Source: Polyangiaceae bacterium (lineage in GTDB: Bacteria > Myxococcota_A > Polyangia > Polyangiales > Polyangiaceae). From it: a stretch of DNA of 42,261 nt. The stretch lies in NCBI GenBank assembly GCA_020846005.1, contig JADLEQ010000051.1, positions 1 to 42,261 on the forward strand, given 5' to 3'. Of the stretch, positions 1 to 42,261 are shown piece by piece. The position numbers and the translations under genes were made by a program. The notes under the pieces were generated by a model. It had not been told where the DNA came from, ran no database searches, and was given only the letters and a program-made list of their open reading frames with translations. Position 1 is the stretch's first letter. Each line of letters starts with the position of its first letter.

Positions 1-114
1 GGCGGCGCCAGCGAGACCGGCGGCGCCAGCGCGTCCGGCGGCGCCAGCGCGACCGGCGGCGCCAGCGCGACCGGCGGCGCCAGCGCGACCGGCGGCTCCA
101 GCGCGACCGGCGGC
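1..114 (+). repeat. 18-bp tandem repeat coding for Gly-Gly-Ala-Ser-Ala-Thr
   Basis: Six consecutive 18-bp units starting at 1, 19, 37, 55, 73 and 91 are in frame with the following Cys-rich protein, and each encodes a GGASAT-type hexapeptide (variants GGASET, GGASAS, GGSSAT). A partial seventh unit (GGT) follows at 109. The array is cut by the window edge, so its true copy number is unknown. Near-identity at DNA level suggests recent expansion by slippage. The product would be a flexible, small-residue stalk or linker. Confidence 0.9.
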
Positions 115-444
115 ACCGGGGGTTCGTCCGCGTGTGACGTGATCGCGACCCGCCCCGGGCTGTGCGGCGCCGACCCGACCGGTGCGCCGTGCACGCCGGG
201 TTTCGGCAGCGGCTTCGACTGCTCGTCCGGCGAGACGTGCAGGTTGAGCACGACGGGAGGCCGCTGCGATCCGAGCGACCCCGTGATCAGCCCGACCTGC
301 GTCGACAACGCGGACTGCGGAGACTACACGCAGTGCTACTCGGGCAACTGCCTCTGGATCTGCGAGCTCGGCGGATCGAACCTCATGTGCAGCGGCGGCT
401 GCCTGAACATCGGCCACCCGACGCACGGGCTCTGCGCGTTCTGA
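1..444 (+). CDS. Cys-rich exported protein with GGASAT-repeat linker (3' part)
   Basis: The reading frame is open from the first base, so the N-terminus, presumably with its export signal, lies outside the window. What remains is a Gly/Ala/Ser/Thr repeat linker (about 38 residues) followed by a domain of about 105 residues with 14 cysteines, ending in GLCAF and a TGA at 442-444. The even number and close spacing of cysteines suggest a disulfide-rich fold outside the cytoplasm. Similar repeat-linker plus Cys-rich arrangements are common in exported proteins of Polyangia (family knowledge). I do not recognise a specific domain. An internal ATG at 139 falls after the linker and is unlikely to be the real start. 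The methyltransferase gene begins 5 bp downstream on the same strand. Confidence 0.8.
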   Translation, partial: GGASETGGASASGGASATGGASATGGASATGGSSATGGTGGSSACDVIATRPGLCGADPTGAPCTPGFGSGFDCSSGETCRLSTTGGRCDPSDPVISPTCVDNADCGDYTQCYSGNCLWICELGGSNLMCSGGCLNIGHPTHGLCAF

Positions 445-449
445 GCGCG

Positions 450-1337
450 ATGGCTCGCGCCGTGCCGACCACTACCCCCAGCCCACCAGGGCACCCCGCG
501 CGGGACACGCACGCCGCTCCGCTGCGCGTCGTCTCCGAGCTGCGCGCGGACACCGCCGCCTTCGACGTGAGCCACGAGCGCGAGCTGATCGCGCTGTGGG
601 AGGCCGAGGATCGCCACTTCTGGCACCGGACGCGCAACCAGCTCGTGGAGCGCCGCCTCGCGAGGCTCGGCGTGGTGGCGCCCGCGCGGGTCCTCGATCT
701 CGGCTGTGGGTCGGGCTGCGTCGCGGCGCACTTGGCCAGGCGCGGGCTCACGGTCACGGGGGTCGACGGGCATCGGCCGCTGCTCGAGGTGGCGAGGCGC
801 CGGGCGCCGAGCGCGACCTTCCTCGCGCACGACCTGAGCCGCGGCGTGGGCGCGCTCGGGCTGGGCGAGTTCGCGGCGGTGGGCTTGTTCGACGTGCTGG
901 AGCACCTGGACGATCCGCGCGCCGCGCTCGAGGGCGCCCTCGGCTGCGCCGCGGGCGGGGGGCTGGTCGTCGGCACCGTCCCCGCGTCGATGGCGCTCTG
1001 GAGTCGGGTGGACGAGCGGGCAGGACACCGGCTGCGGTACGAGGCGCGCGAGCTCCGCCGGCTGCTCGCGTCCGTCCCGGGCGCGGTCGTCCTCGAGGTG
1101 GAGTCGCTGTCGCGCGTGCTGTTCCCCATGTTCTGGGCGCAGCGCCGCTGGGTGGCGCGCGAGGCGGCGCCGGCCATCTCGGAGTCGAACCTCGCGGTGC
1201 CGCCCGCGCCCGTCAACCGCGCGCTCGGGGCGCTCGTCCTCGCGGAGGAGCGTCTCGGCCGGGCCGCGCGCTTCCTTCCGTCGCCCGGCACCTCGCTCTG
1301 GTTCGCGATCCGGCGCCGCACGTCCCGAGTCGCGTGA
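450..1337 (+). CDS. Class I SAM-dependent methyltransferase
   Basis: A protein of 295 residues. Motif I of the class I methyltransferase fold is intact (VLDLGCGSG, about residues 78-86) and is followed by an acidic strand end (VTGVDG) that would contact the SAM ribose. The segment FDVLEHLDDP matches the motif usual in Methyltransf_11/23-type small-molecule or lipid/quinone methyltransferases. The C-terminal 90 residues are rich in Trp, Phe and Arg and may form a membrane-facing or substrate-cap helix. ATG 450 was chosen because it lies just after the stop of the preceding gene; the frame is open further upstream, but that part overlaps the Cys-rich gene in a poorer frame. The substrate cannot be read from the sequence. 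Confidence 0.85.
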   Translation: MARAVPTTTPSPPGHPARDTHAAPLRVVSELRADTAAFDVSHERELIALWEAEDRHFWHRTRNQLVERRLARLGVVAPARVLDLGCGSGCVAAHLARRGLTVTGVDGHRPLLEVARRRAPSATFLAHDLSRGVGALGLGEFAAVGLFDVLEHLDDPRAALEGALGCAAGGGLVVGTVPASMALWSRVDERAGHRLRYEARELRRLLASVPGAVVLEVESLSRVLFPMFWAQRRWVAREAAPAISESNLAVPPAPVNRALGALVLAEERLGRAARFLPSPGTSLWFAIRRRTSRVA

Positions 1338-1362
1338 CCCCGGCCGCGCGCGCCGGCCGGGG
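1338..1362 (+). terminator. GC-rich hairpin after methyltransferase gene
   Basis: Arms at 1338-1346 and 1354-1362 are perfectly complementary (9 bp) around a 7-nt loop, immediately after the TGA at 1335-1337. There is no T-tract, so it could be a terminator that works without one, or an mRNA-stabilising stem. Confidence 0.4.
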
Positions 1363-1410
1363 CCCCTCATCGGTGCGGGGTCACGCCGGCCGGGGTACGC
1401 TCTGGCGCGC

Positions 1411-1668
1411 GTGGCGCCCTCGATCGGCTGGAGCGAGCGCTCGTGGACGGGCGGCCGTCGGTGGGCCTGCGTGCTCGCGGCGGCGACGCTGCTCGGCTGC
1501 GGCGCGCGCCAACCGGACGACGACTCCCACTGCGACCGGGGCGAGCGCGCCTACACGAACGAACCGCTGCTCCGAAAGTGCAGTCAGATCCGCACCTCCG
1601 AGGGCCGAGTGGACCCCGCGACCGGGAAGCAGGAGCGCTTCCATCGCTTCTTCTACTGTTGCCGCTAG
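1411..1668 (+). CDS. Small Cys-containing lipoprotein
   Basis: An 85-residue protein starting at GTG. A basic n-region (WTGGRRW) is followed by a hydrophobic stretch and a lipobox LLGC with the lipidated Cys at about residue 30. The mature part has four more cysteines, ending in FFYCCR, and is polar. No family is recognised. It lies alone between a GC hairpin (upstream) and a convergent phosphoesterase gene; the convergent gap holds a near-perfect palindrome that could terminate both. The lipobox and the high-GC third positions support a real gene despite its size. Confidence 0.6.
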   Translation: MAPSIGWSERSWTGGRRWACVLAAATLLGCGARQPDDDSHCDRGERAYTNEPLLRKCSQIRTSEGRVDPATGKQERFHRFFYCCR

Positions 1669-1711
1669 CCGCGCGGCGTCCCGCGCGCGCGATGACCAAC
1701 CGGGCCGGCCA

Positions 1712-1738
1712 GCGCGCGCGGCGCGGCGCCGCGCGCGC
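1712..1738. terminator. 27-bp palindrome between convergent genes
   Basis: Arms 1712-1724 and 1726-1738 are exact reverse complements (13 bp each) around a single central base. It sits between the stop codons of the small lipoprotein (+) and the phosphoesterase lipoprotein (-), as expected for a bidirectional terminator. There is no U-tract on either strand, and GC dinucleotide runs make such palindromes easier to get by chance. Confidence 0.4.
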
Positions 1739-1742
1739 CCGC

Positions 1743-4550
1743 TCAACGCCCCGCGGCGGGCCGACGCTCCACGTCGCCCTCGCCTCCTCGCGCGCGGACG
1801 CGCGCGAGCGCCGCGCGCTCCTCGTCCGTGAGCTCGGTGCGCTGCTGGCCGCGCATCCAGCGGACCATCTGCGCGTCGATCCCGGGCTGATCGTCGACGT
1901 CCTCGTATCGCCACAGCTCGGCGAGCGCCTGCTCGGCGGCGGTCGCGCCGACCGCACACCCGAGCGGCCAGCCGTGGGGCTGGTAGGACCACGGGGAGTA
2001 GTCCGGGGTCGACGTGAAGGCGTCGAGCGGCAGCGCAGCGTTCTGTACCTGCACGTTCGGGTACGGCAGGCCGAACAGGTGCGCAACGAGTTTGTGGAGG
2101 CTGGAGGCGCTCACGTGCGTGCGTGACACGTACCCGCGCTTCACCCACGGGGAGACGAGCACCGTCGGGACACGGTGGTAGTCCACGCTGTCGCCGCCCT
2201 GCTGCGGGTCGTCCTCCGTGATGATGACGAGCGTCTTCGCCCACAACGGGCTGCGCGAGAGGGCGGCCACGAGCAGCCCCGTCGCCTCGTCGTTCACGGC
2301 GTTCATCAGCTCCGGCGTGGGCGAGCTGGGCGAGAGGCCGAGGCCGTGATCGTTGGGGAACGTCACGTACGAGAACCGGGGCAGGTTGCACAGCACCCGC
2401 GCTCTCGCGGCGAGGTGGCACGCCTTCTCCGTGTCGGGGTACCCGATGTTCTGGAAGGCCCCGCCCGGGTACAGGAGGTCGACGGGCGTGGGGCTCGGGA
2501 GCGGGGAAGGCAGCCCCACGACCTCACCGAAGATCCCGTAGGGCACCGCGTGGGCGCCCAACCAGTCGAAGACCGAGCCCTCGTCCGGCCGGCTGATGTC
2601 GCCGACGGCGCACCCGGCCACCTCGCGGACGTCGTTGGCCCAGTTACGCTCGCAGTAGTCCGTCGTGCGGCCATGGGTCGTCCACGCGTGGCCCTGCTTG
2701 CTGGCGTCGGCGTCGTTGTAGCTGTTGTCCAGGTTGGTGAAGTCCCGAGCCAGCGAGCGGGTGTTGCCGAAGACGCGCTCCATCTCATCGGTGGACGACT
2801 TCAGCGTGAGCGACGGGTTCCCGCTCGCGCCCGGCAGGTCCCCGAACAGAGCGTCGTACGTCTTGTTCTCTCGGACCACGAAGAGGACGTACTCGATGCG
2901 GGGCGAGGGTCCCTCCTCGTTGGTCGCGGGGACCGGGAAGTCGGCGGCCCCCGCCGGGCAGTCGATCGCGGGCGCGCCGGGCAGCCGGTGGACCTGCACC
3001 GCGCGCTCGACGGCGTCCGCCCCGGCCTGGAGCGCGGCGGTGTCCGGTCGCGCGATCCACTGCACCGCGCCGCGCTGCGGGCGCTCCTGCTGCCCGCCCT
3101 CGACCGGCCCCGGTCCGTTGCCGCGCAGGCTCGCGACGGCGACGTCGCCGGCCGGCGACACCGCGACCGCGCTGGGCCACCAGCCCGTCGGCAGCCGACC
3201 CGCGAGCGAGAGCGCGGGCGCGCCGCCCGAGAGATCGACGTTCCAGGCGGAGACGGCGTTGATCCCGGACATCGTCCCGTAGAGCACGCCGCGCGTGGCG
3301 TCCCACGCGAGCGATGACAAATCCTGCCCCCGGAGGCCCGGCTCCCACTCGACCTGCGCCGCGGTGCTCGTACCGGCGATCCGATCGATGAAGGTGAGCG
3401 TCTCGCCGAGACCATTGCCGACCACCATCCAGCGCGCGTCCAGGAACGCGATGCCCTGGGGGCTCTTGTCCGTGTCGACGCTCCGGGTCGCCGCGCCGCC
3501 CGGCGCCGCCCCCACGTCGATCTCCGCCACGCGACGCGCGCCCCACAGAGAGATCCACGCGCGGCGCCCCTCCGGATCGAACGGGTCGAACCACACGCCG
3601 AAGCTCTCGTTGGCGCCAACCTCGATCTCGGAGACGACCGCGCCGTAGGTCGCGCCCGGCGTCACGTCGAGGACGACGGCGGTCGGCGCCGTGACGGAGC
3701 CGACGGCGACGCGCTGCAGCACCGGGGACACCGCGACCCCCGACGCGTAGCGCGCAGAGCCGCTCGGGTTCGGCGGCAGCGGGATGCTCCGCGCCTCGTC
3801 GCGCGCGAGCTGCCCGGTCGCGGTGTCGAACGAGAGCGCCTCCAGCTTGCCGTCACCCGCGACCAGCACGAGATCCGGCGCGACGAACGCGACGCCGGAG
3901 TTCACGTAGGTGCCCTTGGGGAACGCGACGTGGCTGGTCACCGCCCCGGGCGTGCCCACGGCCTGGACGTCGATCGCGCGGACGCCGTGGCGCTCCGAGC
4001 CCGTGCTGACCGCGAGCGCGAAGCGGGTACCGGGCACGAGGATCAGGTGCGACACTTGATCGCCCTCGAGATCCGCCTCGGTGAACACCGAGTAGGCGCC
4101 GGACGGTCGCGTGACGCGACCGTCCGGGAGCACCCACTGCCCGGCGGCGTCCGGATCGGGCCCAGCGTATTTCGCGGCGTCGCCCGTGGGTAGCGTCGCC
4201 GTGCAGCGGCCGGGCTCGGGGCTCGGGAAGGTGCCGTCCCACGCGGGGCACTCGGGCGCGTGTGGGATGCTCTCCCAGGGCCGCGCCGCCGGGCACTCGT
4301 ACGGGACCTCGCTCTCCGCGCAGGCGTCCGCCGGGCACGAGAACGAACACGACTTGGGCGCGTACGTGAAGTCATCGATCGAGCCCACCGCGCCGCCGGC
4401 CCCGCCCCCCGCTGCCCCGGCCGCGCCGGCGGCGCCGCCCGTCGCCGCGGCGCGCCGGGCGCCGTCGTCCTCGTCGCCGCAACCCGCGACCCACGCGCAC
4501 ACCGCGCCGACCATCCCGACCGAGAGCGCGAACCTGGAGCGACGAGCCAT
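1743..4550 (-). CDS. YncE-like beta-propeller / phosphoesterase-family lipoprotein
   Basis: A protein of 935 residues. ATG 4550 gives an N-terminus with basic residues, a hydrophobic segment and lipobox VAGC (Cys 24); the longer upstream frame has no signal and is rejected. A Gly/Ala linker follows, then about 400 residues resembling a surface-layer or YncE-type beta-propeller, then a phosphoesterase domain (about residues 555-890) of the acid phosphatase/phospholipase C-like family, recognisable by VVRENKTYDALFGDL, a GHAWTTHG motif, ITEDDPQQGGDSVDYHR and SPWVKRGYVSRTH. The likely role is an envelope-anchored phosphatase or phosphodiesterase; the substrate is unknown. A paralogue with the same layout lies at 5750-8326, with a CAP-domain lipoprotein between them, all on the minus strand. 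Confidence 0.88.
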   Translation of the reverse strand: MARRSRFALSVGMVGAVCAWVAGCGDEDDGARRAAATGGAAGAAGAAGGGAGGAVGSIDDFTYAPKSCSFSCPADACAESEVPYECPAARPWESIPHAPECPAWDGTFPSPEPGRCTATLPTGDAAKYAGPDPDAAGQWVLPDGRVTRPSGAYSVFTEADLEGDQVSHLILVPGTRFALAVSTGSERHGVRAIDVQAVGTPGAVTSHVAFPKGTYVNSGVAFVAPDLVLVAGDGKLEALSFDTATGQLARDEARSIPLPPNPSGSARYASGVAVSPVLQRVAVGSVTAPTAVVLDVTPGATYGAVVSEIEVGANESFGVWFDPFDPEGRRAWISLWGARRVAEIDVGAAPGGAATRSVDTDKSPQGIAFLDARWMVVGNGLGETLTFIDRIAGTSTAAQVEWEPGLRGQDLSSLAWDATRGVLYGTMSGINAVSAWNVDLSGGAPALSLAGRLPTGWWPSAVAVSPAGDVAVASLRGNGPGPVEGGQQERPQRGAVQWIARPDTAALQAGADAVERAVQVHRLPGAPAIDCPAGAADFPVPATNEEGPSPRIEYVLFVVRENKTYDALFGDLPGASGNPSLTLKSSTDEMERVFGNTRSLARDFTNLDNSYNDADASKQGHAWTTHGRTTDYCERNWANDVREVAGCAVGDISRPDEGSVFDWLGAHAVPYGIFGEVVGLPSPLPSPTPVDLLYPGGAFQNIGYPDTEKACHLAARARVLCNLPRFSYVTFPNDHGLGLSPSSPTPELMNAVNDEATGLLVAALSRSPLWAKTLVIITEDDPQQGGDSVDYHRVPTVLVSPWVKRGYVSRTHVSASSLHKLVAHLFGLPYPNVQVQNAALPLDAFTSTPDYSPWSYQPHGWPLGCAVGATAAEQALAELWRYEDVDDQPGIDAQMVRWMRGQQRTELTDEERAALARVRARGGEGDVERRPAAGR

Positions 4551-4644
4551 GGCGGCATCATGCCACGGCGCGCCCACCAACGCGTGACGAGCTCGCGGCG
4601 CGCGCCGGCCGCGGCGCGCCCGCCGCCCGGCCGCGCCCCGACCT

Positions 4645-5652
4645 TCACTCACACGCGACGACGCTGACGGTGTACTCGATCGGCTGCTCCAGCCCGCTCA
4701 CCGAGACGACGTACGACGCCCCACCTCGGGCGCTCCATCCCTTCGGGACGACGCGCAGGGCGCGCCACGACCCGTAGTCGTGCGCGAGCTTCTTCACCTG
4801 GACCTCCAGCTCGCGATCCCCCTCGCGCACGACGACCTCCGCTCGATCGAGGTCCAGCGTTTCGCTCTGGATCGACCACCCCACCGAGTCGAGCGGCTCC
4901 CAGATGGGATCGAACGCCTGGAGGGGCACCCGCCCCGGGGGCGGCCAGGCCACGTACGGCGGGTCGGCCGTCCCGTCGCTCTCCCCGACGAGCATGCAGG
5001 AGGCGTCGTCCGTCCCACCGAGCCCGACCGGACCGAGCGCCCCGGAGAGCAGCCAGCGCCGGTGGCCGAGCGTCTTCTCGTTCCCGGGATCCACGAGGTA
5101 GGCGTCGATGCTCTTCACGCCGGGCCCGCCGGAGAGGTTGCTCAACCCCGCGTCCTCGGCGGCCTGCTTGGACCAGCACTCCCACCCGCGCGGCGGCTTG
5201 TGCGAGAGCTTGTCGTTCGCGTCCATGAGGAGCGCGCAGCCCTGCGCGCGCTCGTCGAGGTCGGCCCGGTTCACCACCGCGGGGAGCCCCGCGAGCCCGC
5301 GGTAGTAGTTCAACAGCGCGAGCGCGCTCTTGCGCCCGCGCTCCTCGAGCCGGCCCGGATCACACTCCGCCACGCTGCCGGTCCACTGCCCCTCGGTGAG
5401 CGCCGCTCGCACCTCCACCCACCGCTGGCACACCGCCTCGTCGGGGGTGAGGGGCGGCGCCTCGCCCGGCTCCTCCGGCGCGAGCCCCGGCCCGGCCCCG
5501 GCCGCTCCCGGGTTCGCGCCCGCCGCCTGCTCCGCGCCCGGCGCCTCGTCGCGAGACGGCTCCCCGGGCTCTCCCGCGACGTCCGGCGCGCACGCCGGCG
5601 CGGTCGCCAGCAGCAGGGTGGCGAGGAGGGTGGCGGGCGGACGGAACGGCAT
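4645..5652 (-). CDS. CAP (SCP/PR-1-like) domain lipoprotein
   Basis: A protein of 335 residues from ATG 5652. The N-terminus has a basic start, a Leu/Ala-rich core and a probable lipobox ending in PAC (Cys 21); a low-complexity Pro/Glu/Ala/Gly linker follows to about residue 75. The CAP-family core is seen in ALLNYYRGLAGLP, a run with RADLDERAQGCALLM, then LSHKPPRGWECW and the later LGHRRWLLS segment. Bacterial CAP proteins are exported and of uncertain biochemical function. The C-terminal 130 residues resemble a beta-rich add-on domain. The gene lies between two paralogous phosphoesterase lipoproteins on the same strand, with 94- and 97-bp gaps, so co-transcription is possible but not shown. 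Confidence 0.85.
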   Translation of the reverse strand: MPFRPPATLLATLLLATAPACAPDVAGEPGEPSRDEAPGAEQAAGANPGAAGAGPGLAPEEPGEAPPLTPDEAVCQRWVEVRAALTEGQWTGSVAECDPGRLEERGRKSALALLNYYRGLAGLPAVVNRADLDERAQGCALLMDANDKLSHKPPRGWECWSKQAAEDAGLSNLSGGPGVKSIDAYLVDPGNEKTLGHRRWLLSGALGPVGLGGTDDASCMLVGESDGTADPPYVAWPPPGRVPLQAFDPIWEPLDSVGWSIQSETLDLDRAEVVVREGDRELEVQVKKLAHDYGSWRALRVVPKGWSARGGASYVVSVSGLEQPIEYTVSVVACE

Positions 5653-5749
5653 CGGGACGCAGCTCGGCGTCTCCGAAGAACGGCACGCGGGGCCCTGGCT
5701 TGAGCCCGCCGAGACACCGCGCGGCCGCGGGGCGCGGGAGCAGCGGAGC

Positions 5750-8326
5750 TCAGGGCTGGCGGGCCGCGCGCACGTACGAGGTCCGCACCTCGGGGTGGGC
5801 GGCGAGCCAGCGCTCGACGGCCCGGATGTGCGAGTCGTGGACATCCCGCTCGCGGGCGTCATCTTCGTCGTCGTCGTCGACGGAGACCGTGGGCGGCAGC
5901 CCGAGCGCGAGCTGCCGCGCGACGTGCGACCCCGGCGGGGGCGCGCCCTTCCTGGACCACCAGAGGAGGTCGCCCAGATCGGGGTTGCGATCCGGACCGG
6001 AGAAGTCCATCTGCTCGCTCCACGCCTGCCCGGCGGCCGCCTCGCCGTTCGTCTCGTCGGGCACGGTGCGGGGGAGGGCGTCGAACTCGGTGTCAGGCTC
6101 GGGCGTCGAGCGGAACATGTCGTAGAACGGCGTGCCGTTGGCGTCGTAGCGGTTCATCGGCGGCACGCCGAGGATCAGCTCGAAGGTGCGGAAGAGCGAC
6201 GGGAACGACGTGTGCACTCGGCTCACGTAGCCGGGCTTCACCCAGGGGCTCGCGATCACGCAGATCGAGCGGTGGTAGTCGACGTGGTCGGCGCCGACCT
6301 GGGTGTCGTCCTGCACGATGAACACCGCGGTCTTGTCCCAGAACTTCGACTTGCTGAGCCCGTCGACGATGATCCCCGTGGCCACGTCGTTGTCGTTGAT
6401 CATCGCCTCGGGCGTGAGCTGGTTGGCCCCCGTGCCGTTCGTGTGGTCGTTGGGCAGGAGGACGAAGACGAAGGGCGGGAACTCCTCGTCGGTGACGAGC
6501 TTCTCCACGACGCGCTCCGCCTTCAGCGCGTCCTTGATCCCGGTGTTGTAGAAGAGCCCGGGGAACGCGGTGTCCACGTGGGACATCACCGTCTGGCCCT
6601 CGTACGTGCCGAACGAGCCCACCACCTCGCCGAAGACGGTGTAGTCGACGCCGTGCTTCATCAGGTGGGTGAAGAACGTGCCGAACTCGGGCTGCCCGCG
6701 ATCGAGCGGCGCGTCCTCGGCGTAGCCCGGGTTGCCTCGGTAGTCCTCGAGCCAGGTCCGCTCGACGTAGTCGTTGACGAAGCTCGAGGTGAGCCAGAGG
6801 TGACCCTGGACGCTCGTCTCGCTGTCGTTGTAGAAATTCTCGCTGTGAGCGAACTTCCGCGCGATGGCGTGGACGTTCGGCGTGATGTCCTCGCCGTACA
6901 TCACCTTCGAGGGGTCGGCGTCGGTGCCGGCCATGTCGCCGAAGAGGCTGTCGTACGTCTTGTTCTCTCGCACGATGAGCACGATGTGCTCGATCGGGGT
7001 GGGGCCCCCGGCGCGGGTCGGGATCGGGAAGCTCTCCTCGCACTCGAACGGGTAGACGGTGCTCGGGCGCCGGACGTTCTCCTCGACCTCCTGCGCCAGC
7101 GCGGCGAGATCCAAGCCGGGGAGCGGCACGATCGAGACGGTGCCCGTCATCGCCTCCTTGCCGCTCTCGTCGCCGTAGCCGTACGCGGGGAGCGGACCGA
7201 CACCCACGCCCTTGCCGTTGGTCACGACGAGGCGCTCTCCGGCGACGGCGGCGGCCGTCGGGTACCAGCCGACCGGGATCGCGCCCGCCGGGTCCAGCGT
7301 GGCCGGCGAGAGGACGGACACGGCGTTGTCCGCGGCGCGCACCACATAGAGGCGCCCGGCGGCCTCGTCGAGGAAGAGCCCCGACGGGCTGCTGGCGGGC
7401 AGGGGGGTGCCGTCCTCCGCCGCGAGCGCCGGATCCCCGACCGCCTGCGTGTCGACGATGTTGCGTGTCGCCGGGTCGATGGCGACGACGATGTCCCCGT
7501 CCGTGATGGACGCGAACACGCGAGCGCCGTCGGCGGTGGCCGCCAGCCCGAGCGGGTTCGCGCCGGCGTCCACGGTGCCCTTCAGCGTGAACGAGGTCGC
7601 GTCGACGACGGCGATCGCCCGATCTCCGAAGCCGCTCACCCAGAGCTCGTCGCGCGCCGGCACGTGGAGCACGGAGTACCCGCGGACGCCGAGGTCGACG
7701 CGGCGGGTGACGGCCAGCGTCGCGGCGTCCACCTCGAGCAGCCCCTCGCCGAGGAACTGCGCCACCCACACTCGCGCGCCATCCGGCGAGACCGCGATGC
7801 CGGACGGATAGCAGTCGCCGGCGCAGCCGTCCGTGGCGTCCACCTGCGCCTCGGCCGCCAGCGCGCCGTCGGCGGCGACGGAGTAGACCTCGAGCTGCCC
7901 GGAGTCGCCGCCGGAGAGGTAGAGCCGCGCGGCGTCTGGCGCGAGCGCGATCCCGTGGAAGGCCTCGGACCGCTCGATGTCCTGCGTGATCCGCGCCTGC
8001 GCGAGGTCGACGACCTGCACGCTGCGCCGCCCGTAGCCGGCGTTCGCGACGTACGCGAGCGGGAGCGTGGGATGGACGCGCACGTCGACGGGGAAGCCGC
8101 CGACCTGCAGCTCTTGCCCCGCGGGGGTGAGGGCACGCCCGTCCGGGAGGATCCGTACGCCGTCGTGGACGCCCATCTTCAGCAGCGCCGCCGGGGGCGG
8201 CTCGGGCGCCACGCACGGCCCCGCGCCGGCCGCGCCACCGGGCCCCTGCTTCTCCTCCTCCCCGGAGCAGGCCGCGACGACGCAGCAGAGGGAGAGCCCG
8301 AGCGCCCGAACCGTCGGCGTCATCAT
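5750..8326 (-). CDS. YncE-like beta-propeller / phosphoesterase-family lipoprotein (paralogue)
   Basis: A protein of 858 residues, domain order as in the gene at 1743-4550. The signal peptide ends in a lipobox VAAC (Cys 20). The propeller region spans about residues 50-440 with repeated strands such as VAVSPDGARVWVAQ and VVDLAQ. The phosphoesterase domain (about 450-780) starts with IVLIVRENKTYDSLFGDM and includes FIVQDDTQVGADHVDYHR and SPWVKPGYVSRVHTS. Metal-binding Asp/His residues appear retained. Two adjacent ATG codons (8326, 8323) make the start certain within one residue. The two paralogues differ greatly outside the motifs, so the duplication is old. The C-terminal 75 residues are acidic then basic and unlike the first copy. 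Confidence 0.88.
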   Translation of the reverse strand: MMTPTVRALGLSLCCVVAACSGEEEKQGPGGAAGAGPCVAPEPPPAALLKMGVHDGVRILPDGRALTPAGQELQVGGFPVDVRVHPTLPLAYVANAGYGRRSVQVVDLAQARITQDIERSEAFHGIALAPDAARLYLSGGDSGQLEVYSVAADGALAAEAQVDATDGCAGDCYPSGIAVSPDGARVWVAQFLGEGLLEVDAATLAVTRRVDLGVRGYSVLHVPARDELWVSGFGDRAIAVVDATSFTLKGTVDAGANPLGLAATADGARVFASITDGDIVVAIDPATRNIVDTQAVGDPALAAEDGTPLPASSPSGLFLDEAAGRLYVVRAADNAVSVLSPATLDPAGAIPVGWYPTAAAVAGERLVVTNGKGVGVGPLPAYGYGDESGKEAMTGTVSIVPLPGLDLAALAQEVEENVRRPSTVYPFECEESFPIPTRAGGPTPIEHIVLIVRENKTYDSLFGDMAGTDADPSKVMYGEDITPNVHAIARKFAHSENFYNDSETSVQGHLWLTSSFVNDYVERTWLEDYRGNPGYAEDAPLDRGQPEFGTFFTHLMKHGVDYTVFGEVVGSFGTYEGQTVMSHVDTAFPGLFYNTGIKDALKAERVVEKLVTDEEFPPFVFVLLPNDHTNGTGANQLTPEAMINDNDVATGIIVDGLSKSKFWDKTAVFIVQDDTQVGADHVDYHRSICVIASPWVKPGYVSRVHTSFPSLFRTFELILGVPPMNRYDANGTPFYDMFRSTPEPDTEFDALPRTVPDETNGEAAAGQAWSEQMDFSGPDRNPDLGDLLWWSRKGAPPPGSHVARQLALGLPPTVSVDDDDEDDARERDVHDSHIRAVERWLAAHPEVRTSYVRAARQP

Positions 8327-8448
8327 GCTCCAACCGTTGCGCGATCCGGCCGCGGCGACAAGGCGGGACGCCCGCGGACCCGTCCGGCCGCCGGCCAGCG
8401 TGTCACCTCCGGATCCCTCGCGCCGTCACGTCCCGGTCACACGCACCG

Positions 8449-11145
8449 TCACTCGAAGAGATCGTCGAACACCTTGTCGAACTCGTCGTCGGAGTTGACC
8501 GTCCGCCCCTGGGGCGCGGCCGGGACCTCCTTCGCCGGCTCGAGCGCGGCGATGCGGTCCTGCACGTCGCGGAAGCCGGGGTCGCGGCGCGCGATCTTGC
8601 GGAAGTAATAGAGCGCGTCCGCCGGCTTGTGCTGGAGCTCGTGGACCACGCCGAGGTCGTAGTAGAGGCTCATCTCCTGCTCGACCGTCTTCTGGCGCGC
8701 CTCGAGCGCGCGGATGTACGCCTGCCCCGCGAGGTCGATCTCGCCGCGCTCGAGCCGGATCATCCCGATCATCGCGAAGCACATGCACTCGCGCGCTGGA
8801 TCGCGCGCGGCGAGGTCGAACTCGCCGATCGCGTCGGCGGAGAGGCCCATCTCCTTGTACGCGACGCCGAGGTCGTAGTGAGTGGAGCTGTCCGTCTCGG
8901 CGACCTGCGCGCGTACCCCCTCCTTGAACTTGGCGAAGACCTGATCGACATCGACCTCCTGCGCCACGCTGGAGAAGCTGGCCGCAGCGGACGGGGGCCC
9001 GAGCTGGTCGAGCGCGTCGAGGGAGGCGGCGATGTCGAACGCGCGATCGCTCGGCGCCGGCTCGCTCGGCATGGCGAGGTGGCCGCGATCGATCGTCCCG
9101 CTCTGGCCGCTCGCAGCGACGAGCTCGTCGAGCTCGTGGAGGCGCTCGAGCAGCAGCGGGTGGCCCGGAGAGCGGGCGACCGCGTCGTCGAGGATGGCGC
9201 GCGCGTCGTCGTAGAGCCCACGGGCCGCGAAGAACTCCGCCTCGTCGAGCACCTCCTCGATGGCCTCGCTGCCCACGGACTGAGGCGCGGTGACCGCCTC
9301 CGTCGTCGGGAGCTCGGGGGCGTCCACCTCGAAGGACGGCAGCGGCGCGGCGGCCGCTTCGGCCGGTTCGTCGTAGTCCCAGGCCTCCTGCGGCGCGGCG
9401 GCCCAGGCGGCCGGCGCGTCCGCCGCAGCCGGCGGTTCGTCGAGGTCGAGCGGCTCCGCCTCCAGCGCCGGCGCCTCGCCGAGAGGGAAGGAGGGGAGGG
9501 CCGACTCCTCGGCGAACGGATCGTCGACGGAGTCGGTGACGACCGGGCGCGCCAGGACGGCGGCCAGGGCGGCGCGCTGCCCGCCGAGATCCTCGAGGTC
9601 GTACGACGGCAACGGCGCCTCGGGCTCGAAGCCCTCGAACGGATCCTCGAGGCTGGCGAGTCGCCCGCGGGCCGGCGGGAGCGGTGCGGCCACGTCCGCC
9701 TCGGCCGTCTCGGCCTCGTCGGTGTAGCCCTCCGCACCGGTCGAGAGCTGGTGGAGCATCTCCAACGCGACGGGGTGATCCGGCTCCTGGTCGAGCACCT
9801 CGTAGAGGAGGAGCTCCGCCCGCTGGGTGTCGCCGTCGTCGAGCGCGATGGCCGCGAGCGTGATGGCCTCGCCGCTCGCGCCCTCGAGGTCGCCGGCCTC
9901 CGCGAGCACCACGCGGAGGCGCTCCCGGATCTCGATGGACCGCGGGTCGATCTCCAGCGCGATCTGCAGGACCTCCACCGCCTTCGGGAGCAGGCGGAGC
10001 CGCCGGAACGACTCCGCGTCCGCGAGCGCCTTGCGCGCGTGGGCGCGGGCGTCGAACGAGCCCGGCCCCTGGCGCTCCTCGGCGACCTCGTAGTCCTCCT
10101 CGACCACGACGACGTCGGGCGCGCTCGCCTGCCCCGGCCGCATCGGCGCCGGCGCGGACTCCTCGACCGCCTCGACCTCCGCGTCGGCGACGCTCAGCAC
10201 CGAGCCGTGCTGCGACGGCGGCGCTCCGCCAGCGAGGGCGTGGACCGTCGGATCGTGGGGGGCGACGCTCTGCAGATGGGTGACGAGCTGCTCGAACAGC
10301 TCGGCCTGGTCCTGCGCCCGCGCGATGTGCGCCATCTCCTTGTAGACCTCGATCGCCTTCTCCTCCTGGCCCATGGAGGAGAAGGCCTGGGCGAGCAGCC
10401 CGAGCGTGTCGAGATCCTTCGGATCGGCCTGGAAAGCGAACTGCAGGCGCTGGAGAGCGAGCTTGATGTCCTCGAGCTGCCCGCGCTCCAGCAGGAGCTG
10501 CGCGGTGACCTGGGCGTGCCGGGGGATCTGCTTCACCTCCCAGACCCGATGCAGGACCTTCAGCGCGTCGTCGGTGCGCTGGAGCTGGATGAGGAGCTCG
10601 GCGGCGCGACCGAATTCGTCGACCGCCTCATCGAGCGACTGGATCCGGCACAGCGCCTCGGCGAGCCGGAAGTGCGTGAGCGGGTTCGTGGCGTCGAGCT
10701 CCACGATCTTGCGGAACACCTCGACGGCCTGCCGCTCGTTCCCCGTCCGGAGGTGGCGCGTCGCGACCTCTTCCCACGCGACGAGCGCGTCGCTCGTCAG
10801 CCCGAGCTGGGTGTAGATCTCCGCGAGCTGGGGCGCGACGTGGGCGAAGCGCTCGGCGAGCTCCGGCGCCTGCTTGCGGATCAGCTCGCGGATCTGCTTG
10901 TAGACGGCGATGGCCTTGAGCGCGAACCCCTGGGACGCGTAGTGCTGGCCGACGCGATCGTAGGTCGCGATCGCCGCCTCCAGCGCCCCCATCTTCGTCT
11001 GCAGATCGCCGATCTTGAGCAGCGTCCGCGCGTCGTTCGGATCGAGCCGGACGAGCTTCTCGTACTCCTCGATCGCCTTGTCGAACCGCTTCTTGTCGAC
11101 GTGCTTCTGGGCGGCCTGGAGGATCTTTTCGCGATCGATGGACAC
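8449..11145 (-). CDS. Large TPR scaffold protein (SgmX-like architecture)
   Basis: A protein of 898 residues with no export signal, hence cytoplasmic. The N-terminal 300 residues are a continuous TPR array (KRFDKAIEEYEKLVRLDPND, then FALKAIAVYKQIREL and similar). After an acidic Pro/Ala-rich stretch come a short TPR block around residue 370-460, a long disordered linker (about 470-640), a further TPR, and a C-terminal block (about 740-880) with FKEGVRAQVAETDSSTHYDLG and an acidic tail. This split array resembles the deltaproteobacterial TPR family that includes Myxococcus SgmX, a polarity protein for type IV pili; that is a comparison from memory, and function here is inferred. The start is GTG with no clear ribosome-binding site. 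Confidence 0.8.
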   Translation of the reverse strand: MSIDREKILQAAQKHVDKKRFDKAIEEYEKLVRLDPNDARTLLKIGDLQTKMGALEAAIATYDRVGQHYASQGFALKAIAVYKQIRELIRKQAPELAERFAHVAPQLAEIYTQLGLTSDALVAWEEVATRHLRTGNERQAVEVFRKIVELDATNPLTHFRLAEALCRIQSLDEAVDEFGRAAELLIQLQRTDDALKVLHRVWEVKQIPRHAQVTAQLLLERGQLEDIKLALQRLQFAFQADPKDLDTLGLLAQAFSSMGQEEKAIEVYKEMAHIARAQDQAELFEQLVTHLQSVAPHDPTVHALAGGAPPSQHGSVLSVADAEVEAVEESAPAPMRPGQASAPDVVVVEEDYEVAEERQGPGSFDARAHARKALADAESFRRLRLLPKAVEVLQIALEIDPRSIEIRERLRVVLAEAGDLEGASGEAITLAAIALDDGDTQRAELLLYEVLDQEPDHPVALEMLHQLSTGAEGYTDEAETAEADVAAPLPPARGRLASLEDPFEGFEPEAPLPSYDLEDLGGQRAALAAVLARPVVTDSVDDPFAEESALPSFPLGEAPALEAEPLDLDEPPAAADAPAAWAAAPQEAWDYDEPAEAAAAPLPSFEVDAPELPTTEAVTAPQSVGSEAIEEVLDEAEFFAARGLYDDARAILDDAVARSPGHPLLLERLHELDELVAASGQSGTIDRGHLAMPSEPAPSDRAFDIAASLDALDQLGPPSAAASFSSVAQEVDVDQVFAKFKEGVRAQVAETDSSTHYDLGVAYKEMGLSADAIGEFDLAARDPARECMCFAMIGMIRLERGEIDLAGQAYIRALEARQKTVEQEMSLYYDLGVVHELQHKPADALYYFRKIARRDPGFRDVQDRIAALEPAKEVPAAPQGRTVNSDDEFDKVFDDLFE

Positions 11146-11208
11146 CTTGGGGACCGTGACGGGGCGTGAGCCGGGACCCTGCCAACCGAGGCGAAGCTAG
11201 GGTTCCGG

Positions 11209-11238
11209 ATCTTAGGCGAGGACCGGCCCGGGGTTCAA
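11209..11238 (-). promoter_or_regulatory. Candidate sigma70-type promoter for the TPR gene
   Basis: On the minus strand, TTGAAC (11238-11233) and TAAGAT (11214-11209) are separated by 18 nt, in the only AT-leaning patch of the divergent intergenic region. Each box matches the consensus at four of six positions. It would give a leader of about 55-60 nt before the GTG at 11145. On the plus strand, TATTCT at 11269-11274 could be a -10 box for tldD, but no matching -35 is seen. Confidence 0.35.
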
Positions 11239-11352
11239 CCGGGGCGAGCCGCGCGACGCGGAGGGCAGTATTCTACCGCAGGATCCGCTGGGCGGCCGCC
11301 GCCCGCCACCGGCGACGCTCGCGCCTTGCGCTCGGCTGCCGCCGGCCGAAGG

Positions 11353-12804
<1,452 letters not shown>

Positions 12805-12823
12805 GCGCGCCGGGCGGGCGCGC
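12805..12823 (+). terminator. Short hairpin directly after tldD
   Basis: Arms 12805-12811 and 12817-12823 pair over 7 bp with a 5-nt loop, starting at the base after the TAG stop. There is no T-run. With only 39 bp before the next start it may act as an attenuator rather than a full terminator. Confidence 0.3.
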
Positions 12824-12843
12824 GGGGAAGGGGTCCGGGCGCG

Positions 12844-13587
12844 ATGACGTCCCGCGTGAGCTTCGTGGGCGTGATCGGGCACGGGCCGCTGCTCGAGCGC
12901 GAAGAGTCGGCCGCGCAGACGCTGCGCGCGCTGGGCGCGCGCGTGCGCACGTTGGACCTCTGGGAGGATCCGCTCCACCTCTGGGGCGAGGACGACGACC
13001 TCGACGTGCGCCCTCGCGCGCTCGTCTTCGAGGCGCTCGACCGCCCCGACCTCGCGCTCACGGCGCTGAAGGGCGTGCGGCGCGAGCCGATGTTCGACAA
13101 CGTGGGCGCGCTGCTGGCGGTCACGGTCGGGCAGATCACGCGGGTCGAGCCCTCCGCCGGCTTCGACGACTTCGTCCTCCACCCGTACGTGCCGGAGGAG
13201 CTCTACGCCCGCATCCGCGCGCTCGAGTGGCGTCGCAGCGAGTTCGCGACCGAGGAGCGGCAGAAGGTCGGCTCCATCGTCGTCGATCGCGCCGCGCACG
13301 AGGTGAGCGTCGGGGGGCGGCCCGTGGCGCTCACGGCGAAGGAGTTCGCGCTCCTGGCCTACCTCTGCGAGCGCCGCGGCAAGGTACTCTCCCGCGAGCA
13401 CCTGCTGGCGCGCGTGTGGGGCAACCGCTACGAGGGCGGGCCCCGCACGGTCGACATCCACGTGCGCCGCCTCCGCGCCAAGCTCGGCTCGGCGCTCCCG
13501 CTGGAGACGCTCCGGGGTTCGGGCTACAAGCTCGGCGCGCCCGATGCCGAAGATCGCACGCGCCGCGCCGCGCCCGACGAGCCCTGA
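12844..13587 (+). CDS. Atypical OmpR/PhoB-type response regulator, no phospho-Asp
   Basis: A protein of 247 residues. Residues about 145-232 are a clear OmpR-type winged helix (VALTAKEFALLAYLCERRGK, then SREHLLARVWG and RTVDIHVRRLRAKLG). The N-terminal 125 residues align with a receiver fold, but its chemistry is gone: no N-terminal acidic pair (VIGHGPLLERE), Glu 63 where the phosphorylated Asp is expected (ALVFEALDRPD versus xxLLDLxxPD), and His 113 in place of the Lys (FVLHPYVPEEL). Thr 94 remains. It probably acts without phosphotransfer, perhaps locked active by the Glu or controlled by ligand or dimer contacts. Its end overlaps pdxA by 44 nt. No histidine kinase is adjacent. The strong GGGGAAGGGG before the ATG supports the start. 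Confidence 0.88.
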   Translation: MTSRVSFVGVIGHGPLLEREESAAQTLRALGARVRTLDLWEDPLHLWGEDDDLDVRPRALVFEALDRPDLALTALKGVRREPMFDNVGALLAVTVGQITRVEPSAGFDDFVLHPYVPEELYARIRALEWRRSEFATEERQKVGSIVVDRAAHEVSVGGRPVALTAKEFALLAYLCERRGKVLSREHLLARVWGNRYEGGPRTVDIHVRRLRAKLGSALPLETLRGSGYKLGAPDAEDRTRRAAPDEP

Positions 13588-14611
13588 GCCGCACCGGCGC
13601 GGCCCCGCGCGCGCGGCAGCGGCCAGGCAGCTCTTCGTCTCGCTCGGGTGCCCGGCGGGCGTGGGCCCCGAGGTCGCGGTGCGGGCCGCCGCGGCGCGAC
13701 CCGCGGCGACCGTGCTCGTCGGCGATCCGGGGGTCGTCGAGCGCGCCGCAGCGCTCGCGGGGATCGACCCGAGCGCGCTCCGGGTCCACGCGGTCGGCGC
13801 CCCGCTCTCGGCGAGCGACCACCGCCCCGGGCGCCCGAGCCGCGCGGCCGGCGCGGCGCAGCTCGCCTGGGTCGAAGCGGCGTTCGCGCTCGCGCGCGGG
13901 GCCGGGGGCGCGCTCGTCACCGGGCCGGTGAGCAAGGAGGCGATCGCAGGCTCCGGGCGGCGAGCTGCGCGCTTCCGCGGTCACACCGAGTGGCTGGCCG
14001 CGCTCGACGGCGGGGTCGAGCCCGTCATGTGCTTCTTCGCGCCAGGGTTCGCCACCTCGCTGGTCACGACGCACCTCCCGCTGGCGCGCGTCCCACGCGC
14101 GCTCACCGTGGAGGGGGTCGCGCGGGCGACGCTCGAGCTCGTCGGGCTGCTGGCGGAGCTCGGCGCCGCGCGCCCGCGGATCGCCGTGTGCTCACTGAAC
14201 CCGCACGCAGGCGAGGGCGGGCTGCTCGGCCGCGAAGAGGCCGAGATCGTCGCGCCGGGCGTGCGCCGCGCCGCGCGGGCGCTCGGCCGCCGCGCGACGC
14301 TCGTCGGGCCGATCGGCGCCGAGACGGCGTACCGCAAGGCCGCGGCCGGCGAGTACGCAGGGGTCGTCGCGATGTACCACGACCAGGCCACCATCCCGGA
14401 GAAGCTCCTCGCGTTCGGCCGCGCGGTGAACGTCACGCGCGGGCTGTCCGTCGTGCGGACGAGCGTCGACCACGGGACGGCCTACGACCTCGCGTGGACG
14501 GGCCGCGCGGACGCGAGCGCCATGAGCGCGGCGCTCGACCTGGCGGCGCGACTGCTCGTCGGCGGCGGGCGGGCGCGCCGCGCGACGGCCCCCGGCGCCA
14601 CCACGCCATGA
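13544..14611 (+). CDS. pdxA: 4-hydroxythreonine-4-phosphate dehydrogenase PdxA
   Basis: A protein of 355 residues. PdxA oxidises 4-phosphohydroxy-L-threonine in the DXP-dependent route to pyridoxal phosphate. Family signatures include GCPAGVGPEVAVRA near the N-terminus, ALVTGPVSKEAI, FRGHTEWLA, SLNPHAGEGGLLG with the metal-site His, VVAMYHDQATIPEKLL and VVRTSVDHGTAYDLA. The metal ligands expected of PdxA (His in GHTEW, His in YHDQ, His in DHGTA) are visible. The ATG lies inside the 3' end of the response-regulator gene (44-nt overlap), giving a 28-residue basic leader before the family core; a start closer to the core is possible. Its stop overlaps the next start as ATGA. No pdxJ is in the window. 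Confidence 0.93.
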   Translation: MPKIARAAPRPTSPEPHRRGPARAAAARQLFVSLGCPAGVGPEVAVRAAAARPAATVLVGDPGVVERAAALAGIDPSALRVHAVGAPLSASDHRPGRPSRAAGAAQLAWVEAAFALARGAGGALVTGPVSKEAIAGSGRRAARFRGHTEWLAALDGGVEPVMCFFAPGFATSLVTTHLPLARVPRALTVEGVARATLELVGLLAELGAARPRIAVCSLNPHAGEGGLLGREEAEIVAPGVRRAARALGRRATLVGPIGAETAYRKAAAGEYAGVVAMYHDQATIPEKLLAFGRAVNVTRGLSVVRTSVDHGTAYDLAWTGRADASAMSAALDLAARLLVGGGRARRATAPGATTP

Positions 14612-16515
14612 GCGACGAGGGCGCGCGCGCGCTCGCCGCCGCGCTCGAGCGCGCCACCGCGGTGAGCGCCGCCGCCGGCGAGCCGCGCGCGGCGATCGCG
14701 CGCGCGCTCGTCGACCTCGCGGCGACCCTCGCCGTGAGCCGCGGGCTGCCGTGGCGACGGTGCGCCGACGGCCGCATGGGCGAGCTGGCCGGGACCACCT
14801 CGCCCGCGCCGTTCTTCGAGGCCCGCGAGCCGCTGCCCCCGGAGCTGCTCGGCGCAGCGCTGGAGCGCACCTGGGACGGCAGCGAGGCGCCCCCGTCGCG
14901 CGCGGTGGGACGGGCGGGCAGGCGGGACGCGGGCGCCCACTTCACGCCGCCCGCGTGGGCCCACGCCCTCGCCGAGGCCGCGCTCGCGCCGGCCTTCGCG
15001 CGCGCCCGACTCGCAGGCGCCACGAGGCGCCCCGGGCTGCTCGCCGCGCTGCGCGTCGTCGATCCTGCGTGCGGCGCCGGGGCGCTGCTCGCCGCGGTGG
15101 TCCGCGTCGTCACGCGGGAGCTCGTGGGCGCGGGCGTCGACGCCGTGGACGCGCGGCGCCTCGCCGCACGCGAGTGCGTGCTCGGCGTCGACGCCGACGA
15201 GCTCTCGATCGCGGCGGCGGAGCTCGCCTTGTGGCTCGAGGCGGGGGGCGCGGCGCCGTCGCCTCGCGACGCGGGCGCGCGGCTCCGTCACGGCGAGGCG
15301 CTGCTCGGCGCGCCCGGGCGGCGCGGCGCGGCCGACGCGCCCGCGGCGCCCGGCCTCGGCGCGGCTCCGCCGGTGGACTGGGGCGAGCTCCTCGCCGGGC
15401 GCCCGAGCTTCGACGCCGTCGTCGGTAACCCTCCCTGGGTAGTGTTCGCGGGGCGGGCGGCGCGGCCGCTCGATCCCGGGACCCGCGCCGCGCTGGCCAG
15501 GCGATACCGCGCCTTCCGCCGCTACCCGACGCTCCACGCCGCGTTCGTCGAGCGCGCGGCGGCGATCGCGCCCGCCGGCACGCTCGCGCTCTTGCTGCCG
15601 AGCTCGGTGAGCGACCTCGACGGCTACGCGCCCATGCGCGAGGCGCTGACGGCGACCCACGCCCCGCGCGAGCCGCTCTTGGAGCTGGGGGACGGCGCGT
15701 TCCGCGGCGTCGTCCAGCCGAGCTTCCTGCTGGTCGCCGATCCGTCCCCGGGATCCCGACCCACCCCCCGCCCCTTCCGACTGCTGGAGCGCTCCCGCCC
15801 GACGTGCGAGGCGGCGGAGGTGGCGATGCCCGCGTCCCTCGCCCGCCTCGCCGAGCGGCCCCCGCTCCCCGCCGCGCTCTTCGGCGAGCTCGGGTTCCGC
15901 TCCACGGCCGCCAGCCGGCCGCTGCTCGCGCGCGGGTCGGCGCCCGGCGTACCGCCCGCGGACGGCGTCCCCCGCCGGCCGCTGCTCGAGGGCAAGGACG
16001 TGGGCGAGCTGCGCGTGGGGCCGCCCCGGGTCTTCCTCGACGAGGACCCGGCCCGGCTGGCCGCCGCCGGCGCGCGGCTCGCGCCCCCGGAGCACTTCCA
16101 CCGCGCGCGGTTCGTCGTCCGACAGACGGCCGCGCACCCCATCGCCGCGCTCGTCGCGGGCGCGTCGTTCCGCAATTCGCTGTTGGCCGGGTTCGATCAC
16201 CCCGAGTGGCCGCCCGAGGTCGTCGTCGGCCTGCTGAACAGCGGGCTCTACCGCGCGCTCCACCGCCTCCGCCGGCGCGACGGCCGCCAGGCGGCCTTCC
16301 CCCAGGTGAAGCTCGGCCACCTGCGCGCGCTGCCCGCGCCCCCGCGCGACCTGGCGCGGCTCACCCGGGTCGCGGAGATCGTGCGCGCCGCTTCGACGCG
16401 CGGGGGCCTGGAGTCCGGCACGCGGCGGGCGCTCGACGAGCTCGTGCTCGACCTGTTCGACATCGCGCCGGCAGAGCGCGAGGCGATCCGGGTCGCGGGC
16501 GCCGGGGCTCGGTGA
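14608..16515 (+). CDS. Adenine-specific DNA methyltransferase, Eco57I-like, no nuclease domain seen
   Basis: A protein of 635 residues starting in the ATGA overlap with pdxA. It has motif X-like DAGAHFTPPAWAHALA (about 108-122), motif I VVDPACGAG (150-158), an acidic GVDAD after strand 2 and motif IV NPPW (274-277), the order X-I-IV of gamma-class N6-adenine enzymes. A large C-terminal part contains LLEGKDVGELRVGP and VVGLLNSGLYRALHR, as in the specificity half of type IIG proteins. Type IIG enzymes normally have an N-terminal PD-(D/E)XK nuclease and about 900-1,000 residues; here only about 100 residues precede motif X and I see no such motif, so it may be modification-only. A longer upstream open frame is merely the shifted pdxA sequence. 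Confidence 0.85.
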   Translation: MSDEGARALAAALERATAVSAAAGEPRAAIARALVDLAATLAVSRGLPWRRCADGRMGELAGTTSPAPFFEAREPLPPELLGAALERTWDGSEAPPSRAVGRAGRRDAGAHFTPPAWAHALAEAALAPAFARARLAGATRRPGLLAALRVVDPACGAGALLAAVVRVVTRELVGAGVDAVDARRLAARECVLGVDADELSIAAAELALWLEAGGAAPSPRDAGARLRHGEALLGAPGRRGAADAPAAPGLGAAPPVDWGELLAGRPSFDAVVGNPPWVVFAGRAARPLDPGTRAALARRYRAFRRYPTLHAAFVERAAAIAPAGTLALLLPSSVSDLDGYAPMREALTATHAPREPLLELGDGAFRGVVQPSFLLVADPSPGSRPTPRPFRLLERSRPTCEAAEVAMPASLARLAERPPLPAALFGELGFRSTAASRPLLARGSAPGVPPADGVPRRPLLEGKDVGELRVGPPRVFLDEDPARLAAAGARLAPPEHFHRARFVVRQTAAHPIAALVAGASFRNSLLAGFDHPEWPPEVVVGLLNSGLYRALHRLRRRDGRQAAFPQVKLGHLRALPAPPRDLARLTRVAEIVRAASTRGGLESGTRRALDELVLDLFDIAPAEREAIRVAGAGAR

Positions 16516-16546
16516 ACGCGGAGCCGCGCGTGCTAACCTGCCGCGG

Positions 16547-17962
16547 ATGAGGCGTAGCTCACCGTGGCTTGGCATCGTGGCGGCGCTGGGCGTCGCGTGC
16601 TCGTCGAGCGAGGATCCAGCGGCGAAGGCTCCAGCGGACGCCGGCGCGGACACGGGGCAGGCCCTCGGCTGGGCCCCCGGCACCGTGTATCCGACACCGC
16701 GAGCGCCGGGCCCGCGCGGCTGGCTCGACCGCCGCGGCCTCGTCCACGCCCACAGCGTCTACTCCCATGACGCGTGCGACGGCGAGCCGAAGAACGACGC
16801 CGGTGAGATCGACGGCGAGTGTCTCGACGACTTCCGCCGCGACGTTTGCACGGTGCAGCACGACTTCGTGATGCTGAGCGATCACCGTGAGTCCTTCGCA
16901 TCGACCGAGTACCCGGAGACGCTCCTCTACCGTCCGGCTCGGGGGGACACCCTCGTCGAGCGGGGCGGGGGCCCGGTGGCGAGCCGCCTCGCCTGCCCCG
17001 AGTCCGACCCGGTGCTCGTGATGGCGGGCTGCGAGTCGGGGACGATGCCGGTCGGCCTCGAGCGACACGTGGAGACCCCCACGACGCGCGGCGACGTGTA
17101 CGGCGCGAGCACCCCCGAGGCGATCGCCACGCTGAAGGCCGCGGGCGCGATCGTGCTGGTAGCGCACACCGAGGACTGGACTCCGGAGCAGCTCACGACG
17201 CTCCCGCTCGACGGCTTCGAGATGTACAACCTGCACGCGAACCTGTTCGCGAACGTGGGCGCGGCGCTCGGTCTGCTGACGAAGCTCACCCAGCCCGAGC
17301 TGCTCCCGCACCCGGACCTCATCCTCCTGCCGCTGATCAGCGAGGATCCGCGCTACCTCGAGACGTGGGGCACGGTGCTGGCGGGAGGCGCGCGCCGCGT
17401 CACGACCGTCGGCACGGACTGCCACCGCAACTCCTTCCCCCAGCTCCTGCCGGACGGCGAGCGCGTCGACAGCTACCGCCGGATGATGGGCTGGTTCTCG
17501 AACCACGTGCTCGTGCGTCCCCGCGCGGACGGCACGTGGACGGATCTCGAGCTGAAGGAGGGCCTCGCCGCCGGTCGCCTCTACGGCGCGTTCGAGGTGC
17601 TGGGCTTCCCGGTCGGCTTCGACTTCCACGCGACCGCGGGCGAGATCCACGAGATGGGCGAGGAGGTGTCGCTCGCGTCCACGCCGGAGCTGGTCGTGCA
17701 CCTGCCTTCGGTGCAGGAGCTCGGCGCGGGCACGCCGGCTCCCGAGCTCACGGCCCGCATCCTGCTGGCCCGCGAGGGCGGCTGGGACGAGGTCCACTCC
17801 AGCCAGGAGGACACCTCCTTCCGCCCTACGCTCCCGGGCGCCTACCGCGCCGAGATCCGGATGCGCCCGCGCCACCTCGCCCCCCACCTGAGCAGCTACG
17901 CGAGCCTCGCCGAGGGCGACTTCGTGTGGATCTACTCGAACCCAATCTACCTCGTCCCGTAG
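16547..17962 (+). CDS. PHP-domain-like metallohydrolase lipoprotein
   Basis: A protein of 471 residues with a lipoprotein signal (GVAC, Cys 18). The core resembles a PHP-type or related TIM-barrel metallohydrolase: an N-terminal HAHSVYSHDACDG, then LSDHRE, a middle segment IVLVAHTEDW and a late VGTDCHRNSFPQ give the spaced His/Asp/Glu metal ligands. Known exported PHP-like proteins hydrolyse phosphoester or related bonds; the substrate is unknown. The last 130 residues look beta-rich and non-catalytic. The gene is 31 bp after the DNA methyltransferase stop, but its exported product makes a functional link unlikely. A long CCCGCG-type repeat follows it. Confidence 0.75.
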   Translation: MRRSSPWLGIVAALGVACSSSEDPAAKAPADAGADTGQALGWAPGTVYPTPRAPGPRGWLDRRGLVHAHSVYSHDACDGEPKNDAGEIDGECLDDFRRDVCTVQHDFVMLSDHRESFASTEYPETLLYRPARGDTLVERGGGPVASRLACPESDPVLVMAGCESGTMPVGLERHVETPTTRGDVYGASTPEAIATLKAAGAIVLVAHTEDWTPEQLTTLPLDGFEMYNLHANLFANVGAALGLLTKLTQPELLPHPDLILLPLISEDPRYLETWGTVLAGGARRVTTVGTDCHRNSFPQLLPDGERVDSYRRMMGWFSNHVLVRPRADGTWTDLELKEGLAAGRLYGAFEVLGFPVGFDFHATAGEIHEMGEEVSLASTPELVVHLPSVQELGAGTPAPELTARILLAREGGWDEVHSSQEDTSFRPTLPGAYRAEIRMRPRHLAPHLSSYASLAEGDFVWIYSNPIYLVP

Positions 17963-17973
17963 CCCCGCCCCCC

Positions 17974-18048
17974 GAGCCCGCGCGCGAGCCCGCGCGCGCG
18001 AGCCCGCGCCCGCGCCCGTACCCGCCCCCCGCGCCCGCGCCCGGTCCC
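17974..18048. repeat. GAGCCCGCGC-type simple tandem repeat
   Basis: The stretch after the PHP-like gene consists of imperfect repeats of GAGCCCGCGCGC passing into CCCGCG and CGCGCC units, with almost no A or T. I see no gene or hairpin of unusual regularity in it. Slippage of a GC-rich hexamer explains it. Confidence 0.6.
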
Positions 18049-18094
18049 CTCCCGCGCCTTGACCGCCCGCGCCCGGTCAGCCATGGTCTTGCGC

Positions 18095-18442
18095 ATGGCG
18101 CACGACCCCCACGTCGCGAGCGCGACCGACCCGCACGATCCCTCGCCCGCCTCGGCCGACGCTCACGGCCACCCGCGGGAGGAGGAGGCGCTCGACCCAG
18201 ACGAGCCGCACACGCCCGGGTGGCTCTCGCTCGTCGGCGGCGCGCTCGCCATCACCGCCGCGATCACGTTCGTGGCGACACGCCCGCCCGCGCCGACGAC
18301 CGAGCAGCTCGCTCGCGCGGCAGAGGCAGCCGCCGAGGAGCTCCGCGCCGCGGAGGCCGCGGCCGCCGCAGCGAAGGCCGCCGCCGCAGCGCCACCGCCC
18401 CAGGCGGCGCCCGAGGCGCCGCGACCCGCCAAAGGTGGTTGA
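18095..18442 (+). CDS. Small single-pass membrane protein with Ala-rich tail
   Basis: A protein of 115 residues if the ATG at 18095 is used (ATG 18083 and TTG 18059 are also in frame; none has a good ribosome-binding site). It has an acidic, His-containing N-terminal region of about 50 residues, a transmembrane helix (WLSLVGGALAITAAITFVAT) and an Ala/Glu-rich segment predicted to form a helix or coiled coil, ending in a Pro/Ala tail. Orientation is not obvious. No family is recognised. A strong hairpin follows the stop, supporting a real transcription unit. Confidence 0.55.
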   Translation: MAHDPHVASATDPHDPSPASADAHGHPREEEALDPDEPHTPGWLSLVGGALAITAAITFVATRPPAPTTEQLARAAEAAAEELRAAEAAAAAAKAAAAAPPPQAAPEAPRPAKGG

Positions 18443-18451
18443 GGCGGCTGA

Positions 18452-18470
18452 GCTCCCCGGTCCGGGGAGC
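18452..18470 (+). terminator. Perfect hairpin after the small membrane protein
   Basis: GCTCCCCGG (18452-18460) and CCGGGGAGC (18462-18470) are exact inverted repeats around one T, 9 bp after the TGA. It folds as a 7-bp stem with a GGTCC loop or longer. No T-run follows; it probably ends transcription before the tRNA gene. Confidence 0.5.
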
Positions 18471-18562
18471 AAGCACCCGCCGGCGCCGGAGACCGAGCGC
18501 CGAGCCCGGTACGAATTCGCTCGCCTCGCGGGCGGCCGCGTGCCAGGGTCCGCCACCCCACC

Positions 18563-18638
<76 letters not shown>

Positions 18639-18642
18639 AGTC

Positions 18643-18717
18643 CCCGCGCGGCGCGCGGGCACCGTCCCTGACCCGCGCGGCGCGCGGGCACCTTCCTTGA
18701 CCCGCGCGGCGCGCGGG
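18643..18717. repeat. Three 29-bp tandem units, each with a 17-bp palindrome
   Basis: CCCGCGCGGCGCGCGGG occurs at 18643-18659, 18672-18688 and 18701-18717, spaced exactly 29 bp. Each copy is an 8-bp inverted repeat around one base. The 12-bp spacers (CACCGTCCCTGA, CACCTTCCTTGA) differ at two positions. The array fills the space between the tRNA-Ala gene and the kinase start at 18759. It could be stacked terminators for the tRNA, operator sites for the kinase or a dispersed palindromic element. Confidence 0.85.
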
Positions 18718-18758
18718 CCGTACGCTGCTTTCGCACCCGCGTGCGGGTGAAGCTCACC

Positions 18759-20165
18759 ATGGCGCAGCAGCAGCGATACCGGGTCATCGAGCGCATCGCG
18801 TCCGGCGGGATGGCCGAGGTCTTCCGCGCCGAGAGCGCCGGCCTCGAGGGGTTCAAGAAGACGGTCGCGATCAAGCGCGTCCTGCCGCACCTCTCGGAGA
18901 AGAAGCAGTTCATCGGGATGTTCCTGGACGAGGCGCGGCTCTGCTCGCACCTCTCGCACTCCAACTGCGTCCAGGTGTTCGACGTCGGTGTCGGCGACAA
19001 CACGTACTTCATCGTGATGGAGTACGTCGACGGCGCCGATCTGAAGAGCGTCATCGAGTTCTGCCGCAAGCGCAGCTCCACGGTGCCGATCGAGGAGGCC
19101 ATCCTCATCTGCGTGCGGATCTGCGAGGGCCTCGCCTACGCGCACGAGCTGAAGGACCAGAAGGGCCGCGACCTGCACATCGTGCACCGGGACATGTCGC
19201 CGCCGAACGTCCTCATCACGCGCTTCGGCGAGGTGAAGATCGTGGACTTCGGGCTGGCGAAGGCGAACAGCCAGCTCGAGAAGAGCGACCCGGGCGTCAT
19301 CAAGGGCAAGTTCAGCTACCTCTCGCCCGAGGCGGCGCTCGGCCAGGAGATCGACGCCCGCACCGACATCTTCGCGGTCGGCATCATCCTGTGGGAGATG
19401 CTGGCGGGCCGCCGCCTCTTCATGGGGGAGACGGATCTCGACACCGTTCGGCAAGTCCAGGCCGCGCGCGTGCCGAGCGTGCGTCAGTTCAACCCGGACG
19501 TGACGGACGAGCTCGAGGGCGTCCTGATGCGGGGCCTCGCGGGCGATCCGGCCAAGCGGTACCGCACGGCGCGCGACTTCGGGCGCGATCTAAACAACGT
19601 CCTCTTCAACGCCGGGCGCCCGGTGTCGTCCTTCGACATCGCGAAGCTCGTCAACGCCGCGATGGCGGAGCGCGCCGCGAAGAAGGCGACGGAGCCGGAC
19701 AAGGCGTCGATCATCGGCTCGCTCATCGACGAGGCGCTCTTCCAGTTCAGCTCGCTCGGCGACGACGACGACTCCACCTCGGTCGCCGCGCCCGCCCCCG
19801 CGCCGGCCCTCGGCGACGGCAAGTTCGAGAATGTGCAGGACTGGGGCTTCGATCTCGAGCCCGGGGCGGGCGGGGGCGGCGTCGACCGCAGCCCGAGCGA
19901 CAAGTTCGAGGTCGGGAACCTGGCGGCGCTCGAGGACGACGAGCCCGCGGCCCCTTCGTCGGCCTCTCGCGCGCCAGCGCCGCAGCGCGCCCCCTCACCT
20001 GCGCCCGCCGCGCCCGCCGCGCCCCGAGCGGCCGCGCCCACGCCCGAGGCGAGCGCCGCACCCGCGCCCTCCGGCGCCGGCAACGGAGCGCTGATCGCGA
20101 TCCTGGTCGTGGTCGTCCTCGCGGGTGGCGCCGCGGGCGCGTACTTCGGCGGCCTCTTCCCCTGA
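18759..20165 (+). CDS. Hanks-type Ser/Thr protein kinase with C-terminal membrane anchor
   Basis: A protein of 468 residues. The kinase domain (about 7-285) has the Gly-rich loop IASGGMAEVF, VAIK (Lys 39), Glu 58 in FLDEAR, HRD 143-145 with Asn 150, DFG 163-165 and the KGKFSYLSPE activation segment. The catalytic-loop Lys of HRDLKPxN is Ser here (HRDMSPPN), as often seen in myxobacterial kinases, so activity is still expected. After the domain come an acidic stretch, a Pro/Ala linker and a terminal transmembrane helix (about 446-463) with almost nothing beyond it, so the whole protein faces the cytoplasm, tail-anchored. ATG 18759 is preferred over GTG 18741. The nucleoside transporter gene begins 24 bp downstream. 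Confidence 0.92.
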   Translation: MAQQQRYRVIERIASGGMAEVFRAESAGLEGFKKTVAIKRVLPHLSEKKQFIGMFLDEARLCSHLSHSNCVQVFDVGVGDNTYFIVMEYVDGADLKSVIEFCRKRSSTVPIEEAILICVRICEGLAYAHELKDQKGRDLHIVHRDMSPPNVLITRFGEVKIVDFGLAKANSQLEKSDPGVIKGKFSYLSPEAALGQEIDARTDIFAVGIILWEMLAGRRLFMGETDLDTVRQVQAARVPSVRQFNPDVTDELEGVLMRGLAGDPAKRYRTARDFGRDLNNVLFNAGRPVSSFDIAKLVNAAMAERAAKKATEPDKASIIGSLIDEALFQFSSLGDDDDSTSVAAPAPAPALGDGKFENVQDWGFDLEPGAGGGGVDRSPSDKFEVGNLAALEDDEPAAPSSASRAPAPQRAPSPAPAAPAAPRAAAPTPEASAAPAPSGAGNGALIAILVVVVLAGGAAGAYFGGLFP

Positions 20166-20189
20166 TGTCACGCCGAGCGCGCAGCGGCG

Positions 20190-21437
20190 ATGCGTGAGCG
20201 GCTGCTGAGCGGGGTCGGCGTGCTGGCGATGCTGGGCGTCGCGTGGGCGCTCGCCCCGGCAGGCCTGCGCCGACGCGCCGACCGCCGGACGGTCGGCTGG
20301 GGCATGGCCGTGCTGTTCGGCTTCGCGCTGCTCGTCCTGCGGACGCCCGCCGCCGGTGTGTTCGGCGCGGCGTCGCGGGGTGTCGACGCGCTGCTCGACT
20401 TCACGCGCGAGGGCTCCCGCTTCGTGTTCGGGCGGCTGGCCACCGACACCTCGACGTTCGGCTTCGTGCTGGCGTTCCAGGTGCTGCCGACGATCGTGTT
20501 CTTCTCGGCGCTGACCAGCGTGCTCTACCACACCGGGGTCCTGCCGTTCGTCATCGACCGGATGGCGCGCGCCCTGGCGAGGACGCTGCGCGTGAGCGGC
20601 GCGGAGAGCTTCTCCACGGTGGCGGACATCTTCGTCGGGCAGACGGAGGCGCCGCTCGCCGTGCGCCCCTACCTGCCGGCGATGACGCTGTCGGAGCTGC
20701 ACGCGTGCATGGTCGCCGGGTTCGCTACCACCGCGGGCGGCGTGCTCGCCGCGTACGTCGCCATGCTCCGGGATCACGTGCCCGGCGTCGCGGGGCACCT
20801 CATCGCGTGCAGCGTGATGTCGGCGCCCGCGTCGCTCGTGATCGCGAAGCTGATGCTCCCCGAGACGGAGGTGGCGCCGACGGCGGGCGGCGCGCGCGTC
20901 TCCGTCGAGCGCTCCCACGCGAACCTGCTCGACGCGATCGCGTCGGGGACGACCGAGGGCGTGAAGCTCGCCGTCAACGTGGGCGCCATGCTGATCGTGT
21001 TCCTCGCCCTGACGGCGCTGGTCGACGCCGGGCTCGGCGCGCTCGGCCGCGCCGTCGGCGTCGAGCTCGGCCTGTCGCGCGTCTTCGCGTGGGTGTTCTG
21101 GCCGCTCGCCGCGGTGATGGGCGTGCCGGCCGAGGACGTGCCGAAGCTGGCCTCGCTGCTCGGGCAGAAGACGGTCCTGAACGAGTTCGTCGCCTACACG
21201 ACGATGAGCCAGGAGCTCGCGCGCGATCCCGGCTGGCTCACCGAGCGCGGGCGCCTGGTCGCCTCGTACGCCCTCTGCGGGTTCGCCAACTTCGGGAGCA
21301 TCGGCATCCAGATCGGCGGGTACTCCGCGCTCGCGCCGGAGCGCAGGGGCGACGTGTCGCGCCTCGCGCTCCGCGCGATGGCGGGCGGCCTGCTGACGAC
21401 GTGCCTGGTCGCCTGCGTCGCCGGGCTCGTGCTCTGA
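20190..21437 (+). CDS. Concentrative nucleoside transporter (CNT/NupC family)
   Basis: A protein of 415 residues with about 9-10 hydrophobic segments. CNT signatures are clear: FVGQTEAPLAVRPYL, where the Gln-Thr-Glu contacts the nucleoside in structures of the family, SAPASLVIAKLMLPETE, and GQKTVLNEFVAY, followed by a C-terminal GFANFGSIGIQIGGYSAL. Such carriers import nucleosides with Na+ or H+. Length is typical for bacterial CNT. Start at ATG 20190, 24 bp after the kinase stop, so the two may share a transcript. It converges on the DUF2505-like gene with a 25-bp gap. Confidence 0.93.
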   Translation: MRERLLSGVGVLAMLGVAWALAPAGLRRRADRRTVGWGMAVLFGFALLVLRTPAAGVFGAASRGVDALLDFTREGSRFVFGRLATDTSTFGFVLAFQVLPTIVFFSALTSVLYHTGVLPFVIDRMARALARTLRVSGAESFSTVADIFVGQTEAPLAVRPYLPAMTLSELHACMVAGFATTAGGVLAAYVAMLRDHVPGVAGHLIACSVMSAPASLVIAKLMLPETEVAPTAGGARVSVERSHANLLDAIASGTTEGVKLAVNVGAMLIVFLALTALVDAGLGALGRAVGVELGLSRVFAWVFWPLAAVMGVPAEDVPKLASLLGQKTVLNEFVAYTTMSQELARDPGWLTERGRLVASYALCGFANFGSIGIQIGGYSALAPERRGDVSRLALRAMAGGLLTTCLVACVAGLVL

Positions 21438-21462
21438 CGGCTCGCCCGGCCCCGGCCGCCGC

Positions 21463-21972
21463 CTAGAGCCCCTTCTCTTTCACGTAGGCGTTGGTGAACT
21501 GCGCCGCCTTCGAGTAGCTGGTCTGGAGATCGTCGATCACGCGCTTCTCGAGCAGGCCGCCCACGCCGAAGACGCGCGACTCCACCCGACACTCGAAGAC
21601 GCGCTTGCACCGGCGCTCGCCGAGCGGCTCGGTCCACATCGTCCCCTCGATGGTCGTCTTGTCGGCGAGCTTGTTCGGGGTGATCCGAGTGCGAAACTTC
21701 TTCGTCCGCTTGTCGAAGACGCCGTCGTCCCGATACCCGAGGTTGTCGCCGATGAGTTTCTTCAGCGCGCCGGGCATGTCGCCGAGCTTGGGCGTCACCT
21801 CGACGGTGCGGCGGAGCTCGGCGTCCGTCTCCGTCTGGCTCACGACGTTGAAGCTCGGGAACTCGAGCGCGTCGCGGAAGAGGCGGCGGTTGTACTCCTC
21901 GGAGAAGAAGATCTCGCGCCAGAACACCTCCTGGTCGCACTCGTAGACATGCTCGATCCGGATGTCGGCCAT
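21463..21972 (-). CDS. DUF2505 (SRPBCC/START-like) protein
   Basis: A protein of 169 residues, no signal or membrane segment. The N-terminal IRIEHVYECDQEVFWREIFF, the central TVEVTPKLGDMPGALKKLIG and the C-terminal FECRVESRVFGVGGLLEK fit the DUF2505 family, which is related to the START/SRPBCC lipid- or hydrophobic-ligand-binding fold (recalled family assignment). Start ATG 21972 is preceded by GGGAG at a 6-nt spacing. It is divergent from ccmB across 190 bp in which I see no further gene. Confidence 0.8.
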   Translation of the reverse strand: MADIRIEHVYECDQEVFWREIFFSEEYNRRLFRDALEFPSFNVVSQTETDAELRRTVEVTPKLGDMPGALKKLIGDNLGYRDDGVFDKRTKKFRTRITPNKLADKTTIEGTMWTEPLGERRCKRVFECRVESRVFGVGGLLEKRVIDDLQTSYSKAAQFTNAYVKEKGL

Positions 21973-22162
21973 GGGCGCTCCCTAGCCCGAACCGCGCTCG
22001 GCGGCACGCGCTCGGCGCGGGCGCCCACCCCGCGGGGAGCCACGGGGACCGCCGATCTCGCGGCGGGGCGCGCCTCGGATCACCGCTCGGCGCACCGGCC
22101 GCGCAGGGCGGCGCGGGCACCGCCGCGACCGCCCGCGCCGGGGCGCGAGTAGAGTCGGGCGC

Positions 22163-22873
22163 GTGACCGCCGCCGATCGAGCCGCCGTGCGCCGGCCCCC
22201 CTGGTGGGCCCAGGCGTGGCTCGTCGCGCGCAAGGATCTCCTGATCGAGCTCCGCACCGGAGAGGCGCTCGCGACCTCGATCTTCTTCGCGGTGCTGGTC
22301 GTGATCCTGGCCTCGCTCTCGTTCCATGGGGGGCCGGCGGCGGGGCGGGTCGTGGCCGCGGGCGCCATCTGGTTGAGCGTCGCGTTCGCGAGCGTGCTCG
22401 CGCTCGGCCGCATCTGGCAGCGTGAGCGCGAGGACGGCGCGCTGGACGGCCTGCTCGTCACCCCGCTGGCGCGCTCGGCGCTCTTCGCCGGCAAGGTCCT
22501 CGGCCTGGTGGGCTTCCTCCTGAGCGTGGAGCTGGTCGTGATCCCGATCGCTGCGCTGCTGTTCGCGATCGATCTGCTGGAGGTGATCGCCCCGCTCGCG
22601 CTGGTGGCGCTCCTGGCGACACCGGGCATCGCCGCGAGCGGCACGCTGTTCGGCGCGATGACGGTCCGCACCAGCGCCCGGGACTTGGTGCTCGCGGTGG
22701 TGCTGCTGCCGCTCCTCGCGCCCGCGCTCCTCGCGGCCGTCGTCGCCACCCGTGAGCTCTTCGGGGGGGCGCCGCTCGTGGACGTCGCCGACTACCTCCG
22801 CATCTTGGTGGCGTTCGACGTGATCTTCCTGGCCGGCGGCGCCAGCCTGTTCGGGACGCTCGTCGAGGGGTAG
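22163..22873 (+). CDS. ccmB: Heme exporter membrane subunit CcmB
   Basis: A protein of 236 residues from GTG 22163. It has six hydrophobic segments and the CcmB layout: an N-terminal ARKDLLIELRTGEALATSIFF, then IWQREREDGALDGLLVTP on the cytoplasmic side, and a central LATPGIAASGTLFGAM. CcmB pairs with the ATPase CcmA to drive CcmE haem delivery in system I cytochrome c maturation. No ccmA, ccmC or ccmE is next to it, which is unusual because these genes normally cluster; the rest of the system must be elsewhere, or the protein has another ABC partner. It converges on the oxidoreductase gene. Confidence 0.85.
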   Translation: MTAADRAAVRRPPWWAQAWLVARKDLLIELRTGEALATSIFFAVLVVILASLSFHGGPAAGRVVAAGAIWLSVAFASVLALGRIWQREREDGALDGLLVTPLARSALFAGKVLGLVGFLLSVELVVIPIAALLFAIDLLEVIAPLALVALLATPGIAASGTLFGAMTVRTSARDLVLAVVLLPLLAPALLAAVVATRELFGGAPLVDVADYLRILVAFDVIFLAGGASLFGTLVEG

Positions 22874-22907
22874 GAGGGTCCATACGGGCCCGGCCTCCGC
22901 CCCGGCC

Positions 22908-24161
22908 CTACCCCCCGAGCGCAGCAGCCACCGCGCGGCCGACGCGCGCGCCATCGGCCGCCGAGTCCGTCGCCCCGGCGACGGCGCCCGCGATCCACAC
23001 CCACGGCGCGACGCGACCGTGGGCGTCCGCCTCGGGCGCGTAGCCGCGCTCGGGGGCGAAGCGGACCACCGCGCCCGCCTGCGCGGCGAGCTCGAAGCCG
23101 GGCGCGAGCGGCGCCTCCACGACCACCGCGTCGGCGTCCAGGCGCCGGGTCGCGCCGCCCGGGGCGCGCACGACGACCCCCGTCACCCGCGACAGCCCAC
23201 GCGCGGTCACGAGCTCCTCGGGCGCCAGGCGCGTCACCCGCGCGAGCCCGCCGAGCGCCGCCGCGAGCGCCCGGGCGAAGCGGCCGTCCCCGACGAGGAC
23301 GAGCCGCTCGCCCACGAGGACGCCGCCGCGGAGCAGCGCGAGCGCCGCGCGCGCGCTGAGCACCCCCGGCAGGTCATCGTTGCCGAAGGGGACGACGCCG
23401 TCATGGCCGCCGGGCGCGAGGACCACGGCGCGCGGGACGATCTCGGTCGCCCCGGCGGCCGAGGCGAGGAGCGCGACCGGCGCGTGGCCCCCGCGGCCGT
23501 CCCGGAACAACCCGACGACCGTCGTCGCGAGCGAGAGCTCGCCCGCGGCGAGGACCGCGCGCTCCGCCGCCGCCGGGTCGAGCAGCGCGAGCGACCCGCC
23601 CGCGACGAGCGCGTCGTCCGCGACGACCACCTCGCGGCCTCGGAGGGCCGACGCGGCCGCCAGCCCCGCCGCGCCGGCGCCGACGACGAGCACGTCGACG
23701 TCGCGACGACCGACGGCGCGCGCCGGGACCGCGCGCTCCGGCAAGCGTCCCAGCCCGGCGATGTGTCGGGCGACCTGCTGCACCAGCTTGCCGACACCGC
23801 GCGTGCCGGCGAAGAGCCGGTGGTGGTCGATCCCGCGAGGGAAGACGAAGTCGGTCGCGCGCAGGAGGTCGAGGCCGCCCGGCCCCGCCTTGTGCTGCGT
23901 CTCGACGACCTCGCCGCCGCGGGCGGGCGTCCGGCACGTCATCACGTTCGGGACGCCGTCCACGCGCGCGAGGCAGCCGTCGCACCCGCCTCGGAGGCAA
24001 CACGGGCCGCGCGGGCGATGGAGCTTCGCGCTGCGCGCGATCCCGACGCGGTCGGCCGCGACGAGCGCAGCCGCGATCGGCTCGCCCCGCTCGGCGAGGA
24101 CGCGCACGCCGTCGTGGCGGAGCTCGACCGGGTCCCGGAGCGGGTGCAGGCGGCGCGGCAC
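22908..24161 (-). CDS. 2Fe-2S/FAD oxidoreductase, sarcosine-oxidase-alpha or HcnAB-like
   Basis: A protein of 417 residues. The N-terminal 80 residues resemble a Fer2_4 2Fe-2S domain, with cysteines 55, 60, 63 and 76 in the spacing C-x4-C-x2-C-x12-C. A nucleotide-binding GAGAAG (161-166) begins an FAD/NAD(P)-type oxidoreductase region with a second strand-like VVLAPGGHDG and a late WIAGAVAGATDSAADG. This order is known from the alpha subunit of heterotetrameric sarcosine oxidase and from HcnA/HcnB and opine oxidases. The glycine-cleavage-T-like C-terminal domain of sarcosine oxidase alpha is absent, and no partner subunit gene is nearby. The start is GTG 24161; substrate unknown. Confidence 0.75.
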   Translation of the reverse strand: MPRRLHPLRDPVELRHDGVRVLAERGEPIAAALVAADRVGIARSAKLHRPRGPCCLRGGCDGCLARVDGVPNVMTCRTPARGGEVVETQHKAGPGGLDLLRATDFVFPRGIDHHRLFAGTRGVGKLVQQVARHIAGLGRLPERAVPARAVGRRDVDVLVVGAGAAGLAAASALRGREVVVADDALVAGGSLALLDPAAAERAVLAAGELSLATTVVGLFRDGRGGHAPVALLASAAGATEIVPRAVVLAPGGHDGVVPFGNDDLPGVLSARAALALLRGGVLVGERLVLVGDGRFARALAAALGGLARVTRLAPEELVTARGLSRVTGVVVRAPGGATRRLDADAVVVEAPLAPGFELAAQAGAVVRFAPERGYAPEADAHGRVAPWVWIAGAVAGATDSAADGARVGRAVAAALGG

Positions 24162-24296
24162 GCGGCGGGGAGCCTACACGCGCTGGGCGGCGGCGGGGCT
24201 GGCTCCCCGCGGCGAAGGGCGCTAGATTGCCGCCCAGGCCGAGGGGCCACGCCGAGCGCGAGCGGCCCCCTCCGTCTCCACGACGCCGGAGCGATC

Positions 24297-24998
24297 ATGA
24301 GCGAGATCTACGACTATCAGGGAACGCAGGCCGCCGACCGCGACTTCCTCGAGGAGCGCTCGCGCTTCCTCGTGCGGACGTACAACCACCTGTTCGGGGC
24401 GATCGTGGCGTTCGCCGCGATCGAGATCGCGCTCTTCACGACCGGGATCGCGCAGGTGCTCGCGCGGGCGCTCCTCGGCACGAGCTGGCTCCTGGTCATC
24501 GGGGGCTTCGTCCTGGTGAGCTGGCTGGCGAGCCGCGTGGCCCACCAGGCTGAGTCGAAGGTCGCGCAGTACGCGGCGCTCGGCGGGTTCGTGGTGGCCG
24601 AGGCCATCCTGTTCGTGCCGCTGCTCGCGGTGGCGAACCACTTCGCGCCGGGCGCGATCTCGAGCGCGGGGCTCGTCACAATCCTCGGGTTCGCGGCGCT
24701 CACAGGGCTCGTGCTCTGGTCGCGGCGCGACTTCTCCTTCCTCGGCGCGCTGCTCAAGTGGGGCGGCGTGATGGCGCTCGTCGCCATCGTGGCGGCGGTG
24801 ATCTTCGGCTTCCAGCTCGGGACGCTCTTCAGCGTCGCGATGGTCGGCTTCGCCGGCGCAGCCATCCTCTACGACACCTCGAGCGTCCTCCACCACTACC
24901 CGGAGGATCGCTACGTCGCGGCCGCGCTCGAGCTGTTCGCGTCCGTCGCGCTGCTCTTCTGGTACGTGCTGCGCATCTTCGTCGCGTCGCGGGACTGA
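24297..24998 (+). CDS. Bax inhibitor-1/YccA-family membrane protein
   Basis: A protein of 233 residues with seven hydrophobic segments after a short acidic N-terminus (MSEIYDYQ). The pattern of RTYNHLFGAIVAFAAIEI, then the late VGFAGAAILYDTSSVLHHY and a C-terminal LELFASVALLFWYVLRIF matches the BI-1/YbhL/YccA family, which includes Ca2+-leak channels and FtsH-interacting proteins. The ATG at 24297 has GGAG about 5 nt upstream; longer upstream reading is just antisense of the oxidoreductase gene. It is divergent from that gene across 135 bp. Confidence 0.88.
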   Translation: MSEIYDYQGTQAADRDFLEERSRFLVRTYNHLFGAIVAFAAIEIALFTTGIAQVLARALLGTSWLLVIGGFVLVSWLASRVAHQAESKVAQYAALGGFVVAEAILFVPLLAVANHFAPGAISSAGLVTILGFAALTGLVLWSRRDFSFLGALLKWGGVMALVAIVAAVIFGFQLGTLFSVAMVGFAGAAILYDTSSVLHHYPEDRYVAAALELFASVALLFWYVLRIFVASRD

Positions 24999-25132
24999 GT
25001 CAGCGCGCCGCGCTCGCGGCAGCCCGCTCACCCCGGGGGTCGCCAGCGACCTCCACGGCCGTCCTCGGGCCCGCGCGCGTGGGTATCGCCGGGGAGCTGC
25101 AGTCGGCGGAGGATCACCGGCCTACTCTCTCC

Positions 25133-25656
25133 TCACTCCCCGGCGCCGAGCGTGTCGCTACGCTGGCGGAAGCGAGACGCCCAGTACGTGCAGGACTGCG
25201 CGGCGCCCTCCAACCAGCGCTCGGTCTCGTCGAGGTCCGCGATCCCCGCGGTGGTCGTCCGCAGGCCCGGCTCTCGCGGCGGGTGGCCGGTCGCTGGCCC
25301 GCGCTCGTCCGGCTGGTCGGGCACGATCCCGCGCCGGCCGCCTGCCCGTCGGAAGCGATGCGGCTTCGTGGGCTCGTCGGGGATGGCGCTCGCGGCCCCC
25401 TCGAGGACAGCTTGGTGCCGGCCTCCGGTGCGATGGCAGCCGCCTGTCCGCGAGGCCCGCGGCACAAGGCCGAGCGCCGTCGCCCCCGCCAGTCGGCCGT
25501 CCTGCAGCCTCCCCCGCACGACGGGCCCCACCGGCAGCGCCCCGGGGCCCCGGTGATCCGCTCGAGGTGCTCACCGTCGGGGCAGACGCCGAGCAGCACT
25601 TCGGGCGACCCGTCGGGCAGCAGCCGGTTGCCCCCGGAGGGCAGGAGCCGCTTCAT
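25133..25656 (-). pseudogene. Frameshifted unknown gene between BI-1 gene and R-M pair
   Basis: The 782-bp stretch 24999-25780 has no intact convincing gene. Codon-position tallies by hand show coding signal on the minus strand in two frames. In 25561-25680 the frame starting MKRLLPSGG (ATG 25656) has A/T at only 3 of 40 third positions. In 25141-25260 the frame ending DETERWLEGAAQ...DTLGAGE has A/T at only 2 of 40. A single frameshift near 25540-25560, within CCCCGGGGCCCC-like runs, would join them into about 174 residues. The signal is weaker in 25261-25540. It may be a decayed gene or a sequencing error in a GC homopolymer. The coding bias also extends slightly upstream of the ATG, to about 25710. 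No family recognised; 24999-25132 and 25711-25780 hold nothing I can support. Confidence 0.45.
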
Positions 25657-25780
25657 CGCGCCGCCTCTGAAGTCGAGGACCTCGTCACCGCGGAGGGTCG
25701 CGCCCAGATTGGGAGTCGTTGAGAATGCACGCGCCGCGCGTCTCGGCGGGCGCCCGCGGGCGCCCGCCGCTGACCGGCGC

Positions 25781-26278
25781 TCAGGGCGCGGGGCGTGGGC
25801 CGGGGGCGAGCGGCTGCTTGTGCGCGACCAGCACGTCCCACCAACCGAAGGCCTGAGCGAGGGCGTGGTCGAGCTGCCAGGTGCCGACGTCGACTGGATC
25901 GTCACGGCGCCGCCGGCACGGCGCGAGGGACTCCTCCGGCAGGCAGTACACCGCGAAGGCGGAGCTCTGCAGCAGGTGGAGCACGCCGGGGGAGAAGCCC
26001 GAGCCCGCGTAGACGAGGAGCGCGGGCATGCGCATCTGCTCGAGATCCTGGAGCGCGTAGGGGATCTTCTCGTCGGCGGTGCCGCTGGAGTCCTGCCACT
26101 TGCACTCGATGGCCAGCGCCTGCGCCGTCGCCGGGAGGTGGACGAGCAAGTCGACGCGCCGCGCCTTGCCGATCATCGAGGTGCCGACGCTCACCTCGTC
26201 GTACACGACCACGCCGCGCCCGCCGTACTCGGCGAGGACGTACTCGGCCACGCGGCGCGGATACCGCGTGTGATTCAT
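25781..26278 (-). CDS. PD-(D/E)XK nuclease, probable type II restriction endonuclease
   Basis: A protein of 165 residues. The nuclease motif is visible as Asp 43 (RRVDLLVHL) and Glu 58-x-Lys 60 (ALAIECKWQ), with a preceding Glu 28 that may complete the metal site, and the continuation SSGTADEKIPYALQDL matches the SGTA(D/E)xK segment seen in small PD-(D/E)XK nucleases next to DNA methyltransferases. It starts at ATG 26278, 11 bp after the methyltransferase stop on the same strand, so the two are probably one operon. Small size suggests action as a dimer. Recognition site unknown. The assignment as the restriction half of a type II system is inferred from motif plus neighbour. Confidence 0.75.
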   Translation of the reverse strand: MNHTRYPRRVAEYVLAEYGGRGVVVYDEVSVGTSMIGKARRVDLLVHLPATAQALAIECKWQDSSGTADEKIPYALQDLEQMRMPALLVYAGSGFSPGVLHLLQSSAFAVYCLPEESLAPCRRRRDDPVDVGTWQLDHALAQAFGWWDVLVAHKQPLAPGPRPAP

Positions 26279-26289
26279 CGCCTCGCCGG

Positions 26290-27039
26290 TCACCTCGCGG
26301 CGGCCTCCTCCAGGCGCCGCGTGGCGAGCGCGACCGCGTCCGCGGAGAGGTCCGTCCCCGTGAACCGGCGGCCCGCGGCGAGCGCCGCCACCCCGACCGC
26401 GCCCGACCCGAAGAACGGATCGGCGACGAGCGCGCCGGGCGGGCTCGACTGCTCGACGAGCGTGCGCACGAGGGGGACGGGCTTCTCGGCGGGATACCCC
26501 CCGCGCACGGCGCGGACGCAGAGCACGTCCGGGATGGAGAGATCTCGCAGGCGCCGCTTGCCCTTCTCGAGGAAGAGGATGAGCTCGTGGCGGGACCGGT
26601 AGTGGTAGCCGAGCCCCAGGCGGCCCTTGTCCCAGACGAGCGCCTTCCAGAACTTGAACCCGGCCGCCTCGGCGGCGGGCTTCGCGGCGAAGAGCGTCTC
26701 CTGGTCCACGAACAGGTAGAGGTGGGCGTCGCGCGCGAGCACGCGGTACGCCTCGGCGAAGAGCTCGGGGAACCGCGCGTTCGGGAAGATGGAGAACCAC
26801 GCGTTGCTCGACGCCTTGCTCACCTTGAGGCGAGTCGTCGTCCCGATGGCGCGGTGCCGCTCGAGGGACTCGTAGGGAGGGTCCGTGATGAGGAGGTCGA
26901 CGCTCCGCGCCGGCAGCTCCCGCAGCCACTCCACGGCGTCGCGGCGCGAGAGGGCCCACGCGGGGGCGCCCGCGCCCTCGACCGCCCCGCCCCCGCTCAG
27001 GGCGGGAGCGCCGCCGCTCGAAGCCAGCGACTCGTGCAC
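26290..27039 (-). CDS. Beta-class site-specific DNA methyltransferase (type II)
   Basis: A protein of 249 residues. Motif IV DPPY (53-56) precedes motif I DPFFGSGAVG (207-216), with GGYPAEKPVPL as the motif X-like region between them. This order (IV first) defines the beta class of N4-cytosine/N6-adenine amino methyltransferases; DPPY leans towards N6-adenine, although N4 enzymes with other residues exist. Start is GTG 27039, the first in frame; the first 28 residues are low-complexity and a later start is possible. The PD-(D/E)XK nuclease gene follows directly. The pair is flanked by genes with no link to restriction and no integrase. Confidence 0.85.
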   Translation of the reverse strand: MHESLASSGGAPALSGGGAVEGAGAPAWALSRRDAVEWLRELPARSVDLLITDPPYESLERHRAIGTTTRLKVSKASSNAWFSIFPNARFPELFAEAYRVLARDAHLYLFVDQETLFAAKPAAEAAGFKFWKALVWDKGRLGLGYHYRSRHELILFLEKGKRRLRDLSIPDVLCVRAVRGGYPAEKPVPLVRTLVEQSSPPGALVADPFFGSGAVGVAALAAGRRFTGTDLSADAVALATRRLEEAAAR

Positions 27040-27133
27040 CCCGGCTGTCTACCACTGCACGCGCGCACAGTCATCCTACGCGCAGCGGCGCTCGGACAGC
27101 CCGCGACCGAGCGGCGGGCCCCTCGGGCCCCAC

Positions 27134-27709
27134 TCAGAGCACGCGGCAGAGCTCGTCGCCCTGGACGAGCGGGCGACCGAACGGCGTCTTCTTGCTGGCC
27201 GGGCGCAAGTAGATGGCACCGTCCGGGCCCGGTCGCGGGACGATGGCGCCGTGGGGGATCGGGCGGCCGAGCTGGGCCGTCTCGACGTGCACCACCACGT
27301 CGTCGCCTTCGCGTACGTAGCCCCAGTACGACGCCGGGCCGACGGCTCCCGCCCCCTCGCACGGGACCCCCTCGGACTCGAGCACCAGCACCACCTGGTT
27401 CGCCGCGTCGATGCGGGGGATCTCGCCCTCCCACTGGAAGCGCTGGTCGTTGGAGGCGCCGACGGCGACCGCGAGGCAGGAGCAGACGGGCGCGAGCCCC
27501 GTGGGGGCGAGCCGCACGTCGTGGCGGGCGCCGAGCATCGCGGCCTCCACGGTGTCCGCCGTCCTCTCGCTGGACTCCTCGACGGTGGGCGGAGGCTCGT
27601 CGAACGACGCCTCCTCCTTCTTCTTGGCGTTCACCTCGGCCTGCAGGCTCGCCTTGCAGTCCACGAACGAGAGGAGGAGGAGGGCGATGCCAAATCGCTC
27701 GAGCCGCAT
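27134..27709 (-). CDS. Lipoprotein of unknown function, 191 aa
   Basis: The ATG at 27709 gives a signal with Leu-rich core and lipobox FVDC (Cys 18), then a polar Glu/Lys-rich linker and a globular part with RLAPTGLAPVCSCLAVAVG and a likely beta-rich C-terminal region (VVVHVETAQLG, DGAIYLRPA). The frame is open further upstream but is then antisense to the divergent lipoprotein gene. I do not recognise a family. It is 69 bp from the divergent lipoprotein gene at 27779. Confidence 0.65.
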   Translation of the reverse strand: MRLERFGIALLLLSFVDCKASLQAEVNAKKKEEASFDEPPPTVEESSERTADTVEAAMLGARHDVRLAPTGLAPVCSCLAVAVGASNDQRFQWEGEIPRIDAANQVVLVLESEGVPCEGAGAVGPASYWGYVREGDDVVVHVETAQLGRPIPHGAIVPRPGPDGAIYLRPASKKTPFGRPLVQGDELCRVL

Positions 27710-27778
27710 GGGGCGAGCGTGGCACCACCGGGCCGGGAGGGCCAAGTCCCTCGCCCGCGGTCGTGCTACGCGAGGCGG

Positions 27779-28480
27779 GTGCGGCGCCCCCTCACCTCGC
27801 TCACCCTGGCGACCCTCGTCACCGCCTGCGGCGGCGGCCGCCCCGGGGGCGCCGGGGCGCCGGAGCCCGCTCCCCAGCCGAGCGCGGCTGAGGCCAGCGC
27901 TCGCGCGGGCGACGCGCCGCCGCCGCCGGCGCCTGCGGAGCCTCCGGTCGAGGCGGCTCGCGAGGAGCCCCCTCCCCCGGATCCGGCGGCCGATCCCCCT
28001 CCACCATCCCCTATCGATTTCGACCTCGACGACTGGGCTCACCGGCGCGGCCTGAAGCTCGAGCTCCAGGTCGATCGCTGCGAGCCGGCCCGCCTCGGCA
28101 AGGAGGCGGACACCCTGCTCTTCTGCTGGCGGCGCGAGCCGCGCAAGGACGACTGGGTGCTCCACCACCAGGGGCTGTACGCCGTCCGGGCTGGCAAGCT
28201 CGCGCGCGTCTGGGAGCTGCCGATCGGCGCCGAGCCGCTCACCGCCGCCGGAGAGAAGGAGCGCCCGCTCGTCCGCCTGCAGGTCGAGGCCCACGCCGAC
28301 GGCGCGTCGGTGACCGTGGGGGACTCCGAGCCGAGCTGCGCCGCGGCGAGCGCGCACGTGCGCGAGGTCGCGACCGACGACGCCGCCGGCGCGAAGCCGC
28401 TGCAGGCGCTGGTGAAGCGCGTGTGCGACGGGGTCGGGAAGTACCGCCTGGTCGGCGACACCCTCGTCCGCGCCCGGTGA
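27779..28480 (+). CDS. Lipoprotein with Pro/Ala-rich linker, 233 aa
   Basis: Starts at GTG 27779 with a GAGG ribosome-binding site at 4-nt spacing. The lipobox is VTAC (Cys 17), followed by a low-complexity Pro/Ala/Glu linker to about residue 78, then about 155 residues of ordered sequence with two cysteine pairs (RCEP, LLFCW, SCAAA, VCDG). Such linkers carry globular domains away from the membrane. No family recognised. The downstream end is only 18 bp from the convergent FGE-like gene. Confidence 0.65.
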   Translation: MRRPLTSLTLATLVTACGGGRPGGAGAPEPAPQPSAAEASARAGDAPPPPAPAEPPVEAAREEPPPPDPAADPPPPSPIDFDLDDWAHRRGLKLELQVDRCEPARLGKEADTLLFCWRREPRKDDWVLHHQGLYAVRAGKLARVWELPIGAEPLTAAGEKERPLVRLQVEAHADGASVTVGDSEPSCAAASAHVREVATDDAAGAKPLQALVKRVCDGVGKYRLVGDTLVRAR

Positions 28481-28498
28481 CGGCCCGGGCTCGGGGCG

Positions 28499-29554
28499 TC
28501 ACGGCGCGCTGGCGGGCGGGCTCGGTGGGGGCACGCTCGCGGCCGACGAGCTCGGCGCGGGTGCGCTCGCGGCGGACGCGGTGTCCGCGCAACAGCGGAA
28601 CCCGGCCTCGTAGCCGTAGTCGTGCTCCTTGTGGAACGTCACCGTGGGGCGGCACCGATTGCGCACGGGGCCCCACCAGCCGCCCTTGAGCCCGCTGCGG
28701 TTCGGGTACTTCTTGCCGGGCAGCTCGACCCACTCGTTCACGTTGCCGTTCAGGTCGACGACGCCGGCCCACGAGACGCAGGTGAGGCGCGCGCCGATCC
28801 GGTGGCGCTGGTCGAGCCGCGCGAGCTCCTCGGAGCACGCGGGCGTCACCAGGCACTTGTCGTACGTCGGGAGCTGCCGCGACTGGTCGGGCTGCCGGTA
28901 CTCCTTGTCGATGTTGCACCGAGTCGCGTCGCGGACGTGGCCGTACACGTGCGGCAGCATCTCGGGCCCCTCGCAGGCGAAGTTGTGCTCGTCCTCGGTG
29001 CAGAGCCGCTTGCCGGCGCGCTCGCAGAGGACGCGCGCCTCAAGCCAGGAGGTGAGCACGCGCGGCAGCTCGCCCTCGACGTTCGGCCACTCGTACCGAT
29101 CCATGCAGAACGCCAGGTGGCGGCGCTCGCTGGAGACGCAGCGGGTCGGCTCCGCGAAACGGAGACACCGCTCGCTCACGGTGCGGCTGTCCTGGTTGGC
29201 CCGATACTCGGGGTGGTGCTCGAGGCACTCCTGGATCACCGCCGGGCAGTACTCCCCTTCGACGCGCACCATGCCCGCCGCGCACCCGTCCGTCCGCGCG
29301 GGCGGCGGCGCGGGCGTGGCGGACGCGACGGCCGAGGCCGGAGGAGCCGCTGCGCTCGCGGAGGCCCCCGCCGCCGCTGCGCTCGCGGGCGGCTGCGGCT
29401 GCGGCCCCGCCGGCGACTCACGCTGGCACGCCGCGAGGTGCGCCAGCACGACCCACGCCCCAGCGGAAGCGAACCACGCGGCGCGCCGCGCTGGGCCGCG
29501 GCGGCGCGCGAGCGGGGGTAGGCGGTCCCGCGGGGGAGGGGCTGGGCGCTTCAT
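28499..29554 (-). CDS. Sulfatase-modifying-factor (FGE-fold) lipoprotein
   Basis: A protein of 351 residues from ATG 29554. A basic N-terminus, a hydrophobic stretch and a lipobox HLAAC (Cys 43) precede an Ala/Pro/Ser linker to about residue 88. The FGE-sulfatase domain is recognised from FCMDRYEWPN, GKRLCTEDEHNFACEG and VDLNGNVNEWVE near residue 267, followed by LKGGWWGPVRNRCRP and YEAGFRCC. Catalytic formylglycine-generating enzymes use a Cys pair near RGGS..C; here the first is replaced (GGWWGP), leaving Cys 301 and others probably in disulfides. It is likely a non-catalytic C-type-lectin-fold member. No sulfatase gene is near. Confidence 0.75.
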   Translation of the reverse strand: MKRPAPPPRDRLPPLARRRGPARRAAWFASAGAWVVLAHLAACQRESPAGPQPQPPASAAAAGASASAAAPPASAVASATPAPPPARTDGCAAGMVRVEGEYCPAVIQECLEHHPEYRANQDSRTVSERCLRFAEPTRCVSSERRHLAFCMDRYEWPNVEGELPRVLTSWLEARVLCERAGKRLCTEDEHNFACEGPEMLPHVYGHVRDATRCNIDKEYRQPDQSRQLPTYDKCLVTPACSEELARLDQRHRIGARLTCVSWAGVVDLNGNVNEWVELPGKKYPNRSGLKGGWWGPVRNRCRPTVTFHKEHDYGYEAGFRCCADTASAASAPAPSSSAASVPPPSPPASAP

Positions 29555-29651
29555 CGACGGCGGCGGCGTACCAGCGGCGCCGAGAACCCGCAACGCGGTG
29601 GCGCGCCGCGCCGCCGCGACCACCGCTCGGGCGCGATGCTACGGTGGACGC

Positions 29652-30269
29652 ATGTGGTGGCCCGCGCTCGCCCTCGCCCTCGAGACCCCCGCCGCTCCCT
29701 CGGATCCCGACGCGCAAGGCGCCCCACGGCTCGCAGCTCCGCCGCTCCTCGGGATCGCGCTCGGCGGGTTCGCTGGGCTGGGCGTCGAGACGACCGCGGA
29801 CGGGACGCACGGGCAGGCCACGGCCGGCGGTGAGCTCGCGCTGCGGGTCAGCTATGGGCAGCTCGTGGGGTGCGTGTCGGTGTCCGAGCTCGTGGCCTCG
29901 CGGGCGAGCACCTGGTGCGTGCTCGGCGGCGCGGTGCTGCCGTTCGTGGGCTGGGCGGATCTCGACCTCTCGGCGGGGTTCGCGCGCCGCCGCTACGAGA
30001 GCGATGACACCCGCTACGGACCGAACGGCTACACCGTGGAGGCGAGCGCGCTCGCGGCGCGCGCGGGGCTGTCGGCGCGCGCGGGCGACGTCGCGGGCGT
30101 CCGGTTCGGTGCGTTCTTCGAGCTCCAACACGATCTGGACACCCGGCGCGTGCCGTGGGCGTACCGCTTGAGCGAGGACGTGACCGTGACCGGCAAGACC
30201 GCCGTGGGCGGGACGACGGTGTCGCTCGCGGTGCGGCTCGCGGCCGACTTCGAGCTCCTCGGGCGATAG
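29652..30269 (+). CDS. Possible outer-membrane beta-barrel-like protein, 205 aa
   Basis: ATG 29652 begins a short hydrophobic leader (WWPALALALETP) that could be a poor signal peptide. The remainder has alternating hydrophobic strands (GIALGGFAGLGVETT, ELALRVSYGQLVG, DLDLSAGFARRRY, VRFGAFFELQHDL) and ends in VSLAVRLAADFELLGR, a pattern like an outer-membrane barrel, though the last residue is Arg rather than aromatic. No family is recognised. The gene is only 8 bp from the convergent membrane-protein gene. Confidence 0.55.
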   Translation: MWWPALALALETPAAPSDPDAQGAPRLAAPPLLGIALGGFAGLGVETTADGTHGQATAGGELALRVSYGQLVGCVSVSELVASRASTWCVLGGAVLPFVGWADLDLSAGFARRRYESDDTRYGPNGYTVEASALAARAGLSARAGDVAGVRFGAFFELQHDLDTRRVPWAYRLSEDVTVTGKTAVGGTTVSLAVRLAADFELLGR

Positions 30270-30277
30270 CGCGGCGC

Positions 30278-30733
30278 TCAGCGGCGGAACGGCGGGCGCC
30301 CGCCGCGCCGGCGGATCGCGCCGAGCGCGCGCCACACCGTCGGGCGGAACGCGATCGCGCGCACGACGCGGTGCTTGCCCGGGAGATCGGCGAGCCCAAT
30401 CGCCACGGCGATCGTGAGCAGCCCCTGGCCGGGGAGGAGGACCATCGCAACCCCCGCGACGAAGAACGCCGCCGCCACCAGGTTGCGTCCGACTCTCCAC
30501 GCCCAGCGCGCGCCGTGCGCTCGCGGCCGGGGGAATGGCTCGGTCGCCGCGAAGTAGTCCTCGGGGAGGCGCAGCACGATCCACGGGAGGCCGAGCGCGC
30601 TCAGCAGGAACAGCCCCACCGACGCAAAGGAGAGCGCCGCGACCACGTCCGGACGCAGCACCGCGCGGAGCACCGCCTCGACCCCCGGAGGCAGCTCGGC
30701 CGCGGCGAGCCACGACTCGAGGCGGCCGCTCAT
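30278..30733 (-). CDS. Small membrane protein, PGPGW-like
   Basis: A protein of 151 residues. It has hydrophobic segments at about 32-53 and 85-120; the second contains MVLLPGQGLLTIAVAIGLADLPG, close to the PGPGW signature of a family of small bacterial membrane proteins of unknown role, with PGQG in place of PGPG. The C-terminus is basic. The ATG overlaps the trpE stop as ATGA, so it is translated with trpE. Confidence 0.7.
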   Translation of the reverse strand: MSGRLESWLAAAELPPGVEAVLRAVLRPDVVAALSFASVGLFLLSALGLPWIVLRLPEDYFAATEPFPRPRAHGARWAWRVGRNLVAAAFFVAGVAMVLLPGQGLLTIAVAIGLADLPGKHRVVRAIAFRPTVWRALGAIRRRGGRPPFRR

Positions 30734-32106
30734 CGCGCCGAGGCCCGCGCCGCCGCCGCCACCGCCGCGAGGGCGGCGCGCGCCTTGCTGCGTGTCTCGG
30801 CCGCCTCGAGCTCGGGTACGCTGTCCGCGACGACCCCGGCGCCCGCGGTCACCTCGAAGCGCCCGCCTCGCTGGACGACCGTGCGGATCGCGATGGCGAA
30901 GTCGAGATCACCGCCCGGCGCGACGTAGCCGATCGCCCCGCCGTACACGCCGCGCGGGCCCGCCTCGAGCTCGCGGACGATTTGCATCGCGCGGAGCTTC
31001 GGCGCGCCGGTGAGGGTGCCGGCAGGGAACGTCGCGCGGAGCACCTCCCACGGCCCCACGCCCTCGCGGAGCGTCCCCTCGACCTCACTCGTGATGTGCA
31101 TCACGTGGCTGAAGCGCTCGATCTCCATCCGACTGGGGAGCTCGACGGTGCCGGCCCGCGCTACGCGGCCGACGTCGTTGCGCGCGAGGTCGATCAGCAT
31201 CACGTGCTCGGCGCGCTCCTTCGGGTCGGCGAGCAGCTCGGCGGCGAGCGCGGCGTCCTCGTCCGGGGTCGCGCCGCGCCGGCGCGTGCCCGCGATGGGG
31301 CGGACGGTGACCCGCCCGCGCTCGGCGCGCACGAGCGTCTCCGGGCTGGCCCCGGCGACGGCGAGCGCGGGCGCCCCGGCGGTCGCCGGGAGCTCGAGGA
31401 GGTACATGTACGGCGCGGGCGAGAGCACGCGGAGCGCCCGGTAGACGTCGAGCACGTCCGCCCCGCCCGCTGGCGCCGAGAACGTCCGCGCCGGGACGAT
31501 CTGGAACGCGTCGCCCGCGCGGATGTGCTCCTGTGCACGCTCGACGGCGCGAGCGTACTCCGCGTCGTCCAAGCTCACCTCCACGTCCGCGGGGAGCGCC
31601 TGCGGATCGGGATGAGGCAGCGGCGGGAGCGCCTCGGCGCGCGCGAGATCCGCCTCCGCGCGCGCGAGCGCCTCCGGATCGAGCGAGGCGAGGGTCGCCG
31701 TGTGGGAGAGGTTGTCGAACACGATGACGGTCGCCCCTGCGAGGAGCCTCGCGATGGGCCCCCCGGCGCCGGGCCACGGCGCGACGCGCGTCGCCGTGTG
31801 GACGATGTCGTACGCGACGACGCCGACCTGGGCGGCGGCGAACCGCGCCGCGACGCTCCCCGGCCCGGCCGCAGCCGGCGCGGCCCGCTCGGCCAGCTCG
31901 ACGAACGGATCGCGCCCGGACGCCGGGTAGATCTCGATCGAGCGCTCCGGCCGATACCCGAGGATCGACCACCGGCCCCATCGCTCGCCCGGCACGACGC
32001 TCTCCAGGAGGAACGAACCGGCGCCGGCGTCCCGACGCAGGCGGGCGTACACGCCCACGGGTGTGAGGCCGTCGACGACCAGCGTCTTCTCGTGGACCGT
32101 GGGCAT
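30730..32106 (-). CDS. trpE: Anthranilate synthase component I
   Basis: A protein of 458 residues. It makes anthranilate from chorismate with ammonia or a glutaminase partner. Chorismate-domain motifs are present: HIRAGDAFQIV (195-205), PIAGTRRRG, HVMHITSEVEG and FPAGTLTGAPK (360-370). Ala 272 in PIAGT, where PabB enzymes have Lys (PIKGT), favours TrpE over aminodeoxychorismate synthase. The N-terminal LLES (33-36) that contributes to tryptophan binding is kept, so feedback inhibition is expected. No trpG or other trp genes are adjacent. Start at ATG 32106; the frame is open upstream but overlaps the divergent eda promoter region. Confidence 0.92.
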   Translation of the reverse strand: MPTVHEKTLVVDGLTPVGVYARLRRDAGAGSFLLESVVPGERWGRWSILGYRPERSIEIYPASGRDPFVELAERAAPAAAGPGSVAARFAAAQVGVVAYDIVHTATRVAPWPGAGGPIARLLAGATVIVFDNLSHTATLASLDPEALARAEADLARAEALPPLPHPDPQALPADVEVSLDDAEYARAVERAQEHIRAGDAFQIVPARTFSAPAGGADVLDVYRALRVLSPAPYMYLLELPATAGAPALAVAGASPETLVRAERGRVTVRPIAGTRRRGATPDEDAALAAELLADPKERAEHVMLIDLARNDVGRVARAGTVELPSRMEIERFSHVMHITSEVEGTLREGVGPWEVLRATFPAGTLTGAPKLRAMQIVRELEAGPRGVYGGAIGYVAPGGDLDFAIAIRTVVQRGGRFEVTAGAGVVADSVPELEAAETRSKARAALAAVAAAARASAR

Positions 32107-32208
32107 GGGGGCAGGGAGCGTAGCGTCCGGCCGGGCGCCGGGCGAGGCGCGACGGGCCGCGCGAGGCGGCGCGTGACCGCGCGCGGGCGGGGTGGCATCG
32201 TCGCGAGC

Positions 32209-32883
32209 ATGACCCCCGACCAAGTCGTCGCGCTACTGTGGGAGGCCCGCGCGACCGCGATCCTGCGGACGGACGACCAGCGCGTCGCGGCCTCCGCCAT
32301 GGACGCCGCCGTGCGCGGCGGCTTCCGTGTCGTGGAGGTGACGCTGACGACGCCGGGCGCGCTCGAGCTGATCCGGGAGCTGGCGTCACGCCCGGGGCTC
32401 GTGGTGGGAGCGGGCACGGTGCTTGAGATCGCGCAGGCGCGCGCGGCGGTGCTCGCGGGCGCGCGGTTCCTCGTGTCGCCCGTCGTGGACCCGGCCGTGA
32501 TCGCCGAGGCGCGCGCCCTCGGCGTGGCGTCGCTCCCCGGCGTCCACACGCCGACCGAGGCGCTCACCGCGCACCGCGCCGGCGCGCCGCTGGTGAAGCT
32601 CTTCCCGGCGCCGGCCGGCGGCCCCGCGTGGGTGCGCTCCTGCCTCGGCCCGATGCCCTTCCTCCGTATCGTGCCGACGAACGGCGTCGACGCGACGAAC
32701 GCGGCGGCGTGGCTCGAGGCGGGGGCCTGGGCCGTCGGCTGCGTCGCCGCGCTGTTCGACCCGGGTGAGCTACGCGAGCGGCGCTTCGAGCGCGTCGAGG
32801 CGCGCGCGCGCGCGCTGCTGGCGAGCGTCGCGGCCGTCCCCCGCCCCGCGACGCCGCCCGTCTCGGCGGGCGGCGTACGCTGA
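32209..32883 (+). CDS. eda: KDPG/KHG aldolase
   Basis: A protein of 224 residues, the usual length. It cleaves 2-keto-3-deoxy-6-phosphogluconate to pyruvate and glyceraldehyde 3-phosphate in the Entner-Doudoroff route, or related keto-acids. Lys 130 in PLVKLFPAP is the Schiff-base lysine; Arg 20 in AILR and Glu 43 in VVEVTLTT are the other catalytic or binding residues, and GAGTVL and LVSPVVD are family motifs. The ATG at 32209 is 102 bp from the divergent trpE start. No edd gene is nearby. Confidence 0.9.
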   Translation: MTPDQVVALLWEARATAILRTDDQRVAASAMDAAVRGGFRVVEVTLTTPGALELIRELASRPGLVVGAGTVLEIAQARAAVLAGARFLVSPVVDPAVIAEARALGVASLPGVHTPTEALTAHRAGAPLVKLFPAPAGGPAWVRSCLGPMPFLRIVPTNGVDATNAAAWLEAGAWAVGCVAALFDPGELRERRFERVEARARALLASVAAVPRPATPPVSAGGVR

Positions 32884-32912
32884 GCGCGGGGCGGCGCGCC
32901 CGCCCACGCGCC

Positions 32913-33686
32913 TCAGGGCTTGGGAGCCCACTGAGCGACCGCGAACATCGAGCCGTCGGGCGCCATCGCGATGGCGAGCCGCCCCACCTGCTCCACGGCG
33001 AAGGGCGGGCTCGTCACCGTCCCGCCGAGCTCGCCGATGCGCTTCACCGTCGCGTCGAGATCGGTGGACGTGAAGTACAGGAACCACGCGGTCACCGGCA
33101 CCTCGTCCGGCTTCTTCATCATCCCGCCGGCGTCGCCCCCCTCCTCGCCCGTGCCGAAGAGCTCGTACCCCATGCCGGCGAACGGCCCGCCTCGCCACCG
33201 CCACCCCACGACGTCCGAGTAGAAGCTGCGAGACGCTGCCGGATCCCCGGTGAGCAGCTCGTTCCACCCCACCATCCCGGGGACGTCCGCGCCAGGGACG
33301 GACGGCAGCTCGCCCGCCGGCTGGAACAGGGACGCCACCGCGCCTTGAGGATCGATCATCATCCCCATCCGACCGACGGTAGGGATTTCCATGGCGCCCA
33401 TCGGGAAGGTGGCGCCCGCCGCGGCCGCCCGCTTCATCGCCGCGTCCAGGTCCGTGACCCCGATGTGGCCCATCCAGTGCGACGGCGCCGGCGCGTCCTT
33501 GGGGATCTGGTTGATGCCACCGAAGAACCTGCCGTCGATCCCGATCATCTCGTACGCGGGCATCCCCGCAGGCGCGCCCTCCGGCCGCCACGACTGGAGG
33601 GTCCACCCGAAGAGCGCCCGGTAGAAGTCCTTGGCCCGATCGGCCTCTTTGCTGTTGAGGTCCCACCAAACGAAACGCGCCGTCAT
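32913..33686 (-). CDS. Two-domain VOC-family protein (glyoxalase/bleomycin-resistance fold)
   Basis: A protein of 257 residues with two vicinal-oxygen-chelate domains (about 4-118 and 130-254): FVWWDLNSKEADRAKDFYRA and WNELLTGDPAASRSFYSDVV start the two halves, each with a GW or VGW after the helix. This tandem form is common in actinobacteria and myxobacteria and of unknown substrate. The ATG 33686 was chosen because GGAGG lies 7 nt upstream; the in-frame ATG at 33737 lacks one. Convergent with eda across 29 bp. Confidence 0.88.
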   Translation of the reverse strand: MTARFVWWDLNSKEADRAKDFYRALFGWTLQSWRPEGAPAGMPAYEMIGIDGRFFGGINQIPKDAPAPSHWMGHIGVTDLDAAMKRAAAAGATFPMGAMEIPTVGRMGMMIDPQGAVASLFQPAGELPSVPGADVPGMVGWNELLTGDPAASRSFYSDVVGWRWRGGPFAGMGYELFGTGEEGGDAGGMMKKPDEVPVTAWFLYFTSTDLDATVKRIGELGGTVTSPPFAVEQVGRLAIAMAPDGSMFAVAQWAPKP

Positions 33687-33693
33687 GCTCTTG

Positions 33694-33698
33694 CCTCC
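33694..33698 (-). promoter_or_regulatory. Ribosome-binding site of the VOC gene
   Basis: GGAGG on the minus strand, 7 nt before ATG 33686. It decides between this start and the longer frame starting at 33737. Confidence 0.7.
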
Positions 33699-33874
33699 CG
33701 CGGGGCGCGACCATGGGCGCCACCCGCAGGCCGCCATGTCGGGCCGCGGCGGCCGAACCGCAAGGGGGCGCTCGGGAGGCGCCGCGGCCCCCGCGAGCTT
33801 CGGGCCGCCCCGGGGGCGAGGGACGAGGCGGGGTGGCGCTTCCCGGCGCGTCCCGCCGGGGCTAGCGTCCTGGC

Positions 33875-35296
33875 GTGCCCGATTTCCCCCCCGTTCGGCC
33901 GTCTCACGTCCTCGCCGCGTACGCCGAGGAGCTCGTCCAGACGCGCCGCGTCGTCGTCCTGGGCGACGCCACGAGCGGCCTCGCCGATCGCCTCCTCGAC
34001 CGGGGCGCCCGCCTCGTCCACGTCTACGACCCCGAGCCGCTGCGGGTCGCCGAGGAGGCCGCGCGAGGCACCCAGCGCAACGTGACGCTCGCTGCGCTGG
34101 CCGAGGCCGGCGCGAGCGTGCGCGAGGGCGCGTTCGACGTCGCGATCGTCGAGGACCTGTCGGCGCACGCCGACCCGGCCGCCGTCCTCGCGCGGGTTCG
34201 CCGCCTCCTCGCGCCCCGCGGGGTGGCGATCGTGGCGGCGCCGAACCCGGAGGCGCGGCACCGCCTGCTGTTCGAGCCGGGCCACGGCGCGAGCGAGCTC
34301 GACTACTACGCCCTCTACGACGCGGTCGCCGCGGCCTTCGAGGAGGTGCGCATGCTCGCGCAGGCGCCCTTCGTGGGCTACGCGGTGGCGGCGCTCGGGG
34401 AGGAGGAGGATCCCGTACCGTCCCTCGACGCGAGCTTCCTCCCCGCGGGGACGGAGGAGCCGGAGTGGTTCGTGGCGCTCGCGAGCGCAGAGCCCGTCGC
34501 GCACGAGAGCTTCCTCGTCGTACAGCTCCCGTTCGTCGAGGCGATCCCGCCCGGGCGGCGCGCGCGGGTGGAGCGTGAGCTCGAGCGCGCGCGGGCCGAG
34601 GAGCGCCGCGCGCGCGAGGCGCTCGCGCGGGTCGGCGCCCAGCCCGCAGACACGGCGCGCGCCCCGGCGCCGGCCGCGCACGCCGAGGTCGAGCGGCTCC
34701 AGGCCGCGCTCCGCGAGCGCGACGCCTGGATCGTCGAGCTCGAGAAGCGCGCGGCCGCAGCCGACACGCGGGCCGATGCGGCCGAGGGCGCGCTCGACGA
34801 CGAGCGCGCCGCGCGGGAGCGCGCTACGGGCGAGGCGACCACGGCCAGCGAGCGGGAGCGCGCGGCGCGGACGGAGCTCGAGTCGCTGCGGGCGCAGCTG
34901 GCGGCCGCCGCGAGAGCGCGAGACACCTTGGCCGATCGAGCGCGCACGCTCGAGGACGAGCTCAGCGCCGCGAAGGCCGTGGCTCCCGCCGCTCCGGCGG
35001 AGCCCGAGCCGACCGACGACGTGGGTCGCCTCGAGGAGCAGCTCGTCGAGCGAGGTCGCGAGCTCGCTCGGCTCCAGGCCGAGCTCCACGAGGCAGCGCG
35101 CACGGGCCGCGAGCTGCTCACCGAGCTCGAGCTCGCGCGGAGCGGCGCCTCGGCGCCGCCGGCCGCCGAGGGGGCGGCGCTCGTCGACTCGCTCTCCCTG
35201 GCGAACGCCCGGCTGGAGGCCGATCTGCTGGCGGCGCGCTGGGCCGCCGAGCTCGCCGCGCCCGGCGAGCAGCAGAAGATCCGGCCCGAGAGTTGA
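33875..35296 (+). CDS. Degenerate class I methyltransferase fused to a coiled coil
   Basis: A protein of 473 residues from GTG 33875. Residues about 1-175 have a Rossmann methyltransferase outline, VVVLGDATSGLADRLL followed by VHVYDPE and a later AFDVAIVEDLSAHADP, but motif I is altered (GDATSG rather than GxGxG), so SAM binding is doubtful. From about residue 225 to 445 the protein is a Glu/Arg/Ala-rich heptad-like coiled coil broken by Pro/Ala linkers. The combination suggests a scaffold or regulatory protein. The dnaJ gene is 48 bp downstream and its candidate promoter overlaps this gene's stop codon. Confidence 0.75.
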   Translation: MPDFPPVRPSHVLAAYAEELVQTRRVVVLGDATSGLADRLLDRGARLVHVYDPEPLRVAEEAARGTQRNVTLAALAEAGASVREGAFDVAIVEDLSAHADPAAVLARVRRLLAPRGVAIVAAPNPEARHRLLFEPGHGASELDYYALYDAVAAAFEEVRMLAQAPFVGYAVAALGEEEDPVPSLDASFLPAGTEEPEWFVALASAEPVAHESFLVVQLPFVEAIPPGRRARVERELERARAEERRAREALARVGAQPADTARAPAPAAHAEVERLQAALRERDAWIVELEKRAAAADTRADAAEGALDDERAARERATGEATTASERERAARTELESLRAQLAAAARARDTLADRARTLEDELSAAKAVAPAAPAEPEPTDDVGRLEEQLVERGRELARLQAELHEAARTGRELLTELELARSGASAPPAAEGAALVDSLSLANARLEADLLAARWAAELAAPGEQQKIRPES

Positions 35297-35320
35297 CACC
35301 GCGCGCTGGCGCCTTACCTT
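35293..35320 (+). promoter_or_regulatory. Candidate promoter for dnaJ
   Basis: A perfect -35 box TTGACA (35293-35298), overlapping the TGA stop of the preceding gene, is followed after 16 nt by TACCTT (35315-35320), a weak -10 with three consensus matches (T, A and final T). It would start transcription about 20 nt before ATG 35345. I see no CIRCE element or other heat-shock operator. Confidence 0.45.
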
Positions 35321-35344
35321 CGCCGCGCTTTCCATCTCTTCGCC

Positions 35345-36463
35345 ATGGCCGAGAAGCGCGACTACTACGAGGTGCTCGGCGTGGAGCGCGAGGCGAGCGC
35401 GGAGGACATCCGCCGCGCGTACCGGCAGCTCGCGCTCAAGTACCACCCGGATCGCAACCCGGGGAACGCCGAGGCCGAGGGCAAGTTCAAGGAGGCGAGT
35501 GAGGCGTTCGGCGTGCTCAGCGACGACGCCAAGCGCTCCGCGTACGATCGCTTCGGCCACGCTGGCGCGTCCGCCGGGTTCGATTTCCAGGGCGCGGGCA
35601 TCGGCGACATCCTGAACCAGTTCCAGGATCTGTTCGCGGACTTCTTCGGGGGCTTCGGCGGTGGGTTCGGCGGCAACGGGCGGCGCCGCGCACCGGAGCG
35701 CGGGCAGGACGTGGGCGTCGCCGCGCAGGTCACGCTCGCGGAGGCCTTCACGGGCTGCAAGAAGGAGGTCTCCGTCGCTGGGGCCGCGCCGTGCGAGGAG
35801 TGCGCAGGCAACGGCGCCGAGGCCGGCACACGTCCGGAGACGTGCCCGCAGTGCCGCGGCACCGGCCAGGTGACGACCCAGCGCGGCTTCATCATGTTCA
35901 GCTCTGCGTGCGCCCGGTGCCGCGGCTCGGGCCAGCACGTCGCGTCCCCGTGCAAGAAGTGCAGCGGGCGGGGCGCCGTCGAGCGCCGCAAGAAGGTGAT
36001 GGTGACCTTCCCCGCCGGCATCGACACCGGCCACCGCCTGCGCCTCGCGGGGCAGGGCATGCCCGGCGCGAACGATACCCCTCCCGGGGATCTCTACGTC
36101 GACGTCGAGGTGACCGCCGACTCCCGCTTCGAGCGCCACGGCAACGATCTCGCGCTCCGCGCCGAGGTGACGTTCGCCGAGGCCGCCCTGGGCGCCCCCA
36201 TCACCGTCGCCCTGCCGGACGGTTCGGAGGAGAAGATCGCCCTCGCCGCCGGTACGCAGCCCGGCGCGGTGCAGACGATTCGCGGCAAGGGCTTCCCGTC
36301 CGTGGAGCGACGCGGCCGTGGGGATCTGCACGTGGTGATCGCCGTCCACGTCCCGCGCAAGCTCAGCCGCAAGGCGAAGAAGCTCCTCGAGGAGCTCGAC
36401 AGCGAGCTGAAGGCGTCCGCTGACGCAGCTTCGGGCAGCGCGCGCGTGCACCCGGAGGGGTGA
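35345..36463 (+). CDS. dnaJ: Chaperone DnaJ
   Basis: A protein of 372 residues. The J domain (1-70) has HPD at 34-36. A Gly/Phe region follows (about 98-111). Four CxxCxGxG zinc motifs are seen at 150-157 (CEECAGNG), 167-174, 189-196 and 203-210. The C-terminal peptide-binding domains include GDLYVDVEV and [14 protein letters not shown]. It stimulates DnaK and hands it unfolded substrates. No dnaK or grpE is near. The G/F stretch is short. Confidence 0.95.
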
Positions 36464-36566
36464 GCGCAGCGAGCGGCCCGCGCCGCGCCCACGCGCTCGC
36501 GCCGACGGTCACCCGGCGCGGAGACGTACGAGGACCACGCGGCCCGCGGCGGGCGCGCGCCCACGC

Positions 36567-38684
36567 TCACGGGCTCGCGACGCCGAGCTTCCGGAGCGAA
36601 GCCTCGACCTCGCGCACGAGCGCATGATCGGCCGGGTAGGACTTCCGATAGATGGCGAGCGCGGCGGTGAGCTCGACGATCGCCTCGCGCTTGGCGCCCT
36701 TCGCGGCGAAGGTCTTACCCAGACCGTGGCGGTCGCCGCCCACGTCCGGGTGCTCGGGACCGAGCGCCTTCTCGTGGATCGCCAGCGCGCGCCGCAGCTC
36801 AGCGATGGCGTCGTCGAAGCGACCGAGCTCGCGGAGCACTCCGCCGAGCGCCGCGCGGTCCGATCCGGTGTCCGCGTGCTCGGCGCCGAGCGCGGCTTCG
36901 TCGATGGAGAGCGCCTGCTCGTAGGCGAGGCGCGCGTCCTCCCACTTGCGCTGCTCCTCGAGGACGCTCCCCTCGCTCAGCCAAGCCGCAGCGACGTGAC
37001 GGTGACGCGCACCGAGCTTGGCCGCCCAGATCGCGCGGGCTCGGCGGAATTCCGCGAGCGCGTCCTCGAGCCGGCCGAGCGCCCTCAGCGCGGTGCCCAC
37101 GTTGTTGTGCCCCGCTCCCACCTGCGGGTGGTCCGGCCCCAGCGCCTGCCCCGCGATCGAGAGCCCCGCGCGGAACTCGGCGAGCGCCTCCTCGTGCCGA
37201 CCGAGATCACTCAGGACGGCCGCCACGTTGTTGTGACTCGCCCCGACCTCCGCGTGCCCGCGGCCTAGCGTCTGCTCCCGCAGGAACAAAGCCCGTCGAT
37301 GCGCCTCGAGCGCCCGCTCGTAGTGACCGACCGCGCGCTCGAGGTTGCCGATCAGCGAGAGCGTCTTGCCGACCAGCGGGTGATCACGCCCGAGCGCCGC
37401 CTCCCGGATCTCGAGCGCACGCCGCGCCTCGCCGAGCGCGTCGTCGTAGCGACCGAGTTGCTCCAGGACGGCGGCGAGCTGGTGGCGGCCCGTGCCGGTG
37501 TCGGGGTGAGACGCCCCGAGCGTCTTCACCCAGAGATCGAGCGCCGCGCGCAGCTCGGCGAGCGCGGCCTCGTAGTGCCCCTGCGCCGTCAGCACGCTGC
37601 CGATGCCGCTCCTCGCCTTGGCGAGCCAGTGGTGCTCCGCGCCGAGGGTCTTCTCCCAGATGGCGAGCGCCCGACGGTACTCCTCGAGCGCAGCGTCGTG
37701 TCGCCCCATGGTCGCGTGCACGTTCCCGAGGCTCAGGCGGACCATCCCGGCCTCGACGTGTTCGGCCCCGAGCTTCGCCTCGACGAGGGCGAGCGCCTCG
37801 CGGTGCAGCGCGACGGCGTCGTCGTACTCACCCAGCCGCCACGCCACGTCCCCCAGCCCCGAGAGCGCGGCGGCGACGCCCACGGCGTTCGCGTCCCTCT
37901 CGTAGAGCGCCTTGGCTGCGCCGAGCTTCTCGCGAGCTTCGCGGTACTTGCCCTTCTCCTCCAGCGAGCGCCCCTCCTTGAGGAGCGCCTCGGCGACCTC
38001 ACGACCCACGCCGGCACGCTCGGCCGCCTCCCGCGCCTCTCTCGCCGCCTGCGCCGCCTCGGCCGGCTTCCCGGTGGCGAGCAGGCCCGAGGCGCGCGCG
38101 GACGCATCGCGCGCCCGCTCGAGCGCCGCCGCGTCGCGCGCGGTACCGTGCGCACGATAGCCGGCGTACACGGCCTCCTGGCGGCAAGCGCTGAGCGAAC
38201 GCGCGAGATCGGCGACGGCGTCGGCGGCCTTCTCCGCGGTCTGCCGATCGGCGCGGGCGAGCAGGGTCGCGAGCGCCCGCTGACGGCTGAGCGCCTCGTC
38301 GTAGCAGGCTGTCATGGCCACGTAGGTCTCCTCGGGCGTGACCTTGCGCACGACGGCGTCCATGCACGCGCGCTTCGACAGCATCGCCCAGTCGCGTGAG
38401 ATGTCGTCCATCTTGGTCACCACGAGATCCGCGGTGCTGGCCGCGAACTCGGCCCCCATCCCCGCGAACGCGTGATGAACCTCGGCGCGCGCCTCCGCGC
38501 TCCACGCCCGCTGCACGTCGAGCTCGAAGTCGTCGCAGGGTCCGCGAGCCGGCGCGAGCAGCGTGGGGCGCTCCGGCCCGCAGCCGAATCCGATCAGAGG
38601 CGCCGCGCAGAGTGAGGCGCCGACCACCCGCCGCCGCAGCCCCCTTGCCGGGCGACGGGACCCACGGGCGTCACGCTGCGACAT
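36567..38684 (-). CDS. TPR lipoprotein resembling the ectodomain of myxobacterial kinases
   Basis: A protein of 705 residues from ATG 38684, with a basic n-region and a probable lipobox IGFGC (Cys 35). A domain of about 130 residues follows with Cys and Trp residues, including CDDFELDVQRAWSAEARAE and KRACMDAVVRKVTPEE, resembling the region between the transmembrane helix and the TPRs of many Polyangia Ser/Thr kinases (recalled pattern). From about residue 250 there are about ten 42-residue kinesin-light-chain-type TPRs with repeated LGAEH or LGRDHP motifs. There is no kinase domain. It probably mediates protein contacts in the periplasm. Confidence 0.75.
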   Translation of the reverse strand: MSQRDARGSRRPARGLRRRVVGASLCAAPLIGFGCGPERPTLLAPARGPCDDFELDVQRAWSAEARAEVHHAFAGMGAEFAASTADLVVTKMDDISRDWAMLSKRACMDAVVRKVTPEETYVAMTACYDEALSRQRALATLLARADRQTAEKAADAVADLARSLSACRQEAVYAGYRAHGTARDAAALERARDASARASGLLATGKPAEAAQAAREAREAAERAGVGREVAEALLKEGRSLEEKGKYREAREKLGAAKALYERDANAVGVAAALSGLGDVAWRLGEYDDAVALHREALALVEAKLGAEHVEAGMVRLSLGNVHATMGRHDAALEEYRRALAIWEKTLGAEHHWLAKARSGIGSVLTAQGHYEAALAELRAALDLWVKTLGASHPDTGTGRHQLAAVLEQLGRYDDALGEARRALEIREAALGRDHPLVGKTLSLIGNLERAVGHYERALEAHRRALFLREQTLGRGHAEVGASHNNVAAVLSDLGRHEEALAEFRAGLSIAGQALGPDHPQVGAGHNNVGTALRALGRLEDALAEFRRARAIWAAKLGARHRHVAAAWLSEGSVLEEQRKWEDARLAYEQALSIDEAALGAEHADTGSDRAALGGVLRELGRFDDAIAELRRALAIHEKALGPEHPDVGGDRHGLGKTFAAKGAKREAIVELTAALAIYRKSYPADHALVREVEASLRKLGVASP

Positions 38685-38813
38685 CGCCGTCGCGAGGTTA
38701 CCCGGATCCCCGAGTGGGCGCACGCGCCTCGGCTCGTGGGCGTGGCCCGCCGGGAGCGGGCCGGAGGGGCTGGCGATCGCCCGCTGCCGTGCCGCACCGC
38801 CCAGGCGGCACGC

Positions 38814-39848
38814 TCACGGCGCCGCCCAGCTGCCGACTGCGTAGGCGGCGACGCCGAGCGCCGCCGACGCCGGCAGCGTCACCGCCCAGGCCAGCGCCAG
38901 GTCACGCAGTGTCCTGCGGTTGAGCGAGGCGCGCCGCGCGCCCGCGCCGATGATCCCACCTGAGGCGACGTGCGTCGTGGACATCGGCAGCCCCAGGGTC
39001 GCGCCGGCCGTGACGAGGGCCGAGATCACGAGGTTCGCGACGAACCCCTGGCGGTGCCCCATGGAGGTGACCCTCACCGCGAGCACGCGCGTCACGCGCC
39101 TGCCCGCGGTGAGGCTACCAGCGAGCATCCCGCCGGCCACCAGCGCGAAGAGCGCCGGCGCCTGGGAGAGGACCCCCGGGCCCGCGAGCGCCGAGGCGGC
39201 GAGCAGGAGGGCCACGATCTTCGGCGCGTCGTTGAGCCCGCGCGCGAAGCTCGTCGCGCCGCTGGTGAGCCAGTGGAGGTGGTCGAGCGTGAGCCGCAGC
39301 GCGTGCGGGCGCTCGGCCGCGCAGCTCACCCGAGCGCCCGCGGCGCCCGCCAGCGGTGGGCGGGCGCGCGGCGCGACTCGCACCAGGATCACGACGGCCG
39401 CCAGCGCCACGAGGGGACTCACCAGGAGCGGCACGAGGATCTTCGCGCCGAGCGCGCCCCACCGGACGCCCTCCACGCCGTACGCGACCGAGGCGACACC
39501 GACGATCGCGCCGACGATCGCGTGCGTCGTCGACACGGGGAGCCCCGTCCGCGTGGCGAAGAGCACCCACAGAGCCGCGCCCGCGAGGGTCGCGGCGGCT
39601 GCGGCGAACGTGGGCGCGGTGCCGACCGCGAGGATTCCGCTCCCGAACGTCCCGACCATCGCGCGGGCGAGCCCCGCGGCCAGCAGCGCACCCGCGGTCG
39701 TCCAGAGGGCGCCCCAGCGGATCGCCCGGCGGTAGTCCGTGACGCCGCTCCCGACGAGCGTCGCGATCCCCTTCGAGACGTCGTTCGCGCCGTTCACGTA
39801 GGCGAGCCCGAACCCGAGCGCACCGACGACGATCGACCAGGCGGTCAC
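38814..39848 (-). CDS. PiT-family inorganic phosphate transporter
   Basis: A protein of 344 residues with about ten hydrophobic segments. The two inverted-repeat signatures are YVNGANDVSKGIATLVGSG near the N-terminus and FARGLNDAPKIVALLL in the middle, plus two PVSTTH or PMSTTH motifs. PiT carriers import phosphate with a metal cation, and arsenate as an analogue. GTG 39848 overlaps the stop of the 114-residue gene (GTGA), which in turn overlaps the ArsM-like gene, so the three are one operon. Confidence 0.9.
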   Translation of the reverse strand: MTAWSIVVGALGFGLAYVNGANDVSKGIATLVGSGVTDYRRAIRWGALWTTAGALLAAGLARAMVGTFGSGILAVGTAPTFAAAAATLAGAALWVLFATRTGLPVSTTHAIVGAIVGVASVAYGVEGVRWGALGAKILVPLLVSPLVALAAVVILVRVAPRARPPLAGAAGARVSCAAERPHALRLTLDHLHWLTSGATSFARGLNDAPKIVALLLAASALAGPGVLSQAPALFALVAGGMLAGSLTAGRRVTRVLAVRVTSMGHRQGFVANLVISALVTAGATLGLPMSTTHVASGGIIGAGARRASLNRRTLRDLALAWAVTLPASAALGVAAYAVGSWAAP

Positions 39849-40189
39849 ACCGCGACCCGCTGGAGGAGCGCCTCACGCCCCCCGAAGCGGCGGGCGAGCA
39901 GCGGATGGAGCCGCGCGATGACGGACGGCCCGATCGCCTCCGCCAGCGTGAGCAGCGCGGGGTCCAGGGCGCGCTGGCAGGCGCAGGGAGCGTCGGCGTC
40001 GAGACGGGAGATCGCCTGCGTGAGGAGGGCTCCTACCCTCTCGGCGTCGGCGCGAGCGACCCCGGGGTCGCCCGAGCCGCGCGCCTCGCCCGAGCGCCCT
40101 CGCCGACGGTCGGCCCGCCGCGCGGTCGGCGAGCTGCCGCGGCAGGACCACGTGCCCCGGCGCCCCGTGCCGACGAACAGCGCGTCCAT
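39845..40189 (-). CDS. Unknown protein of 114 aa between ArsM-like and PiT genes
   Basis: ATG 40189 shares its A with the TGA of the ArsM-like gene, and its TGA overlaps the PiT GTG, so it is translated within the operon. The N-terminal half is Arg/Gly/Ser-rich and without predicted structure; the C-terminal 65 residues form probable helices (RVGALLTQAISRLDAD, LLTLAEAIGPSVIARLHPLL) with a CAC motif between. Third positions are GC-rich throughout. It is not a recognisable PhoU/DUF47 partner. Function unknown. Confidence 0.6.
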   Translation of the reverse strand: MDALFVGTGRRGTWSCRGSSPTARRADRRRGRSGEARGSGDPGVARADAERVGALLTQAISRLDADAPCACQRALDPALLTLAEAIGPSVIARLHPLLARRFGGREALLQRVAV

Positions 40190-41226
40190 CAGCAGCAGCC
40201 GCCGGTGCCACCGCCCGTCGCACAGGTAGCGTCCGCGGCCTCCGTGGTGACCCGGTAGTCCGCCCCCTTCGTCTCGCGCGGGTCCCGCCGCATCGCTCCC
40301 GGCGCGCACGAGAAGCGGAACGGTCCGCGGTACACGATGGAGTGCTCCTGGTCGAGGCACGGGCCCTCCTTGCCCTCGAACGCGACGACCGTGACGCTGC
40401 GGAGCTCGATCCCCTCCACGGTGCGCCAGGGCGCGTCCTGACGCTCGAGGAGCTCGACACCGCAGAGGCCAGCCTCCTCGAGCGCCCGGAGGAAGAGGTC
40501 CTCGCGCAGCGCGCCCGCGATGCAGCCGGTGCACAGCTCGGCGTGGCGCCGTAGGTGCGGGGGAGCGTCCTCGTCGCTCACGATGTCGGAGATCACCGCG
40601 CGCCCGCCGCGCCGCAACACGCGGTGGAGCTCGGCGAACAGCTGGCGCTCGGCGTCGGGTTCGACGAGGTTCAGCGCGCCGCTCGAGACGACGGCGTCGA
40701 CCGAATCGCTGGCGACCCGCGGCGCGGTCGCGCGCAGGCGGCCGGCGTCGTGCTCGAGCGCGGCGAGGGCGTCGGACGGGCTGACCGGACGCTCCGCGAG
40801 GAGCGCGTCGAGCCGGTCGAGGCCCAGCCCGAGGTCCTGGAGCCGCCCGCGGCGGGACTCCACGTTCGAGTGCCCAACGCGACGGGCGACCTCCGCGGCG
40901 TGGCGGCGCGCCAGCGCGGGCAGCTCGTGGTTCATGTCGACGCCGATGACCTGGGCGGTCGGACCGACCACCTGGCCCGCGAGGAAGCACGCCTTGCCGG
41001 AGCCCGACCCGAGGTCGAGCACCGTCTCACCGGGGCGGAGGTGCCGCGTCGGGTCGCCGCAGCCGTAGTCCTGCTCGAGCACCTCGTCCGGGATCGCGGC
41101 GAGCAGCGCAGGATCGCAGGCGACCGGACAGCAGAGGCTCTCCTCGCGGGCGCGCGCCGCGCTGGTGTAGCGGGCCTTCACTGCCGGTTCGACGTCGAGC
41201 CGCTCACCAGATGAAGTCGCTGGCAC
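40189..41226 (-). CDS. ArsM-like SAM-dependent methyltransferase with Cys-rich tail
   Basis: A protein of 345 residues. The N-terminus has EESLCCPVACDPALL (Cys 32, 33, 37) and LEQDYGCGDP (Cys 56); motif I is DLGSGSGK (71-78), followed by IGVDMNHE. A later LCTGCIAGAL (Cys 232, 235) matches the CxGCxxGA region of arsenite methyltransferases, and RSVTVVAFEGKEGPCLDQ is typical of the ArsM-like group seen in arsenosugar clusters (recalled). The C-terminus diverges and ends in CATGGGTGGCC. The likely reaction is arsenite (or another soft metal or thiol) methylation. GTG 41226 is chosen because GGAGG lies 5 nt upstream. The gene begins a three-gene overlapping operon with PiT. Confidence 0.78.
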   Translation of the reverse strand: MPATSSGERLDVEPAVKARYTSAARAREESLCCPVACDPALLAAIPDEVLEQDYGCGDPTRHLRPGETVLDLGSGSGKACFLAGQVVGPTAQVIGVDMNHELPALARRHAAEVARRVGHSNVESRRGRLQDLGLGLDRLDALLAERPVSPSDALAALEHDAGRLRATAPRVASDSVDAVVSSGALNLVEPDAERQLFAELHRVLRRGGRAVISDIVSDEDAPPHLRRHAELCTGCIAGALREDLFLRALEEAGLCGVELLERQDAPWRTVEGIELRSVTVVAFEGKEGPCLDQEHSIVYRGPFRFSCAPGAMRRDPRETKGADYRVTTEAADATCATGGGTGGCC

Positions 41227-41231
41227 CTTCA

Positions 41232-41236
41232 CCTCC
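41232..41236 (-). promoter_or_regulatory. Ribosome-binding site of the ArsM-like gene
   Basis: GGAGG on the minus strand, 5 nt before GTG 41226. It supports this start over the frame's upstream extension (open to 41403), which has no methyltransferase sequence. Confidence 0.7.
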
Positions 41237-41505
41237 CATCGAGACACCGGTCTCGGTTCTACCCAGCGTCTCGCGTGGCGCCTCGGCGTTACACCGCCGG
41301 GGCCCCTCGGGCGCCCCCCCCTCGCACGCTGGTGTCGGCCTCCGCCGGGCGCCGCGCTCCCCCTAGGGCGGCGCGCCTCGGGCCGTGGGCAGCGCGCGGG
41401 CATCCGACTCGACGGGGCGGGGTGGGCGCGTCACCCTCGCTGCCTGGACTTCGAACGTGAGGTCCTCCGGCGCGGCGGCTCGTGCCGCATGGAGTGTCGT
41501 TGGTC

Positions 41506-41853
41506 ATGCGACGAGGAGCAGAAGGTGCCGGCCACCGGCACGAGCGTGTGCAGCGTCTCATGCTGGAGGAGCTGCGGGCGCTGATGCGCGACGACGTTTC
41601 CGACCCCACGCTCGCGAACGTGCGCGTGGCGGCCGTCGTGTTGTCCGTCGACTATCGCCACGCGCGCGTCCACTTCACCCTGGCCTCGGGGCTCGAGCTA
41701 CGACGTCCTGTCGAGCGAGCGCTCACCCGGGCGACGCCGTTCCTGCGGGCGCGACTCGCCGATGCCATCGACCTGAAGCGCACGCCCGAGCTGCGCTTCG
41801 TGTTCGACGGCGTGGCTCTCCCCGAGGACGGTGACGCACCTGGTCCCGAGTGA
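41506..41853 (+). CDS. rbfA: Ribosome-binding factor A
   Basis: A protein of 115 residues. RbfA is a KH-like protein for 30S maturation and cold adaptation. Family signs are HRHERVQRLMLEELRALMRDDVSDPTLANVRV, here split by position (residues about 10-41), the KH core with VHFTLASG, and LKRTPELRFVFD near the end. It is usually next to nusA-infB-truB, but here stands alone. Start at ATG 41506; GTG 41482 is also in frame. Confidence 0.85.
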   Translation: MRRGAEGAGHRHERVQRLMLEELRALMRDDVSDPTLANVRVAAVVLSVDYRHARVHFTLASGLELRRPVERALTRATPFLRARLADAIDLKRTPELRFVFDGVALPEDGDAPGPE

Positions 41854-42179
41854 TCAGCGAGACTCGCTCTCCCACCCGCCCTCCGACCCGCTCCCGCACT
41901 CCCTCCCGCTCTCGCTCTCCCTCCCGCTCTCGCTCCCGCTCTCCCTCTCGCCCCCGCACTCCCTCCCGCTCCCGCCCTCGCTCCCGCTCTCCCTCCCGCT
42001 CTCCCTCCCGCTCTCCCTCCCGCTCTCGCTCCCGCTCTCGCCCCCGCCCTCGCACTCCCTCCCGCCCCCGCCCTCGACTGACTGTGAGTCGGCGATGACG
42101 TCAACTGTTTTGGTCGCGTTTTCTTCGTGGTCGGCCGTGGGCGGGGGGCGTCGGTCTTGGTCGGGGTCTTGCTCGGCAT
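41652..42179 (-). CDS. Possible small basic protein reading into a repeat tract
   Basis: ATG 42179 has GGGAG 6 nt upstream and its first 18 codons after Met have G or C at the third position in 17 cases (MPSKTPTKTDAPRPRPTTKK), so a gene probably starts here. The beginning resembles histone-H1-like Lys/Pro/Thr-rich proteins. After about codon 20 the bias fades, and the frame runs through the polypyrimidine repeat as Arg/Ala/Gly and on antisense over rbfA to 41652, which is unlikely to be the real end. A GTG frame (42186-41854) ends just after rbfA and is more GC3-consistent in the repeat, but its start overlaps the ribosome-binding site. A frameshift or repeat-length change is possible. Confidence 0.3.
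   Translation of the reverse strand: MPSKTPTKTDAPRPRPTTKKTRPKQLTSSPTHSQSRAGAGGSARAGARAGARAGGRAGGRAGGRAGARAGAGGSAGARGRAGARAGGRARAGGSAGAGRRAGGRASLADHSGPGASPSSGRATPSNTKRSSGVRFRSMASASRARRNGVARVSARSTGRRSSSPEARVKWTRAWR
41868..42076. repeat. Polypyrimidine CTCCCG/CTCTCG repeat tract
   Basis: About 209 bp of irregular hexamer repeats (CTCCCG, CTCTCG, CTCCCT, CCCGCT) on the plus strand with very few A, so the complementary strand is nearly all purine with C. In reading frames it gives RS/PR-type, RE/GE-type or RAG-type repeats. It begins just after rbfA and ends before the basic-protein start. It could form triplex (H-)DNA, be a slippage-prone locus, or encode a low-complexity domain. Confidence 0.85.
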
Positions 42180-42192
42180 GGATCACTCCCTT

Positions 42193-42209
42193 CGGGCCGT
42201 TCCGGCCCG
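42193..42209. promoter_or_regulatory. Inverted repeat upstream of the possible basic protein
   Basis: CGGGCCG (42193-42199) and CGGCCCG (42203-42209) are exact inverted repeats with a TTC spacer, located 3-19 nt upstream of the ribosome-binding site of the start at 42179. It may be an operator or a leader hairpin. Confidence 0.4.
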
Positions 42210-42261
42210 TGATTCGGTCGCGCGTCGGTTCGCGTCCGTCCTTCGCCTTCCGCGAGCTGAC

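What the first reader, a model, noticed from the sequence alone, without database searches (positions are those of the whole stretch)
38814..41226. Overlapping three-gene operon: ArsM-like methyltransferase, unknown 114-aa protein, PiT transporter
Start and stop codons overlap at both junctions (TGATG and GTGA). The methyltransferase has ArsM-like Cys motifs and an extra Cys-rich tail ending in CATGGGTGGCC. A phosphate/arsenate-type transporter in the same transcript suggests arsenic or another soft-element methylation coupled to phosphate uptake or selection. No ArsR, ArsS or pump is present, and the 114-aa protein is unknown.
Basis: partly seen in the sequence, partly recalled or inferred. 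Interest (0 to 1): 0.65.

Follow-up and report, generated by a model that had tools for sequence, protein, structure and literature searches.

The report
Eroded arsenosugar methyltransferase–PiT operon
This three-gene operon is the methyltransferase-and-transporter half of a bacterial pathway for making arsenic-containing sugars, whose other half sits elsewhere in the same genome behind the same predicted switch; here the methyltransferase has lost an arsenic-binding cysteine and the 'unknown' middle gene is the tail of a broken phosphorylase gene.

Summary
The overlapping operon is real. Gene 1 is not a canonical ArsM but belongs to a long ArsM-like family. In Myxococcota, Acidobacteriota and proteobacterial plasmids this family lies beside arsenosugar genes (arsS, TVP38, TIGR04282/TIGR04283 transferases, mtnP). 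Gene 3 is a PiT transporter of a subfamily separate from the housekeeping PiTs tested; PiT lies near this methyltransferase in 15 of 70 loci in three phyla. The 114-aa middle ORF is not a new protein: its last ~57 residues match the C-terminus of MtnP (methylthioadenosine phosphorylase), so it is most likely a 5'-truncated mtnP.

A motif GTAAC-N15-SRGAC occurs 10 times in the 5.7-Mb genome; two copies lie upstream of these two operons. I infer one ECF regulon, now split.

The window's methyltransferase looks eroded or rebuilt: the As-binding Cys (Cys174 of the solved ArsM) is Gly (48/48 relatives keep Cys) and ~51 C-terminal residues are gone. A canonical ArsM elsewhere may supply methylated arsenic. 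PiT substrate and direction are untested. The arsenic context is supported; 'methylation coupled to phosphate uptake' is not shown.

The parts
40189..41226 (-). ArsM-like SAM methyltransferase (345 aa, GTG start), long-ArsM family, with C-terminal ..GTGGCC tail
   Evidence: NF040538 249.7 bits (cutoff 500), PRK11873 152 bits (cutoff 263); 60% identity to full-length homologues of 387-416 aa; tree
40678..40680 (-). codon 183: Gly where 48/48 relatives and the genome's canonical ArsM have Cys (aligned with Cys174 of the arsenic methyltransferase structure 4kw7)
40531..40533 (-). codon 232: Cys where 48/48 relatives have Trp, making C-x-x-C with the retained Cys235 (Cys224 equivalent)
40313..40315 (-). 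junction of the ~51-aa in-frame deletion in the C-terminal region (after residue 304)
   Evidence: alignment A1
39845..40189 (-). 114-aa middle ORF, ATG overlapping the MT stop; its first ~45 codons have a non-coding-like GC pattern (0.73/0.80/0.93)
39884..40054 (-). stretch of the middle ORF (P0002 residues 47-103) homologous to the C-terminal tail of MtnP (S-methyl-5'-thioadenosine phosphorylase)
   Evidence: PRK08931 E=9.7e-4 to profile positions 230-287; 17 of the 19 best foreign places fetched from 282 genomes are MtnP C-termini
38814..39848 (-). PiT-family (PHO4) transporter, 344 aa, arsenic-linked subfamily; the only PHO4 match in the genome
   Evidence: PF01384 199.4 bits; tree
41268..41292 (-). 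predicted ECF-sigma promoter GTAAC-N15-GAGAC, ending ~40 bp upstream of the MT start; the only match in the 42-kb window

Best explanation
The operon is the arsM/PiT half of an arsenosugar-type biosynthesis gene set that is split over two loci in this genome. Inferred order of work: an ECF sigma factor encoded beside arsS, released from its zinc-finger anti-sigma factor, transcribes both operons from GTAAC-N15-SRGAC promoters. An ArsM-type enzyme makes dimethylarsenite; ArsS adds the 5'-deoxyadenosyl group of SAM; a purine-nucleoside (MtnP-like) phosphorylase removes adenine; TIGR04282/TIGR04283 transferases build the sugar; a PiT transporter handles phosphate or arsenate for the pathway. In this genome the set is decaying or rebuilt: the window's mtnP is reduced to its last ~57 codons, and the window's methyltransferase has lost the Cys174-equivalent and ~51 C-terminal residues. 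Arsenite methylation is then probably done by the canonical ArsM on contig 7 and nucleoside cleavage by the MtnP on contig 6. Shown: gene identities, arsS elsewhere in the genome, recurrent MT-PiT and MT-arsS linkage, shared promoter-like motif, missing cysteine, MtnP tail. Inferred: chemistry, regulation, PiT substrate and direction, degree of function left.
For: Same genome has ArsS (TIGR04167 407 bits, cutoff 300) in an operon with a VTT-domain protein, TIGR04282 (146.5, cutoff 134) and TIGR04283 (210, cutoff 182), divergent from ECF sigma and anti-sigma. The homologous ECF/anti-sigma pair (62%/56%) sits directly upstream of MT>PiT in G066. Full-set comparators: Acinetobacter plasmid ArsS>TVP38/FAD>DUF547>TIGR04283>TIGR04282>MT>PiT with mtnP abutting on the other strand (its MT is 30% identical); Cupriavidus plasmid PiT>MT>AhpD>ArsS>FAD>TVP38>GTs>MtnP; Acidobacteria L223 ECF>MT>ArsS>PiT>TVP38>FAD>GT>MtnP; G367 MT>PiT>ArsS>TVP38>FAD. 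PiT within 6 kb of MT in 15/70 loci; a rough chance estimate is 0.35% per locus. The 18 PiT rows from MT/ArsS-bearing loci or genomes form a clade (100/99) apart from housekeeping PiTs. Motif: 10 hits in the whole genome, two of them upstream of these two operons; spacer 15 gives 10 hits against 0-2 for other spacers in 495 kb of loci. MtnP tail. Cys loss: 48/48.
Against: The MT itself meets no curated cutoff for any ArsM model, and many family members sit in loci without arsS in view (21 of 44 Myxococcota loci had no marker gene within 6 kb). The wider PiT subfamily also occurs in genomes without this MT (8 of 22). Codon-position GC of the MT is still strongly protein-like (0.78/0.53/0.92), so it is not an old pseudogene. 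The N-terminal ~45 residues of the middle ORF have no explanation beyond leftover sequence. The promoter motif rests on sequence only, and about half of its genome hits are not at obvious promoters.
Confidence: 0.7

Rival explanations
1. The methyltransferase is still active but on a changed substrate: Cys183 was replaced by the new Cys232 (C232-x-x-C235), giving a different thiol site for arsenic, selenium or another soft element.
For: ORF intact with strong codon-position bias; Cys32/33, Cys56, Cys235 and the Cys-rich tail kept; W232, invariant in 48/48, became Cys in the same protein that lost C183.
Against: Other near-invariant sites also changed (L103P, K284E, G91A) and ~51 residues are gone, which looks like relaxed constraint; an outlier for its clade (10 substitutions at 81 near-invariant sites; median of relatives 0).
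Confidence: 0.15
2. The MT gene is simply a decaying relic and the operon persists only because it carries the genome's only PHO4-family PiT transporter, now the housekeeping phosphate permease.
For: Only one PF01384 match in the genome, while the other same-genus genome G001 has only a housekeeping-type PiT; mtnP is already a stub; the MT lost a residue that ArsM enzymes need.
Against: An ECF-type promoter motif shared with arsS remains upstream of the MT; the MT frame is open with protein-like composition; other phosphate systems such as Pst were not searched for.
Confidence: 0.25
3. Arsinothricin-type biosynthesis (ArsM methylating hydroxyarsinothricin made by ArsL).
For: Best NCBIfam score is the arsinothricin ArsM model NF040538 (249.7 bits).
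Against: Half the cutoff (500); full-length relatives also stay at ~330 bits; only 32% identity to the Pseudomonas arsinothricin ArsM; the partner found in the same genome is ArsS; no ArsL or ArsQ in the operon.
Confidence: 0.04
4. The middle ORF is a genuine small protein that bridges methyltransferase and transporter.
For: Overlapping start and stop codons on both sides; open frame.
Against: Its conserved half is an MtnP C-terminal tail; the other half has non-coding-like GC; the other MT>PiT pairs L085 and L086 have no gene between.
Confidence: 0.05

Closest known systems
Arsenosugar biosynthesis gene clusters (ArsM + ArsS TIGR04167, TIGR04282/TIGR04283 transferases, TVP38, FAD oxidoreductase, DUF547)
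   Same: Same methyltransferase family beside ArsS and the transferases in other bacteria; ArsS and both transferases present in this genome over curated cutoffs
   Different: Here split over two contigs; the MT is the long family, not NF038099; mtnP truncated; MT lacks one cysteine; PiT and an ECF regulator are recurrent members that I found described together in no paper of the held library
Canonical arsenite methyltransferase ArsM (PRK11873; solved structures 4fr0, 4kw7, 5evj)
   Same: SAM domain; cysteines aligned with the first (44), 72 and 224 of 4kw7 kept
   Different: Cys174 equivalent is Gly; separate clade; score below cutoff; extra C-terminal tail. The genome has a true canonical ArsM on contig 7 (354 bits, cutoff 263)
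Arsinothricin cluster arsQML of Burkholderia gladioli (PMC8552651)
   Same: Nearest curated MT model; that locus also has an arsR-pitA-aioAB set divergent from arsQML
   Different: Score half the cutoff; no ArsL/ArsQ here; partner is ArsS; PiT sits in the same operon as the MT
PiT (PHO4) phosphate/arsenate transporters
   Same: PF01384 over the full length, NGAND and STTH motifs
   Different: Subfamily separate from housekeeping PiTs of the same genomes with 100/99 support; substrate and direction unknown
MtnP, S-methyl-5'-thioadenosine phosphorylase
   Same: Last ~57 residues, including the C-x-C..AL..A..T tail
   Different: Whole catalytic part missing; cannot be an enzyme on its own

Membership tests
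Arsenosugar biosynthesis gene set | ArsS (TIGR04167) in the same genome | tested here: met
   407.6 bits over cutoff 300 at G000 C59:44918-45826
Arsenosugar biosynthesis gene set | ArsS in the same operon as the methyltransferase | tested here: not met
   None in the window; different contig. Linked in 14 of 44 Myxococcota, 6 of 21 Acidobacteriota and 2 of 5 other MT loci
Arsenosugar biosynthesis gene set | TIGR04282 and TIGR04283 transferases in the genome | tested here: met
   146.5 (cutoff 134) and 210 (cutoff 182), next to ArsS
Arsenosugar biosynthesis gene set | Curated arsenosugar ArsM model NF038099 met by the window MT | tested here: not met
   75.8 bits, cutoff 400; full-length relatives only 128-136
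Arsenosugar biosynthesis gene set | Makes arsenosugars | not testable with these tools
   Needs arsenic speciation of cultures
ArsM arsenite methyltransferase | SAM-binding methyltransferase domain | tested here: met
   PF13847 E=2.8e-16; 4kw7/5evj matches
ArsM arsenite methyltransferase | Four conserved cysteines (44, 72, 174, 224 in 4kw7) | tested here: not met
   Equivalents 32/33, 56 and 235 kept; 183 is Gly
ArsM arsenite methyltransferase | Over PRK11873 cutoff (263 bits) | tested here: not met
   152.2 bits
Arsinothricin ArsM | Over NF040538 cutoff (500 bits) | tested here: not met
   249.7 bits
Arsinothricin ArsM | ArsL and ArsQ in the operon | tested here: not met
   Operon holds only MT, the middle ORF and PiT. 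ArsL was not searched in the whole genome
PiT (PHO4) transporter | PF01384 over gathering score, full length | tested here: met
   199.4 bits, cutoff 33.7, profile 1-350
PiT (PHO4) transporter | Transports phosphate or arsenate | not testable with these tools
   Needs uptake assays
MtnP phosphorylase (middle ORF) | Complete ~280-aa phosphorylase with catalytic domain | tested here: not met
   Only the C-terminal ~57 residues match

The most novel reading that the evidence does not exclude
A single ECF sigma factor, encoded beside arsS, controls a scattered regulon that joins arsenosugar synthesis (arsS operon, MT-PiT operon) with a glutaredoxin and a Cys-rich, bufferin-like RiPP precursor followed by an MbnB/TglH/ChrH enzyme, all through GTAAC-N15-SRGAC promoters. 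Arsenosugar making would then be one arm of a general thiol/soft-metal stress response, with a dedicated PiT subfamily as its transporter.
Probability: 0.35. Interest if true: 0.72.

Novelty: new variant of a known kind. Interest (0 to 1): 0.5.

Why it matters
Who makes arsenosugars in soil and sediment, with which enzymes and under what control, is largely open outside cyanobacteria and algae. The data point to a large, unnamed ArsM-like family as the methyltransferase of such clusters in Myxococcota and Acidobacteriota, with a PiT subfamily, an MtnP-type phosphorylase (a candidate for the adenine-removing step) and an ECF/anti-sigma pair as recurrent partners. The promoter motif gives a directly testable regulon. 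The window itself is a caution: this copy should not be taken as a working ArsM.

Tried and rejected
Arsinothricin pathway: rejected on score and partner. Middle ORF as new protein: rejected (MtnP tail; non-coding-like N-terminal half). A frame-shifted MtnP N-terminal part in the other two frames between MT and PiT: one weak, low-complexity match, overlapping the conserved MT tail, judged chance. Direct BLASTP of the middle ORF with the genome's own MtnP gave no significant match, though one of its alignments is the right C-terminal register. The test of the tail with an HMM of MtnPs found by the tail itself (32.7 bits against 7.2 for the best of 5000 shuffles) is circular; I rely on the PRK08931 hit and on what the blind search returned. 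AlphaFold of the MT with only 3 sequences was poor (pLDDT 37) and is not used. The search for related loci in genome contigs gave only three relatives. The phylum search with the PiT alignment missed the window's own PiT (only 5 candidates scored per genome), so its counts are lower bounds. Literature searches for PiT or ECF factors in arsenosugar clusters found nothing in the held library, which holds few papers on the subject. Selection tests on the MT were not possible: the nearest homologues are only ~60% identical.

Full report
WHAT IS IN THE WINDOW. On the minus strand three ORFs overlap head to tail: methyltransferase (MT) 41226-40189, middle ORF 40189-39845, PiT transporter 39848-38814. 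The TGATG and GTGA junctions are exact. Upstream, divergent, lies rbfA (PF02033); downstream, on the same strand, a long ORF at 36567-38723.

THE METHYLTRANSFERASE. Its best curated models are NF040538 (arsinothricin ArsM, 249.7 bits, cutoff 500) and PRK11873 (arsenite methyltransferase, 152 bits, cutoff 263); no cutoff is met. Solved arsenite methyltransferases are found at E=6e-22. Its true relatives are a longer family (53-60% identity, mostly 385-405 aa) found in 56 of 377 phylum genomes and 22 of 347 genomes of the Acidobacterial comparator's phylum. In a tree it lies in this long-MT clade (96/95), apart from canonical ArsMs including the genome's own on contig 7 (99/99), which does meet PRK11873 (354 bits). 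The Cys-rich tail is a family trait.

THIS COPY IS UNUSUAL. The pairwise alignment with 4kw7 puts residues 56, 183 and 235 at positions 72, 174 and 224 of that protein. The essential role of Cys174 and Cys224 in arsenic binding is from my knowledge of that enzyme; PMC8552651 states that most ArsM enzymes have four conserved cysteines required for catalysis. In 48 of 48 long-family relatives and in the genome's canonical ArsM, position 183 is Cys; here it is Gly. W232, invariant in the relatives, is Cys here. K284E, L103P and G91A also break invariant sites, and ~51 residues are missing after residue 304. At near-invariant sites it has 10 substitutions against a median of 0 among relatives. The frame is open and the codon-position GC is protein-like (0.78/0.53/0.92), so the change is recent or the protein is still used in an altered way.

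THE MIDDLE ORF. No Pfam match. NCBIfam gives one match: residues 47-101 to positions 230-287 of an S-methyl-5'-thioadenosine phosphorylase model, E=9.7e-4. I then searched 282 genomes with the last 71 residues alone: of the 19 best foreign places fetched (L140-L158), 17 are C-termini of full MtnP genes. The first 45 codons have GC 0.73/0.80/0.93, unlike coding sequence here; the rest is normal (0.84/0.55/0.91). It is best read as a 5'-truncated mtnP. A full MtnP is on contig 6 (L050).

THE TRANSPORTER. It is the genome's only PF01384 match. PiTs from MT/ArsS-bearing loci or genomes form a clade with 100/99 support, apart from housekeeping PiTs, several from the same genomes. The window PiT groups (100/100) with those of G066, G194 and an Acidobacterium (L208), each near an MT. 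The wider subfamily also exists outside: of 22 phylum genomes with it, 14 have the long MT (Fisher p=6e-8 against the rest, not corrected for relatedness).

NEIGHBOURS ELSEWHERE. I looked at 70 MT loci (44 Myxococcota with the window, 21 Acidobacteriota, 5 others). PiT is within 6 kb in 15, ArsS in 22, MtnP in 3. Telling cases: Acinetobacter portensis plasmid, annotated ArsS>TVP38/FAD>DUF547>TIGR04283>TIGR04282>MT>PiT with mtnP abutting; Cupriavidus KK10 plasmid PiT>MT>AhpD>ArsS>FAD>TVP38>TIGR04283>TIGR04282>MtnP; Acidobacterial L223 ECF>MT>ArsS>PiT>TVP38>FAD>GT>MtnP and L207 with ECF/anti-sigma divergent; Myxococcota G367 MT>PiT>ArsS>TVP38>FAD. Burkholderia glumae has ArsS, MtnP, both transferases and a sigma/zf-HC2 pair in one stretch, without this MT in view. 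MT, MtnP and PiT are thus recurrent members of arsenosugar-type clusters.

THE MISSING HALF. The same genome has ArsS on contig 59 (407 bits, cutoff 300), followed by a VTT-domain protein, TIGR04282 and TIGR04283, divergent from an ECF sigma factor and an anti-sigma factor. In G066 the homologous pair (62% and 56%) lies directly upstream of MT>PiT. I compared upstream regions and found GTAAC-N15-(G/C)(A/G)GAC before the window MT (41268-41292), before own arsS, and twice in the G066 locus. In 495 kb of loci spacer 15 gives 10 hits; the other spacers from 10 to 21 give 0-2. The motif was read off four of those ten. The whole genome has 10 hits, reversed control 1. Besides the two operons, three hits lie at starts of a glutaredoxin, a Cys-rich small protein followed by an MbnB/TglH/ChrH enzyme, and a small membrane-type protein; one lies inside the ECF gene, where its sequence codes for part of the protein; the rest are not at clear promoters. 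In two Acidobacteria the motif also occurs next to ECF genes. In other genomes the motif is not more frequent than its reversed control, so only its position carries weight. I infer, not show, one ECF regulon.

HOW IT LIKELY WORKS. By established arsenosugar chemistry (ArsM and ArsS act in the first steps, ArsS adenosylating arsenic; cited in PMC8552651 and PMC12159101), the set would make an arsenoriboside; MtnP-like phosphorolysis is a natural step for a 5'-modified 5'-deoxyadenosine (my inference). PiT may bring in arsenate or phosphate. In this genome the window MT is probably impaired for arsenite, with the canonical ArsM and the contig-6 MtnP filling in.

VERDICT. The chemistry is known; new are the recurrent PiT subfamily, the long MT family, the MtnP stub and the predicted ECF regulon.

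Noticed in passing
G000 contig 80, locus L254 (motif 1501-1525 minus; enzyme ORF 91-966 minus): The same promoter-like motif precedes a Cys-rich, signal-peptide-like small protein ending CGQGTCG, followed by an MbnB/TglH/ChrH (PF05114, 307 bits) enzyme: a bufferin-like RiPP that may share the ECF regulon.
   Followed up: partly
G000 contig 90, locus L255 (1208-1501 minus): Glutaredoxin (PF00462) with the same motif a few bases before its start codon.
   Followed up: partly
L052 (Cupriavidus KK10 plasmid) 2411-5660; L048 416-697; L094 start: Bufferin-type genes (Cys-rich small precursor, DUF692-like enzyme, DoxX-like, ECF sigma) beside the arsenosugar cluster in Cupriavidus; similar Cys-rich small proteins also near the MT in two Myxococcota loci.
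   Followed up: no
L183 (NZ_CP096121.1 136000-152000): A complete arsenosugar-type cluster on an Acinetobacter portensis plasmid named pJNE5-X3_NDM-1, near IS3 and TniQ/TniB genes: likely mobile.
   Followed up: no
L043 8270-10485; L209, L213, L216, L220, L222: In several Acidobacteria the long MT is followed not by ArsS but by another radical SAM protein (343 aa in L043, with an O-methyltransferase after it): possibly a different organoarsenical pathway.
   Followed up: no
window 41865-42076: Pyrimidine-rich tandem array (12/18/30/60-bp periods, CCCGCTCTC-like units) just downstream of rbfA.
   Followed up: no
L053 5711-8056 (Staphylococcus plasmid pSBR2): A 43%-identical MT in an arsR-type regulator/permease/MT operon: the MT family also occurs in staphylococcal arsenic-type operons.
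   Followed up: no
G001 (same genus as the window genome): This relative has no long MT, no ArsS over the cutoff, and a housekeeping-type PiT instead, so the arsenosugar set is variable within the genus.
   Followed up: partly
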